Source of the DNA: Bacillus cereus
GTDB lineage: Bacteria; Bacillota; Bacilli; Bacillales; Bacillaceae_G
Direction of reading: 5' to 3'
Length of the DNA: 64,000 bases
Assembly (NCBI RefSeq): GCF_002584535.1
Contig: NZ_NUOT01000008.1
Location: 124,001 to 188,000, forward strand
Shown here: piece by piece, positions 1 through 64,000 of the stretch
Layout: each line of letters starts with the position of its first letter
Numbering within the stretch: position 1 is the stretch's first letter
Position numbers and translations under genes: made by a program
Notes under the pieces: generated by a model
Told to the model about the DNA's origin: nothing
Databases searched by the model: none
Seen by the model: only the letters and a program-made list of their open reading frames with translations

Positions 1-743
1 AACTGCTTTCTAAGCGCTTCCCATTTTTCATGTAATTCTTCAATCTCATATACAATAAGAGCGGCTTCAACTTTTTCTAATTCTTCTTTTTTCTCAAGAT
101 AATCTTTCGCAATAGAAGCTTGTCGTTCAAGCGGTTCTACTTGACTACTTAATTCGTGAATAATATCTTGCACACGATTTAAATTTTCTTGTGTTTCTCC
201 TAATTTCCCTTCAGCTTTCTTTTTACGAAGCTTATATTTTAATACGCCTGCCGCTTCTTCAAACACACCACGACGTTCTTCAGATTTACTGCTCAAAATT
301 TCTTCTACTTTCCCTTGGCTAATAATCGAGAAAGCTTCTCGTCCCATACCAGAATCCATAAATAAATCAACAATATCTTTTAGTCGACAAGATTGCTTGT
401 TAATAAAAAAATCACTATCTCCCGAGCGAGTAACACGACGTGTAACACTCACCTCATTATACTCAATTGGTAAACGCTGATCTTCATTATTTAATGTTAA
501 TGTTACCTCTGCAACATTAACTGCTTTTCGTGTATCGCTTCCCGCAAAAATAATATCCTCCATTTTTGCACCGCGTAATGATTTTGCAGATTGTTCACCA
601 AGCACCCAGCGAATTGCATCTGTAATATTACTCTTTCCGCTTCCATTGGGACCAACTACAGAGGTTACACCTGGGACGAAATCAACAGATACACGCTCCG
701 CAAAGGATTTAAATCCTACTATTTCTAATCTCTTTAAAAACAC
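1..743 (-). CDS. smc: Chromosome segregation ATPase SMC, N-terminal part (runs off the window)
   Basis: Only the first 247 or so codons are inside the window. The start is a GTG at 743, preceded by a strong AGGGGGAAGG ribosome binding site. The N-terminal head domain is clear: residues 1-15 read as the usual SMC start (FLKRLEIVGFKSFA) and the Walker A motif GPNGSGKSN is at about 31-39. The coiled coil begins near residue 170 (charged EKKEELEKVEAAL-type sequence). SMC with ScpA/ScpB loads near the origin and organises the chromosome for segregation. It follows rnc, as in B. subtilis, where the pair is cotranscribed with ftsY. Identity is secure; the C-terminus cannot be judged. Confidence 0.97.
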   Translation of the reverse strand, partial: MFLKRLEIVGFKSFAERVSVDFVPGVTSVVGPNGSGKSNITDAIRWVLGEQSAKSLRGAKMEDIIFAGSDTRKAVNVAEVTLTLNNEDQRLPIEYNEVSVTRRVTRSGDSDFFINKQSCRLKDIVDLFMDSGMGREAFSIISQGKVEEILSSKSEERRGVFEEAAGVLKYKLRKKKAEGKLGETQENLNRVQDIIHELSSQVEPLERQASIAKDYLEKKEELEKVEAALIVYEIEELHEKWEALRKQ

Positions 744-811
744 GAAAGGCCTTCCCCCTATTCTCCGTTTCCATGGTTTATGTCTGTAAAACCAAGCTAC
801 TGTACGGATTC

Positions 812-840
812 ATATTTATTTTTTATATCGAAATAAATAT
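812..840. repeat. AT-rich inverted repeat in the smc leader
   Basis: A 10-bp inverted repeat, ATATTTATTT at 812-821 and AAATAAATAT at 831-840, lies in the rnc-smc gap about 70-100 bp upstream of the smc start. It is pure A/T and has no U-tract after it, so it is not a convincing terminator. It could be a protein site, an mRNA hairpin or base-composition noise. Confidence 0.35.
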
Positions 841-859
841 AAAGTTTTATTCTATGCAC

Positions 860-892
860 AAGGAATCCCCCTCATTTAAAGGGGGATTCCTT
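860..892 (-). terminator. Strong hairpin overlapping the rnc stop codon
   Basis: A perfect 13-bp stem (860-872 with 880-892) and a 7-nt loop, including a CCCCC/GGGGG core. It overlaps the first two bases of the rnc stop codon. Neither strand has a clean U-run after the stem. It may therefore be a transcript-stabilising or processing hairpin, or a leaky terminator between rnc and smc, rather than a classical terminator. Confidence 0.5.
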
Positions 893-1628
893 ATGATTGT
901 TCTTTTAACGTTTTCAACGCCTCTGCAGCAGCTTGTTGTTCTGCTTCTTTTTTCGACTTGCCGCTACCAAGACCAAGAGCTACGCCATTTAATGTCACAC
1001 GTGACACAAATTCTCGATTGTGAGCAGGTCCTTTTTCTTGCAAAATTTGGTACTCAATATTACCGCTACCATCACGTTGAATTAATTCTTGTAATTGACT
1101 CTTATAATCCATCACATGAGAAAAAGCACCTTCATTAATTTTCGGATATACAATTTCTTTTAAGAATTCCCAAACTGTATCCAATCCTTGATCAAGGTAA
1201 AGGGCACCAATAAACGCTTCAAAGACATCCGCTAATAAAGCTGGTCGTTCACGTCCGCCTGTCATTTCTTCACCTTTTCCTAATAGAACGAGATTACCAA
1301 ATGACATTTCATTCGCAAAACGGACAAGAGATGGTTCACACACAACAGCTGCACGCAACTTTGTTAATTCTCCTTCGCTCATTGTCGGATATTTTTGAAA
1401 CAAATACTGTGATACAGTTAGTTCTAATACAGCATCTCCGAGAAATTCAAGACGTTCATTGTCTTCATGTGGCTTTTTTCGATGCTCATTCACATACGAT
1501 GAATGCGTAAATGCTTGAATCAATAATTTTTCGTCTGTAAACGTAATACCTATTTTTTGTTGGAACGTTTTAAAAGCTTCACGATATTTTGTTTCGTATT
1601 TCTTTTCTCTATATTTTCGGTACGGCAT
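891..1628 (-). CDS. rnc: Ribonuclease III
   Basis: Double-strand-specific endoribonuclease of 245 aa that processes rRNA precursors and structured mRNAs. The catalytic domain (about 25-160) carries the signature ERLEFLGDA at 58-66 with E61 and D65, and the second acidic pair D134 and E137 in ADVFEA. The double-stranded RNA-binding domain spans about 173-243. The basic N-terminal extension, rich in K, R and Y, is typical of Bacillus. The ATG at 1628 follows a GGAGGG site. It lies between acpP and smc, the conserved Bacillus order. In B. subtilis rnc is essential because it silences prophage toxins; nothing here shows whether that applies. Confidence 0.97.
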
Positions 1629-1653
1629 AGGTCCCTCCAGATATAAGCCGAGA

Positions 1654-1677
1654 AAGCCCCGCTATAAAACGGGACTT
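1654..1677 (-). terminator. Hairpin between acpP and rnc
   Basis: On the minus strand AAGTCCCG and CGGGGCTT (1670-1677 and 1654-1661) pair over 8 bp with one G-U pair and an 8-nt loop, followed by UUCUC. It sits directly after the acpP stop. It looks like a weak terminator or attenuator that lets acpP be made in excess over rnc. Confidence 0.5.
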
Positions 1678-1687
1678 CGCTCAAACA

Positions 1688-1921
1688 TTATAGATGACTC
1701 TCTATGTAAGTCACAGCATCGCCAACAGTAGCAATTTTCTCTGCATCTTCATCAGAAATTTCCATTTCAAACTCATCTTCTAATTGCATTACAAGTTCAA
1801 CTACATCTAGGGAGTCTGCACCTAAATCTTCTTTAAAGCTTGCAGCTGGTACTACTTCTGTTTCTTCTACTCCTAAACGATCCACGATGATTTTCGTTAC
1901 ACGCTCTAAAACATCTGCCAT
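1688..1921 (-). CDS. acpP: Acyl carrier protein
   Basis: A 77-aa acidic four-helix protein that carries growing acyl chains for fatty-acid synthesis. The phosphopantetheine attachment site is S37 in [18 protein letters not shown]. Length and sequence are standard. The ATG at 1921 follows an AGGGGAGG site. It is the last gene of the plsX-fabD-fabG-acpP set, 71 bp below fabG. It serves FabD, FabG and PlsX encoded just upstream and is probably under the same FapR control, although it may have an additional promoter in the 71-bp gap. Confidence 0.98.
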
Positions 1922-1992
1922 AATTCATTCACCTCCCCTCAAATATTATATTAAATATTTCACAAAAAAACTAGGTGAAATCTTTTCTTTTA

Positions 1993-2733
1993 TTACATTA
2001 CCATACCGCCATCAACATGTAGTGTTTGTCCTGTAATATATTTGCTGTGATCAGCAGCAAAAAATGTAACAGCATTCGCAATATCTTGCGCTTCTCCAAA
2101 CTTAGCAGCAGGTATTAATTTTAGCATTTCCTCTTTTACGTTTTCGCCTAATATATCTGTCATATCAGTAGCGATAAACCCTGGAGCAATTGCATTAACT
2201 GTTATATTGCGACTAGCTAATTCTTTCGCAGAAGTCTTAGTCAATCCAATTACTCCCGCTTTTGCTGCAACGTAATTCGCTTGACCAGGATTTCCTGTAA
2301 CACCGACAACAGAAGCGATATTGATAATGCGACCATGGCGCTGACGCATCATATAACGAGATACTGCTTTTGTACATAAGAATACACCTTTTAAGTTTGT
2401 ATCAATAACTGTATCCCATTCTTCTTCTTTCATACGCATTAATAAATTGTCTCTTGTTACTCCGGCATTATTCACAAGAATATCAACTTGTCCAAATGTA
2501 TCTACAGTTTGCTTTACCAGGCTTGTAACTTCTTCAGTATTAGCAACATCCGCTCTTACTGCGATTGCTTCTGAACCAAGTTTTTTTATTTCATCAACTA
2601 CTTCGTTTGCTTTCTGCTCATTACCAGCATAGTTTACTACAACCGATGCTCCTTGCTTTGCTAAATCAATTGCAATTGCACGACCAATCCCGCGTGATGC
2701 ACCTGTTACTAACGCTACTTTCCCTTTTAACAT
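1993..2733 (-). CDS. fabG: 3-oxoacyl-ACP reductase
   Basis: NADPH-dependent reductase for the first reduction of each fatty-acid elongation cycle, 246 aa, a classical short-chain dehydrogenase. The sequence shows the cofactor motif TGASRGIG (10-17), NNAG (88-91), and the catalytic set S141, Y154 and K158 in the YVAAK context. The start overlaps the last 7 bases of fabD, implying translational coupling. It forms an operon with plsX, fabD and acpP. Confidence 0.97.
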
Positions 2734-3677
2734 CCGCTTTCTCCTCTCAAACTTGAAATGGTATCTTTCAATGTCTCTTCATCATATATCGCATATACCT
2801 TCGCAGATGGAGCAATTGATTTCATAAGACCAGCAAGAACTTTCCCAGGACCGATTTCAATAAATGTATCTACCCCTTGTTCTACCATTTGTTCAATAGA
2901 TGGGTACCATAACACAGGTGAATAGAGCTGTTCAATTAGCTTTTCTTGAATATCTTCACTACGACTTACGCAATTTGCCGTAACGTTCGCAACAACTGGA
3001 ATGTTCGCATCTTGAATTGTAATTTCGTTTAGAACACTTTGAAACTTCTCAGCTGCCGGCTTCATTAATGAAGAGTGGAATGGACCACTCACACGAAGTG
3101 GGATTGCTCGTTTCGCACCATTTTCCTTCACTTTTTGAGAAGCGAGTTCTACTCCTCGTTTCGTTCCAGAAATAACAATTTGCTTCGTGCTATTCATATT
3201 AGCAATTTGCACAGCATGACCTTCACTCGTCACTTCTTCTGTAACTTGTTTCAGAACATCTGGGTCTGCTCCTAAAATAGCAGCCATTGCACCTTCTCCA
3301 CTCGGCACAGCTTCTTCCATATATTCGCCACGTTTTCTCACAGCGTAAACAGCATCTTCAAATGTTAATGCTCCCGCTGCCACAAGTGCGCTATACTCAC
3401 CTAAACTATGTCCTGCAACATAATCGGGCGTAATATCATATTGTTTCAAAGCTGTTAAGATTGCAATACTTGTCGTCAATAGTGCTGGCTGCGCATTTGT
3501 CGTTAATGTTAACTTTTCCTGAGGTCCTTCAAAAATCAACGATGAAAGAGACTCTTGTAAAACTTCATCTGCTTTTTGAAATATTCTTGCAACCTCTTTA
3601 TTATTCCCTGCTAATTGCTGTCCCATTCCAACTGCCTGTGAACCTTGGCCCGGAAAAAGAAATGCCAGTTTTCCCAT
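2727..3677 (-). CDS. fabD: Malonyl-CoA:ACP transacylase
   Basis: Loads malonyl groups from CoA onto ACP. The 316-aa protein has the oxyanion motif GQGSQ (10-14), nucleophile S91 in [11 protein letters not shown]117 for the malonyl carboxylate, and the catalytic base H202 in GPFHSSL. Length is normal. The ATG at 3677 has an AGGAGG site. It begins 14 bp after plsX ends and overlaps fabG, so all four lipid genes form one transcription unit. Confidence 0.97.
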
Positions 3678-3691
3678 TTCAAATCCTCCTC

Positions 3692-4684
3692 TTATTGAAG
3701 CGGCTCTTTCTCCATTACACTTGAAATTGTAGGAATTACTTCTTTCGCTACCATTTCTCTCGTTTGACGAATCGCACTAAAAATCGATTGATCATTAGAA
3801 GATCCATGAGCCTTAATGACAGGCGCTTTTAATCCAAATAAAGCCGCTCCGCCATACTCCGAATAATCCATTTTATCTTTTAATACCATCAGCTTCGGTT
3901 TTAATACCGCTGCCGCTAATTTACTTGTGAACGAACTCATTAATTGTTCTTTTAACATAGAAAATAATGCAAGTGCAGTTCCTTCTAATGATTTTAATGC
4001 AACATTACCAGTAAAACCATCACATACAACTACATCGGCTACACCTTGTAATAAATCCCTTGATTCAACGTTTCCTACAAAATTAATTGGTGCATCTTTT
4101 AGCATGGAAAATACTTGTTTTGAAAGATCATTTCCTTTCCCATCTTCCGTACCAACATTTAAAAGTCCGACGCGTGGATTTTGAATCCCTCTTACCTTCT
4201 CAGCGTAAACAGACCCCATAACCGCGTATTGATATAAATGGATCGGTTTTGCATCAACATTTGCTCCAACATCTAGCATCACAAAACCTTCGCCATCCAC
4301 AGTTGGCATTGTAGGGGATAAAGCTGGTCGTTCAATCCCTTCCATTCGACCTACAACAAATAATCCAGCCGCCATCAAAGCTCCTGTACTACCCGCTGAT
4401 ATACAAGCATCTGCTATACCATCTTTTACTTGCTGTGCTGCGAGCACCATTGAAGCTTGCTTTTTACGGCGAACAGCTCTTACCGGCTCGTCTGTTGCTT
4501 CAATCATTTCGTCTGTATGAAGGATTGTAATACGTTCTTCATTTGTTAAATATTGACGAATTCCCTCTTCTTTTCCTACTAATGTTATATGTAAATCTGA
4601 ATATTCCTTAATAGCTTTCATTGCTCCTAATACAACTGCTTTTGGAGCGTGATCGCCACCCATTGCATCTATTACGATTTTCAT
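3692..4684 (-). CDS. plsX: Phosphate acyltransferase PlsX
   Basis: Makes acyl-phosphate from acyl-ACP, the donor used by PlsY in phosphatidic acid synthesis. The 330-aa protein opens with the family signature DAMGGDHAP (6-14) and has glycine-rich segments ([24 protein letters not shown]). It is a soluble, membrane-associated enzyme. Its ATG overlaps the fapR stop by 4 nt, so it is translationally coupled to its own regulator. PlsX consumes the acyl-ACP that the FabD/FabG/AcpP system makes. Confidence 0.97.
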
Positions 4685-5274
4685 AAATTGTTACCTTCCT
4701 CACTATAGTTACTAGATCGATACATTTCAAAAGTGCCTGTAATAACAAGTTCTTCTCCAACAAAGCTACGCACTTTGACAACCGTCCGTCCTTTATCATT
4801 CTCCACATCCTCAACGCGTGCTTTTGCAACAACGCGTTCTCCTAATTTTACAGGACGAATGTATCGAATGGTAGACTTTGCAGTTAAAGCTAGTTCTTCA
4901 TCAATAACTGCAACAGCTAGTGAGTTTGCTTGAGCAAACAAATGATGCCCACGTGCAATTTGATTTCTTTTAAATACATGCTCCATCTTTACTTCAAAGA
5001 TAGAAATTGCATGTCTATCTAATTCTATATCAATTATTTCCCCTACCACTTCTTCTAACGGTAAAGATTTCACATCTTCTTCATGTTGCCGTGTTGCTAC
5101 ATATTTAATTCGCTCTCTTAGCTCTGGAATAGATAATTCCATTCGATCAAGACGAACCGTTTGTATACTTACTTGAAATTGCTCTGCTAATTCTTCATCC
5201 GTGATGAAAGGATTTGTTTCTATTGTTTGTTGTAATAATGCTTGTCTTTCTTTCTTACTTCTTCTTTTTTTCAT
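4681..5274 (-). CDS. fapR: Transcription factor FapR, malonyl-CoA-responsive repressor of lipid genes
   Basis: A 197-aa repressor of fatty-acid and phospholipid genes, released from DNA by malonyl-CoA. Residues 1-60 hold a basic N-terminus and a helix-turn-helix ([18 protein letters not shown]). Residues 75-185 form the hotdog effector domain with the conserved stretch around 108-120 ([13 protein letters not shown]). I chose the ATG at 5274 because it gives the usual [10 protein letters not shown] start. An in-frame codon farther upstream would read through the promoter and operator. A consensus FapR box covers its transcription start, so it represses itself and the downstream plsX-fabD-fabG genes. 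Confidence 0.97.
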
Positions 5275-5290
5275 ACCGCACCATCCATTT

Positions 5291-5307
5291 TTATGACTAG
5301 GTACTAA
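5291..5307 (-). promoter_or_regulatory. FapR operator
   Basis: On the minus strand this reads TTAGTACCTAGTCATAA, which differs from the well-known FapR consensus (TTAGTACCTRGTCTTAA type) by about one base. It covers the predicted transcription start and first transcribed bases of the fapR promoter, an ideal position for repression. Confidence 0.88.
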
Positions 5308-5311
5308 CAGT

Positions 5312-5340
5312 AGTATATAATCATTAAAAGTAGAATGCAA
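5312..5340 (-). promoter_or_regulatory. SigA promoter of the fapR-plsX-fabD-fabG operon
   Basis: -35 TTGCAT (5335-5340), a 17-bp spacer, and -10 TATACT (5312-5317) on the minus strand. The predicted start, near 5305, lies inside the FapR box. Confidence 0.8.
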
Positions 5341-5364
5341 CAAAAAAATTTGCACATTTCACTT

Positions 5365-7413
5365 TCAATCGAGCTTTTCCCCTTGAAACACACCTGTTCC
5401 TTCAAGATATACACGCAGCGGCGCATACTGTTCATTATGCCAAAATGCTTCTGAATCAACCAGTATGGATGCATCTTGTCTCGCCGTTTCCAATGCTCGA
5501 TAATCATGTACCATATCAGCTACCTTAAACTCTGGTAGACCACTTTGCTTACTTCCAAAGAAATCCCCAGGACCACGTAACTCTAAATCTTTTTCCGATA
5601 ATACAAATCCATCATTTGTTTCCGTCATAATGCGCATACGCTCTTTCCCAGTTTCCGATTTCGGATCCGCAATTAACAAACAGTAAGATTGCTCACTCCC
5701 ACGCCCAACACGACCTCGAAGCTGATGCAATTGCGATAAACCAAAACGTTCCGCATCATAAATTACCATAACTGTTGCATTCGGCACGTTAACACCAACC
5801 TCAACTACAGTTGTTGAAACAAGAATTTGCACTGTATTTTCACTAAATTGCTCCATCACCTCTTCTTTTTCTTGAGAAGATAAGCGTCCGTGCATTAATC
5901 CTACTTGAAATTTCCCTTGATAATGATGCATTAGCATGCTATGTAAATCAATTGCATTCTGCACATCAAGCTTTTCAGATTCTTCAATAAGTGGACAAAT
6001 TACATAAGCTTGTCTCCCCTTCTTCACTTCCTTCTCCACAAAGCCAAGAACCCGTTCTAACATGTCATGTTTTGCCCAATACGTTTCAATCACTTTACGT
6101 CCAGCTGGCATTTCATCAATAATAGAAACATCCATCTCTCCAAAGGCTGTAATTGCCAATGTACGAGGAATAGGTGTTGCTGTCATAAACAACACATCTG
6201 GGCTCTCACCTTTCTCTCGCAAAACGCGACGCTGCGCTACACCAAAGCGATGTTGTTCATCAGTGATAACAAGTCCAAGTCTATGAAAAATGACCTCATC
6301 CTGAATTAAAGCATGCGTCCCAACAAGAACATCTATCTCGCCCTGTTCAAGTTTTGCTAAAATTTCACGACGACGTGCTCCTTTAACCGAGCTTGTTAAT
6401 AATTCTACGTTCATATTAAAATGAGAAAATGTCTCTGCTAGTGACTGATAGTGTTGTTCTGCCAATATTTCAGTAGGAACCATTAACGCTCCCTGATAAT
6501 AGGCAAGTTTTGCTGCATAAAGAGCAATCGCAGCTACGACCGTTTTTCCCGATCCAACATCTCCTTGTAATAACCGATTCATCCGATAAGGAGACTGCAT
6601 ATCTTTCATAACCTCAGAAACAACGCGGCGCTGCGCACCAGTGAGCGGGAATGGAAGCGCATCAGTGAACTCTTCTAATTCTTTCATAGAAATATCTTTT
6701 TTTGTCCCTTTTGAATTTTCTCTTTCTATCTTACGAAGAGTTTGCATTTTGAGCTGGAATAAGAAAAATTCTTCATATACAAATCGTCGACGCGCTTGCT
6801 TTAAATCTTCTTGTCCAACTGGAAAATGCAATGCCCGAAGTGCTTCATATCGAGGTAGCAACTTATAACGGCTTAATAAACCATCTGGTAACACTTCAAC
6901 TATAGAGTTACCATATTCTTTTATAGCTTGTGCAATAAAACGTCGCATTTGCTTTACTGTTAATTTTCCTTTGACGGAATACACAGGTTCTACTTCTTGC
7001 TGACGTACAACTGGACCAAAGTGAAGCTCAGAAACAGAAATCGTCTGACGATGCTGATCCCATTTCCCAGTAATCGTCACCGTTTCATCAAGCTTCAATT
7101 TTTGCTTATAGTACGGTCTATTAAAACATACAGCTGTAATTAAATAGCGTCCAACAAGCACACGAACAGTAAGACGTGATTTTTTCTTTCCATAGTATTG
7201 TAATAAAGGAGCACTATGTACCTTCCCTTCCACTGTTACACGCTCTTCATGCTTCACTTCTGCCAGATCTTTCATCGCGTAGTCTTCATAACGGTACGGA
7301 AAATGCTCTAATAAGTGGGAAACTGTATAAATTCCCATCTCATGTAATAATTCAGATGTCTCTTCCCCGATTCCCTTTACATCCGTAATAGGAATTTGCA
7401 CAACTTCATTCAA
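5365..7413 (-). CDS. recG: ATP-dependent DNA helicase RecG
   Basis: Branch-migrating helicase that remodels stalled replication forks and recombination intermediates. It has a wedge/OB domain (about 55-150) followed by two RecA-like helicase domains. Walker A GDVGSGKT is at about 284-291, then DEQH, the motif VGTHALIQD, and QLRGRVGRG near the C-terminus. I chose the TTG at 7413 (682 aa, the same length as B. subtilis RecG) because GGAG lies 10 nt upstream. A GTG at 7422 would add three residues but is only 1 nt from the same GGAG. It lies just upstream of fapR but is separated by the fapR promoter. Confidence 0.95.
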   Translation of the reverse strand: MNEVVQIPITDVKGIGEETSELLHEMGIYTVSHLLEHFPYRYEDYAMKDLAEVKHEERVTVEGKVHSAPLLQYYGKKKSRLTVRVLVGRYLITAVCFNRPYYKQKLKLDETVTITGKWDQHRQTISVSELHFGPVVRQQEVEPVYSVKGKLTVKQMRRFIAQAIKEYGNSIVEVLPDGLLSRYKLLPRYEALRALHFPVGQEDLKQARRRFVYEEFFLFQLKMQTLRKIERENSKGTKKDISMKELEEFTDALPFPLTGAQRRVVSEVMKDMQSPYRMNRLLQGDVGSGKTVVAAIALYAAKLAYYQGALMVPTEILAEQHYQSLAETFSHFNMNVELLTSSVKGARRREILAKLEQGEIDVLVGTHALIQDEVIFHRLGLVITDEQHRFGVAQRRVLREKGESPDVLFMTATPIPRTLAITAFGEMDVSIIDEMPAGRKVIETYWAKHDMLERVLGFVEKEVKKGRQAYVICPLIEESEKLDVQNAIDLHSMLMHHYQGKFQVGLMHGRLSSQEKEEVMEQFSENTVQILVSTTVVEVGVNVPNATVMVIYDAERFGLSQLHQLRGRVGRGSEQSYCLLIADPKSETGKERMRIMTETNDGFVLSEKDLELRGPGDFFGSKQSGLPEFKVADMVHDYRALETARQDASILVDSEAFWHNEQYAPLRVYLEGTGVFQGEKLD

Positions 7414-7462
7414 GATTTTCACGCTCCGTCACATCATTTTTCTTAGTTTTATTCAAGTATAT

Positions 7463-7491
7463 TCTATATACCAATTTAGATAGATATACAA
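7463..7491 (-). promoter_or_regulatory. Candidate promoter of recG
   Basis: TTGTAT (7486-7491), a 17-bp spacer and TATAGA (7463-7468) on the minus strand, about 50 bp before the recG start. It is moderate in quality. A promoter is needed here because the fakA transcript appears to end at 7854-7888. Confidence 0.35.
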
Positions 7492-7853
7492 TTCCATATA
7501 ACTCATACATCTAATGTCGTCCTAGCTTGTAATCGCCCACTTCTGCCTTTTCTATTCTATCATAGGCATTCTAAAGGACACTAGCCTTATACATGATCAC
7601 CTATATAAAACGATTTTGATTTTCTAACATATACGTCGCAGCTACAAAAACAAAAGGAGACATTCACTCTGCTTTCACATGACATGGGGTTAAAATAGGC
7701 AACCACCTCTATCCATGATCGGACCATCTCTACCGTCTAAAAAAAAGTTTTCTATCTATTTTTCAATTTGTATTTATATAAATGTCTACTTATTTAAACA
7801 AGCAAACTATGTGAATTTTTTATCATGTATAATTCGAAAAAAGATATATGAAA
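7492..7853. other. Gene-free gap between fakA and recG
   Basis: About 360 bp with no credible reading frame on either strand, between the terminator after fakA and the recG promoter region. In B. subtilis, from memory, sdaAB and sdaAA (serine dehydratase subunits) occupy this place. I see no minus-strand remnant of them. The composition is AT-rich with a few odd GC patches near 7660-7740. I cannot assign a function. Confidence 0.5.
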
Positions 7854-7888
7854 GAAAAGAGCCTCACTATAGCAGTAAGGCCCTTTTC
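7854..7888 (-). terminator. Terminator after fakA
   Basis: On the minus strand GAAAAGGGCCTTACT pairs with AGTGAGGCTCTTTTC (two G-U pairs), followed by UUUC. The G-U pairs are stable only on the minus strand, which sets the direction. It ends the asp23-fakA transcript. Confidence 0.75.
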
Positions 7889-7996
7889 TCATCCATATAC
7901 TAGCCTTTTGAATAAGAACTGCAGACAATTTACGTCATTCATTCTTGCTCATTAGCAAATAAACAATTTTCCCCTTATTATCAAAAGGAATTTATC

Positions 7997-9673
7997 TTAT
8001 TCTACAGAGAAAATGAAAGAATATACAGGTTGATTTCCTTGGTGTACCTCTACCTCTACCTCTTCAAACTTCTCTTCTACAAACGCAACTAATTCTGCAA
8101 CCTCTTCATCTGTTGCATCTTCACCTTGCAAAATTGTTACGATCTCAGAATCTTCATCAATCATGCTTTCTAGCAGCTGCTTCCCTGCATCTACCTTTGT
8201 AGCATTTGTAGATACGATTTTCCCATCTGCAATACACATGAAATCATTTTTTTGAATCTCTACACCGTCAATTTCCGTATCACGAACTGCATACGTAATT
8301 TGACCTGTTTTCACATGCGTTAGCGCTTCTTTCATATTCTCTTCATTTTCTTCTAATGTTCCAGCTGGGTTAAATGCCAACATCGCAGCCATTCCTTGAG
8401 GAACAGTCTTTGAGCGAATAACAATAACTTCTTGATCAACAACAGAAGCAGCTTGTTCTGCTGCCATCACAATATTCCCGTTATTCGGTAAAATAATGAT
8501 TTTTTCAGCATTTGTGTCTTCAATTGCTTTCACGATGTCCTCCGTACTCGGATTCATCGTTTGACCACCTTCGATAACCTCAGTTGCACCAATGCTCTCA
8601 AATAAGTTTTTAATACCGGATCCCATCGCTACAGTTACGATACCATACGGCTGTTTTTCTTTCTGTTCTTTCACTTCTTCATGCATTGGTGTTGGTCCAT
8701 CTAATAGAGCAGTATGCTGTTCACGCATATTTTCTACTTTAATTTTAATCAAACTACCGTAACGTTGACCGTAGTTCATTGCATCCCCAGGATGTTCTGC
8801 ATGAATATGAACTTTTACAATTTCATCGTCCGATACAACAAGTAGTGAATCTCCATATACACTAATATCTTCACGGAATTTTTGTTCAGAGAAATTATGT
8901 TCCTTTACTTTTTCAGGCTCTAATTTCACCATAAACTCCGTACAATATCCGTATTTAATATCTTCTGTACTCAATTGGCTTTGTACACTACGGTGATGTT
9001 CTGCACGTACCATTTCATTCATAGATGGTTGCGCAATTTCATCTGAAGAGATTGTCTCTCCTTTTAAGTCAGCTAAAAAGCCTTCGTATACAACAACAAG
9101 ACCTTTACCACCGCTATCTACAACGCCAACTTGTTTTAATACAGGTAATAAATCTGGCGTACGATTTAACGATGCATTCGCTTCTTTTACAACGTCTTCC
9201 ATAAACAAAACAAAGTCGCGTTGTTTTTTCGCAACTGTGACTGCATATTTAGCCGTTTCTCTTGCAACTGTTAAAATCGTTCCTTCAATCGGTTTCATAA
9301 CCGCTTTATACGCTGTTTCTACACCAGCTTCTAAAGCTGCTGCAAAATCAACTGTTGTTAACTCTTCTTTTAGCTCAATAGACTTAGAGAAACCTCGGAA
9401 TAATTGAGATAAAATAACTCCTGAGTTACCGCGCGCGCCCATCAATAATCCCTTTGCTAAGCTTACACCGACTTTACCAGCATGCTGCGAAGGGTTTGAT
9501 TTTACTTCACGTGCGCCTGAAGTCATTGATAAATTCATATTTGTACCGGTATCGCCATCTGGAACTGGGAAAACGTTCAATGCATCAACAAGCTGAACAT
9601 TGTTCGTTAAATTATTCGCTCCTTGAATAATCATTTGTGATAAACGTTTTCCATCAATTTTTTGAATTGACAC
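7997..9673 (-). CDS. fakA: Fatty acid kinase catalytic subunit FakA (DAK/DegV-partner family, YloV)
   Basis: A 558-aa ATP-dependent kinase that phosphorylates fatty acids presented by FakB (DegV-like) proteins. It thereby feeds exogenous acyl chains to PlsX/PlsY. The N-terminal DhaL-like domain (1-200) has the nucleotide/magnesium motif VPDGDTGTNM (about 37-46), followed by GARGNSGVILSQ and DSGGKGL. The C-terminal part (about 310-558) is the DegV-like EDD-associated domain. The start is GTG at 9673 with AAGGAGG upstream. It sits 22 bp after the Asp23-like gene, a conserved pair in Bacillus. Its closeness to the FapR/PlsX operon fits a lipid role. Confidence 0.93.
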   Translation of the reverse strand: MSIQKIDGKRLSQMIIQGANNLTNNVQLVDALNVFPVPDGDTGTNMNLSMTSGAREVKSNPSQHAGKVGVSLAKGLLMGARGNSGVILSQLFRGFSKSIELKEELTTVDFAAALEAGVETAYKAVMKPIEGTILTVARETAKYAVTVAKKQRDFVLFMEDVVKEANASLNRTPDLLPVLKQVGVVDSGGKGLVVVYEGFLADLKGETISSDEIAQPSMNEMVRAEHHRSVQSQLSTEDIKYGYCTEFMVKLEPEKVKEHNFSEQKFREDISVYGDSLLVVSDDEIVKVHIHAEHPGDAMNYGQRYGSLIKIKVENMREQHTALLDGPTPMHEEVKEQKEKQPYGIVTVAMGSGIKNLFESIGATEVIEGGQTMNPSTEDIVKAIEDTNAEKIIILPNNGNIVMAAEQAASVVDQEVIVIRSKTVPQGMAAMLAFNPAGTLEENEENMKEALTHVKTGQITYAVRDTEIDGVEIQKNDFMCIADGKIVSTNATKVDAGKQLLESMIDEDSEIVTILQGEDATDEEVAELVAFVEEKFEEVEVEVHQGNQPVYSFIFSVE

Positions 9674-9695
9674 AGATTTTCCTCCTTAATGCACA

Positions 9696-10058
9696 TTACA
9701 AGTTTATTACTTTAACTCCTTGTACGTAGATGTTTACAGAATCTACTGCTAGTCCTACCGTTTGATCTAATGTATATTTCACTTTCGTTTGGACGTTATG
9801 TGCTACCTCTGAAATTTTTGTACCATAGCTCACAATAATATACATATCAATATGTACTTCATCTTCGTCTTTACGAACAATAACGCCTCTAGTGAAGTTT
9901 TCTTTTCGTAAAATGTCTGTTAATCCATCTTTTAATTGATTCTTTGAAGCCATACCAACGATACCGTAGCAATCTACCGCGGCACCTCCAGCAATTGTTG
10001 CAATTACATCTGTACTAATATCAATTTGACCGTACTTCGTTTTAATTTCAATTGACAT
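9696..10058 (-). CDS. Asp23/Gls24 family envelope stress protein (YloU)
   Basis: A 120-aa Asp23-domain protein: an N-terminal beta segment (IKTKYGQIDIS), a glycine-rich VIATIAGGAAVDCYGIVGM and a conserved IVSYGTKISEVAHNVQ region. The family includes S. aureus Asp23, a membrane-associated envelope stress protein. The function of this paralogue next to fakA is not settled. It is first in the operon, and the ATG at 10058 has a GGGGG-type site. Both 23-bp repeats upstream present TTGACA to this gene. Confidence 0.85.
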   Translation of the reverse strand: MSIEIKTKYGQIDISTDVIATIAGGAAVDCYGIVGMASKNQLKDGLTDILRKENFTRGVIVRKDEDEVHIDMYIIVSYGTKISEVAHNVQTKVKYTLDQTVGLAVDSVNIYVQGVKVINL

Positions 10059-10191
10059 CTCGTTTCCCCCTTCATTAATGGTGAAAGTGAGCTAGACTAC
10101 TTTAATTACTATCATATAATCTTTTTAAAGAAAATTCCATCGTTCTTTCTTTTCGCTCTCATATTTATGACGAGCAAAATAGTCCATTGTT

Positions 10192-10223
10192 ATTATACAA
10201 CATGTACTACTATAATATGTCAA
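10192..10223 (-). promoter_or_regulatory. Candidate promoter of the asp23-fakA operon
   Basis: A consensus TTGACA (10218-10223) and a consensus TATAAT (10192-10197) on the minus strand, separated by 20 bp, which is longer than usual. The -35 box is part of the first 23-bp direct repeat. Either the spacing is genuinely non-optimal, implying an activator, or a poorer hexamer (TTGTAT at 17 bp) is used. Confidence 0.45.
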
Positions 10224-10287
10224 GTAATTTTTCTTGATTTTTACTTTTCTTTATTAACATTTGGTGTCAAGTAATTTTTCTTGATTT
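10218..10287. repeat. Two exact 23-bp direct repeats between asp23 and rpmB
   Basis: The 23-bp sequence at 10218-10240 is repeated exactly at 10265-10287, a 47-bp offset. Each copy contains TCAAG-N8-CTTGA (an interrupted palindrome) and a minus-strand TTGACA. The rest of the 355-bp gap is AT-rich. The copies could be duplicated promoter elements or paired binding sites. Confidence 0.85.
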
Positions 10288-10302
10288 CTTTTTTATACAC
10301 TG

Positions 10303-10331
10303 TTGCATTCTCTTTTTAGTTGTGTTAAATT
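10303..10331 (+). promoter_or_regulatory. Candidate promoter of rpmB
   Basis: TTGCAT (10303-10308), a 17-bp spacer and TAAATT (10326-10331), about 80 bp before rpmB. The -10 is weak but the spacing is right. It is immediately downstream of the second 23-bp repeat. Confidence 0.5.
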
Positions 10332-10413
10332 ATAGTAGTGTTTTTAGCATCGCATAAAAGACTAACATTGAAAAAATTACGTATGGTAAGGTAGTTAAGG
10401 GAGGGAAATATAG

Positions 10414-10602
10414 ATGGCTCGTGTTTGTGCTATTACTGGAAGAAAAGCTCGTTCTGGTAACTCTCGTTCTCACGCAATGAACGCTACAAAACGTAAATGG
10501 GGCGCTAACCTTCAAAAAGTTCGCGTACGCATCGACGGTAAAGTTCAACGTGTTTACGTTTCTGCTAGAGCATTAAAATCTGGCAAAATCGAACGTGTTT
10601 AA
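10414..10602 (+). CDS. rpmB: 50S ribosomal protein L28
   Basis: A 62-aa basic ribosomal protein opening [16 protein letters not shown] with the typical [19 protein letters not shown] middle. It has one Cys (C5), so it is the Cys-poor L28 type rather than the four-Cys zinc form. The AAGGGAGGG ribosome site is strong. It is transcribed opposite to nearly all its neighbours and is monocistronic, bounded by a terminator. The same solitary, inverted placement is found in B. subtilis. Confidence 0.97.
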
Positions 10603-10604
10603 TA

Positions 10605-10637
10605 ATAAAAAAAAGAGCCGATAGGCTCTTTTTTTAT
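10605..10637 (+). terminator. Terminator of rpmB
   Basis: AAAAAAAGAGCC-GATA-GGCTCTTTTTTT just after the rpmB stop, a textbook intrinsic terminator with a long U-run. The symmetric A/T flanks could also stop minus-strand transcripts. Confidence 0.92.
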
Positions 10638-10647
10638 TATCCTCATG

Positions 10648-10675
10648 AAAAAAGCACCATTAATGGTGCTTTTTT
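10648..10675 (-). terminator. Terminator of spoVM (bidirectional)
   Basis: Perfect AAAAAAGCACCA-TTAA-TGGTGCTTTTTT. It overlaps the spoVM stop codon by two bases and ends that transcript on the minus strand. Together with the rpmB terminator it insulates two convergent transcripts. Confidence 0.9.
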
Positions 10676-10754
10676 AGTCCTTTTTAAAGGTATTTAACAC
10701 CGCGCGAACAATTCCACCAAGAAATTTAGGTAACTTAATTGTATAAAATCTCAT
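10674..10754 (-). CDS. spoVM: Stage V sporulation protein M
   Basis: A 26-aa peptide translated from an ATG at 10754 with a GGAGGG site. It reads MRFYTIKLPKFLGG then IVRAVLNTFKKD. It is nearly identical to B. subtilis SpoVM, keeping the helix-breaking P9 and the amphipathic helix. SpoVM recognises the positively curved forespore membrane and anchors the SpoIVA coat basement layer; it also interacts with FtsH. It is made in the mother cell. It is easily missed because of its size. Its position between rpmB and thiN is the conserved one. Confidence 0.96.
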   Translation of the reverse strand: MRFYTIKLPKFLGGIVRAVLNTFKKD

Positions 10755-10820
10755 GGTTTCCCTCCTAACCCCCATTACTCCACTTGTTTACTATATGATG
10801 CAAGCAGCAAAAGTGTTTCT

Positions 10821-11462
10821 TTAATCAGTGCTTCTTATCACCATTAATATGCCAGAAGTAAATGAAAAAGTACCTTTTTCCACAATGAGTTCATTACTAA
10901 TACAAAGCGTGGATCCCCATTCTATCGTTTTATCAGTGAGAGGATATTTAAAACCGCGAAGTGTAATACCATTTACAATTTCCGTAACAGGTACAAAGGA
11001 TACGTATGGAAATTGTTCATTTTCTTCAATTGTATATGTGCCTACTTTTTTTACAGAGATTTCATTTTTATTGTCAACGATATACATTTCAGTATGCGCT
11101 TCTAATCCTTTTAAAAGCATTTGAATATTCGCTAATCCATGGTCAAGCCTTCCACCTGTAGCACCAAAAATACGAATCAATTTCGGCTTTTGCTCCAATG
11201 CCCAATGAATTGCAATTTCTAAATCCGTTTGATCTTTTTCCCGCGGAACAATATGTAACTCATCTGTCTGTTTTTGCATCCACGCTAATTCTTCACCTGT
11301 AACCGAGTCATAGTCACCAAATGCAACAGTAGGTGCGATTCCTCTTTGCAACAAATAATATACACCACGATCAACCGCAGCCCATACTACTTCCTCGTTT
11401 TCATAAAGAGAGAAATCGGCACAATACTCCTTAGGTCCTCCAGCTAAAATATGAATAATCAT
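10821..11462 (-). CDS. thiN: Thiamine pyrophosphokinase
   Basis: Converts thiamine to thiamine pyrophosphate using ATP. The 213-aa protein has GDYDSV (49-54), TDLE (79-82) and TGGRLDH (102-108), the conserved motifs of the family. I chose the ATG at 11462, which follows GAAGGG and matches the B. subtilis length. An upstream GTG at 11522 would add 20 residues encoded by a terminator-like hairpin and is rejected. It follows rpe, as in B. subtilis. Confidence 0.94.
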   Translation of the reverse strand: MIIHILAGGPKEYCADFSLYENEEVVWAAVDRGVYYLLQRGIAPTVAFGDYDSVTGEELAWMQKQTDELHIVPREKDQTDLEIAIHWALEQKPKLIRIFGATGGRLDHGLANIQMLLKGLEAHTEMYIVDNKNEISVKKVGTYTIEENEQFPYVSFVPVTEIVNGITLRGFKYPLTDKTIEWGSTLCISNELIVEKGTFSFTSGILMVIRSTD

Positions 11463-11482
11463 CTTTTCTTTCCCTTCTATAG

Positions 11483-11519
11483 AAAAAGGCAATCTGCCAT
11501 TCGGTAGATTACCTTTTTT
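11483..11519 (-). terminator. Hairpin between rpe and thiN
   Basis: On the minus strand AAAAAGGTAATCT pairs with AGATTGCCTTTTT (one G-U pair) around an ACCGAATGGC loop, with a U-run at the end. It lies about 20 nt before the thiN start, after rpe. It is either a terminator ending the rsgA-rpe unit or an attenuator limiting thiN. No thiamine riboswitch motif is visible beside it. Confidence 0.65.
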
Positions 11520-11568
11520 CACATTATCCCGTTCTTACAGGTCATGAAAGTTTTCTTACATCTATTCC

Positions 11569-12213
11569 TTATCCACGAATTATTCGAATTGCTTCACCGC
11601 GGTCTTTTTGATTGTAAACTGCCGATCCTGCTACAAGAACATTCGCTCCTGCTTCCACACAAAGTCTTGCAGTCTCAGTGTTTACACCACCATCAACTTC
11701 GATTTCTACTTGTAAATTACGCTCTTTGACCATCTCTGCAACTTGTTTAATTTTCGGTAATACAGAATGAATAAACTTCTGTCCACCAAACCCTGGATTT
11801 ACTGTCATAAGTAATACCATATCAACATCTTCTAATACGTGTTCAATCATTGAAACTGGTGTGTGAGGATTTAATACAACCCCAGCTTTAATACCATGCG
11901 ATTTAATTAATTGAATTGTACGATGTAAATGTGGGCAAGCCTCTACATGAACAGTAATAATATCCGCTCCAGCTTTTGCAAAAGTAGGAATATAGTTATC
12001 CGGATTTTCAATCATTAAATGTACATCTAATGGTAAAGATGTAATTGGACGAATCGCTTCTACAATTAATGGACCAATTGTAATGTTTGGAACAAAATGG
12101 CCGTCCATTACATCAACATGGATATAATCCGCTCCGCCCTTTTCTACATCTTTAATTTCTTCCCCTAGTTTGGAAAAATCTGCTGATAAAATCGATGGTG
12201 CAATTTTAATCAT
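11569..12213 (-). CDS. rpe: Ribulose-phosphate 3-epimerase
   Basis: Pentose-phosphate pathway enzyme interconverting ribulose-5-P and xylulose-5-P, 214 aa, TIM barrel. Metal and catalytic residues are visible: H32, D34 in HVDVMDG, H65 in DVHLMI, and D174 in [16 protein letters not shown] is the phosphate-proximal loop. It starts 2 bp after rsgA ends, so it is cotranscribed with it. Confidence 0.97.
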
Positions 12214-12215
12214 AA

Positions 12216-13097
12216 TTAATACCTCGGCTTTCTCTCTCTAATTTCTTCTACAAATTGTTTGTAATGTTCATAACGATATTGCGTAATCTTTCCTTCTTCA
12301 ACTGCAGCTTTTACCGCACATTTCGGCTCTGAAAGATGTGTACACCCTCTAAACTTACAGTATTGGCTTTCTTCTTTCAACTCTGGAAAACAATGCGTAA
12401 GATCTTCTACTTCTATGTCAATAAAATCAAGAGAGCTAAAACCAGGTGTATCTGCAACAAGACCGCTTCCTACTGCAATTAATTCCACATGTCTTGTCGT
12501 GTGCTTTCCACGTCCTAAATGAGAGGAAATATCATTCGTTTTTAACGCTAAATCTGGGCGTAATACATTTAACATGGAAGATTTACCCACACCAGACTGT
12601 CCTGCAACAACTGAGACACAACCTTCTAAAAATGGTTTGAGAATATCAATACTTTCCGATGTATTTATAGAAGTAAACAACACATCATATCCCATTTCAC
12701 GATAATCATTCGCATAAGATTCAACAGTTTCTCGCATTTTTTCATCTACTAAATCCATTTTGCTAATACAAATAATCGGTTTAATGTTATGATGTTCAAT
12801 TAATACGAGAAATCGATCTAATAACCCCGGATTAAAATCTGGTTCAACCGCTGAAAAAACAAGGATTGCTTGATCTACATTAGCAATTGGCGGTCTAACA
12901 AGTTCATTCTTCCGCTCAAAAACCTCTAAAACATAGCCTTCATTCGGATTATCCGCTTGAAAAACTACTTGATCTCCTACAAGCGGTGTAATTTTATTTT
13001 TTCTGAACACACCACGACCGCGACATTGTGTAATGCCATCTTCATGCTGCACATAATAAAAGCCACTCAAAGCTTTTACAATTTTTCCTTCTGCCAT
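12216..13097 (-). CDS. rsgA: Small ribosomal subunit biogenesis GTPase RsgA
   Basis: Late-stage 30S maturation GTPase with a circularly permuted G domain, 293 aa. An OB fold (1-70) is followed by G4 SKMD (112-115), G1 GQSGVGKSS (166-174) and G3 DTPGF (216-220), the permuted order that defines the family. The C-terminal zinc site is C247, C252, H254 and C260. In B. subtilis it is a PrkC target. It lies downstream of the prkC/prpC genes, separated by a 284-bp gap that should contain its promoter. Confidence 0.97.
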
Positions 13098-13329
13098 ATA
13101 ATTCTCCTTTATTCTATATAAAGTAAAATTTTTATCAGCCCTTCATCAAACAGACTTTTACATGCTTTGAGACGAGGTACTGCCAGCGAGTACTGGGATA
13201 AAACTAACTACCAGTTCAGATTCCCCTTTATTTTCACTTCACTTTTATGGCCGTTCTTCTATTTCAAAACGTAAATTTTCGCCATTTTTCCCATCCGCTA
13301 CGTTAACAGCATAACAGGCAAGAACAACA

Positions 13330-13360
13330 AATTCCACTTTCCATACAAAGAAGGTGGAAT
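13330..13360. repeat. Imperfect inverted repeat after prkC
   Basis: ATTCCACTTTC and GAAGGTGGAAT form an 11-bp stem with one G-U pair on the plus strand (a C-A mismatch on the minus strand). It is in the prkC-rsgA gap, 20 bp after the prkC stop, without a proper U-tract. It may be a weak terminator of the prkC transcript. Confidence 0.35.
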
Positions 13361-13381
13361 CCATAATATGGAGACACACCT

Positions 13382-15367
13382 TTACTCAGCTGGATATGGT
13401 ACATCTTTATCAATAATTGTCGTTCCATCTCGAACAATTTTATAATGACCTTTTGTTCCTTCTTGGATAACAAATGCTAAAGAAATAGTAGTTGACTCTG
13501 TTATCGTCCGTGTTTCAATCGGTTTATCCATTTTCTGCTGCATATCTTCTTTATATATCTCAATTGTTTGCGGTTTTTTCTCACCTACTACAGGAGACTC
13601 GTAAGGAATCGGGATGTTATCCACTTTTACTGTTTTCGTTACTTTTGGTTTCGGACCATCAGAGACAGTAATCGTTACTTTATCCCCTTCTTTTAGCGGT
13701 ATTCCTGGTTTTGGTGATTGTGAAATTACCAGTCCTTTATCAACTGTATCTGAATATTCTCTTTTCACATCTGGAACCAGTTTCTTTTCACTTAAATAGC
13801 TATTCACGCTATTTTCAGTCCACCCAGAAAAATCAACAGGTCGAATTTGGTACGGACCTTTACTTATCCACACTTTTACATCTTGCTCAGCTTCAACAAC
13901 CATTTGATCTGCCGTTGGAATTTGCTCAACAACTTCACCTTTTGGTTTTTCACTTTCAATATAGTATGGGACAATAATTTTATACTTCCCTTCTAATTCT
14001 TTTTTCAAGGTTTCAAAATCTTGCCCAATTAAATTACTCATCTTATTCTTTTGTTTTCCGCCAGATTGATAAATAGTGATTTTTGTATTTTCCTTTACAA
14101 CTCTTCCCGCTGCTGGATTTGTTTTAATCACCTTTCCTGCTTCTACTTTATCTGTATAAACAATGTTAGGCTCAGCAACCTCAAAACCTTTCTCAACAAG
14201 TGCATTCACAGCTGCTTCATATTTCATACTAGACACATCTGGAATTTTCACTTCTTTCGGTATAAAGAACCCTGGAATCACAGTAAGGGCTAACGTTATA
14301 CCGATTGCTAAAAGTAAAAATGTTGTAATTAAAATTTTCAACAATTTGTTACTTCGCTTTTTTTTCTCGTTTGGTTTCACTTCTTCATTTTTTATCTGTT
14401 CGTCTACCTTACTTCCATTCAATACAATTGTTTCATCACTTACATTTTCAAATAATTGTTCTTGTTGAATAATTGGAATTGCTTTCGTCGCTTCCATATC
14501 TTCAGGTATATAGAATGGTTGCTCATTAATCCGTTCTGGATATAAAGCTGTTTCAATGTCTCTTTTCATCGCATTAGCAGACTGATAGCGATGAAATGGA
14601 TCTTTTGCGGTTGCTTTTAAAATAATATTTTCTACACTTTGTGGAATATCCGGATTCCATCGCTTTGGAGACGGCGTCTCATTTTGTAAGTGTTTTAAAG
14701 CTACCGCAACTGCCGATTCCCCTGAGAAAGGTTGACGACCTGTTAACAATTCAAACATAACAATCCCAAGTGAGTAAATATCCGATTGTTTATTTGCTAT
14801 GCCTCCGCGCGCTTGTTCTGGCGACAAATAATGAACAGAACCGAGTACAGAGTTCGTATGCGTTATCGTCGTTGCACTTGTAGCTGTCGCAATACCAAAA
14901 TCGGTCACTTTCACAATTCCATCATTCCGAATTAAGATGTTATGTGGTTTTATATCTCGATGGACAATTTCAAAATGATGAGCGTGTGCCATTGCAGATG
15001 TTAGCTGCTCCATAATATCAAGGGCTTCCCCTATAGGTAACATCCCACGCTGATTTATGTATTGCTTTAATGTTTGTCCAGGTACATATTCCATAACAAG
15101 ATAATAAATTCCATCTTCTTCCCCAACATCATACATATTCACAATATTTGGATGCGACAACGTTGTAACAGATTGCGCTTCTCGATGAAAACGTTTAATA
15201 AACTCATCATTATTCGCATAATCGAGTCGTAGTATTTTTACCGCTACATCCCGGCCTAGTATATCATCATGAGCTAAATATACATTGGCCATTCCTCCGC
15301 CACCAATCATTTTTAGCAGCTTATAACGGTCGTTTAGGCGTTTTCCAATCATCACGTTGTTATTCAC
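13382..15367 (-). CDS. prkC: Serine/threonine protein kinase PrkC with PASTA domains
   Basis: A 661-aa membrane kinase that senses muropeptides and controls germination, wall metabolism and translation factors. The kinase domain (10-275) has GGGGMANVY (22-30), K44, HRDIKPHN (catalytic D138) and DFG (157-159). After a charged linker, one transmembrane helix spans about 343-368. Three PASTA repeats follow outside the cell (about 370-436, 440-505, 507-571), then a C-terminal domain of 90 residues. The start is GTG and overlaps the prpC stop by 4 nt (GTGA), so the kinase and its phosphatase are coupled. Confidence 0.97.
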
Positions 15368-16116
15368 CTACTTTCGTTTGCCGAATCCACATAATCAACA
15401 ATGACAAGAGTAATATTATCTTCTCCACCACGATCATTCGCAAGTTGAATAAGACGTTCTCCCTTTGTCTCGAGCTGTTCGTTTAATAGCAAAATTTTTC
15501 GCATATCATCCATAGCAACTTTATTTGATAATCCGTCAGAGCAAAGAAGCAATTGATCATTTTCTTCTAACACTAATGTTTTAACATCTAATCCAACTTT
15601 TTCTTCTGTTCCAAGCGCTCGTAAAAGCACGTTCTTTTTTGGATGATACTCTGCATCTTCTTTTGAAATTTCACCATACCTGACAAGTTCATTTACAAGT
15701 GAATGATCCTCAGTTATAAGTGAAATCTCACCATCTGATAACATGTAACAACGACTATCTCCTATATGTCCAATTGTTACAAACCCTGCCGTACAAATTG
15801 CAACAATAACAGTGGTTCCCATACCATTGCACTCTACATGTTGCTTCGAGTATTCGTATACCCTCTCGTTAATCATTTCAACGTTTATATGTAACCATTC
15901 TTCCGCCTTTTTTGGTGTATCCATACTATACGTTTGCTTCCAATAATCATGGAATAATTGAATGGCCATCGAGCTAGCAACATCGCCAGCTCGATGACCT
16001 CCCATTCCATCAGCTACTACAGCTAAAATATCTCCATCTAAATTATGAAAAACTCCTGCACTATCTTCATTATGTTGACGAACTTTACCTTTATCCGATA
16101 GAAACACGGCTTTCAT
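15364..16116 (-). CDS. prpC: PP2C-type protein phosphatase PrpC
   Basis: Dephosphorylates PrkC and its targets. The 250-aa protein has the PP2C metal residues: D18 in RQHNED, DGMGGH (36-41), the DGLSNKV block and GGEDNITL near the C-terminus. The ATG at 16116 with GAGGTG upstream is chosen. A longer reading would start inside rlmN. It lies 4 bp after rlmN ends and overlaps prkC. Confidence 0.95.
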
Positions 16117-16120
16117 CTTG

Positions 16121-17209
16121 TCACCTCGTCTCTTCTTTGCGCTCCTTTGCACGCAACTGACCGCAGGCAGCATCAATATCATGACCTTGTTCACGGCGAA
16201 TCGTTACATTCACTCCACGGTCTTTTAGCGTTTTTTCAAATAAGAAAATTTGCTCACGTGGCGTTCTTACATAATCGCGCTCTGGTACGTAGTTTACCGG
16301 AATTAAGTTCACATGACACTTTACACCTTTTAACAATTGAGCAAGTTCTTCAGCGTGCTCAACTTGGTCATTTTCTCCTCCAAATAAACCATATTCAAAT
16401 GTAATACGACGCCCCGTTCTATTTACATAGTATTTAATAGCTTCCATTAAATCTGGCAGCTTATATGCACGGTTAATTGGCATTAATTTTGAACGTAATT
16501 CTGTATTTGGAGCATGCAATGAAATCGCAAAGTTAATTTGCATATCTTCTTCAGCGAACTTATAAATTTTCGGGATAATTCCACTTGTTGAAACCGTCAT
16601 ATGACGCGCACCAATGTGGATTCCTTTTTCATGATTTACAATGCGTAGGAACGCCATTAAATTATCGTAATTATCAAACGGTTCTCCGATACCCATTACA
16701 ACAAGAGAGCTCACGCGTTCTTCTGTCTCATCAAGCGCACGTTGAACCTCAACTACTTGTGCTACAATTTCCCCAGCCTCTAGATTTCGTTTTAAACCAC
16801 CTAGTGTAGATGCACAAAATGTACAGCCAATACGACATCCAACTTGCGTTGTTACACAAATGGAATTTCCATATTCATGTCGCATTAATACTGTCTCAAT
16901 AGAATACCCATCATATAATTGGAATAAAAATTTAATGGTTCCATCAGAAGATGTTTGTTTTACTAGCGTATTTAAAGTAGTAATATCAAAGGAATTCGAC
17001 AATTTATCACGCAATCCTTTGGAAAGGTTTGTCATATCCTCATAATTTTTTACACGTTTTTTATATAACCAATCAAAAATTTGACCTGCACGGAATTTCG
17101 GTTCACCTTTTTCCTTTAACCAATCTTGCATTTCATGAAGTTGTAAAGAGTAAATAGATGGTTTTTTTGTTTCTAAATTTTTCTTTTGTTTTTTTACAGT
17201 CGTTTCCAT
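16121..17209 (-). CDS. rlmN: 23S rRNA / tRNA adenine-C2 methyltransferase RlmN
   Basis: Radical-SAM methyltransferase acting on A2503 of 23S rRNA and A37 of some tRNAs, 362 aa. The cluster ligands C125, C129 and C132 are in CRIGCTFC. The C-terminal methyl-accepting cysteine is C349 in HDIDAACGQ, so it is a true RlmN. GMGEPF is present. It starts 4 bp after rsmB, inside the rsmB-rlmN-prpC-prkC transcription unit. Confidence 0.96.
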
Positions 17210-17213
17210 GATG

Positions 17214-18548
17214 CTACACCTTCTTTCTTAAACAAGCAATATAAAAGCCATCTGTTGCAAAATAATGCGGTAAAATTTGTACTTGTCCCTCATTTATATA
17301 GGGACGTAATTTTTCTGGCATGCGTTCTTTCATAGTAGTATCCCATGTAAATTCAGGATGCTCTTGTAAAAATCGCTCTATCACTTGCTCATTTTCTATT
17401 TTTTCAATTGTGCACGTACTATAAACAAGGCGACCACCTGCTTTTAACAGAGGAGCTACCTTTTCTAGTATCGATAGCTGAATTGTCGACAGTCTTTCAC
17501 TATCGCCTTTCTCTTTCCCTAATTTAATATCAGGTTTACGTCTAATTACACCAAACCCAGAACACGGTGCATCCACTAATATTTTATCAAAGCTTTCGCT
17601 TGCAAAATGCTCTTGAACTTTTCTGGCATCAAGTGCCTTTGTTTCAACATTTTCTAAATCAAGGCGCTTCGCTTGTTGCTGAATTAAACGAACTTTATGC
17701 GGATGTAAATCAAGCGACATCACCTGTCCAGTTCCCTTTAAGCGTTCTGCAATATGTGTTGTTTTCCCACCAGGTGCTGCGCAGCTATCTAGAACCATAT
17801 CTCCTTCTTCTGGTTCTAGAGCACGTGCAACAAGCATTGAGCTTTCATCTTGAATAGAGAGGAAACCTTTTTGAAACGCTTCTGTATGCGCTACATTTCC
17901 TTTTTCAAGTTGGATAGCATCTTCGGATAAATCACCACGTTTTGCCTCTACGCCTTCATCTTCTAATAAGCTAATCGCTTCTTCTACTGTTCCCTTATCG
18001 ACATTTACACGCGCTGCTGAAACAGGTGGAATCAAGTTCATTTCACACATTTTTTCCGCTGTTTCTAAATCATATGCTGCAGTCCACTCTTTTACAAGCC
18101 ATTCTGGATGACTCGTTGCAACAGCAAGTCGCGATATCGGATTTTGTATTTCTTCTAAAGACGGCACACCTTCACGTTGAATTGAGCGCAGTACTCCATT
18201 TACCATTCCTGCAATCCCTTTATGACCACGGCGTTTTGCAATTTCAACCGCTTCATGAATTACCGCTCTTTCTGGAACACGATCTAAATATACCATTTGA
18301 TATAGGGACAGACGTAGTAAAACTTTTACCCATGCCTCTACCTTTTTTCTTAAAAATGGTTGTAAATAATAATCAAGCGTATCACGACGTTGAATCGTTC
18401 CATAAACGATTTCTGTTAATAAACCAACATCTTTTCTATCAATTTGACTCTTCTCAATCAAGTTATTTAAAAGTAAGTTACTATAAGCACCACTTTTTTC
18501 AACTTGCATTAAACCATCAAGAGCTAACTCACGAACATTCTGTCTCAT
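17214..18548 (-). CDS. rsmB: 16S rRNA cytosine-967 C5-methyltransferase RsmB
   Basis: A 444-aa fusion of an N-terminal NusB-like RNA-binding domain (1-140) and a NOL1/NOP2/Sun methyltransferase domain. SAM-binding CAAPGGKT is at 256-263. The two catalytic cysteines are C329 in DAPCSG and C379 in STCT. Its start overlaps the fmt stop by 4 nt, a tight operon with fmt and rlmN. Confidence 0.96.
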
Positions 18549-19489
18549 GCGTCTTCTCCTAACTTCGTCCCAATTTCAGGTTTTGTTCCACGTAAAAATT
18601 GTGAACAGCTCATACGTTTTTTACCAGATGGCTGCAGTTCAGTAATTTTAACACCCGTTTCATTCCCTGTTGCCACAACGAAACCATCTTCTTCAATCGC
18701 TACAATAGAACCCGCTTCAGCCTGCATAGTTACAGGAACTTTTTCGCCCCACCATACTTTTACAACTTGTCCTGCTAAAGTCGTATAAGCAACTGGCCAC
18801 GGATTTAAACCACGAATATGGTTATATACTTCCTCTCCTGTTTTCGTCCAATCAATCTTTTCTTGTTCACGTTTAATATTGTAAGCAAATGTTACTTGAT
18901 CCTCATTTTGTTTAATTGGTTCTAATTTCCCTTGTATTAAAAGTGGAACTGTTTTTGATAATAAATGCGCTCCAGCCTCACTCAATTTATCAAATAATGA
19001 ACCAGTTGTTTCACGCTCTTCAATTTCCACTTCTACTTGCGTTAAAATATCACCAGCATCTAATTTTTCCACCATATACATAATTGTAATACCTGTTTTT
19101 TCTTTTCCTTGCATGATGGAATAATGGATTGGTGCACCACCGCGAAGCTCTGGCAGTAATGAAGCATGGACATTAATACATCCGTACTTCGGTGCTTCTA
19201 AAATTTCATTTGGCACAATTTGTCCAAACGCAGCTGTTACAATTAAATCGGGCTCTAATGCCAATACTTTTTCATATTCGTCTTTTTCACGAATTTTTAA
19301 CGGTTGTAATACTGGGATACCATGTTTTTCCGCTTCCACCTTAACAGGTGTTGGTGTCATAACTTTTTTTCTGCCTACTGGACGATCTGGCTGCGTTACA
19401 ACACCAATCACATCATATCCATCTTCAATAAGACGACGAAGCACCGGTACAGAAAAGTCCGGTGTTCCCATGAATACTACTTTTATCAT
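18545..19489 (-). CDS. fmt: Methionyl-tRNA formyltransferase
   Basis: Formylates initiator Met-tRNA using 10-formyl-THF, 314 aa. Catalytic residues N106, H108 and D144 are all present, in the context [16 protein letters not shown]. It has an N-terminal Rossmann domain and a C-terminal OB-like domain from about 205. It lies 16 bp after def, so the enzymes that add and remove the formyl group are made together. Confidence 0.97.
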
Positions 19490-19505
19490 TCAAAAACCGC
19501 TCCTT

Positions 19506-19982
19506 TTACATCTCTTCTAATTCATTTTCCTCGTAATATCTCGTCACTTTTGATGTAAACAACACACCGTGTAAATGATCGATTTCATGTTGGATTGCGC
19601 GTGCTAAAAAATCATTTGCTTCTAACAAAAAGATTTTACCACGACGATTTTGCGCACGTACTTTAATATACTCTGCACGCTCCACTTCACCATAAAGTCC
19701 CGGAAAGCTTAAGCAGCCTTCGGGACCTACTTGTTCACCACGTTTTTCTAAAATAACTGGATTAATCAGTTCGATTTTTCCAGTGTCATCACCAATATCA
19801 ACAACTGCCACTTGCAAACTTACACCGACTTGCGGCGCTGCTAGACCGACTCCATCTGCAACTAACATTGTTTCGTGCATATCTTTTAACAAATTCACTA
19901 ACTTTTTATCAAAGTTGATTACCCGTTCACATGGGGTTTCTAACACTTCATCTGGGTGCTTTACAATTTCTAAAACTGCCAT
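19506..19982 (-). CDS. def: Peptide deformylase
   Basis: Metalloenzyme removing N-formyl groups from new proteins, 158 aa. The three deformylase motifs are intact: GVGLAAPQ (44-51), EGCLSFPG with metal ligand C90, and HEIDHLHG with H132, E133 and H136. The short length suggests a type 1 enzyme rather than the longer type 2 of Gram-positives. It is between priA and fmt with gaps of 11-16 bp. Confidence 0.96.
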   Translation of the reverse strand: MAVLEIVKHPDEVLETPCERVINFDKKLVNLLKDMHETMLVADGVGLAAPQVGVSLQVAVVDIGDDTGKIELINPVILEKRGEQVGPEGCLSFPGLYGEVERAEYIKVRAQNRRGKIFLLEANDFLARAIQHEIDHLHGVLFTSKVTRYYEENELEEM

Positions 19983-19993
19983 ATTTTCCTCCG

Positions 19994-22399
19994 CTACATT
20001 AACATTGTTGGATTAAAGTCGATTGAGATCTGCAAATCTTTTTGCATTTCTGCCTGATAATGTTCATTTACCATTTTAAGCACGTACTTTAAGTTTGGTT
20101 CCCGCTTGTATTTTATCATGCATTGGTATCGATATCTATCTTTTATCCTTGGAATTGCTGAAGCAACCGGTCCTAACACCATTGTTTGCTGTGAGCAATG
20201 CGTTCGTAAATAACCGACAATTTTTTCCGTTACTTGAACTGCTTTTAATAACTCTGGATGTGAAACGGTTACAAGTGCGACATAGTAATACGGCGGGTAT
20301 TGCCTCATTTTTCTCATTTGCATTTCTTGTTCAAAAAATACATCGTACTGCTGATTCTTTGCCAGTTCTACGCTATAATGTTCTGGCGTATATGTTTGAA
20401 TCACTACTTCTCCTGGTAATTCATGTCGACCTGCACGTCCACTCACCTGTGTCAATAACTGATACGTCTTCTCGCTTGCACGAAAATCCGGTAAATGCAG
20501 CATCGTATCAGCTGTTAAAACACCAACAAGCGTAACCATTGGAAAATCAAGCCCTTTAGCTATCATCTGTGTTCCAAGTAAGATATCAGCTTTCTCTTCA
20601 CCAAAGGCTTTTAATAACTTTTCATGCATTCCTTTGCGACTCGTTGTATCAACATCCATACGAATAACCCTTGCCTCTGGAAATAGCTTTGTAATTTCTT
20701 CTTCTACCTTTTGTGTTCCTGTCCCAAAGAAACGAATATACGAACTGTTACAAGCAGGACAAGCAGTTGGCATACTTTCCTCATAACTACAATAGTGACA
20801 TTTTAAACGATGATTCATTTTATGATAGGTGAGTGATATATCACAGTGTGGACATTGCACGACATAACCACAATCACGACACATGACAAACGTTGAATGG
20901 CCTCTTCGATTTAAAAAAAGAACCATTTGTTCTTTCTTTTCTAACCGGTCCGCTATCTTCTCATAAAGTAACTTGGAAAACATCGATCGATTTCCATCAC
21001 GCAGTTCCTCACGCATGTCAACAATTTCTACTGTTGGCAACGCCTGTTCATTCATACGCTTTTGCATAGTTAGTAGCTCATAAACACCTTTTTTCGCTCT
21101 AGCAAACGATTCCAGTGTCGGTGTTGCACTGCCGAGCACAATTGGACAATTATGATATTGTCCTCGCCAAATCGCAACATCCCTAGCATGATATCTCGGA
21201 TTATCTTCTTGTTTATAACTTGATTCATGTTCTTCATCAATAATAATAATTCCTAAGTTTTCAAATGGAGCAAAAATAGCAGAGCGTGCTCCAACAACAA
21301 CCTTTACTTCTTTTCTTAAAATTTTTCGCCATTCATCATATTTTTCCCCAACAGAAAGAGCACTATGAAGAACTGCAACTTGCGAGCCAAATCGTCCTTT
21401 AAAACGGTCCACCATTTGTGGTGTTAATGCAATTTCAGGAACGAGTACAATGGCTTCCTTACCTTTTTTTAATACCGCAGCAATGGATTGCAAATACACT
21501 TCTGTTTTACCGCTTCCTGTAACACCATATAGTAAAAACGGATTATATGTTCCATCCTCAATAGATGACAAAATAGGCGTAATCACTTGGTTTTGTTCAT
21601 CTGTGAGCGGAAATGGCTTTGTCTGTTCAAAAGCTTCGTCGTCATATGGGTTACGGTATACTTCAACATACTTTTCTAAAAGCAATCCTTTTTTTACAAG
21701 CGACTTCACAGGTGCATCTGTTATTTGCAGCTCTTCCGTTAATGTTTTTAATGCCACACTGTGATAATTTTCTACAAAATAATAAAGTACATCCTGTTGC
21801 TTTTTACTTTTCAGCTCAAATGCAGCTGCCTCTAATTGTTCCTGTGGCAATTCTGGTTGAACCACTCTTTGTTTCTTCTTTTGCACTTTATCCTTTACTT
21901 TATAGATGACTTCAATCGTTCCATTTACTATCTCTTTTTGAACTGTGCGATACATATGTGGGTGCGCGGCAACTTCTTCCCAATCTATCGCTTCTTTCCC
22001 TTGAAATAAATTACAAATTTCCGGCGCTACTTCTTCTGGTTTATGGAGCTGTAGTCGCTTTTTATAAGTTGCTTTTATTGCAGTTGGAAGCATAACTTGA
22101 AAAGCTGAAATCATATAACATAGCGTTTCATCTGTTAGCCAAAATCCAATTTTTAATAACTCTTCATTTAAAACTGGGGTAACATCTAGTATTTCATACA
22201 ACGCTTTTAACTTCTTACTTTCCACATCAACTGAATCTTTTATTTCAATAATAAAACCTTGTAATTTCCTTGGACCAAACGGAACGACTACACGCATACC
22301 TGTTTGTACAATATCTTCCCATTTCTTAGGGATTATATAATCAAACGGGCGATCTGTTTGCCGTGCCGGTACATCAACAATTACACTTGCAAATTTCAT
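19994..22399 (-). CDS. priA: Primosomal protein N' (PriA helicase)
   Basis: A superfamily 2 helicase of 801 aa that restarts replication at collapsed forks. Residues 1-110 form the 3'-end-binding domain. Walker A GVTGSGKT is at 292-299, followed by DEEH. A zinc-binding insert carries four CxxC pairs in the CRDCGYVVQCPHC, CHYC and CPAC segments. GTQMIAKGLDFP and SGRAGR are the later helicase motifs. The start overlaps the coaBC stop by 4 nt. Confidence 0.97.
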   Translation of the reverse strand: MKFASVIVDVPARQTDRPFDYIIPKKWEDIVQTGMRVVVPFGPRKLQGFIIEIKDSVDVESKKLKALYEILDVTPVLNEELLKIGFWLTDETLCYMISAFQVMLPTAIKATYKKRLQLHKPEEVAPEICNLFQGKEAIDWEEVAAHPHMYRTVQKEIVNGTIEVIYKVKDKVQKKKQRVVQPELPQEQLEAAAFELKSKKQQDVLYYFVENYHSVALKTLTEELQITDAPVKSLVKKGLLLEKYVEVYRNPYDDEAFEQTKPFPLTDEQNQVITPILSSIEDGTYNPFLLYGVTGSGKTEVYLQSIAAVLKKGKEAIVLVPEIALTPQMVDRFKGRFGSQVAVLHSALSVGEKYDEWRKILRKEVKVVVGARSAIFAPFENLGIIIIDEEHESSYKQEDNPRYHARDVAIWRGQYHNCPIVLGSATPTLESFARAKKGVYELLTMQKRMNEQALPTVEIVDMREELRDGNRSMFSKLLYEKIADRLEKKEQMVLFLNRRGHSTFVMCRDCGYVVQCPHCDISLTYHKMNHRLKCHYCSYEESMPTACPACNSSYIRFFGTGTQKVEEEITKLFPEARVIRMDVDTTSRKGMHEKLLKAFGEEKADILLGTQMIAKGLDFPMVTLVGVLTADTMLHLPDFRASEKTYQLLTQVSGRAGRHELPGEVVIQTYTPEHYSVELAKNQQYDVFFEQEMQMRKMRQYPPYYYVALVTVSHPELLKAVQVTEKIVGYLRTHCSQQTMVLGPVASAIPRIKDRYRYQCMIKYKREPNLKYVLKMVNEHYQAEMQKDLQISIDFNPTMLM

Positions 22400-23601
22400 A
22401 CACGATCCTCTTCTAACATTGCTTCAATTTGCATTAAAATTTCATGTGCAACTTCTTTCTTTGTTAAAAGAGGCAATCGAATAATTTCTCCATCTTTTCT
22501 ATACATTGTTACAATATTTGTATCCGTACCAAATCCTGCGCCTTGCGCTTTCACATCATTTGCTACAATCATATTCGCATTTTTTTCACGTAACTTTTTC
22601 GTTGCATATTCTTCTATATTTGTCGTTTCAGCAGCAAAACCGATAAGAAGTTGATGCTCCTTTTTCTCCCCGAGAGTTTTCAAAATATCAATTGTTCTTT
22701 CTAACTCAATAACTGCATCGCCACTTTTCTTTTTCATCTTCTGATCATGCACAAATTTTGGGCGATAATCTGCTACTGCTGCTGTTTTAATAACGACATC
22801 CATAGATCCATAATGTTGCATGACAGCTTCTAACATATCTTGTGCAGATTCTACTTGCACAGTTGTTACATTTACAGGTGGTGTGATTGCAGTTGGACCG
22901 GAAACAAGTATTACATCCGCTCCTAAGTGAGCAGCAACTTCCGCTAGCGCATACCCCATTTTCCCTGAAGAAAAATTCGTCATAAAACGTACTGGATCAA
23001 TCTTCTCACGAGTTGGACCAGCAGTTACTAAAATTTTCTTTCCTTTTAATGGTTTATGTTCTGAAAAAGCTTCTTGTAACCGATTAATAATTGTTTCCGG
23101 TTCCTCTAATCGACCTTTCGCAACATACCCGCATGCTAAAAAACCTTCTCCAGGCTCAATAAATGTATATCCCAATGCTTTTAACGTCATCATATTCTTT
23201 TGAACAATTTTATTTTCATACATATGCACATTCATAGCAGGTGCAATCCAGACTGGAGCTGTAGTAGCTAACAATGTTGTTGTAATCATATCATCAGCAA
23301 TACCATTTGCTAGTTTTCCGATACAATTTGCTGTTGCTGGAGCAACAAGCACAATGTCTGCCCAATCTGCTAAATCAATATGAGCGATAACTGCTGAATC
23401 TTTTTCATCAAATGTATCCGTATATACATCATGGCGAGAAAGCGCTTGAAATGTAAGAGGTGTAACAAATTTCATCGCCGATTCACTCATCATTACTTTT
23501 ACAAGTGCCCCTGCTTGTGTTAATTTACTCGTTAACGCAGCTGCCTTAAAAACAGCGATGCCCCCTGTCACACATAGAAGTATCTTTTTCTCTTTTAGCA
23601 T
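22396..23601 (-). CDS. coaBC: Bifunctional phosphopantothenoylcysteine decarboxylase / phosphopantothenate-cysteine ligase
   Basis: Two successive coenzyme A synthesis steps in one 401-aa protein. The CoaC half (1-185) is a flavoprotein decarboxylase with catalytic H74, PAMN (121-124) and the ACGYVAKGRL lid with C157. The CoaB half (about 188-401) opens LVTAGPTREKIDPVRF and uses CTP. It is first in the coaBC-priA-def-fmt unit and is separated from rpoZ by a terminator, so it should have its own promoter in the 23.6-23.7 kb gap. I could not identify that promoter convincingly. Confidence 0.96.
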   Translation of the reverse strand: MLKEKKILLCVTGGIAVFKAAALTSKLTQAGALVKVMMSESAMKFVTPLTFQALSRHDVYTDTFDEKDSAVIAHIDLADWADIVLVAPATANCIGKLANGIADDMITTTLLATTAPVWIAPAMNVHMYENKIVQKNMMTLKALGYTFIEPGEGFLACGYVAKGRLEEPETIINRLQEAFSEHKPLKGKKILVTAGPTREKIDPVRFMTNFSSGKMGYALAEVAAHLGADVILVSGPTAITPPVNVTTVQVESAQDMLEAVMQHYGSMDVVIKTAAVADYRPKFVHDQKMKKKSGDAVIELERTIDILKTLGEKKEHQLLIGFAAETTNIEEYATKKLREKNANMIVANDVKAQGAGFGTDTNIVTMYRKDGEIIRLPLLTKKEVAHEILMQIEAMLEEDRV

Positions 23602-23710
23602 ATGACTCGTCCTCTTTCTTTTTCAAACTTATTCTGCTGGAATGTATTCATTCCAGTTCGTCAGTGCCAGTATTTCATTAAACAAAAAGCTATGTCTTTT
23701 TAGCTCTATC

Positions 23711-23746
23711 GTAAAAAAATAACAACCTACTTGTAAATAGGTTGTT
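23711..23746 (-). terminator. Terminator after rpoZ
   Basis: On the minus strand TAACAACCTA pairs with TAGGTTGTTA (10 bp, 8-nt loop), followed by seven T residues. It cleanly ends the remA-gmk-rpoZ transcript before coaBC. Confidence 0.9.
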
Positions 23747-23800
23747 ACCGTTACATAGAAAAGTATAAATTCTATGTTTTCATTTGTCGAAGAGAATGCC

Positions 23801-24013
23801 TTAATCAGATACTTTCTCTTCGCTTGGTACATAATTTAATGCTTCTGCATCGATTTCTTCCAACGCTTTTCCTACACATTTATGAGAAACAGGTTTTTCA
23901 ATTGCACAGTTGTTAGCTATTTGCATTTCACGAGCGCGTTTTGCAGCTACCGTTACTAATGTATATTTAGAGTCGATTTTTTTTAGTAATGAATCAATTG
24001 ATGGATTTAACAT
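23801..24013 (-). CDS. rpoZ: DNA-directed RNA polymerase omega subunit
   Basis: A 70-aa subunit that aids beta' folding and assembly. It opens [20 protein letters not shown], with the conserved AAKRAREM motif at 24-31 and the rest typical of the Bacillus omega. It begins 1 bp after gmk ends, so it is translationally coupled. In E. coli rpoZ is also adjacent to gmk. Confidence 0.96.
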
Positions 24014-24014
24014 A

Positions 24015-24909
<895 letters not shown>

Positions 24910-24976
24910 AGTTTGCGCCTCCTAGTAAGTCTATCCGATTTCCCCACCACGTATAACTTTATATATTTTTTGACAG

Positions 24977-25852
24977 CTACTCAATATTTTGTACCTGTTC
25001 ACGAATTTTTTCAAGATTATTTTTCATTTCTACAACATATTTTGAAATTGTTAAGTCGTTTGCCTTAGAACCAATTGTATTAATTTCACGATGCATCTCC
25101 TGTACGATAAAGTCCATTTTTCTTCCAACAGGCTCTGCAATCTCAAGCGCTTCTTGAAATTGATCCAAGTGACTTTGCAAACGAACTAATTCTTCATGAA
25201 TATCACACCGCTCTGCAAACATCGCTACTTCTGTCAGCAGTCGTTGTTCATCTAAATCCTGATTATGTAATTCCTTTAAGCGATTTTCTAATCGCTCACG
25301 ATATTTTTGAATCACAATCGGTGCGTGCGGAATAATCGCATTTACACAATTATGAATCTCTTGTAGACGATATACTATATCTTTATGTAAGCGTTCTCCT
25401 TCGCCATCTCTCATTGTTTTTAACATACTAGCAGCTTGGCGAACAGCTTCATATAAACTTTGTTCAAATTGTTCATTTTCATTTTCCATTTCCTCAATTG
25501 CCGTTACTTCTGGCATCTCCATGAGTTGTTGAAGCGTAATGGAATCTTGTAATTGAAATTTTGTTTTCACGTCTTCCATAATGGATTTGTACTGCTCAAG
25601 AAGTGGCCAATTCACACTCAGCTTTCTTTCCACAAGCCCTTCACCCGTAATGCTAACAGACACTTCAATACGTCCGCGGCGAACTTGTTCTGCAATTAAC
25701 TTACGAATTTTGTCCTCAAAAACCATCATTTGTTTCGGAAGTCGAATGTTCATCTCTAAAAACCGATGATTCACTGACTTCATTTCTACTGTAATTTGAA
25801 AAGTTTCGTTTTCTACCTTCGACCTTCCAAAACCTGTCATACTAGAAATCAT
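24977..25852 (-). CDS. YicC family endoribonuclease-like protein (YloC)
   Basis: A 291-aa YicC/YloC protein opening MISSMTGFGRSK and ending with the conserved EMHREINTIGSKANDL block plus a coiled-coil C-terminus. E. coli YicC has been reported as an RNase acting on small RNA; the Bacillus role is less clear. The chosen ATG at 25852 follows GGATGTG and matches the 291-aa B. subtilis protein. A GTG at 25867 would add five residues. It stands 67 bp before remA. Confidence 0.88.
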   Translation of the reverse strand: MISSMTGFGRSKVENETFQITVEMKSVNHRFLEMNIRLPKQMMVFEDKIRKLIAEQVRRGRIEVSVSITGEGLVERKLSVNWPLLEQYKSIMEDVKTKFQLQDSITLQQLMEMPEVTAIEEMENENEQFEQSLYEAVRQAASMLKTMRDGEGERLHKDIVYRLQEIHNCVNAIIPHAPIVIQKYRERLENRLKELHNQDLDEQRLLTEVAMFAERCDIHEELVRLQSHLDQFQEALEIAEPVGRKMDFIVQEMHREINTIGSKANDLTISKYVVEMKNNLEKIREQVQNIE

Positions 25853-25885
25853 TTTTATCACATCCACGCCATGAAATAACTCAAT

Positions 25886-25921
25886 GAAAAAGGTAATAGA
25901 GATGCAACTCTACTACCTTTC
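25886..25921 (-). terminator. Terminator after the P-type ATPase gene
   Basis: On the minus strand GGTAGTAGAG and CTCTATTACC pair (one G-U) around a TTGCAT loop, followed by TTTTTC. It separates the ATPase from yloC. Confidence 0.85.
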
Positions 25922-25951
25922 GTAAATTATATCACATTTTCATATCATTGA

Positions 25952-28672
25952 CTATTTCAAGTTTAGCCCTTTCTTATACAACACACGCTTCTTCTTCTCC
26001 TTTTTCCCTGTCAATAAAGAGCCCACTAATAAAAATGTTGGAATAGACGATAGACCAACAATTAATAACCAATCTCTCGCTTGAACTGGCATCGTACTAA
26101 AAATCGGTTGCAATGGTGGATAATAAATAACCACAAGCATTAATAACACCGAGATAATAACTGCTCCAACCAAATACACGTTTCCAAAAGGATTACGATG
26201 GAATATAGAATGTTCACTTCGGCAATCAAATACATGAATAAGCTGCGCTAAAACTAATGTAGCAAAAGCTACTGTTTGTGCATATTTCAATTCATTTGGA
26301 TGTTGATTAAACGCAATAATAAATGCGAGCAAGGTTACAATACCAATTAAAAAGCCACGGCTCACAATTTTCCAAGCCAATCCTCTCGCAAAAACCCCTT
26401 CTTTCGGATGACGTGGATTTCTTCGCATTACATCTCCCTCAGCTTTATCTAACCCTAATGCCATTGCAGGTAAACCATCTGTTACTAAATTGACCCATAA
26501 AATTTGAATTGGAACCATCGGAAGTGGCAGTGCGAGCATCATCGCAAATAACATAACCAAAATTTCTCCAACATTTGATGCCAATAAATAACGAATGAAT
26601 TTTCGAATATTTTCATATATATTTCTTCCCTCTTTAATTGCCGATTTAATCGTGGCAAAGTTATCATCTAACAATACAAGAGAAGACGCTTCTTTTGCTA
26701 CATCCGTTCCTGTAATCCCCATCGCTATCCCAATATCAGCTGTTTTTATTGCTGGAGCATCATTTACTCCATCACCTGTCATTGCAACAATATGATCTTT
26801 ATTTTGAAGAGCTTTGACAATTTTCAACTTATGTTCCGGTGATACACGCGCAAATACATAAGTATCTTCCACAATATTCTCTAGTTCATCTACAGACATA
26901 TTTGCTAATTCTACTCCTTCTATAACACGACCGTTCGGCGGTAAAATCCCTAACTGCTCCGCAATTGCCATCGCTGTTACTTTATGATCACCTGTAATCA
27001 TTACCGTTTTAATACCAGCCTCTTTACACTCTTTTACAGCCTGTTTTACTTCTGGTCTTGGTGGATCTATCATTCCTTGTATCCCGACAAGCATAAAGTC
27101 TTTTTCTACTTCTCTTTCATGTTCAATTGAATCCGTAACTTTTAACGGCTTAAAAGCCACTGCAATTGTTCTAAGCGCTTGACTTCCAAGACTATGAATA
27201 GCCGCCTGTACTTCTTTACGATACAATTCACTTAAAGGTTGCTGTTTATTTCCCCACAAAATGGTTTGACTCATTTGTAAAAGAACATCCGGTGCTCCTT
27301 TTGTGACTACAAATTTTTTACCATCACGATCGCGGACAATCACACTCATCATTTTACGTGTGGAATCAAATGGGAACTCATGAATAATTTCAAATTTCTC
27401 TTTTAAAGCTTCACGTGATACTCCCGCTTTCATCGCTGCTGCAACAAGTGCTCCTTCTGTCGGATCTCCATCTAAAACATACGTTTTTTTCTTTTTTACA
27501 ATACTCGCGTTATTACATAGACACCCGAATGTTAATAATTGATATAACGACCTTGTCGATGTTGGATTAATCTTCTGCTCATCTTTCATAAACGATCCAG
27601 TAGGTTCATAGCCTTGCCCTGTTACATACCATGTTTCGCCACCTGACCACATATGTGTTACCATCATTTTATTTTGTGTCATCGTTCCTGTTTTGTCCGA
27701 ACAAATAACAGAAGCACATCCTAAAGTTTCTACCGCTGGTAATTTTCGAACAATCGCTCTCTTTTTAATCATACGCTGTACACCGAGTGACAATGCGACC
27801 GTAACAATTGCTGGTAATCCTTCTGGAATTGCCGCAACAGCAAGTGACACACCCGCCAAGAACATATGGTACACTTCATTTCCTTGATACACTCCAGCTA
27901 ATACAACAAGCGTCGTTAAGATAAGGGCAACAACGATTAGAATCTTTCCAAGTTGTTCTAACCTTCTTTGCAGCGGTGTTTCCATTTGCTCTGCATTTTG
28001 TAACATATTTGCAATCTGTCCCATTGCAGTATTCATCCCTGTCCCTACTACTACGCCTATTCCTGATCCTCTCGTTATCATCGTCCCCATAAAAGCCATA
28101 TTTCTTTGATCACCAATCGCAACATTTTCACCTTGTAATGCTTCTACCTTCTTTTGAACAGGTACAGATTCACCTGTTAAAGCTGATTCTTCAATATATA
28201 AACTAGATGCTTCAATAAGACGAATGTCTGCTCCAATACGATCCCCGCTAGAAAATTTAATGACATCACCAAGAACAAGAGCTTTTGATGGCGCCTTTAT
28301 CCATTTTCCATTTCGTAAAACTGTTACTTGTGGGGCGGCTAGTTCCTTTAAAGCTTCGAGTGATTTTTCTGCTTTTCGTTCCTGAAAAAAACCAAGGATC
28401 CCATTAATAATCACAATTGCCACAATCGCAATTGCATCAATATACTCTCCTAAAAACGCTGAAATAATTGTTGCACCAAATAAAACAAGCACCATAAAAT
28501 CTTTAAATTGTGATAAAAATACAACGAGTGCAGAAGGCCGCTTTGCTTCTTGCAATTCATTTGGACCTAGTTTCTTTAAGCGTCCTTCCGCTTCTTGCTC
28601 TGACAGCCCTACCTTCACATTTGTATTCGTTCGTTCTTCCACTTCATGCGCACGCATTTCATACCAATTCAT
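25952..28672 (-). CDS. Calcium-transporting P-type ATPase (SERCA-like, YloB)
   Basis: A 906-aa P2A ATPase exporting Ca2+ across the membrane. It has an N-terminal cation ATPase domain, actuator motif TGES (166-169), ion-site motif PEGL (283-286) in helix 4, phosphorylation site D326 in DKTGT, hinge TGDGVNDAP, and about ten membrane helices. I place the start at the ATG at 28672 (MNWYEMRAHEVEE) because AGGAGG lies just upstream. The longer in-frame reading has no ribosome site. B. subtilis YloB is a vegetative and sporulation Ca2+ pump. It is divergent from rqcH. Confidence 0.93.
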   Translation of the reverse strand: MNWYEMRAHEVEERTNTNVKVGLSEQEAEGRLKKLGPNELQEAKRPSALVVFLSQFKDFMVLVLFGATIISAFLGEYIDAIAIVAIVIINGILGFFQERKAEKSLEALKELAAPQVTVLRNGKWIKAPSKALVLGDVIKFSSGDRIGADIRLIEASSLYIEESALTGESVPVQKKVEALQGENVAIGDQRNMAFMGTMITRGSGIGVVVGTGMNTAMGQIANMLQNAEQMETPLQRRLEQLGKILIVVALILTTLVVLAGVYQGNEVYHMFLAGVSLAVAAIPEGLPAIVTVALSLGVQRMIKKRAIVRKLPAVETLGCASVICSDKTGTMTQNKMMVTHMWSGGETWYVTGQGYEPTGSFMKDEQKINPTSTRSLYQLLTFGCLCNNASIVKKKKTYVLDGDPTEGALVAAAMKAGVSREALKEKFEIIHEFPFDSTRKMMSVIVRDRDGKKFVVTKGAPDVLLQMSQTILWGNKQQPLSELYRKEVQAAIHSLGSQALRTIAVAFKPLKVTDSIEHEREVEKDFMLVGIQGMIDPPRPEVKQAVKECKEAGIKTVMITGDHKVTAMAIAEQLGILPPNGRVIEGVELANMSVDELENIVEDTYVFARVSPEHKLKIVKALQNKDHIVAMTGDGVNDAPAIKTADIGIAMGITGTDVAKEASSLVLLDDNFATIKSAIKEGRNIYENIRKFIRYLLASNVGEILVMLFAMMLALPLPMVPIQILWVNLVTDGLPAMALGLDKAEGDVMRRNPRHPKEGVFARGLAWKIVSRGFLIGIVTLLAFIIAFNQHPNELKYAQTVAFATLVLAQLIHVFDCRSEHSIFHRNPFGNVYLVGAVIISVLLMLVVIYYPPLQPIFSTMPVQARDWLLIVGLSSIPTFLLVGSLLTGKKEKKKRVLYKKGLNLK

Positions 28673-28718
28673 CTCGCTATCGACCTCCTGATTGCAGACA
28701 TGCTCTAATGAAAGCTTA

Positions 28719-28747
28719 TTCAGCCCCGTCCAAAAAAATGCTATAAT
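28719..28747 (+). promoter_or_regulatory. Promoter of rqcH (extended -10)
   Basis: TATAAT at 28742-28747 preceded by TG at 28739-28740 (extended -10), with a weak -35 TTCAGC at 28719-28724 and a 17-bp spacer. It lies 30 bp before the start codon. Confidence 0.7.
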
Positions 28748-28776
28748 TAACATTTAGTTAGAAAGGAGTGTTCATA

Positions 28777-30486
28777 ATGGCATTCGATGGATTATTTACA
28801 AGAGCGATTACACATGAAATTGCTAATTCTCTTCAAACAGGAAGAATTTCAAAAATATATCAGCCCTCAAAATATGAGATTTTGTTACATATTCGAGCGA
28901 ACGGAAAAAATCAAAAACTGCTTCTTTCCGCACACCCTACATACACACGTATGCATCTTACAAGTCAAGGTTATGATTCACCTGCATTACCACCAATGTT
29001 TTGTATGCTTCTTCGCAAACATTTAGAAGGTGGATTTATTGAGAAAATTGAACAAGTCGATTTAGAACGAATCATTCAAATTACCGTTCGAAGCCGTAAC
29101 GAAATTGGTGACGAATCGTTAAGAACATTAGTGATTGAAATAATGGGTCGTCACAGTAATATTATTTTAGTAGACGCAAAAACGAATATCATTTTAGATA
29201 GCTTAAAGCACGTTTCTTTAGCAGTAAATAGGCATCGTACTGTATATGCTGGCGCAGAATATGTTGCACCACCAGCGCAGCATAAAATCAATCCATTGCA
29301 GATTGAAACACAAGATGAATTTATTAGACCACTAGACTTTTTGGCTGGAAATATGGATAAACAACTCGTCGGAACCTTTATGGGGATTTCGCCACTATTC
29401 GCAAAAGAAGTTGTAAGAAAAGCCGGTATGATAAATGAAAAAGCATTATCAGAAGCATTTTTCACATTACAAAAACCGCTGCAAGCACACCAATATGAGC
29501 CAACAATGATAACGGCAAATGGAAAAGAGTTCTTTTATCTATTCCCGCTCACACATTTAAAAGGTGACGCTAAAACATTCTCATCTGTAAGTGAATTATT
29601 AGATCGATTCTTCTTTGGAAAAGCAGAACGCGACCGTGTAAAACAACAAGCACATGATTTAGAACGATTTATGTACAATGAAAAAACAAAGAACGAAAAG
29701 AAATTAGTTAAATTAAAGAAAACATTACAAGACGCGGGAAAAGCAGATAAATATCAATTATTCGGTGAGCTTCTTACTGCTAACATGTATGCATTAAAAA
29801 AAGGAGATAAAGAAATTGAAGCCGTTAACTACTACGACGAGAATGGTGGAACAGTAAAAATCACGTTAGACCCATTAAAAACACCATCTGAAAATGCACA
29901 ACGTTATTTCCAAAAGTATCAAAAAGCGAAAAATTCTGTTGCAATTGTAGAAGAACAAATCGAAAAAACGAATGAAGAAATCCTTTACTTTGATAGCTTA
30001 CTTCAACAAATGGAAGCTGCTTCTTCAAAAGATATTGAAGAAATCCGCGAAGAATTAGCTGAAGAAGGCTACATGCGTAACCGCAAATTAAAAAACGCAA
30101 AGAAAAAACCGACAAAACCAATATTAGATAAATATATCGCTAGCGATGGAACAGAAATTTTTGTCGGTAAAAATAACAAGCAAAATGACTATTTAACAAC
30201 GAAGTTTGCACGCCGTGATGAAATTTGGTTACATACAAAAGATATTCCTGGTTCTCACGTTGTCATTCGTTCATTAGAACCGACCGAGGAAACTTTGCTA
30301 GAAGCTGCCAAACTTGCTGCTTATTACAGTAAAGCAAAAGATTCTAGTTCTGTTCCTGTAGATTTCACAAAAATTCGCCATGTTAAAAAACCAAGCGGTG
30401 CCAAACTAGGATTTGTTACATATGATAATCAACAAACATTGTATGTAACACCTGATGCTGATACCGTGATGAAATTAAAGGCCTAA
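28777..30486 (+). CDS. rqcH: Ribosome-associated quality control factor RqcH (NFACT family, YloA/FbpA)
   Basis: A 569-aa NFACT protein that binds stalled 50S-peptidyl-tRNA complexes and directs C-terminal alanine tailing with RqcP. It also belongs to the fibronectin-binding FbpA family. NFACT-N spans about 1-210, a helical coiled-coil middle about 285-435, and the NFACT-R domain about 445-569 ([19 protein letters not shown]). The ATG at 28777 follows AAGGAGTG; an ATG three codons earlier is too close to it. Position 97-98 is E-R where B. subtilis has D-R, by my memory. It is monocistronic with its own terminator. Confidence 0.94.
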
Positions 30487-30499
30487 GATTATAGGAAAC

Positions 30500-30537
30500 A
30501 AAAACGCAATGAATATGGGTGATCATTGCGTTTTTTC
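30500..30537 (+). terminator. Terminator of rqcH
   Basis: AAAACGCAATGA and TCATTGCGTTTT form a perfect 12-bp stem with a 10-nt loop and a T6 run, 13 bp after the stop. Confidence 0.92.
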
Positions 30538-30623
30538 TTATAAAATTATATTTCCTGTCTTTCACAAAGACGTTCCCCCCTTATCCCCCTCTATCAAACC
30601 AATATATAATGATAAAAAAAATT

Positions 30624-30693
30624 GACACTTTATATGTTTCGTGTAAAAAAATATAGACACAAACAAGAGTTATATTCCTAAACTTTTAGACAC
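30624..30693 (+). repeat. Three phased GACAC elements upstream of the sigma-54 promoter
   Basis: GACAC occurs at 30624-30628, 30656-30660 and 30689-30693, all in one orientation and spaced 32 and 33 bp (about three helical turns). Two have the longer match GACACTTTAT. The first forms TTGACAC-N12-GTGTAAA. They lie about 65-135 bp before the predicted start, where sigma-54 activators bind. Confidence 0.6.
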
Positions 30694-30732
30694 TTTATGT
30701 AGTAATTATTTCTTATACAAAGAAAATTACAT

Positions 30733-30748
30733 TGGCACAATTATTGCT
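30733..30748 (+). promoter_or_regulatory. Sigma-54 (SigL) -24/-12 promoter
   Basis: TGGCAC-AATTA-TTGCT matches the sigma-54 consensus TGGCAC-N5-TTGCW at every position. The GG and GC doublets are at 30734-30735 and 30746-30747. Predicted start is near 30759, and the peptidase ATG is at 30780. No good SigA -35/-10 pair is closer to the gene. Confidence 0.82.
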
Positions 30749-30779
30749 TTATATAAGGAAGTGAAAGGGAGGAATCAAA

Positions 30780-31847
30780 ATGACTTCAAGAATAAAGAAA
30801 ATACAAGAACAGCTAGATCGATATGGAATAGATGGATTACTCATTACGAAAAAGGAAAATCGCCAGTATGCAACTGGATTTACAGGTAGCGCTGGTACCG
30901 TATTACTATCTGCAACTGAAGCTGTATTCATTACAGATTTCCGCTATGTCGATCAAGCAAAGACACAGGTACAAGAATCTGAAATCATTATGCATAAAGG
31001 AAACATGGAACAAGAGATCGCAAATCATATAACTAAATTAAACATCCAAAGACTAGGAATTGAAGAAAATAATATGACCTTACAACAGTATAGTTCGTTA
31101 AAAAAATATACAAACATCGAACTTGTACAAGTAAGTGAACTAGTAGAAACAATCCGTGCCATTAAGGAAGAATCTGAAATCGAAACAATCAAAATTGCAG
31201 CACGTATCGCTGATGAAGCATTTCAACATATAACAGGATTTCTAAAACCCGGTGTATCTGAATTTGATGTCCGAGATGAATTAGAGTTTTTTATGCGAAA
31301 ACAAGGAGCTTCTTCCTCATCATTTAACATTATCGTAGCTTCTGGAGTCCGTTCTTCTCTTCCTCACGGCGTTGCCACAAATAAGATGATTGAAAACGGA
31401 GATATGGTTACATTAGATTTTGGTGCACTTTACAATGGGTATTGCTCTGATTTAACACGTACTATCGCGATTGGAAGTTACTCCAAAGAATTTGAAAAGA
31501 TATATGGTATTGTATTAGAAGCATTAAAACGAGGAACCGAAGCAATCCGGCCTGGCGAATCAGCAAAAACAATTGATGATGTAACAAGAAATTACATTAC
31601 AGATCACGGTTACGGTGAATACTTTGGTCATTCTACTGGCCATGGCGTTGGATTAGAACTTCATGAACCACTTCGATTATCAAAAGAAAGTAAATCAACT
31701 TTACAGGAAGGAATGGTTGTGACTGTTGAACCAGGTATTTATATCCCTAGCTGGGGTGGCTGTAGAATTGAAGATGATATTGTCATTACAAAAGATGGAC
31801 ATGAAGTAATTACAAAGGCGAATAGAGACCTTATTGTTATAGGCTAA
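30780..31847 (+). CDS. M24 family Xaa-Pro peptidase (aminopeptidase P / prolidase-like)
   Basis: A 355-aa metallopeptidase cleaving peptides at an Xaa-Pro bond. The N-terminal creatinase-like domain is 1-125. The catalytic pita-bread domain has metal ligands D213, D224, H288, E317 and E331, plus H295 in GHSTGHGVGLELHE. There is no signal peptide, so it is cytoplasmic. The ATG follows GGGAGG. Its sigma-54 promoter suggests control by nitrogen or amino-acid (proline or peptide) supply; that is inference. Dipeptidase and aminopeptidase P activity cannot be separated from sequence alone. Confidence 0.92.
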   Translation: MTSRIKKIQEQLDRYGIDGLLITKKENRQYATGFTGSAGTVLLSATEAVFITDFRYVDQAKTQVQESEIIMHKGNMEQEIANHITKLNIQRLGIEENNMTLQQYSSLKKYTNIELVQVSELVETIRAIKEESEIETIKIAARIADEAFQHITGFLKPGVSEFDVRDELEFFMRKQGASSSSFNIIVASGVRSSLPHGVATNKMIENGDMVTLDFGALYNGYCSDLTRTIAIGSYSKEFEKIYGIVLEALKRGTEAIRPGESAKTIDDVTRNYITDHGYGEYFGHSTGHGVGLELHEPLRLSKESKSTLQEGMVVTVEPGIYIPSWGGCRIEDDIVITKDGHEVITKANRDLIVIG

Positions 31848-31858
31848 TAAGAAACTCT

Positions 31859-31902
31859 CCTCTATGTAATGATTCTTTCATTTATCATAGGGGCGTTTTT
31901 TT
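31859..31902 (+). terminator. Terminator of the Xaa-Pro peptidase gene
   Basis: CCTCTATG (31859-31866) pairs with CATAGGGG (31886-31893, one G-U), with a long loop, then CG and T7. It ends a monocistronic transcript. Confidence 0.75.
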
Positions 31903-31980
31903 CTTATTATTCTAACAGGAATTCCTGCCTACATAGAGAAATCTTTCTATAAAGATGTCATTTACTAGGAGGAATTTTGA

Positions 31981-32505
31981 TTGAATTTCGTAATTGATAA
32001 GATCGATGGATTAAACACAGAGTTTTCAAAACTTGTTTCTATGATGAATTATGCTCGTTACACAACAATGCAAGATGTACAAGATTTAACAATTGAAGAA
32101 CTCGATTATTTGTACGATGATACGGCAAACTCTGTTGGTATGCTTTTGTATCATATGGCTGCAGTTGAGTTTTATTATCAAATTCATACCTTTGAAGACC
32201 GCGAGCCGACAGACGAAGAATTAGAACGTTGGTTGCCAGGAGTTGAATTGGGCGACCTTGGACGCCAAAACATTAAAAATCACCCAATAGAATACTATAT
32301 AAATACTTTACAAGAGGTTCGTGCTAAAACGATAGCAACGTTCCAATCCCTTCCGGATGAGTGGCTCTATAAGACAACACCGTTTTGGCATGACAAACCT
32401 GCAAATAACTACTTTAAATGGTTCCATGTCTTTGAAGACGAAATCAGCCATCGTGGGCAAATTCGATTGATTAAAAAGATGCATAAAACTCATGTTGTAA
32501 AATAA
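31981..32505 (+). CDS. DinB-like domain protein (DUF664-type four-helix metal protein)
   Basis: A 174-aa protein with the DinB/YfiT-like pattern: an early helix, YHMAAVEF with H58, and the C-terminal FHVFEDEISHRGQI with H149 and H157. The usual HxxxH has D153 in place of the first His. The start is TTG at 31981, fixed by AGGAGG 8-9 nt upstream; no ATG fits. Members are often thiol-dependent transferases (bacillithiol S-transferase type) or DNA-damage-induced proteins of unknown role. The function here is not known. Confidence 0.75.
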   Translation: MNFVIDKIDGLNTEFSKLVSMMNYARYTTMQDVQDLTIEELDYLYDDTANSVGMLLYHMAAVEFYYQIHTFEDREPTDEELERWLPGVELGDLGRQNIKNHPIEYYINTLQEVRAKTIATFQSLPDEWLYKTTPFWHDKPANNYFKWFHVFEDEISHRGQIRLIKKMHKTHVVK

Positions 32506-32506
32506 T

Positions 32507-32541
32507 AAAAAGTGCTATCTCTTAACGAGGTAGCACTTTTT
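32507..32541. terminator. Bidirectional terminator between convergent genes
   Basis: AAAAAGTGCTATCTC and GAGGTAGCACTTTTT form a 15-bp stem with a 5-nt loop. It serves the DinB-like gene on the plus strand and the small membrane-protein gene on the minus strand, whose stop lies at 32540. Confidence 0.9.
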
Positions 32542-32920
32542 ATGTTTTAAATTCATTATCTACTAATAATTTTCCATTTACTTTTGTGACAATTATGCCC
32601 ACTATGATTAAAATAGCAATTAAATATAGTAACTTAGGAAAAGATAACCACCCTTGGAGAATCTGCATCGTGTTCATTTGTTTACCGCCTTCCATTAAGA
32701 TGAATGGGAGCGTACTCATTAAAACAACGTACTCAACACTTAAAATCAGCTTCTTTTTTCGGCCATATGTTTTCCATTCTCCCCGGCGATATAATAAAGC
32801 AAAAATCAATCCAACTACAGCAATCATAACCGCTATCCAATCACTTTCAATGAATCGACTTGAAATAATAGATACAATTAAATAAGTCATCACACCATAA
32901 AAACCTATTTTCTTAAACAT
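32540..32920 (-). CDS. Small integral membrane protein of unknown function
   Basis: I do not recognise this 126-aa protein. It has four likely membrane helices (about 5-22, 27-42, 58-75, 95-113) and a basic cytoplasmic loop RRGEWKTYGRKKK between the second and third. The ATG at 32920 follows AAAGGAGGG. Upstream in-frame codons would encode the ribosome site itself. It has a candidate extended -10 promoter beside a palindrome. No neighbour suggests a role. Confidence 0.7.
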   Translation of the reverse strand: MFKKIGFYGVMTYLIVSIISSRFIESDWIAVMIAVVGLIFALLYRRGEWKTYGRKKKLILSVEYVVLMSTLPFILMEGGKQMNTMQILQGWLSFPKLLYLIAILIIVGIIVTKVNGKLLVDNEFKT

Positions 32921-32957
32921 AAGCCCTCCTTTCATTCCATTTTTTAGGATTATTTGT

Positions 32958-32986
32958 ATTATAACATTCATTATAACCGTAAGTAA
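32958..32986 (-). promoter_or_regulatory. Candidate promoter of the small membrane protein gene
   Basis: An extended -10 TGTTATAAT on the minus strand (hexamer 32958-32963, TGT at 32964-32966). The -35 position (about 32981-32986, TTACTT) is poor and falls inside the palindrome at 32975-33006. Confidence 0.45.
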
Positions 32987-33006
32987 GATTTTCTTTACTT
33001 ACGGTT
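32975..33006. repeat. Perfect 12-bp inverted repeat (possible operator)
   Basis: AACCGTAAGTAA (32975-32986) and TTACTTACGGTT (32995-33006) around 8 bp. There is no U-run on either side, so an operator is more likely than a terminator. It covers the -35 region of the minus-strand promoter and is about 130 bp upstream of the plus-strand DUF2651-like gene. Confidence 0.65.
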
Positions 33007-33141
33007 TCTCTTTGTGAATTGTTGCAATATACTGATTTTACAAAGGGATTTTTAACCCCTCGTTGAAATTATATTAGAAGAACAATATTCTCAAAACGTT
33101 TACGAGAAACAGATTACTTCTTCAAAAAAGGGGACATGACC

Positions 33142-33396
33142 ATGAATGAATTGGTGTTCGTCTTATTTATTTGGCCATTACTTATTTTCATTGTTTCAGT
33201 AATTGGAACACGTAGAACAAAAACATATTACGTGATGCCAATTGTAACGTTTGCTATTTTTCTCATAATAGGAGTTACATTGTTTCCCCCATCCTTTTTC
33301 TTTTGGATTGGCATGTATTGCATTTTCTCATTTATCGTTTCTTATATGACTTTATTATTTGTAAAGGGCTATGAAGCTGCAGAGGGGAGACACTAA
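33142..33396 (+). CDS. DUF2651/YbeF-like small membrane protein
   Basis: An 84-aa protein with three hydrophobic segments (about 3-20, 31-47, 52-72) and a short charged tail. The pattern FVLFIWPLLIFIVSVIGTRRTKTYYVMPIVTF resembles the YbeF/DUF2651 family of Bacillus by recollection, with moderate certainty. The ATG at 33142 is 8 nt from AAGGGG. The ATG at 33136 is too close to it. No function is known. Confidence 0.6.
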   Translation: MNELVFVLFIWPLLIFIVSVIGTRRTKTYYVMPIVTFAIFLIIGVTLFPPSFFFWIGMYCIFSFIVSYMTLLFVKGYEAAEGRH

Positions 33397-33534
33397 TATC
33401 TTTTATGTAAGTAATATAATCGCGCTCATAATATTGATAATTAAGAAAAATTCAGCACTTCTATGAGGTAGTCCTATTTCTTCGTATACAAGTGATCATC
33501 ACGAAAAAAATGATTGATTAAACATTCTTCCAGT

Positions 33535-33574
33535 AAAAAATTGGCTTCCTTTATATTAAGGAAGCCGATTTTTT
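33535..33574. terminator. Bidirectional terminator
   Basis: AAAATTGGCTTCCTT and AAGGAAGCCGATTTT pair over 15 bp with a 6-nt loop and A/T runs on both sides. It ends the XRE-cupin gene from one side and the DUF2651-like transcript from the other. Confidence 0.88.
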
Positions 33575-33584
33575 AGGTTACTTA

Positions 33585-34139
33585 TTAACTTGGATAATAT
33601 ATCGTCATACTTAATCTAGCTAATGTTTCTCCCGAATTATAATATGTATGTGGTCTATCAGCCTTAAACCTGATTGAATCACCACTTTTTAATGTATAGT
33701 TGCATTCACTAACACGAATCGTTACTTCTCCATCAAAAACAGTAATAAATTCCTCAGTTCCCTCTTTATGGGATTCGGAACTTAATACTCCGTCTTTTTC
33801 AATTTCAACAGCGTACACTTCAAATCGTCTATCCTCTTGGAATGGAAAAGAAGGATAGACTCTATATCTTCCATTGTCTTCAGACAATACTTGAATTTCA
33901 TTTCTTAATACCACAGTAGTATCAGGCTGCGGATTATTTATTAAAGCAGTAAAGGAAACCTTCAATCCATTCGCTATTTTCCAAATTGTTGTAAGAGTTG
34001 GACTAGATTCACCTCTTTCAATTTGCCCTATCATCGTTTTACTTACTCCACTTAATTGAGAGACCTTTTCTAAACTCAATTTCTCCTTCTCTCTGATCGC
34101 TTTTAAATTTCTTGCAAGAATAAGATGAATTTCTTCCAT
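33585..34139 (-). CDS. XRE-cupin transcriptional regulator
   Basis: A 184-aa protein with a helix-turn-helix (about 9-64, SLEKVSQLSGVSKTMIGQIERG) and a C-terminal cupin domain (about 105-182, with SHKEGTEEFITVFDGEV and DRPHTYYN). Such proteins (SutR/PuuR-like) sense a small ligand in the cupin. The ATG at 34139 follows AGGAGTG. It is divergent from a LysE exporter, so it probably regulates that exporter and itself. The ligand is unknown but likely an amino acid or amine. Confidence 0.88.
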   Translation of the reverse strand: MEEIHLILARNLKAIREKEKLSLEKVSQLSGVSKTMIGQIERGESSPTLTTIWKIANGLKVSFTALINNPQPDTTVVLRNEIQVLSEDNGRYRVYPSFPFQEDRRFEVYAVEIEKDGVLSSESHKEGTEEFITVFDGEVTIRVSECNYTLKSGDSIRFKADRPHTYYNSGETLARLSMTIYYPS

Positions 34140-34159
34140 AAAATCACTCCTATCTATAT

Positions 34160-34226
34160 ACATTATAACGACCGATTTGTATAATAAAACACACAACGTT
34201 ATATTGTTCATTTTGGACATTATAAC
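34160..34226. repeat. Pair of ACATTATAAC repeats in the divergent regulator/exporter control region
   Basis: ACATTATAAC occurs at 34160-34169 and 34217-34226, in the same orientation 57 bp apart. The copies flank the lysE promoter, one near each gene start. They are candidate half-sites for the XRE-cupin regulator. Confidence 0.5.
34177..34205 (+). promoter_or_regulatory. Promoter of the LysE-family exporter gene
   Basis: TTGTAT (34177-34182), a 17-bp spacer and TATATT (34200-34205). The predicted start is just before the second ACATTATAAC copy. Confidence 0.62.
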
Positions 34227-34253
34227 ATACACCCATGAAAGGTAGGTCCAAAA

Positions 34254-34838
34254 ATGCCTTTATTTTCATTTTTGTTATTTGTTTTTATTAGCAGTTTTAC
34301 TCCAGGTCCCAATAACATCATGGCAATGACGTTTGCGAATAAACATGGATTAAAGAAAACCTTTACATTTTGTTTAGGAGTCAGTTTTGGATTTTTTGTT
34401 CTCACATTATTGTGTAGTTTTTTTAACATCATACTTACAAGTACTCTGCCAATCATTGAATTTCCTTTAACCATTTTTGGTGTAGCTTATATGCTATATT
34501 TGGCTTTTAAAACACTTACTAGTAAAGGAAATACGGGGGGAAATGATGAAGAGAATCGAAATCTTTTCTTAATAGGTATCTTGTTACAATTTGTGAATCC
34601 AAAAGGTATCCTTTTTGGGCTTACAGTAGTAGCAACCTTTATTCTCCCCTATTACCATTCCTATTCCAGCTTCCTTATTTACTCATTATTTTTAGGAATG
34701 GTTGGCTTAATGAGTACATTTAGTTGGAGTCTATTTGGCTCTATTTTTCAAAAGCTCTTATTACAATATAGACAGCAGTTTAATATAGTTATGGCAATTT
34801 TGTTGGTATTTAGTGCTGTATCCATTCTTGTTAAATAG
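34254..34838 (+). CDS. LysE/RhtB family amino-acid exporter
   Basis: A 194-aa membrane protein with about six helices and the family signature near the N-terminus (SSFTPGPNNIM, 13-23). Members export amino acids such as lysine, threonine or homoserine lactone-like compounds; the substrate cannot be read from sequence. The ATG at 34254 follows AAGGTAGG. It is divergent from an XRE-cupin regulator, a frequent gene pair in Bacillus. Confidence 0.9.
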   Translation: MPLFSFLLFVFISSFTPGPNNIMAMTFANKHGLKKTFTFCLGVSFGFFVLTLLCSFFNIILTSTLPIIEFPLTIFGVAYMLYLAFKTLTSKGNTGGNDEENRNLFLIGILLQFVNPKGILFGLTVVATFILPYYHSYSSFLIYSLFLGMVGLMSTFSWSLFGSIFQKLLLQYRQQFNIVMAILLVFSAVSILVK

Positions 34839-34842
34839 ATTA

Positions 34843-34884
34843 AAAAACACGACCGAGTTTCCCCCCACGGTCGTGTTTTCTTTG
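34843..34884. terminator. Bidirectional terminator between lysE and pyrE
   Basis: AAAACACGACCG and CGGTCGTGTTTT, a perfect 12-bp stem with a 12-nt C-rich loop and A/T runs on both sides. It ends the pyr operon on the minus strand and the exporter gene on the plus strand. Confidence 0.92.
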
Positions 34885-35513
34885 TTACGCTGTAATCCAA
34901 GCCTCGTCAGCTGGATTTTTACGCCACTCTTGTAATTTTTTCGTTTCAGCTTGTCCGATCATACCTTTTTCTGCTGCAACTTCAGTTAATGCACTGTAAT
35001 CACTTAAAGAATATGATGCTACGTTTGCTGCTTCTAGTTTCTCTTTTCCTGCCTCAAGCTCGTATGTGAAGATTGATACGATTCCTAATACTTCACAACC
35101 AGCCTCGCGAAGTGCTTCTACACATGTAATTGCACTACCTCCAGTTGAAATTAAGTCTTCTACTACTACTACTTTTTGACCTTTTTCTGCTTTTCCTTCG
35201 ATTTGGTTCCCTTTACCGTGTCCTTTTGCTTTGCTGCGTACGTAGCACATTGGTAAATCCATACGATCGCTTACCCATGCAGCGTGCGCGATACCAGCAG
35301 TTGCTGTTCCTGCAATAACTTCTACAGCCCCGAAGTGCTCTTTAATTAACTCTTCTAATCCAGATGCGATCGCTTGGCGTACTTTTGGATAAGATAAAGT
35401 TAAACGATTATCACAATAAATTGGTGATTTCATACCAGAAGACCAAGTAAATGGATCATTCGGTTGTAAAAATACTGCTCCAATTTCTAATAAATGTGAT
35501 GCGATTTCTTTTT

Positions 35514-35517
<4 letters not shown>
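34885..35517 (-). CDS. pyrE: Orotate phosphoribosyltransferase
   Basis: Joins orotate to PRPP to make OMP, 210 aa. The PRPP loop [14 protein letters not shown] is present, and the catalytic flexible loop lies around KAKGHGKGN. The ATG at 35517 overlaps the pyrF stop (4 nt) and follows GGAAGGTG. A GTG-type start farther up would be inside pyrF. It is the last gene of the ten-gene pyrimidine operon. Confidence 0.97.
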
Positions 35518-37916
<2,399 letters not shown>

Positions 37917-37920
<4 letters not shown>

Positions 37921-40900
37921 GCATGTACCACCTCGTGACGCTTTGTTGGCGCGATTTCTTTCATTGCGTGAGCCGAGAATGTCATTGATTCTAGTACTCT
38001 TAAAATTGCTCTTGTTGTATCAAGTGATGTTAAGCAAGCCACACCATTTTCTACTGATTCACGGCGAATGCGGAAACCATCACGCGCTGGTTGTTTTCCT
38101 TTTGTTAATGTATTGATTACAAACTGTGCTTTCCCTTGACGGATAATATCAAGTAAGTTGTAGTCTTCAGAATCAATTTTGTTTACAACTTGCACCGGAA
38201 TATTTTGCTCTGTTAACGATTTTGCTGTTCCAGCTGTTGCTAATAAGTTATAGCCGATTTCATGGAAGCGTTTTGCAATTTCCATTGCTTCTTCTTTATC
38301 TTTATCCGCTACAGTAATGATTACTGATCCGTGCGTTGGAATGTTAATTCCAGAAGCAACAAGTCCTTTATATAGTGCTTTTTCAAGCGTCAAGTCTTTA
38401 CCCATTACTTCCCCTGTTGATTTCATTTCAGGCCCTAATGTTGTATCAACTGAACGTAGTTTCGCAAATGAGAATACTGGGGCTTTTACATACACTTCAT
38501 TCTCTTCTGGGCGATAGCCAGTTTCATATCCTTGTTCTACAAGGTTTTGACCTAAAATAACTTTCGTTGCGATATTCGCCATTGGTACACCTGTAATTTT
38601 GCTTAAGAATGGTACTGTACGGCTCGCACGTGGGTTTACTTCAATTACATACACTTCGTCTTTGAATACTACAAACTGGATATTCAGTAATCCAACAATG
38701 TTTAATCCTTTTCCAAGTGCAATTGTATTTTCAATGATTTGTTCTTTCAGTTTTGCAGATAAGCTTTGCGGTGGATATACTCCAATTGAGTCACCAGAGT
38801 GAACTCCAGCGCGTTCAATATGTTCCATGATACCTGGAATGAATACATTTTCACCGTCTGAAATTGCATCTACTTCAATTTCTTTACCAACCATATAGCG
38901 GTCAATTAATACCGGATGATCCGCATGAACCTTAACCGCATTTTTCATGTAGTGCAGTAGTTCTTCTTGACGATATACGATTTCCATCGCACGCCCACCT
39001 AGTACGTAAGATGGTCTTACTAATACTGGGTAACCAATTTCTTCAGCGATTGCTACCGCTTGTTCTACAGTCGTTGCTGTTTTACCAACTGGTTGCGGAA
39101 TACCAAGCTGTGTTAAGGCTGCTTCAAATTTATCACGATCTTCTGCACGGTCTAAATCTTCAAGAGATGTTCCTAAAATTTTCACACCATGCGCTTCCAA
39201 TTTTGCAGCTAAGTTAATTGCCGTTTGTCCACCGAACTGAACGATAACACCTTCTGGTTTCTCTAAATCGATGATGTGCATTACATCTTCGATTGTTAAT
39301 GGCTCAAAGTATAACTTATCAGAAATACTGAAGTCTGTTGAAACTGTTTCTGGGTTATTATTAATAATAATCGCTTCATATCCAGCTTCTTTAATTGCCC
39401 ATACAGAGTGAACTGTTGCATAGTCAAATTCAACACCTTGACCGATGCGGATTGGACCAGATCCAAGTACAACTACGCTTTTACGATCTGTAACGATTGA
39501 TTCATTTTCATCGCCATATGTGCTGTAGTAGTAAGGCGTTGCAGATTCGAATTCTGCCGCACAAGTATCAACCATTTTGAATACTGGCGTCATATTATTT
39601 TCTTTACGCATATCGTAAATTTCACGCTCAGTTTTATTCCAAGCTGCTGCGATGTAGTGGTCACTGAATCCCATTTCTTTCGCAGATTGTAATACTTCCA
39701 TATTTCCTACATTCGCTTTTACTTCGCGTTCCATGTTTACGATGTTTTCAACTTTTTGTAAGAAGAAGAAGTCCATTTCACACCATGAGTTGATTTCTTC
39801 TTTCGTTACACCTTGACGAATTGCTTCTGCTACAATAAACAGGCGCTCATCATCCGCTTTAATAATGCGCTTTTTCATCGTTTCTTTATCAAGTTCTTTT
39901 AAGTGATCTAACTCTAAGTGATAAATGCCAAGTTCTAGAGAGCGAACCGCTTTTAATAATGATTCCTCTAAGTTACGTCCAATTGACATAACTTCACCAG
40001 TTGCCTTCATCTGTGTTCCAAGCGTTCTGTTCGCTGATTCAAACTTATCAAATGGCCAGCGTGGAATTTTTGAAACAACATAATCTAATGCTGGCTCGAA
40101 GCAAGCATATGTTTTTTGTGTTACTGGGTTTACAATTTCATCTAATGTTAAACCGACTGCAATTTTCGCCGCTAATTTTGCAATTGGATATCCAGTTGCT
40201 TTAGATGCTAGCGCAGATGAACGACTTACACGTGGATTTACTTCGATTACATAGTATTGGAAGCTATATGGATCAAGTGCAAGCTGAACGTTACATCCAC
40301 CTTCAATTCCTAATGCACGAATAATTCTTAATGAAGTATTACGTAACATTTGATATTCACGGTCACTTAATGTTTGGCTTGGCGCTATAACAATGGAATC
40401 TCCTGTATGCACACCAACTGGGTCAATATTTTCCATATTACATACTACAATCGCATTATCGTTCGCGTCGCGCATTACTTCATATTCAATCTCTTTAAAA
40501 CCAGCGATACTTTTTTCCAATAAGCATTGCGTTACTGGGCTATGTTTTAAACCGCTTGTTACAGTTTCAATTAGCTCTTTTTCATCATGGCAAATCCCGC
40601 CGCCAGTTCCGCCTAGCGTAAATGCAGGACGAACGATTACTGGATAACCAATTTCATTTACAAATTCATACGCTTCATCAAGGTTATGAATAATTTCACT
40701 AGGCGGTACTGGTTCGTTTAAATCTCTCATTAATGTACGGAATAAATCACGATCTTCCGCCTGCTCGATTGCTGATAATTTTGTGCCTAAAATTTCAACT
40801 CCGCACTCGTCAAGTACGCCTGATTTTGCAAGTTCAACAGCCATGTTTAAACCTGTTTGACCACCTAATGTTGGTAAGATCGCATCTGGACGTTCTTTGC

Positions 40901-41135
40901 GAATAATACGGCTTACGAATTCTAATGTTAATGGCTCAATGTATACTTTATCTGCTGTTGCAGTATCCGTCATAATTGTTGCTGGGTTTGAGTTAACAAG
41001 GATTACTTTGTAACCTTCCTCTTTAAGAGATTGACAAGCTTGTGTACCAGAATAATCAAACTCCGCTGCTTGCCCAATTACAATTGGTCCTGATCCGATT
41101 ACTAAAATTGTGTTAATGTCTAGGCGTTTTGGCAT
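37917..41135 (-). CDS. carB: Carbamoyl-phosphate synthase large subunit (pyrimidine)
   Basis: A 1072-aa enzyme made of two homologous ATP-grasp halves (about 1-400 and 550-935), an oligomerisation region, and a C-terminal MGS-like allosteric domain (about 940-1072). It makes carbamoyl phosphate from bicarbonate, ATP and ammonia supplied by Car[10 protein letters not shown] and GSGPIRIGQ begin the two halves. Its start overlaps carA by 16 bp. In the pyr operon it is also called pyrAB. Confidence 0.97.
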
Positions 41136-42213
41136 AACTCTTCCCCTTCTTTCTTGAAGTTTTCAATCATTGTTAAGAAATCTTCGAATAAATCATTTGC
41201 ATCTTCTGGTCCTGCTGAAGCTTCTGGATGGTATTGTACTGTAAATGCTGGGAATTTCTTATGACGAAGACCTTCTACTGTTCCATCATTTAAAGCTACA
41301 TGTGTAATTTCAAGCTCTGTATTTTCAACTGATGCTTCTTCTACTGCATAACCATGATTTTGAGAAGTAATTGCTACTTTTCCAGTTGCAAGGTGTTTTA
41401 CTGGATGGTTTAAACCACGGTGACCGAATTTTAACTTACTTGTATTTGCACCAGATGCTAAAGCGAATAATTGATGTCCAAGACAGATCCCAAATAAAGG
41501 TACTTTTCCAATGATTTCTTTTAACATTTCAATCGCTTCCGGTACATCTTTTGGATCCCCAGGTCCATTACTTAACATAATTCCATCTGGGCTTAGGCGT
41601 AAAATTTCTTCAGCTGTTGTATTGTAAGGTACAACAATTACATCACAGTCGCGCTTATTTAATTCTCGTAAAATACCATGTTTCATTCCGAAGTCAACAA
41701 GTACAACACGATGACCACGGCCTGGGCTTGGGTATGGATCTTTTGTTGATACGCGTTTTACATGATCTGTAAAGACTGTCGCTTTTAATTGGCTAACGAT
41801 GTATTCTACATCCGCATCCATGTTGCAAAGACGTCCGCGTAATGTTCCATATTGACGAATTTTTCGCGTTAATTTTCTTGTATCAATTCCTGCTAATCCA
41901 GGAATATTTCTTTCTTTTAAATATGCATCTAACGAAATTTCACTTCGGAAGTTAGATGGATGATCACAAATTTCGTTTACAATTAAACCATTTACAGATG
42001 GATGAATAGATTCAAAGTCATCACGATTAATTCCGTAGTTTCCGATTAACGGATACGTAAATGTTACAATTTGACCGCAATATGATGGATCAGATAATGT
42101 TTCTTGATATCCTGTCATTCCTGTTGTAAATACAACCTCACCTGACTTTTCGATTTCTCCTCCGAAACCTTTTCCAATTAATACTGTTCCATCTTCTAAG
42201 ATAAGTTGTCTTT

Positions 42214-42217
<4 letters not shown>
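41120..42217 (-). CDS. carA: Carbamoyl-phosphate synthase small subunit (pyrimidine)
   Basis: A 365-aa glutamine amidotransferase. The C-terminal class I GATase domain has the nucleophile elbow FGICLGHQ and the catalytic HPE of [11 protein letters not shown]. The N-terminal half is the usual CarA domain. The ATG at 42217 ([10 protein letters not shown]) follows GGAGAG and overlaps the pyrC stop by 4 nt. An upstream reading lies within pyrC. Also called pyrAA. Confidence 0.96.
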
Positions 42218-44407
<2,190 letters not shown>

Positions 44408-44460
44408 TCATCTTTCTGATTTTTATGATAACACCTTTGGTATTTATATAACAATAACTG

Positions 44461-44545
44461 CATAAAAATACCCTAGTCATGTGAGACTAGGGTGCAAGAA
44501 AGAAGCTCCCCTTTTTCGTCTCACAGGACTGAATTAAAAGGTTGT
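44461..44545 (-). promoter_or_regulatory. PyrR-dependent attenuator in the pyrP-pyrB gap
   Basis: On the minus strand the PyrR-binding loop core AGTCCTGTGAGAC is at about 44518-44534. The terminator stem ACCCTAGTC/GACTAGGGT follows (44470-44493), then a U-rich ATTTTT. PyrR with UMP would favour termination before pyrB. This is the third, promoter-distal attenuator. Confidence 0.88.
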
Positions 44546-44547
44546 TT

Positions 44548-45831
44548 TTATGAAGCAATCTGCTTAGATTGTTGTTTTTGTTTCATTTCAGGTAATAGTA
44601 GATTTAATAGTACACCTACAATTGCTGCAAGTGCCATGCCTTCTACTTGGAAAGATTCTCCAACGCGTAGTACTGCGCCGCCAATACCGATTACCAGGAT
44701 TACTGATGCAATCATTAAGTTTCGTTTATCACTTAGGTCTGTTTTATCATCTACCATCATGCGTAAACCACTTGATGCGATTACACCGAAAAGTAAGATC
44801 GATACTCCGCCCATAACTGGTGTTGGAATCGAGTGAATCAGTGCTGAAATCTTACCGATAAATCCGAACATAATCGCGAACACCGCTGATCCAATGAATA
44901 GGTATACACTGTATGCTCTTGTAATTGCTAGTACACCGATGTTTTCACCGTATGTTGTATTCGGTGGTCCACCTATTAATGATGCAATTAATGTTGCTAC
45001 CCCATCCCCGAAGATCGAGCGATGTAGACCTGGTTTTTCAATTAGATCTCTTTTAATGACATTTCCAAGTACAATTTGGTGCCCGATATGTTCTGAGATT
45101 GTTACGAGTGCAACTGGTACCATTAAGAGTACAATCTTCCATGAAAACTCTGGAGTATATGTTACAAATGGTATTGTGAAGTCTGGTACGTCAAACCATT
45201 TTGCCTCAGCTACCGGTTTTAAATCTACAAGCCCTTGGAAGTAAGCGAAGATATATCCCCCGACGATTCCAAGTAAAACTGGTATGATGCTGAAAAATCC
45301 TCTTCCGAATATGGAGCAAATGATTGTAATTGCTAATGTTACTAATGCTACTGAAAAGTGAGTAAAGCTATACTTGCCATCCGCACCATTCATCGCCATA
45401 TCAACTGCTGTATGTGCTAAAGCTAAACCGATAACCATTACGACTGGACCAACTACGATTGGTGGGAGTAACTTCATGATCCACTCTGATCCTGACTTCT
45501 TAATTCCCAGTGAAATTAAGATGTAAACAAGTCCTGCTAGTAAGCCACCAAGCATTGCTGCTCCTGGCCCACCTGCTGTTTTTGCTGTAATGATTGGTGC
45601 GATAAACGCAAATGATGATCCTAGATATGCTGGTACTTGACCTTTTGTTATAAGAAGGAACGCTAGTGTTCCTAATCCACTTGATATTAAAGCTACTGAT
45701 GGGTTCAGTCCTGTTAAAAATGGAACAAGCACTGTTGATCCAAACATAGCGAACAAATGCTGTATACTTAAAAATAACCATTTCCCGGGTTTCGGTACTT
45801 CCTGAACGTCTAACACTGGCTTTTGCTCCAT
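44548..45831 (-). CDS. pyrP: Uracil permease
   Basis: A 427-aa nucleobase-cation symporter (NCS2/UraA type) with about 12-14 helices. The family features are present: QHLFAMFGSTVLVPFLTGL near the N-terminus, VTISEHIGH with the substrate-binding Glu, and GGPPNTTYGEN with the substrate Asn/Thr region. The ATG at 45831 follows AAGGAGG. The longer in-frame reading would translate the leader terminator. It lies between two PyrR attenuators, as in B. subtilis. Confidence 0.96.
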   Translation of the reverse strand: MEQKPVLDVQEVPKPGKWLFLSIQHLFAMFGSTVLVPFLTGLNPSVALISSGLGTLAFLLITKGQVPAYLGSSFAFIAPIITAKTAGGPGAAMLGGLLAGLVYILISLGIKKSGSEWIMKLLPPIVVGPVVMVIGLALAHTAVDMAMNGADGKYSFTHFSVALVTLAITIICSIFGRGFFSIIPVLLGIVGGYIFAYFQGLVDLKPVAEAKWFDVPDFTIPFVTYTPEFSWKIVLLMVPVALVTISEHIGHQIVLGNVIKRDLIEKPGLHRSIFGDGVATLIASLIGGPPNTTYGENIGVLAITRAYSVYLFIGSAVFAIMFGFIGKISALIHSIPTPVMGGVSILLFGVIASSGLRMMVDDKTDLSDKRNLMIASVILVIGIGGAVLRVGESFQVEGMALAAIVGVLLNLLLPEMKQKQQSKQIAS

Positions 45832-45863
45832 TGTTATATCCTCCTTCAGTTTAAAACTTTGCA

Positions 45864-45977
45864 ATAAAAAAACTCTTTGTGACTGTGCACAAAGAGTCCT
45901 ATACTTTCGTATGTCAAATTTGACATACGAAAGTCAAGACCCTTTGGCAGCCTCACAGGACTACATTTAAAAGGGCT
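45864..45977 (-). promoter_or_regulatory. PyrR-dependent attenuator in the pyrR-pyrP gap
   Basis: All parts are visible on the minus strand. GCCCTTT (45970-45976) pairs with AAAGGGT, enclosing the PyrR loop AGTCCTGTGAGGC (about 45950-45965). The antiterminator is CAAAGGGTC (45938-45946) with GACTCTTTG (45890-45898). The terminator is ACTCTTTGTG/CACAAAGAGT (45872-45881, 45888-45897) followed by T7. A perfect 32-bp palindrome sits inside the antiterminator loop. Confidence 0.93.
45903..45934. repeat. Perfect 32-bp palindrome inside the pyrP leader
   Basis: Each 16-bp half (ACTTTCGTATGTCAAA) is the exact reverse complement of the other, with no spacer. In the leader RNA it would fold as an extra hairpin that brings the two antiterminator strands together. 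Confidence 0.92.
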
Positions 45978-46523
<546 letters not shown>

Positions 46524-46563
46524 CTACACCTCCAAGCTTTTTTCTTGCGTGAGAGGAATGGTA

Positions 46564-46670
46564 TAAAAAAAGTCCTCTCAGCGTGTGCGAGAGGACTTTT
46601 GAAAAAAGGGTATAACTATACCCTAAGTATTTCAAACCGTTACCTTCTCAACCTCACGGGGCTGTGTTAA
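46564..46670 (-). promoter_or_regulatory. PyrR-dependent attenuator in the pyr operon 5' leader
   Basis: The PyrR loop core AGCCCCGTGAGGTT is at about 46649-46666. A small hairpin GGGTAT..ATACCC lies at 46608-46623. The terminator AAGTCCTCTC/GAGAGGACTT (46570-46579, 46589-46598) with T7 follows, on the minus strand. It is upstream of pyrR and controls the whole operon. Confidence 0.9.
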
Positions 46671-46693
46671 AGGATCATTATTTAACTGTTGTT

Positions 46694-46722
46694 AGTATCG
46701 CAAATTCCACTTGTTTTGTCAA
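46694..46722 (-). promoter_or_regulatory. SigA promoter of the pyr operon
   Basis: Consensus TTGACA (46717-46722), a 17-bp spacer and GATACT (46694-46699) on the minus strand, immediately after the rluD stop. The leader from about 46687 to pyrR is some 165 nt and contains the first attenuator. Confidence 0.85.
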
Positions 46723-46724
46723 TA

Positions 46725-47633
46725 CTATTTCCGTAAAACATTTAAGACTTCTTCAAACACTGCTGGAACTGGTGCCTCAAACTCGATATATTCCCCTGTA
46801 CGAGGGTGATCAAATCCTAAGATTCCTGCATGAAGCGCCTGTCCATTTATATCTAACGTCTTTTTCGGACCATATTTCGGATCTCCCGCAATCGGGTATC
46901 CAATATATTTCATATGAACACGAATTTGGTGCGTACGGCCGGTTTCTAAACGACATTCTACAAGTGTAAAATCTTTAAATCGTTCTAACACCTGGAAATG
47001 CGTAACAGCATTCTTCCCATTTTCATCAACCGTCATACTTTGGCGTTCCTTTTTATCACGGCCAATTGGAGCATCAATTGTCCCTTTATCATGTGGAATT
47101 ACACCATGGACGATTGCTTTATATCGTCTTGTTACTGTTTTTTCTACAAGCTGATTTACAAGAGATTCATGTGCCATATCATTTTTAGCAACCATCAATA
47201 AACCAGATGTGTCTTTATCAATACGATGCACAATACCAGGACGCATTACACCGTTAATACCTGATAGATCTGTACAATGATACATTAATCCATTTACAAG
47301 GGTACCACTTGTATGTCCAGGAGCTGGATGTACAACCATACCGCGTGGTTTATTGACAACTAATACATCTGCATCCTCATAATAAATTTCTAAGTTCATA
47401 TCTTCTGCACGAATATCTAGTTCTTCTGGCTCTGGAATTGCTACTGCAATTTCATCTTTTTCTTTTACTTTATAATTCCCTTTAATGGTATTTCCGTTTA
47501 CGGTTACAACACCATCTTTAATCCATTGCTGCACCTGTGTACGTGACCATTCATTATTTACACCTGCAACAAACTTATCAATCCGTTCATTTTTTTGTTC
47601 TTCTGCAACTGTTACTTGTACTACTTCGCTCAT
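46725..47633 (-). CDS. RluA-family 23S rRNA pseudouridine synthase (RluD-like, YlyB)
   Basis: A 302-aa enzyme with an S4 RNA-binding domain (about 14-75) and a pseudouridine synthase domain. The catalytic D139 lies in HRIDKDTSGLL, with GRTHQIRVH further on. It is probably the RluD equivalent modifying helix 69 of 23S rRNA, although substrate assignment within the RluA family is uncertain. It is 4 bp after lspA and cotranscribed with it. Confidence 0.92.
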   Translation of the reverse strand: MSEVVQVTVAEEQKNERIDKFVAGVNNEWSRTQVQQWIKDGVVTVNGNTIKGNYKVKEKDEIAVAIPEPEELDIRAEDMNLEIYYEDADVLVVNKPRGMVVHPAPGHTSGTLVNGLMYHCTDLSGINGVMRPGIVHRIDKDTSGLLMVAKNDMAHESLVNQLVEKTVTRRYKAIVHGVIPHDKGTIDAPIGRDKKERQSMTVDENGKNAVTHFQVLERFKDFTLVECRLETGRTHQIRVHMKYIGYPIAGDPKYGPKKTLDINGQALHAGILGFDHPRTGEYIEFEAPVPAVFEEVLNVLRK

Positions 47634-47637
47634 TCAA

Positions 47638-48159
<522 letters not shown>

Positions 48160-48218
48160 TGAACCTTTACGGAAGAATAAAATAAAATGGAAAAAGGTAA
48201 TATAATATCATTGTACTA

Positions 48219-48548
48219 TCAGACATTTACTTTCTCATATAAAAATTCATGAATTGTACGAGCTGTTGGCATGATTTGCATTTGCTTTACAGGAATATAT
48301 TTTCCAGTTTCTTCACAAATTCCATACATATCAATTTCCATTTTAAATAATGCTCGTTCCACATCTTTTAAATCTTCTCTTATATCATGTAAAAATAACT
48401 TCTTTTTCGCATCTTCCTTCATGTCATACCCTAGTTCTTGTCCGAATTCCATATGATATGTGTGCATCGCTTCTTTTGCCAGTCGCTCCTGTAATTCTTT
48501 TCTCATCAATTGTAATTCTTCTTTGATTTCCATGTAGATTTCATTCAC
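48219..48548 (-). CDS. YlyA-type DksA/TraR-like protein
   Basis: A 109-aa, highly charged helical protein ending in a degenerate DksA/TraR tail: YGICEETGKYIPVKQMQIMPTA at about 75-96. Only one of the four zinc-finger cysteines remains (C78). Its place between ileS and lspA is that of B. subtilis ylyA, whose product binds RNA polymerase in the forespore; assignment here rests on position plus the tail. GGGAGG lies a rather long 13 nt before the ATG. Confidence 0.75.
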   Translation of the reverse strand: MNEIYMEIKEELQLMRKELQERLAKEAMHTYHMEFGQELGYDMKEDAKKKLFLHDIREDLKDVERALFKMEIDMYGICEETGKYIPVKQMQIMPTARTIHEFLYEKVNV

Positions 48549-48705
48549 GTGTACATTCCTCCCGGCTGCAATGTACCGTTAGTGTGTCCGAAAATTTCTC
48601 ACTTACCGCTCACACATTTTTCCTTCCTAGGAAAGAGATGAATCACTGATAAAATAATAATGTCATAAACAAGGTTTTACCACCTGTGAATCATGTAATG
48701 CATAT

Positions 48706-48740
48706 AAAAAACTGACTGCAATAATTAGCAGTCAGTTTTT
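48706..48740. terminator. Terminator between ileS and ylyA
   Basis: AAAAACTGACTGC and GCAGTCAGTTTTT form a perfect 13-bp stem with an 8-nt loop. It follows the ileS stop by a few bases on the minus strand and is symmetrical. Confidence 0.9.
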
Positions 48741-48745
48741 CATTA

Positions 48746-51511
48746 TTATTTTACATAATTTTCTTTTACAACTGTCGCACAACGCTCACATAATGTTTCG
48801 TGCTCAACGTCTTTGCCAATTGTTTCAGAAACAATCCAACAACGTTCACATGTTTCACCAGTTGCTTGTACCACAACAACAGCTGTATGCTCATATTTCG
48901 GAGCATCTGCTGGAGCTTCCTCAATTGTTCCACCAAGTTTATACTCAGAGACAATAAACAATTGTTTTAAATCTTCACTAATAGACTCTAACATTTGTTT
49001 CATTTCTGCAGTTGGATAAAGGGTAATGCTCGCATTTAATGACTTACCGATTACTTTTTCATTACGAGCCACTTCTAACGCTTTTAATACGTCATCGCGA
49101 AGGGTCATGAATGCATCCCATTTCGCTTTTAACGCTTCCGCACCTTCTATTTCAACAGCTTCTGGCATATTAGTTAGCTGAACGCTTTCTTCAACCACAC
49201 CAGGAACATATGGCCATACTTCATCAGCTGTATGCGGTAAGATTGGTGTTACAAGTTTTGTTAATGCAACAAGAACATCATAAAGCACCGTTTGAATTGC
49301 ACGACGGTCATGATGATTTGCAGCCTCGATGTATAAAATGTCTTTTGCAAAGTCTAAATAAAATGAACTTAAGTCGATTGTACAGAAGTTATGAATTGCA
49401 TGATATACTGCCGCAAAATCATATGTTTCATATGCTTCTTTTACTTTTGTAATTAAGTCATTTAGTTTCACCAGCATGTAACGATCTACTTCGCGTAGTT
49501 CAGCTTTTGCTACTGCATCTTGACTTGGATTAAAGTCAGCTAAATTTCCTAATAAGAAACGGAAAGTATTACGGATTTTACGATATACTTCTGCTACTTG
49601 TTTTAAAATATCATCTGAAATACGTACATCAGATTGATAATCAACAGAAGATACCCACAGACGTAAAATATCTCCACCTAATTGGTCCATAATTTTCTTC
49701 GGTACAACAATATTCCCGATAGATTTACTCATTTTACGACCTTCACCGTCTAAGACGAATCCATGGCTTAAAACACCTTTATATGGTGCTTTACCTGTTA
49801 CTGCAACTGCTGTTGATAACGAAGAGTTAAACCAACCACGGTATTGGTCAGATCCTTCTAAATACAAATCAGCTGGACGTTGTAAGTCTTCGCGCTCTTC
49901 TAGAACAGCTTGATGAGAAGAACCTGAATCAAACCATACGTCCATAATGTCTGTTTCTTTACGGAACTCACCATTTGGACTAGATGGATGTGTAAATCCT
50001 TCTGGTAATAAATCTTTCGCTTCACGTTCAAACCATACGTTAGAACCGTTCTCACGGAATAGATCTGCTACGTGATTGATTGTTTCATCTGTAATAATTG
50101 GATCGTTATTCTCTGCATAGAAGACAGGAATTGGTACACCCCACGCACGTTGACGAGAAATACACCAGTCACCACGGTCACGAACCATATTATGAAGACG
50201 TGTTTCACCCCATGCTGGCACCCATTTCGTTTCTTCAACGGCTTGTAATAACTCTTTACGGAATGCTTCAATAGATGCAAACCATTGCGCTGTCGCACGG
50301 AAGATAATCGGTTTTTTCGTTCTCCAGTCATGTGGATAAGAATGCGTGATAAATGTTAATTTTAATAACGCACCCACTTCTTCTAATTTTTCCGTAATTG
50401 GCTTATTTGCTTTATCGTAGAATAAACCTTCAAATCCAGGCGCTTCATTTGTTAATACACCTTTATCATCAACTGGGCAAAGAACCTCTAATCCATATTG
50501 TTTCCCAACAATGAAATCGTCTTCCCCATGTCCTGGTGCTGTATGTACACATCCTGTACCAGCATCCGTTGTAACATGTTCTCCAAGCATAACTAAAGAA
50601 TCCCGATCATAGAATGGATGTTTCGCAACTGTATACTCAAGTTCGCTACCTTTAACTGTTTTCACAACTTCAGCATTTTCCCATTCTAACGTTTTAGAAA
50701 CTGTGTCAAATAGTTCAGAAGCAATAATATATTTTTCACCATTTACTTTGACAATGCTATATTGAAGCTCTGGGTGAACAGAAATACCTAAGTTTGCTGG
50801 TAATGTCCAAGGTGTTGTTGTCCAAATGATAAATTTCTCATCACCTTCTAATACGTTTTTCCCGTCTTTTACTGGGAATGCTACGTAAATAGATGCTGAT
50901 TTTTTATCTTGATATTCAATTTCAGCTTCAGCTAAAGCAGATTCACTCGTCGGAGACCAATAAACAGGCTTTTGTCCTTTATAGATGTAACCTTTTTTCG
51001 CCATTTCACCAAATACTTTAATTTGTTGTGCTTCATACGCTGGCTCTAGAGTGATATATGGATTATCCCAATCTGCACGTACACCAAGGCGTTTAAATTG
51101 CTCACGTTGACGATTTACTTGTTCATATGCATACTCTGCACATAATTTACGAAATTCTGCAACCGTCATTTCTTTACGTTTTACACCTTTATTTGTTAAA
51201 GCTTGTTCAATTGGTAAACCGTGTGTATCCCATCCTGGTACATATGGTGCACAGTATCCCGTCATCGATTTGTAACGAACAATAAAATCTTTTAATACTT
51301 TATTTAATGCATGTCCCATATGAATGTCACCATTCGCATATGGAGGACCATCATGTAATACAAATAAAGGACGGCCTTTTGTATGTTCTTGTACTTTTTC
51401 GTAAATATTCATTTCAGCCCATTTTTCTTGCATTGCAGGCTCACGTTTTGGTAAATTCCCACGCATTGGGAATTCTGTTTTCGGCATTAGTAATGTATTT
51501 TTATACTCCAT
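48746..51511 (-). CDS. ileS: Isoleucyl-tRNA synthetase
   Basis: A class I synthetase of 921 aa. The HIGH motif is GDIHMGH in [15 protein letters not shown] (about 58-64), with a large editing domain about 195-390 ([28 protein letters not shown]). KMSKS is at about 597-601 ([10 protein letters not shown]). The C-terminal zinc site has CERCW and CERC. The ATG at 51511 is fixed by GAGGAGG; a TTG two codons earlier is not needed. It is monocistronic and controlled by a T-box leader. The sequence matches the mupirocin-sensitive bacterial type by length and zinc site, but this was not tested. Confidence 0.97.
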
Positions 51512-51556
51512 GCTCAATTCCTCCTCGAATGTATAAAAGAAAGACCCTAAAAAATG

Positions 51557-51820
51557 GAATAAAAAAGAGACTTTCTCATCCCAAAAAGGGACGAGAAAGT
51601 CTCCCGCGGTACCACCCTAGTAGACCATACATATATGCACTGGTCCTCTTTGTATTCTTAACGCGAATATACGCCTACGCTTACTTTTTTGTTCAGCGCG
51701 GAACTCCAGGGTGATTTTCCCATTATCTCCTTATCCTGAGCTTACACCATCCTCAGTTCGCTATATAAGGTATAAAAAAGGTACTTATCCCTATCTTCGT
51801 TTTTCTTAATAAATATGTTG
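51557..51820 (-). promoter_or_regulatory. T-box riboswitch of ileS
   Basis: The T-box sequence AGGGTGGTACCGCGG is at 51604-51618 on the minus strand. It is followed by the terminator GAGACTTTCTC/GAGAAAGTCTC (51567-51577, 51593-51603) with a T6 run. Upstream lies stem I with GATGGTGTAAGCTC and the GGAGTTCCGCGC base. A candidate isoleucine specifier ATC, followed by A, is at 51713-51715. Uncharged tRNA-Ile binding would form the antiterminator and raise ileS expression. Confidence 0.93.
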
Positions 51821-51826
51821 TTTAAA

Positions 51827-51855
51827 ATTATATGTAATAATGAGAAAAACGTCAA
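51827..51855 (-). promoter_or_regulatory. SigA promoter of ileS
   Basis: TTGACG (51850-51855), a 17-bp spacer and TATAAT (51827-51832) on the minus strand, directly before the T-box leader and after the divIVA stop. Confidence 0.85.
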
Positions 51856-51857
51856 GC

Positions 51858-52364
51858 TTACACTGTTTCTTCTTTCTTTAACAGCTCGTCCACTTCTTCT
51901 TCTAGCTCAATTAATTTGTCCCAATCATCGTTGTTTAACATTTCAAGCTGCGCTTCTAATAACATACGGAAACGTGTGCGGAATACTTTCGCTTGTTTCT
52001 TTAGTTCTTCAATATCAAATGCAACTTTTCTTGATTTCACTAAAGCTTCATTAATAATACGGTCTGCATTTTTTTCAGCTTCACGTACAATTAATTTTGC
52101 TTCTTTTTGTGCATTACGCTTTACTTCTTCCGCTGCTTCTTGTGCAACAACGATAGATTTATTTAGTGTATCTTCAATGTTAGAGAAATGATCCAATTTC
52201 CCTTCTAGCTGAGCAACTTTTTCTTCTAATGCTTTCTTCTCACGAATGACCAATTCATAATCTTTGATGATCTGATCAAGAAACTCATTTACTTGATCCT
52301 CATCATAGCCACGGAATCCGCGACCAAATTCTTTGTTATGAATATCTAATGGTGTTAACGGCAC
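51858..52364 (-). CDS. divIVA: Cell-division/polarity protein DivIVA
   Basis: A 168-aa coiled-coil protein that marks curved membranes at septa and poles, recruiting Min and, in sporulation, the origin-anchoring machinery. The N-terminal lipid-binding domain (about 1-55) reads PLTPLDIHNKEFGRGFRGYDEDQVNEFL, including the membrane-inserting F-R turn (FRG). Long coiled coils fill the rest. I chose the GTG at 52364, 8 nt after GGAGG; a longer in-frame TTG start would begin inside that site. It ends the ylm division cluster. Confidence 0.95.
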   Translation of the reverse strand: MPLTPLDIHNKEFGRGFRGYDEDQVNEFLDQIIKDYELVIREKKALEEKVAQLEGKLDHFSNIEDTLNKSIVVAQEAAEEVKRNAQKEAKLIVREAEKNADRIINEALVKSRKVAFDIEELKKQAKVFRTRFRMLLEAQLEMLNNDDWDKLIELEEEVDELLKKEETV

Positions 52365-52456
52365 AAACGCCACCTCCAAGTAGTTATCTAAATTTTCCTC
52401 TTTTTAATTATATCTTTTCTTCGACAAAATAAGAGATTTTCCTTCTAAAAAACCAA

Positions 52457-53230
52457 TCATTTTAGTATACCATACAAAACTCTCCATTTGTCGCGTTTCG
52501 TTTTTCCTTCTACAGAAAATAATTTCCCACGTCCATATCCTCTAACTGAAAAAACATCACCTGGAAAACACTCGTATGCAGTTTGTTCAACCGTTTTCCA
52601 ATTTACTTTCACAAGACCATTCTTTATAAGCGGCTGTGCTTTTTGCCGTGATATATGGAGCATTTCAGCTAACAGGACATCTAATCGAAGTGATGAAACA
52701 GTTCCAGACTGTTCTCTCCACTCTTCTTGTAATTGTAATACTTTATCTGCTTGTACAGAGGAAAGTGAGACCTTCATTTTCCCTATCGATTGTAAATTCA
52801 TTTCAATGTACGAAACAATCTCTTTTGCAACTATAATTTGGGCACGATTTTCTCGAAGCAAAATATCACCACACTTTTCTCTTGTGAGACCAAGAGACAT
52901 AAATGCACCTAATATTTGCCTATGTTCAAGCGCATAAAATTTGGAAGGATAGTCAATTTCTAATACTTCAACTTGAAAATCTTCTTCATTTAAATTAAGG
53001 TAACTCGGATAAATAAGAGCTCTTTTCCTTTCCGCTTTTGGCGTAGCACCATAAAGTCGTAAAGTAGCATCTCCTTGATTCCCCACTATCGTAGCAACAA
53101 TTTGCTGCTGACGTGGATCAAGAAAATCCGTTAGTTTCACTTGATGATATTCTTCAGCCATCTGTTTCCATTCTAATGCTTTATCAACAAAGACCACTTC
53201 TTCAGGTCTAAAATGCTCATAGATGCTCAT
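52457..53230 (-). CDS. ylmH: S4-domain RNA-binding protein YlmH / RqcP-like paralogue
   Basis: A 257-aa protein. The N-terminal two-thirds is the YlmH/photosystem II S4 family domain (MSIYEHFRPEE, RQQQIVATI). The C-terminal S4 domain (about 180-240) has RLDVLLAEMLHISRQKAQPLIKNGLVKVN. In B. subtilis YlmH has been linked to ribosome quality control, alongside RqcP, and to division-cluster context. It lies between ylmG and divIVA, the conserved place. Confidence 0.92.
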   Translation of the reverse strand: MSIYEHFRPEEVVFVDKALEWKQMAEEYHQVKLTDFLDPRQQQIVATIVGNQGDATLRLYGATPKAERKRALIYPSYLNLNEEDFQVEVLEIDYPSKFYALEHRQILGAFMSLGLTREKCGDILLRENRAQIIVAKEIVSYIEMNLQSIGKMKVSLSSVQADKVLQLQEEWREQSGTVSSLRLDVLLAEMLHISRQKAQPLIKNGLVKVNWKTVEQTAYECFPGDVFSVRGYGRGKLFSVEGKTKRDKWRVLYGILK

Positions 53231-53245
53231 TCATGCAACCTCTTG

Positions 53246-53509
53246 TTACAAGAAATAACGAAACAGACTTACTAAACCACTACTAGCCAATTTCAACGCA
53301 ATAATTGCGACAATTGGAGAAATATCAATCATACCAAAAGGTGGGATAAATCTCCGAAACGGCTCTAAATATGGTTCACAAATACGCGCTAGAAAATCAC
53401 CAAATGTCGATTCTCTAGCCCCTGGAAACCAAGATAGAAGAATATAGATAATAAGCGCCCAGGAATAAATCTGGATGATCCAAAGCAATGCTTGTAAAAT
53501 AGTTATCAT
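53246..53509 (-). CDS. ylmG: YggT family membrane protein (YlmG)
   Basis: An 87-aa protein with two hydrophobic segments (about 5-25 and 60-82) and the conserved [16 protein letters not shown] motif between them. YggT proteins are linked to membrane and septum organisation, but the molecular function is not established. It begins 6 bp after sepF ends, in an operon. Confidence 0.92.
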
Positions 53510-53515
53510 GGCGTA

Positions 53516-53974
53516 TTACCACCTCTTTATATTTGTCTCTTCCTCTTCACCGAACAACTCAGAAATGGCCCCAACAATATCGACAGTCTCAGGTGTACAA
53601 ATAAATGTTTTCGGTCCTAATTTTTGAATATCCCCGCCTATAGCGTATACAGTACCACTTAAAAAGTCAACGATACGTACAGCTTGATCTGTGGACATTC
53701 TTTGCAAATTAATGACAACAGCTCTTCTTCCTTTCAAATGATCCGCAATACCTTGTGCTTCCGAATATGTACGCGGTTCTAGTAAAACAACTTTAGAAGA
53801 CTGCTTTGCTGTTTCAATACTTACAATATTTTGTTTTGGCTGTGCTTTCGTAACCGGGATATCCTGCTGCTGAGGTTCCTGTTTTTTCATTTCAACTTGC
53901 TCCTTTTCCTTTTCGTAAGCTTCTCGCTCTTCTGGTGTGTCAAAAAAGAAGTACTTTACTTTTGACCAACTCAT
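53516..53974 (-). CDS. sepF: Cell division protein SepF
   Basis: A 152-aa FtsZ-associated protein that assembles rings and helps tether FtsZ to the membrane. The N-terminal amphipathic segment ([10 protein letters not shown]) is the membrane anchor. A Q/K/P-rich linker spans about 20-55. The C-terminal domain (about 60-150) has [30 protein letters not shown]. It lies in the ylmE-sepF-ylmG-ylmH-divIVA operon. Confidence 0.95.
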
Positions 53975-53993
53975 AATAACATTCTCCTTCCTT

Positions 53994-54677
53994 TTACGCT
54001 TTTCCTACTAAAATCGTTCCCAAACGAATATATGTAGCGCCTTCTTCAATTGCAATTGTATAATCATTTGACATTCCCATAGATAACTCTTCACACGGAG
54101 CATTTGATAACTCTAGTTCCTGCACTTGTTTTTGCACCCCACGTAACACCTTAAAACAATGACGGATTTCTGCTTCTTCCTCAGTAAATGGTGCCATTGT
54201 CATTAATCCAACCACTTCAATTTTATCAAACTCTTGCAAAGCACGAATAAACGCAATCGTTTCCTCAGCTGCTATCCCCTGCTTCGATTCTTCAGACGAT
54301 GTTTTCACTTGTACAAAACATCGAACCTGCTTTGTAGCACGCTTTTGGATTTCTTTTGCTAGCGAAATGCGATCCAATGAATGCAAATAATCAACTTTAT
54401 CAATAATTTCTTTTACTTTTCTCGTTTGTAACGAACCAATGAAATGCCAGCTTACTTTTGAACCGAAATGCTCATACTTTTGTAAAAGACCTTCATTACG
54501 ATTCTCACCTAAATCAGTAAGTCCAGCTTCTATTACTTCATTTGTTTTTTCAATTCCTACTGTTTTTGTTACTGCAACGAGCTTAATCTCTTGTGCCGAG
54601 CGCCCTGCTCGTTCACATGCTTTTTTGATTTCCGCATTTACAAATGCTAATTTCTCTTGTACTACCACTGTTTTCAA
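53994..54677 (-). CDS. YggS family pyridoxal phosphate homeostasis protein (YlmE)
   Basis: A 227-aa PLP-binding TIM-barrel protein related to the alanine racemase N-terminal domain. Lysine 37 in VAVTKTVG is the likely PLP Schiff base; [11 protein letters not shown] and [17 protein letters not shown] are conserved. It has no known racemase activity and balances PLP and amino acid pools. Its start overlaps pgeF by 4 nt. Confidence 0.92.
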
Positions 54678-55483
54678 TCCTCCTTAAAGCCTATGAAACT
54701 CAACATTCTTCCTGTTTTCCCTTGATCACGGCGATGCGAGAAAAACAATTGTTCTTCACAGCTTGTACAAAGAGACGACATCACAATATGCTCTTCTTTT
54801 ATGCCAGCTTGAATGCATAATATACGATTGATTTCTTTTAAATCAATTGCATATTGTCCGTCTGAAATCAATTTATATGGAACAGGTCCGTTTACGGCTT
54901 GTTTTGCTGCTGATAATACACGATCATCAACTACATAACAGCAGGACCCAATGGCTGGTCCAATTGCAACATACATCTCATGAACTGGTACCCCTTCTGC
55001 ATTCCACTTTTGAATCATTTCTTTTGCAATTTCTTTTACAGTTCCCTTCCATCCAGCATGTGCAAGTCCTACCATTCCATGTGATGGTGCATAGAAATAG
55101 AGTGGAACACAATCAGCATAACACGACGTTAAACATACCTCTCTATCAGTCGTATAAATACCATCTGTATTTGGGATACCATCTTCATATAAATAGATTC
55201 CTCGTCCTTTTTCTCCGTGTCCTACTTTTTCAACGTGTTGATCATGAACCTGCTCTGAACAAATCCAATTTTCTAATGGTTTTTGTAACTTGTTTGCTAA
55301 AATACGTCTATTTTCATGAACATTCTCCATCATATCATTTACATGTAGTCCTAAATTCATCGCATGAAAGGAGCCTGTACTTACTCCACCATCTTTTGTA
55401 GTAAATCCTGCTGTAATGTTTCCAAGTTCTTTCCACGCTTGTAAATACAATATACCGTCCTCATATATAAATGGTTCTCTCAT
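54674..55483 (-). CDS. pgeF: Purine nucleoside phosphorylase LACC1/YfiH family (YlmD, PgeF-type)
   Basis: A 269-aa multicopper-like protein now assigned to the LACC1/YfiH purine nucleoside enzyme family, formerly called polyphenol oxidase. It has the family motifs: TTDREVCLTSCYADCVPLYFY with the metal Cys, LAHAGWKGT with a metal His, and CTSCEEQLFFSHRRD near the C-terminus. E. coli YfiH (PgeF) removes misincorporated L-Ser from peptidoglycan. Both activities are reported in the family, so the physiological role here is open. Confidence 0.9.
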   Translation of the reverse strand: MREPFIYEDGILYLQAWKELGNITAGFTTKDGGVSTGSFHAMNLGLHVNDMMENVHENRRILANKLQKPLENWICSEQVHDQHVEKVGHGEKGRGIYLYEDGIPNTDGIYTTDREVCLTSCYADCVPLYFYAPSHGMVGLAHAGWKGTVKEIAKEMIQKWNAEGVPVHEMYVAIGPAIGSCCYVVDDRVLSAAKQAVNGPVPYKLISDGQYAIDLKEINRILCIQAGIKEEHIVMSSLCTSCEEQLFFSHRRDQGKTGRMLSFIGFKED

Positions 55484-55511
55484 AAAGCGGCTCCTTTTAA
55501 TAAAATAACAT

Positions 55512-55550
55512 AAAAAGCATGGTACTTCCTGTCTATTTTACCATACTTTT
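55512..55550 (-). terminator. Terminator after ylmC
   Basis: On the minus strand AAAAGTATGGTA and TACCATGCTTTT pair with one G-U and a 14-nt loop, followed by TATG. It separates ylmC from the pgeF-ylmE-sepF operon. Confidence 0.6.
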
Positions 55551-55598
55551 ATTTTTCCATAATGACAACATAAAAAAAAGAGGAATTTGTAATATTCT

Positions 55599-55877
55599 TT
55601 AAGAAATTGTCGGTGTTTGTATTGATTCTGTTACAGGATTGACATGATCAGCTCTTACTAATATTACATCCTCTCCAATTTTTACAATTTGCTTCCACGG
55701 AATAACAAACTCCGCCTCTTTCCCAAATATCCCTAGCATACGCGCTTGTTTTGAAATAATGACAGCTTGAATCTTTCCAGTGTTCATATCAATATCTATA
55801 TCGCTAATGTTTCCAAGTTTTTTTCCGTCAGAGACATTTACAACATCCTTAATTTGAAACTCTGAAATCCGTATCAT
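55599..55877 (-). CDS. ylmC: YlmC/YmxH family PRC-barrel protein
   Basis: A 92-aa PRC-barrel protein (SEFQIKDVVNVSDGKKLGNISDIDIDM). In sporulating Bacillus such genes follow sigG and are expressed in sporulation. The molecular function is unknown. The ATG at 55877 follows GGAGGAG. A terminator follows it, and sigG lies 119 bp upstream. Confidence 0.85.
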   Translation of the reverse strand: MIRISEFQIKDVVNVSDGKKLGNISDIDIDMNTGKIQAVIISKQARMLGIFGKEAEFVIPWKQIVKIGEDVILVRADHVNPVTESIQTPTIS

Positions 55878-55996
55878 TATTATTCTCCTCCTGCAGCAGT
55901 TTCACTTTATTGCCATTATATGAACACGTAATCTTTCCTATGAACAGAATCTTGAGACTCACAACTTAAAAAGGTCTCATCTTAAATGATGAGACC

Positions 55997-56776
55997 TTAT
56001 CCTTGAATTGTTTTATTCATTTGTTTAATTGCTGATTTTTCAAGGCGTGATACTTGTGCTTGAGAAATCCCAATCTCTTCGGCAACTTCCATTTGTGTTT
56101 TCCCTTGAAAAAAACGTTTTCGAATAATCATTTTTTCGCGATCATTTAATCGCTTCATTCCTTCTTTCAACGCCAATTCTTCCACCCATTGCTCGTCCCT
56201 TTGTTTATCATCACTTAGTTGATCCATTACAAAAATAGGATCGCCCCCATCATTATAAATCGGCTCAAATAATGATACTGGATCTTGAATGGCATCAAGC
56301 GCAAAAACAATTTCTTCATGTGTCACTTCAAGCACTTTTGCAATATCCATTGCCGTTGGCTCTTTTGAATTTTCAGCAATTAGCTTTTCTCTTACCTGCA
56401 ATGCTTTATACGCGATATCTCGTAATGAACGAGAGACTCGAATTGGATTGTTATCACGTAAATATCTCCGGATTTCCCCAATAATCATTGGCACAGCATA
56501 TGTTGAAAATTTAACATTTTGGCTTAAATCAAAGTTATCAATGGATTTCATAAGTCCAATGCAGCCGACTTGGAATAAATCATCAACAAATTCTCCTCTG
56601 TTGTTAAATCGCTGAATGACGCTCAGTACAAGACGTAAGTTTCCATTTACTAATTTCTCTCTTGCGCTTATCTCTCCACTTTGCATTTCTCGAAATAATT
56701 TACGCATCTCTTCATTTTTTAGTACTGGAAGTTTAGCTGTATCAACACCGCAAATTTCTACTTTGTTTCTCGTCAA
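55997..56776 (-). CDS. sigG: RNA polymerase sigma-G factor (late forespore)
   Basis: A 259-aa sigma-70 family factor with regions 2, 3 and 4. RYLRDNNPIRVSRSLRDIAYKALQVRE and the HTH EVAEEIGISQAQVSRLEKSAIKQM match sigma-G very closely. The start codon is TTG at 56776 with AGGAGGG 5 nt upstream. The leader can fold over that site, and no ATG is available at the right place, so low translation is built in. It is transcribed from its own promoter(s), after a hairpin that follows sigE. Confidence 0.97.
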   Translation of the reverse strand: MTRNKVEICGVDTAKLPVLKNEEMRKLFREMQSGEISAREKLVNGNLRLVLSVIQRFNNRGEFVDDLFQVGCIGLMKSIDNFDLSQNVKFSTYAVPMIIGEIRRYLRDNNPIRVSRSLRDIAYKALQVREKLIAENSKEPTAMDIAKVLEVTHEEIVFALDAIQDPVSLFEPIYNDGGDPIFVMDQLSDDKQRDEQWVEELALKEGMKRLNDREKMIIRKRFFQGKTQMEVAEEIGISQAQVSRLEKSAIKQMNKTIQG

Positions 56777-56780
56777 AGTG

Positions 56781-56833
56781 TTCCCTCCTATCGGGAGTTG
56801 CTGTACAGTGTAAAGTATCTCCTTTGGAGGGAA
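56781..56833 (-). promoter_or_regulatory. Leader hairpin able to hide the sigG ribosome binding site
   Basis: TTCCCTCC (56826-56833) pairs perfectly with GGAGGGAA (56781-56788), which contains the sigG ribosome site. An inner GGAG/CTCC pair can add to it. The hairpin would form only in transcripts starting upstream of 56833, that is from the more distal candidate promoter or read-through from sigE. Confidence 0.7.
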
Positions 56834-56879
56834 TTTTATGCATACCGTTTTTTTGTTGCCTTTGATTAAAATATCATTC
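56813..56879 (-). promoter_or_regulatory. Two candidate forespore promoters of sigG
   Basis: Proximal candidate: GCATA (56837-56841), a 14-bp gap and GGAGATACTT (56813-56822). The -10 fits the sigma-F pattern GGNRANANTW at all positions. Distal candidate: GAATG (56875-56879), 14 bp and GGCAACAAAA (56851-56860), one mismatch. Both have a spacer shorter than the usual 15-16. Only the distal one would include the leader hairpin. Confidence 0.5.
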
Positions 56880-56901
56880 GCACTTTACAAGAAAACATGA
56901 C

Positions 56902-56929
56902 AAAACCAATCGGAATACCGATTGGTTTT
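56902..56929 (-). terminator. Hairpin between sigE and sigG
   Basis: AAAACCAATCGG and CCGATTGGTTTT, a perfect 12-bp stem with an AATA loop. The minus-strand U-run is short (TTTTG), so it is a probable but perhaps leaky terminator separating the mother-cell sigE transcript from sigG. Confidence 0.7.
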
Positions 56930-56970
56930 ATACACTCCCCTTGATAATACAGCTTTTCAAAAACATCACT

Positions 56971-57690
56971 TTATACCATTTTATTAAATTCTTTTCGAAG
57001 CCTTTTTATAATTCTCTTTTCAAGTCGAGATATATAAGACTGTGAAATCCCTAGCATATCCGCCACATCTTTTTGTGTTTTTTCCTCTCCTCCTGCAAGT
57101 CCAAAGCGGAGCTCCATAATTTGTTTTTCACGATCATTCAATTGATGTAGGGCTTTCATAAGAAGGTGCCTGTCTACAGTGGCCTCTAAGTCTTTTGTAA
57201 TAATATCATCATCCGTACCAAGAACATCTGATAATAACAATTCATTCCCATCCCAATCAATATTTAATGGTTCATCAAATGACACTTCTGAACGATTTTT
57301 ATTATTTCTACGTAAATGCATTAAAATTTCATTTTCTATACAACGTGATGCATAAGTTGCGAGTTTGATTTTTTTTTCAGGATTAAATGTATTCACAGCC
57401 TTAATAAGCCCAATGGTTCCAATACTAATTAAATCCTCAATATTAATTCCTGTATTTTCAAATTTTCGCGCTATATACACAACAAGTCGCAAGTTACGCT
57501 CAATAAGTAATGACCGTGCCGCTTGATCACCTTTTGGCAACTTATTAAGGAGTACTTCTTCCTCCTCTTTTGTCAAAGGTGGTGGCAATGCCTCACTTCC
57601 ACCTATATAGTAAATTTCATCGGTCTTAATTCCAAGTTTCAATAATACTTTATACCAAATATATATGAAATAAAATTTTAATTTCGCCAT
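56971..57690 (-). CDS. sigE: RNA polymerase sigma-E factor, pro-protein (mother cell)
   Basis: A 239-aa pro-sigma factor. The first 27 residues ([20 protein letters not shown]..) are an amphipathic pro-sequence that tethers it to the membrane. Processing by SpoIIGA is expected at the Y-Y pair before [11 protein letters not shown]. Regions 2-4 follow, with [26 protein letters not shown] and the [23 protein letters not shown]. The ATG at 57690 follows AGGTGGGAG. It lies 19 bp after spoIIGA, so protease and substrate are coexpressed. Confidence 0.97.
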
Positions 57691-57709
57691 ACTCTCCCAC
57701 CTCTCATAA

Positions 57710-58627
57710 TTAAGCAATTGTAACTTTCTGAGATATCAACATTTTCGGATGTATAATACATTGGTACTCTCCATTTGTAGACAATTGCTGTGTATTTAAG
57801 CCAATTAGTACTTTGTTTACGACCATATCACTTCCTTCATGATGAATTTGAACAATATCAGGCTTAATTGCCCATAAAAATTGATGATCAATTCCTACTG
57901 CTCGAAAAGGAATTAAGCGAAGCCTCGTTGCCCAGCCAGAATCATTTTCTGGTATTTGCGGAATCTCTGTCTTGGAATAAATCTGCTGTGTTAACCATGT
58001 TGGTAAACAATGCTCTAATGATGAAATATGCATAATCATAACCGGTGTTTTTGTTAACGGGTCATAAAGCTGATTTCCACTATCAATTAAACCATCTAAT
58101 GTAATTTCATTTTCAACAAGTTTAATATTCACCTGTACAATTTGGTCATAGTGAATCTTAGTGACTTCCACATTTTCAATACGTTTTTTTGAAAAGTAAT
58201 AAATGATCGGGAATCCAAAGATTACAAACATCCAGCTTACAGGATCACCATAAGAAATTGATTTTGACTGGACTAATCCACCTACCATTTCATTTGTTTG
58301 TAGGAAAAAATGAGTCCCTATTAACCCTCCCCCTACCATAAATGTTACAAAATAAAAGGTAAAAACAGTTTGTGTATAATCTCTAAAAGTAGAAAATCCA
58401 AACGCTGTATACACAATAAGTAATGAGTATACTAGTTTCATAATTGGATGTGTCATCATAGAAGCAAAAGGAGTAAAGGCAAAAATAACAATTGTAGAAC
58501 CAATGAATGCTCCTAGCACAAACCTCCATTTTTTGATCCTCTTTTTCAACACAGTTGCTGTTAATAAAAGTAAAAGAAAATCAATGCAGGCGTTTAACAA
58601 CCACACAACATCGGCGTAAACAACCAA
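57710..58627 (-). CDS. spoIIGA: Sporulation sigma-E processing peptidase SpoIIGA
   Basis: A 305-aa membrane aspartic protease that processes pro-sigma-E after a signal (SpoIIR) from the forespore. Five N-terminal hydrophobic helices (about 2-145) are followed by a soluble protease domain. The catalytic D182 lies in [19 protein letters not shown], as in dimeric aspartic proteases. The start is TTG at 58627 ([11 protein letters not shown]), 6 nt from GAGGTG. A more upstream start would read into the promoter. Confidence 0.95.
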
Positions 58628-58657
58628 ACAATTCACCTCTTTTTTTAAGTTGAGACT

Positions 58658-58691
58658 AGTATAAAGCATATCCAATAGGAAAGTGTGTCAA
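58658..58691 (-). promoter_or_regulatory. spoIIG promoter with 22-bp spacer (Spo0A-activated SigA promoter)
   Basis: Consensus-quality TTGACA (58686-58691) and TATACT (58658-58663) on the minus strand, with a 22-bp spacer. This is the unusual arrangement of the B. subtilis spoIIG promoter, which needs phosphorylated Spo0A. Imperfect 0A boxes (TGTCGAA type) lie upstream: TGTCGTG at 58738-58744 and, on the other strand, TGTCTAG at 58726-58732. Confidence 0.85.
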
Positions 58692-58744
58692 TTTACGGAG
58701 GGGTTTTTTTGTTATTTTGTGGTTTCTAGACATAATCTGTCGTG

Positions 58745-59034
58745 AGGGATATATTGCAAACTTTCTATAACTTAGATGATGATCTTACTATATAAATACA
58801 AATTGAAAAATCAGCATAAAATCTCTCTTTTTAGGGTGAGAGCGCCCGGCCATGCATAGAAACGGTCAGGACCTATTTTAGCCTCATACCATATAAAAAT
58901 AAAGTAAGAAAATGAGTAGGGATGTTCTTTTGTTTTCATAACCGTGACCTATATGTTGAAAAATCAAAATGAATTTACATATTTACAAATAGTGCGATAA
59001 GTTTTTCATGTGAAAATATTTAAGTTTATGTAAT
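58745..59034. other. Gene-free gap between ftsZ and the spoIIG promoter
   Basis: No credible coding frame in about 290 bp. It holds an isolated GC-rich island (about 58830-58880) that can fold, with GGGTG/CGCCC and GGCC/GGTC pairings on the plus strand. The rest is AT-rich. In B. subtilis bpr lies between spoIIGA and ftsZ; no such gene is seen. Confidence 0.5.
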
Positions 59035-59067
59035 AAAAAAGAAAGGAGCTGAGCTCCTTTCTTTTTT
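59035..59067 (-). terminator. Terminator of ftsAZ
   Basis: AAAAAAGAAAGGAGCT and AGCTCCTTTCTTTTTT are a near-perfect palindrome around one G. It overlaps the ftsZ stop codon by two bases, with a U6 run on the minus strand. Confidence 0.88.
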
Positions 59068-60220
59068 ATCGTCTACGACGATTACGTAAAAATGCTGGAA
59101 TATCGATATCGTCTGAATCGGTATTACGTTCGTGTACAACAGGCTCTTCACGCTTCACTTCGCGTTTTACTTCACGTTGTTTTGGTGGTTGAGCTACTGG
59201 TTGTTGTTGCGCATGATTTGTAGTTGTTGCCGAACGTACAAATGGTTTTGGTGGCTGAACTGAAACACTATCATCAAAACCAGTTGCAATTACAGTAACA
59301 ACAATTTCATCTTTCAAACTCTCATTAATTACAGAACCGAAAATCATATTTACTTCCGGATCTGAAGCTGAAGCAACGATATCTGCCGCTTCTTGTACTT
59401 CATATAAACTTAAGTTCGTGCCCCCAGTAATATTCATAAGAACACCTTGCGCACCATCGATAGATGTTTCTAATAACGGACTAGAAATTGCACGTTTTGC
59501 TGCTTCTGCTGCACGATTTTCACCAGTTCCAACACCAATACCCATTAACGCAGAACCTTTATTAGACATAATTGTTTTTACGTCTGCAAAGTCTAAATTA
59601 ATGAGACCAGGTGTAGCAATTAAATCTGAAATACCTTGTACACCTTGTCGCAATACGTTATCCGCTTCACGGAACGCTTCAAGCATTGGTGTATTTTTAT
59701 CAACGATTTCTAAAATACGATCATTCGGTATAACAATGATTGTATCTACATTATCTTTAAATGCTGTAATCCCAGATATAGCTTGTGTCGCACGCTTGCG
59801 ACCTTCAAATGTAAATGGACGTGTTACAACGCCAACTGTTAACGCGCCTAATTCCTTTGCGATTTGCGCGATAACTGGAGCTGCTCCCGTACCAGTTCCA
59901 CCGCCCATACCAGCTGTTACAAAGACCATATCTGCACCGCGAAGTGCTTCTTGGATTTGTTCTTTACTTTCTTCAGCGGCTTTTTTCCCTACTTCAGGGT
60001 TTGCGCCGGCACCAAGTCCACGCGTTAATTTTCCGCCAATTTGCATTTTTGTTTCAGCTTTTGATAAATTTAATGCTTGTGCATCAGTGTTTACAGCGAT
60101 GAAATCCACACCTTGTACACCATGCTCAATCATACGGTTTACGGCATTATTTCCACCGCCGCCGACACCGATAACTTTTATGCTCGCTAATTGATCTTGA
60201 GTAGTATCAAACTCTAACAT
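59066..60220 (-). CDS. ftsZ: Cell division protein FtsZ
   Basis: A 384-aa tubulin-like GTPase forming the Z-ring. The signature GGGTGTG is at 106-112, the N-terminal nucleotide loop [13 protein letters not shown] at 18-30, and [11 protein letters not shown] is the T7 loop. The linker (about 318-365) is short and contains a REVK repeat. The C-terminal peptide [14 protein letters not shown] binds FtsA and SepF. It lies 39 bp after ftsA, in the ftsAZ unit, and ends in its own terminator. Confidence 0.98.
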
Positions 60221-60259
60221 GTCGAAATCCCCCTAGAACCTCATTTTTCGTGTGCAATT

Positions 60260-61561
60260 TTAATCCCATAAATAGCGGAATACACGTTTTACTTTTGACA
60301 TCATTCGCTCATTATCTTCATTATTTTTACTTTGCTTACGAGTTGTTTGTTTTGCAGGTTGTTGCTGTACCGGCATTGGTGCTGGTACTGGTTCAAAAAG
60401 TTCTTCCTTTTCCTGAACATTTTTTCCGCGCAATTTCGCTTTTTGATAAGAATGTTTAATTAATCCAACCCCAATTGTATACTGTGGTTCACGAACACCA
60501 ATATAATCGGGAGTTGCTATACGAACATTTTCATGTAAAATATCATATGCAAGATCAAGAACACCTGGCATAGCAGCAATCCCACCAGTAAGTACGTAGC
60601 CAGACGCTACTTGTTTTACTCCTAGCTTTCGGACCTCTTCTTGAACAAACATCAAGATTTCCTCTACACGTGCCTCAATAATATCAGATAACTCTAATTG
60701 TGAATATTGTTCTGTTTGATCGTTTCCCATAATAGGAACCGTAAACACTTCTTCTTCAGATGCTGTATCATAAAAAGCATGTCCATATTTCAGCTTAATT
60801 TGATCTGCATTTTCAGTTGAAGTTTTAAATCCTATAGCAATATCCTTCGTTATATGATCTCCACCTAAAGGCAGTACACTTGTTGCTTGTAATTCTCCAT
60901 CTTGAAAGATTGATAAAGTTGTAGATCCCCCGCCTATATCAACAAGAGCTACACCTCTATTTTTTTCATCAGAAGATAAAGCAACCGTCGCAGCAGCTAA
61001 AGGTTGCAGACAAATATCAACAATTTCAAGGCCCGCTTTTTCTACACAACGTAGTAAATTATGTAGTAACGTTCTTGAACCTGTAATTAATGTGCCTTCC
61101 ATTTCTAATCTTACACCAATCATCCCGCGTGGATCGTTAATCTCATCAAGACCGTCTACAATGAACTGTCGAGGCACCACATCAATAAATTCACGCTCAG
61201 GAGCAATTGATACAACTTGTGCTGCATCCAGAACGCGTAAGACATCTTCATTTCCAATTTCACGATCTTCATTTGAAACAGCGACAACTCCATGACAAGG
61301 AAGAAGCTGTACCTGATTTGCATTCACACCTACAACAACTTGTTCAATGTGAATTCCCACCATACGCTCAGCTTGTTCAATTGCTTTTTTAATTGATCGA
61401 ACAGTTTCGTCTATGTCAACTATGGAGCCCTTTTTCAAACCATTTGATTTTACATTTCCAACACCAATAATGTTTAAGCCGTCATTAACCATTTCACCAA
61501 TGATGACTTTAACATTGGATGTACCGATGTCAAGACTAACATATATTTCATTGCTGTTCAT
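60260..61561 (-). CDS. ftsA: Cell division protein FtsA
   Basis: A 433-aa actin-like ATPase that links FtsZ to the membrane. Phosphate-binding SLDIGTSNVKVIIG is at 9-22, the SHS2 (1C) domain about 85-165, and GGGSTTL and TGGIAAMPG are later ATP motifs. The C-terminal amphipathic helix KVKRVFRYLWD is the membrane anchor. A Q-rich linker precedes it. The ATG at 61561 follows AAGGAGGTG. Confidence 0.97.
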   Translation of the reverse strand: MNSNEIYVSLDIGTSNVKVIIGEMVNDGLNIIGVGNVKSNGLKKGSIVDIDETVRSIKKAIEQAERMVGIHIEQVVVGVNANQVQLLPCHGVVAVSNEDREIGNEDVLRVLDAAQVVSIAPEREFIDVVPRQFIVDGLDEINDPRGMIGVRLEMEGTLITGSRTLLHNLLRCVEKAGLEIVDICLQPLAAATVALSSDEKNRGVALVDIGGGSTTLSIFQDGELQATSVLPLGGDHITKDIAIGFKTSTENADQIKLKYGHAFYDTASEEEVFTVPIMGNDQTEQYSQLELSDIIEARVEEILMFVQEEVRKLGVKQVASGYVLTGGIAAMPGVLDLAYDILHENVRIATPDYIGVREPQYTIGVGLIKHSYQKAKLRGKNVQEKEELFEPVPAPMPVQQQPAKQTTRKQSKNNEDNERMMSKVKRVFRYLWD

Positions 61562-61589
61562 TCTTTGGCACCTCCTTCTTTATTTATAC

Positions 61590-61962
61590 CATACAAGTCA
61601 ATATATGGAACAACAATCGCAGCTTTACTATTTATAAGAAAAATATTCAACGTCTTTATGCGTTTCCCTTTTTTAACCCGGTATTTTTCTTATTTTTATT
61701 TAACATTCACTTATTGATATCACCGTAATCTGTGAATGACTACTTTATCTTTGAAATAACTGTATTTCAAATGCAAAGATTACCGCCAAATATAAGTCTA
61801 CACTAAGATGTACTCATAGAAAAGCTAAACTTGTACCAATCCTAGCATGAATCGAAGAAAATCTAGTTATTTTTCAACAAATTAATCATAATTGTAATAA
61901 ATTTTACATATAGAAGAACACAATTGTCGTTATTGTATTTAAAAAGAAATAAATCTACTATT
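61590..61962. other. Gene-free gap between divIB and ftsA
   Basis: About 370 bp with no gene. Two inverted repeats lie in it: TTTGAAATA-ACTG-TATTTCAAA (61750-61771) and a longer-range CATTCAC/GTGAATG pair (about 61704-61738). An extended -10 TGGTATAAA near the ftsA start (61584-61592) is a candidate promoter. In B. subtilis ylxW, ylxX and sbp fill this interval. Confidence 0.5.
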
Positions 61963-62733
61963 CTACTGCTTTTTTTCTTCGTTATCTAAATATTTGAAAT
62001 ACGCGCCAACTTCTAAATCAATTAGAGCTTTTCTACCTGATTCTATATTTTTTATAATAAGTGGATATACTTCCATACGCTTGGCAAAATCTTGTATAGT
62101 TGTACTCACTTCATAACCTTCATTCATATATAAAGTAAGATGATCTTCATTTGAATTCGTTGGAGCATAATGAATTTCAGAAATAGACCTGAGAGTAGTC
62201 GGAGTTAACTTTTCTAGCTCTTCAATTAACTCTTTCATTTTCTCTTCCTTAAATGGTTCAAAAATCGGAGCTGCGACAGGTAATTTTCCGTTCGGTAACA
62301 CGTCAAGTGTTTTACCATTTTCTAGAAGTGGTTGTAACTTCCCACCTTTGTTTATATAACCTATCGTTACATACTCTTCAATGTGAATATCAATTTTGTT
62401 AGGAAAACGCTTTTTGACAATTACTTTCTTGATTTCATTTCGTTTTGTCAAATTTTCTTCAGCCTTATGTGCCGTCACTCGAAAATAACTCGTTTCATAT
62501 GTAACTCCAGATTCCTTCATAACCTGTTCATCTGTCATATAATGATTTCCTAAAACACTTATCTTTTTTATATTACTAAGCGGAGATCGAAAATAAATTA
62601 AAAAAAGTACTAATAAAAATAAAATCGACACATATAAAATTAATCTCTGATTGACAGGTTTTTTCTTCTTCTTCTTTTGGTTCTTTAGTTTTGGTACACG
62701 ATCTTGTAGTTTAATCACTTTACTATTTTTCAT
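61963..62733 (-). CDS. divIB: Cell division protein DivIB/FtsQ
   Basis: A 256-aa bitopic septum protein. The cytoplasmic tail (1-30) is very basic (six or more Lys in a row at 20-25). One transmembrane helix spans about 31-48, then a POTRA domain (about 50-120, IKKISVLGNHYMTDEQV), beta domain and tail. It forms the DivIB-DivIC-FtsL complex that regulates FtsW/PBP2b. It begins about 100 bp after murB, separated by a hairpin. Confidence 0.95.
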   Translation of the reverse strand: MKNSKVIKLQDRVPKLKNQKKKKKKPVNQRLILYVSILFLLVLFLIYFRSPLSNIKKISVLGNHYMTDEQVMKESGVTYETSYFRVTAHKAEENLTKRNEIKKVIVKKRFPNKIDIHIEEYVTIGYINKGGKLQPLLENGKTLDVLPNGKLPVAAPIFEPFKEEKMKELIEELEKLTPTTLRSISEIHYAPTNSNEDHLTLYMNEGYEVSTTIQDFAKRMEVYPLIIKNIESGRKALIDLEVGAYFKYLDNEEKKQ

Positions 62734-62756
62734 GTACGATCCCCCTATGTAACATA

Positions 62757-62785
62757 AAGAACGGCATGTTACGCATGCCGTTCTT
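62757..62785 (-). terminator. Hairpin between murB and divIB
   Basis: AAGAACGGCATG and CATGCCGTTCTT, a perfect 12-bp stem with a 5-nt loop. The minus-strand tail after it is U-rich but interrupted (TTCTTTATG). Probably a leaky terminator that reduces divIB relative to murB. Confidence 0.75.
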
Positions 62786-62831
62786 ATCTTCTTATTATAC
62801 CATAAATGATAACGAGCGGAACAAATAACAG

Positions 62832-63737
62832 CTATCTTCCAATGATTTCTACTTCCGTATGCATATCTACACCAAATTTTTCTTTAATTGTTTTTTTGAC
62901 AAATGCAATTAAATCCAGCACATCTTTTGCTGATGCAGATCCTGTATTAACAATAAAATTCCCATGCATTTCAGAAATTTTTGCACCGCCGATTTGATAA
63001 CCACGTAGATCTGCCTTTTCAACTAGATTCCCAGCGAAATTGGGTAGTGGATTTCTAAATATACTCCCCGCACAGTGGTGATTCCACGGCTGAGTTTCAC
63101 GACGATACTCCTTATTCTTTTGCATTATACCAACTATTTCTTCACGATTTCCTGCTTTCAGTTGCAATTCCGCTTCTACTACAATGCCCGGACGTTTTGT
63201 TTGCAAAACAGAAGTGCGATAAGAAAATTCCATCTCTTCTTTTGTTAGCCACTTCATTGTACCATCGTCAAACATAACACGCGCGCTCATCAAAATTTCT
63301 GACATATCTGATTTGTGTGCACCAGCATTCATATATACTGCTCCACCGACACTTCCTGGAATACCACTAGCAAACTCTAATCCAGCTAAACCTTGGCGAC
63401 TAAGTAATGTTGACAACTTAATAAGAGGATATCCTCCTCCTACTCGTACAGTAGTTCCTTCTACTTCTAGGTGATCTAATCCTTCTCCTAAACGAATTAC
63501 AACACCTTCAATTCCCTTATCAGATACGAGAAGATTAGAACCACGTCCAATCGCTGTCCACTTTGTGTTATGTTTCTTTACTAAATCTAAAGTCTTTTCC
63601 ACACCAACAACACTACTTGGCAAAATTAGAATGTCAGCCGGCCCACCTATTTTCATAGTTGTATAACGAGCTAACGCTTCATTTTCTAGCACTTTACCAA
63701 CTTTTGCTTCGACAAGTTCCTTTGCTAATCGTTTCAT
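62832..63737 (-). CDS. murB: UDP-N-acetylenolpyruvoylglucosamine reductase
   Basis: An FAD enzyme making UDP-MurNAc, 301 aa. [13 protein letters not shown] and the FAD loop [10 protein letters not shown] (about 82-91) are followed by [16 protein letters not shown] and CAGSIFRNP, where the Ser proton donor lies. MHGNFIVN near the C-terminus is typical of type II MurB. The ATG at 63737 follows GGGGGAG; a longer in-frame reading is rejected. It follows murG by 50 bp. Confidence 0.96.
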
Positions 63738-63787
63738 GATGATCTCCCCCATATGAAATCTCCGTATTACAGTAGTATGCAGGGCAT

Positions 63788-64000
63788 TCACCTAACGTTA
63801 TTTTGTACAAGTTGTTTCATCACTTCAAATAATTTATTTGCTGCATCAGGCATTCCTAATTGCGTAGCAGCTAGTTTCATATTTTGTAATGTTTGTGTAT
63901 TTAATAGAATTTCATCAATATCATGAAGAAGAGTTTCAGCAGTTAAATCTTTTTCAAGAAGCATTTTTGCCGCCCCTTTATCGACAACTGATCTCGCGTT
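63788..64000 (-). CDS. murG: MurG glycosyltransferase, C-terminal end (gene continues beyond the window)
   Basis: The last 70 codons of a gene entering at the right edge, ending TGA at 63788-63790. It reads [20 protein letters not shown], then [18 protein letters not shown] near the end. This matches the C-terminal helix region of MurG, which transfers GlcNAc to lipid I. Position just upstream of murB agrees. Confidence 0.92.

Follow-up and report, generated by a model that had tools for sequence, protein, structure and literature searches.

A predicted sigma-54 transcription unit for an Xaa-Pro peptidase in Bacillus cereus carries tandem inverted repeats shared with activator-linked loci of related bacteria

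Introduction

Sigma-54 control of the type of peptidase gene described here is already in print, since Peng et al. (2015, PMC4428206) reported the Bacillus thuringiensis HD73 gene HD73_4161, annotated as "proline dipeptidase", to be sigL-dependent. In the retrieved parts of that paper its promoter is given as TTGGCACGCTATTTGCT, at -32, and its fold change of 103.5 in the sigL comparison is the highest in Table 3. A lacZ fusion was made, and the activator was entered as "Unknown"; eight HD73 promoters were tested against their neighbouring activator, and in these passages P4161 is not one of them. The eight HD73 activators, none of which bears the name XprR used below, are all stated to possess the GAFTGA motif, and include PrdR (HD73_1069) and SoxR (HD73_3141) (PMC4428206). 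For B. cereus ATCC 14579, the text passages of an rpoN study, tables aside, name no dipeptidase. In the open-licence PMC literature, I found no later report of an HD73_4161 activator.

Two other systems are relevant. PrdR of Clostridiales is the activator of proline reductase genes, and its sites are described as inverted TGT and ACA elements 10–12 bp apart (PMC6615313, passages retrieved). SoxR of HD73 is a sigma-54 activator of the sox (sarcosine) locus, whose published genes, in the parts of the reports at hand, encode a proline racemase, a dihydrodipicolinate synthase, an aldehyde dehydrogenase and an amino acid carrier. Here, I compare with these systems a B. cereus peptidase gene preceded by a sigma-54 promoter and by three GACAC elements.

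Promoter and peptidase gene

The sequence analysed (hereafter referred to as the window) is a 64-kb stretch of a B. cereus contig. The PyrE it encodes is in keeping with the B. cereus group, differing at 5 of 210 positions from PDB chain 3m3h, a protein of a species of this group. The sole exact match to TGGCACN5TTGCW on either strand is TGGCACAATTATTGCT, at positions 30733–30748 of the forward strand, with the GG of the -24 element and the GC of the -12 element both in place; 0.02 such matches are expected, and an exact match is present in 2 of 100 shuffles of the window. The original prediction had read this as a full sigma-54 consensus, TGGCAC-N5-TTGCT, lying 32–47 bp ahead of the ATG, and this observation is confirmed, both distances being correct for the ATG at 30780. 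Allowing up to two mismatches raises the count to 40, where 29 are expected, and only the exact match is therefore informative. Two other sigma-54-like matches, with one mismatch each, are at 21374–21389 (reverse strand) and 47427–47442 (forward strand). The position of the core places the predicted transcript start near 30759.

The promoter is followed by a ribosome binding site, AGGGAGG (30766–30772, forward strand), 7 nucleotides before the start codon of a forward-strand gene (30780–31847) encoding a 355-residue M24 Xaa-Pro peptidase with Pfam Creatinase_N and Peptidase_M24 domains. On the basis of the tree described below, it is assigned to the PepB type of the xpr locus. The five M24B metal-ligand motifs (D, D, H, E, E) are found on alignment with the prolidase chain 1pv9, and I presume that D213, D224, H288, E317 and E331 are the metal-binding residues. 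The NCBIfam PepQ model (archaeal type) gives 313.8 bits, below its cut-off of 630. The product probably cleaves proline-containing peptides.

The upstream gene (28768–30486), which I take to be of the YloA/RqcH type, is followed on the forward strand by a hairpin and T-run (30486–30545, -19.8 kcal/mol), a likely terminator isolating the promoter, and a second likely terminator of the same kind lies 3' of the peptidase gene (31846–31912, forward strand, -19.9 kcal/mol). A simple terminator scan, limited to loops of 3–8, reports neither of them. Since a stable hairpin followed by a T-run stands on each flank, the peptidase mRNA is probably a one-gene transcript. That the window would contain no activator gene had also been predicted, and holds: tblastn with three activator types, XprR among them, finds none in the 64 kb (best E 0.43).

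Related loci in other genomes

In order to place the peptidase, genome contigs were scanned for relatives, giving 428 stretches of which the best 80 were kept. The best seven of these (L001–L007) encode peptidases 58–64% identical to that of the window, and come from Peribacillus (two), Gottfriedia (three), Neobacillus (one) and one Bacillus sp. In all seven, a sigma-54 activator gene lies upstream of the peptidase gene and a EutH-like gene downstream, and a second M24 peptidase gene is encoded between the activator and the window-type peptidase in six. I refer to this arrangement as the xpr locus, to its activator as XprR and to the window-type peptidase as PepB; these names were coined in this analysis. 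The seven activators are 77–93% identical to that of L003; Pfam was run on the L003 locus and on the L005 activator, the other genes of the seven loci being assigned by sequence likeness.

Two xpr loci show decay. In Peribacillus acanthi (L005), the first peptidase is a short remnant behind the promoter (L005:4862–5004), and in genome G010 PepB is split (L172:4047–4766). The gene following PepB in L001–L007 encodes a permease of the EutH family (472 bits in L003; L003:6106–7212, for example); the family is named for ethanolamine, and the substrate at this locus may be another compound.

Among 397 genomes, PepB is found in six (E up to 1e-140), all of which also encode XprR; XprR at an identity of at least 77% is found in nine of 397 genomes in another draw. 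PepB is absent in genomes G015 and G016. No B. cereus-group locus was found among the best 80 of the 428 genome-contig stretches or among 19 Gottfriedia-family genomes (best identity 64% in each), and a plasmid search with the peptidase DNA found no B. cereus-group source. A tblastn search of plasmids with the activator (E up to 1e-80) gave 14 records, none of the B. cereus group by name. Viral contigs likewise yielded no B. cereus-group source, and a search of E. coli genomes with the peptidase DNA gave no match. A 24-kb query gave a single phage match, at window positions 23098–23472, away from the peptidase locus.

Upstream inverted repeats

The GACAC elements had been predicted at 30624, 30656 and 30689, and all three are there, spaced by 32 and 33 bp. 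They had been described as elements in one orientation, but are not simple direct repeats: each forms the right arm of an inverted repeat 20 bp long, with the consensus GTGTCTA-N6-TAGACAC. A search of the window for GACAC-N26-29-GACAC found two occurrences, both upstream of the peptidase gene, against 0.23 expected; two were seen in 1 of 100 shuffles.

The main predicted activator site, GTGTAAAAAAATATAGACAC (30641–30660, forward strand), departs from the consensus at 2 of 14 arm positions; its TGT starts 91 bp before the TGG of the promoter and its centre is at about -108. The second, ATTCCTAAACTTTTAGACAC (30674–30693, forward strand; 3 of its 14 arm positions deviate from the consensus), has a perfect right arm and a degenerate left one, with a core starting 58 bp before the TGG and a centre at about -75. 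A third, degenerate site, ATGATAAAAAAAATTGACAC (30609–30628, forward strand), lies 32 bp above the main one, centred at about -140, with a good right arm and a poor left arm. All three centres, as counted from the predicted start, fall in the range over which a bound activator could loop to the promoter. Speaking against the assignment, the 30674 site is weak in its left arm and the 30609 site throughout.

The same geometry is found at the xpr loci. Each of ten xpr-locus promoters, one per genome, combines a sigma-54 core with a pair of inverted repeats spaced by 33 bp, and in all ten the repeats start 90–92 and 57–59 bp before the TGG, the best match being taken within 86–95 and 53–62 bp upstream only. 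An unrestricted search of 170 bp at four loci (L171–L174) places them at 90–91 and 57–58 bp. The window thus has the tandem repeats of the xpr loci, 33 bp apart and at equivalent distances, with a degenerate left arm in the second. Two pattern searches for further xpr-like targets in 10 genomes gave 34 matches, nine of them being the own loci of the nine XprR genomes; the other 25 lie elsewhere, three of these preceding proline-catabolism genes (L201–L203).

I then scored the window with a weight matrix trained on other genomes only (19 distinct sites, scoring 16.2–26.2). Among all window positions, the 30641 site ranks first, with a score of 22.1 that is within the training range, the 30674 site fifth and the 30609 site 16th. 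The 30641/30674 tandem is the best pair in the window, with a score of 33.0, a value that none of 60 Markov sequences as long as the window reaches (maximum 14.3). When the training set is limited to three genomes, first place still goes to the main site and to the pair, and the 30674 and 30609 sites drop to ranks 12 and 22. As a control, 50 sigma-54-like sites at 35 loci of related non-Xpr activators, which are pattern matches near gene starts and not all proven promoters, were scored at the same positions, giving at most 7.8 against 32.6 for the window.

These scores bear on a more ordinary explanation, in which the GACAC repeats arise by chance in AT-rich DNA and a SigA promoter drives the gene. 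A TTGACA does occur within the 30609 site, but a scan for SigA-type promoters reports none on the forward strand in the interval from the upstream gene to the ATG, its 8 matches in the scanned stretch are what chance would give (8.3), and the tandem score is beyond every one of the 60 Markov sequences; I consider this explanation very improbable. It could also be that the promoter is real and the repeats are a decaying relic, a different activator now being in use, as the presence of only one repeat strong on both arms might suggest. However, the repeat positions, 91 and 58, are kept to the base, the two sites rank first and fifth in 64 kb, and the likely orthologue HD73_4161 is strongly sigL-dependent in the data retrieved (PMC4428206), so that a relic appears unlikely.

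Peptidase phylogeny

Among 115 M24 proteins placed in a tree, the seven xpr-locus PepB sequences form one set with the protein of the window, with an SH-aLRT of 100; this is a quick tree without bootstrap, in which the window branch (0.49) is flagged as long with a warning of long-branch joins between deep groups. The PepB side of the tree has 91 other rows, of which 74 are tagged as efp neighbours on the basis of a loose start motif; the remaining 17 are untagged. The window peptidase groups apart from a mostly efp-linked paralogue.

The original prediction had considered it odd for a housekeeping-type peptidase to be under SigL. The tree speaks against a housekeeping peptidase, placing the window protein with a paralogue whose tree members all (seven of seven) come from activator-linked loci. 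Nor is SigL control new for this type of gene, a B. thuringiensis gene of the same annotation and promoter geometry having been reported as sigL-dependent in 2015.

Activator family

Pfam identifies a PAS, an AAA+ and a Fis-type DNA-binding domain in XprR (L003 and L005). The best NCBIfam match is the PrdR equivalog NF041552, at 533.4 and 543.7 bits, below its curated cut-off of 795 bits, and nine related activators score 509–542 bits on the same model. A structure prediction for XprR, made with seven sequences, has a mean pLDDT of 49.7, and is fair only over residues 1–110 and parts of the last 130. A comparison of the XprR profile with the PDB gives 35 sequences, the best of which match over the AAA+ part, with some of these matches running on to the C-terminal end.

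Forty loci around XprR relatives were typed by motif as xpr (5), hydroxyproline (20), proline-dehydrogenase (7) and other (8). The hydroxyproline-type activators are 44–51% identical to XprR and have proline-racemase-family genes nearby; those of the proline-dehydrogenase type are 39–44% identical. The neighbours in L188 match models for proline racemase/4-hydroxyproline epimerase, DapA and alpha-ketoglutaric-semialdehyde dehydrogenase, and those in L206 models for P5C dehydrogenase and proline dehydrogenase; of these matches, only those to DapA and P5C dehydrogenase attain the model cut-offs. The link to proline or peptide supply that had been proposed fits this picture, as the activator's relatives adjoin proline- and hydroxyproline-type catabolic genes.

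Several hydroxyproline-type promoters carry a looser repeat of similar form at other distances, with a best score of 20.0, while at proline-dehydrogenase-type loci the repeat score never exceeds 10.0. L175, which was left out of both training and control sets, encodes an activator 53% identical to XprR, a first peptidase and a EutH-like gene, but no PepB, and has a weak repeat (11.9). GAFSGA replaces the usual GAFTGA of the loop that contacts sigma-54 in the XprR proteins of L003 (1880–3565), L001 (2003–3694) and L005 (3049–4731), and in the hydroxyproline-type activators of L195 (5276–7006) and L180 (5165–6868); the L206 activator carries GAFTGA.

The hydroxyproline-type loci raise the question of whether a SoxR-type activator of such a locus took over the peptidase, which would switch the release of hydroxyproline or proline from peptides together with its catabolism. 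These activators (20 loci) have helix-turn-helix ends similar to that of XprR in addition to the identity given above, and TGTnTA-N6-TAnACA-like repeats occur in several of their promoters. The published B. thuringiensis sox genes, as far as retrieved, also resemble this type of locus. Against it, the inverted repeat of the window is missing from the published SoxR footprint, AAAATATTTTTTACAAATAAAAATATTTT (PMC4941409, passages retrieved), for which reason SoxR is disfavoured, and the pair at 91 and 58 is found at none of the 50 non-Xpr sigma-54-like sites. A takeover of this kind is possible, if somewhat doubtful.

Separately, the HD73 sox gene set, as published in the parts retrieved, resembles L188:610–10815 and similar loci with proline racemase/4-hydroxyproline-epimerase, DapA-like and semialdehyde-dehydrogenase genes, and the sox locus may therefore serve hydroxyproline as well as sarcosine.

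Discussion

I consider it quite probable that the window gene is a unit of an XprR-type regulon, on whose repeats a PrdR-like activator would act from outside the window. The promoter, the sites, their geometry, the relationship of the peptidase and the gene order in relatives are read directly from sequence. The proposed mechanism is as follows. A one-gene sigma-54 transcription unit would encode an intracellular Xaa-Pro peptidase (PepB). An activator of the XprR type (PAS, AAA+ and Fis-type helix-turn-helix; PrdR-like superfamily) would bind 30641–30660 and 30674–30693, with 30609–30628 as a weak third site. In response to its signal, which is probably proline, hydroxyproline or a peptide that includes them, it would loop to the SigL-RNA polymerase at 30733–30748 and open the promoter. 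From these features I infer the identity of the activator, its binding and looping, the signal and the substrate; the signal is suggested by the genes that neighbour related activators.

Because the peptidase gene stands alone between likely terminators, with its enhancer and promoter kept, the activator would have to act in trans, from elsewhere in the genome. Its kind is suggested by the related bacteria, which encode a sigma-54 activator right beside the peptidase gene, and in the B. cereus group a PrdR-like protein probably fills this role. The published HD73 list offers PrdR (HD73_1069) and SoxR (HD73_3141) as the leading candidates. All eight HD73 activators are stated, in the passages retrieved, to possess GAFTGA, whereas the XprR sequences checked have GAFSGA; taken literally, that statement disfavours a strict XprR orthologue in this strain. 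The activator need not be a strict orthologue, given that the hydroxyproline-type loci carry a similar, looser repeat.

I lean slightly towards a fuller account, in which the peptidase gene stands apart from its activator-linked locus, has preserved its enhancer and promoter to the exact base (91 and 58), and is controlled in trans by an orphan PrdR-like activator that senses proline, hydroxyproline or their peptides. If so, the open question of the HD73_4161 activator would be solved, and in the B. cereus group the breakdown of peptides would be linked with catabolism of the proline type. It would also document a target gene that is separated from its sigma-54 activator and retains the geometry of its enhancer. 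An activator family is suggested by the conserved repeats and their arrangement, which leave a short list of PrdR, SoxR or an unrecognised XprR orthologue.

Of the original interpretation, several points are supported, namely a sigma-54 promoter, activator sites ahead of it, an activator gene located elsewhere and the link to proline or peptides. The housekeeping peptidase and the one-orientation repeats are not. The site architecture and the activator family are new here, no prior description having been found in the open-licence PMC literature.

Among the known systems, PrdR of Clostridiales provides the NCBIfam model closest to XprR, and the 12-bp spacing of the window and xpr repeats is within that described for PrdR sites (PMC6615313, passages retrieved). 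XprR differs from PrdR in scoring below the family cut-off and in its target, a peptidase locus and not proline reductase. SoxR of HD73 is also a sigma-54 activator beside proline-racemase-type genes, but its published footprint, in the parts of the report at hand, is unlike GTGTCTA-N6-TAGACAC (PMC4941409). The xpr locus shares with the window a sister peptidase, a sigma-54 promoter and the pair of inverted repeats some 91 and 58 bp ahead of the TGG; it differs in its adjacent activator, second M24 peptidase (six of seven loci) and EutH-like gene, whereas the window gene stands alone and its promoter has a third, weak site. Finally, HD73_4161 is, as described in the retrieved parts of PMC4428206, a single gene with a proline dipeptidase annotation and no assigned activator, and its promoter has TTGGCAC-N5-TTGCT with the -12 element standing 32 bp ahead of the start codon, where the window has TTGGCACAATTATTGCT at -32, although 4 of the 5 spacer bases differ. 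Judging by this description of its annotation, promoter and distance, HD73_4161 is likely the orthologue of the window gene.
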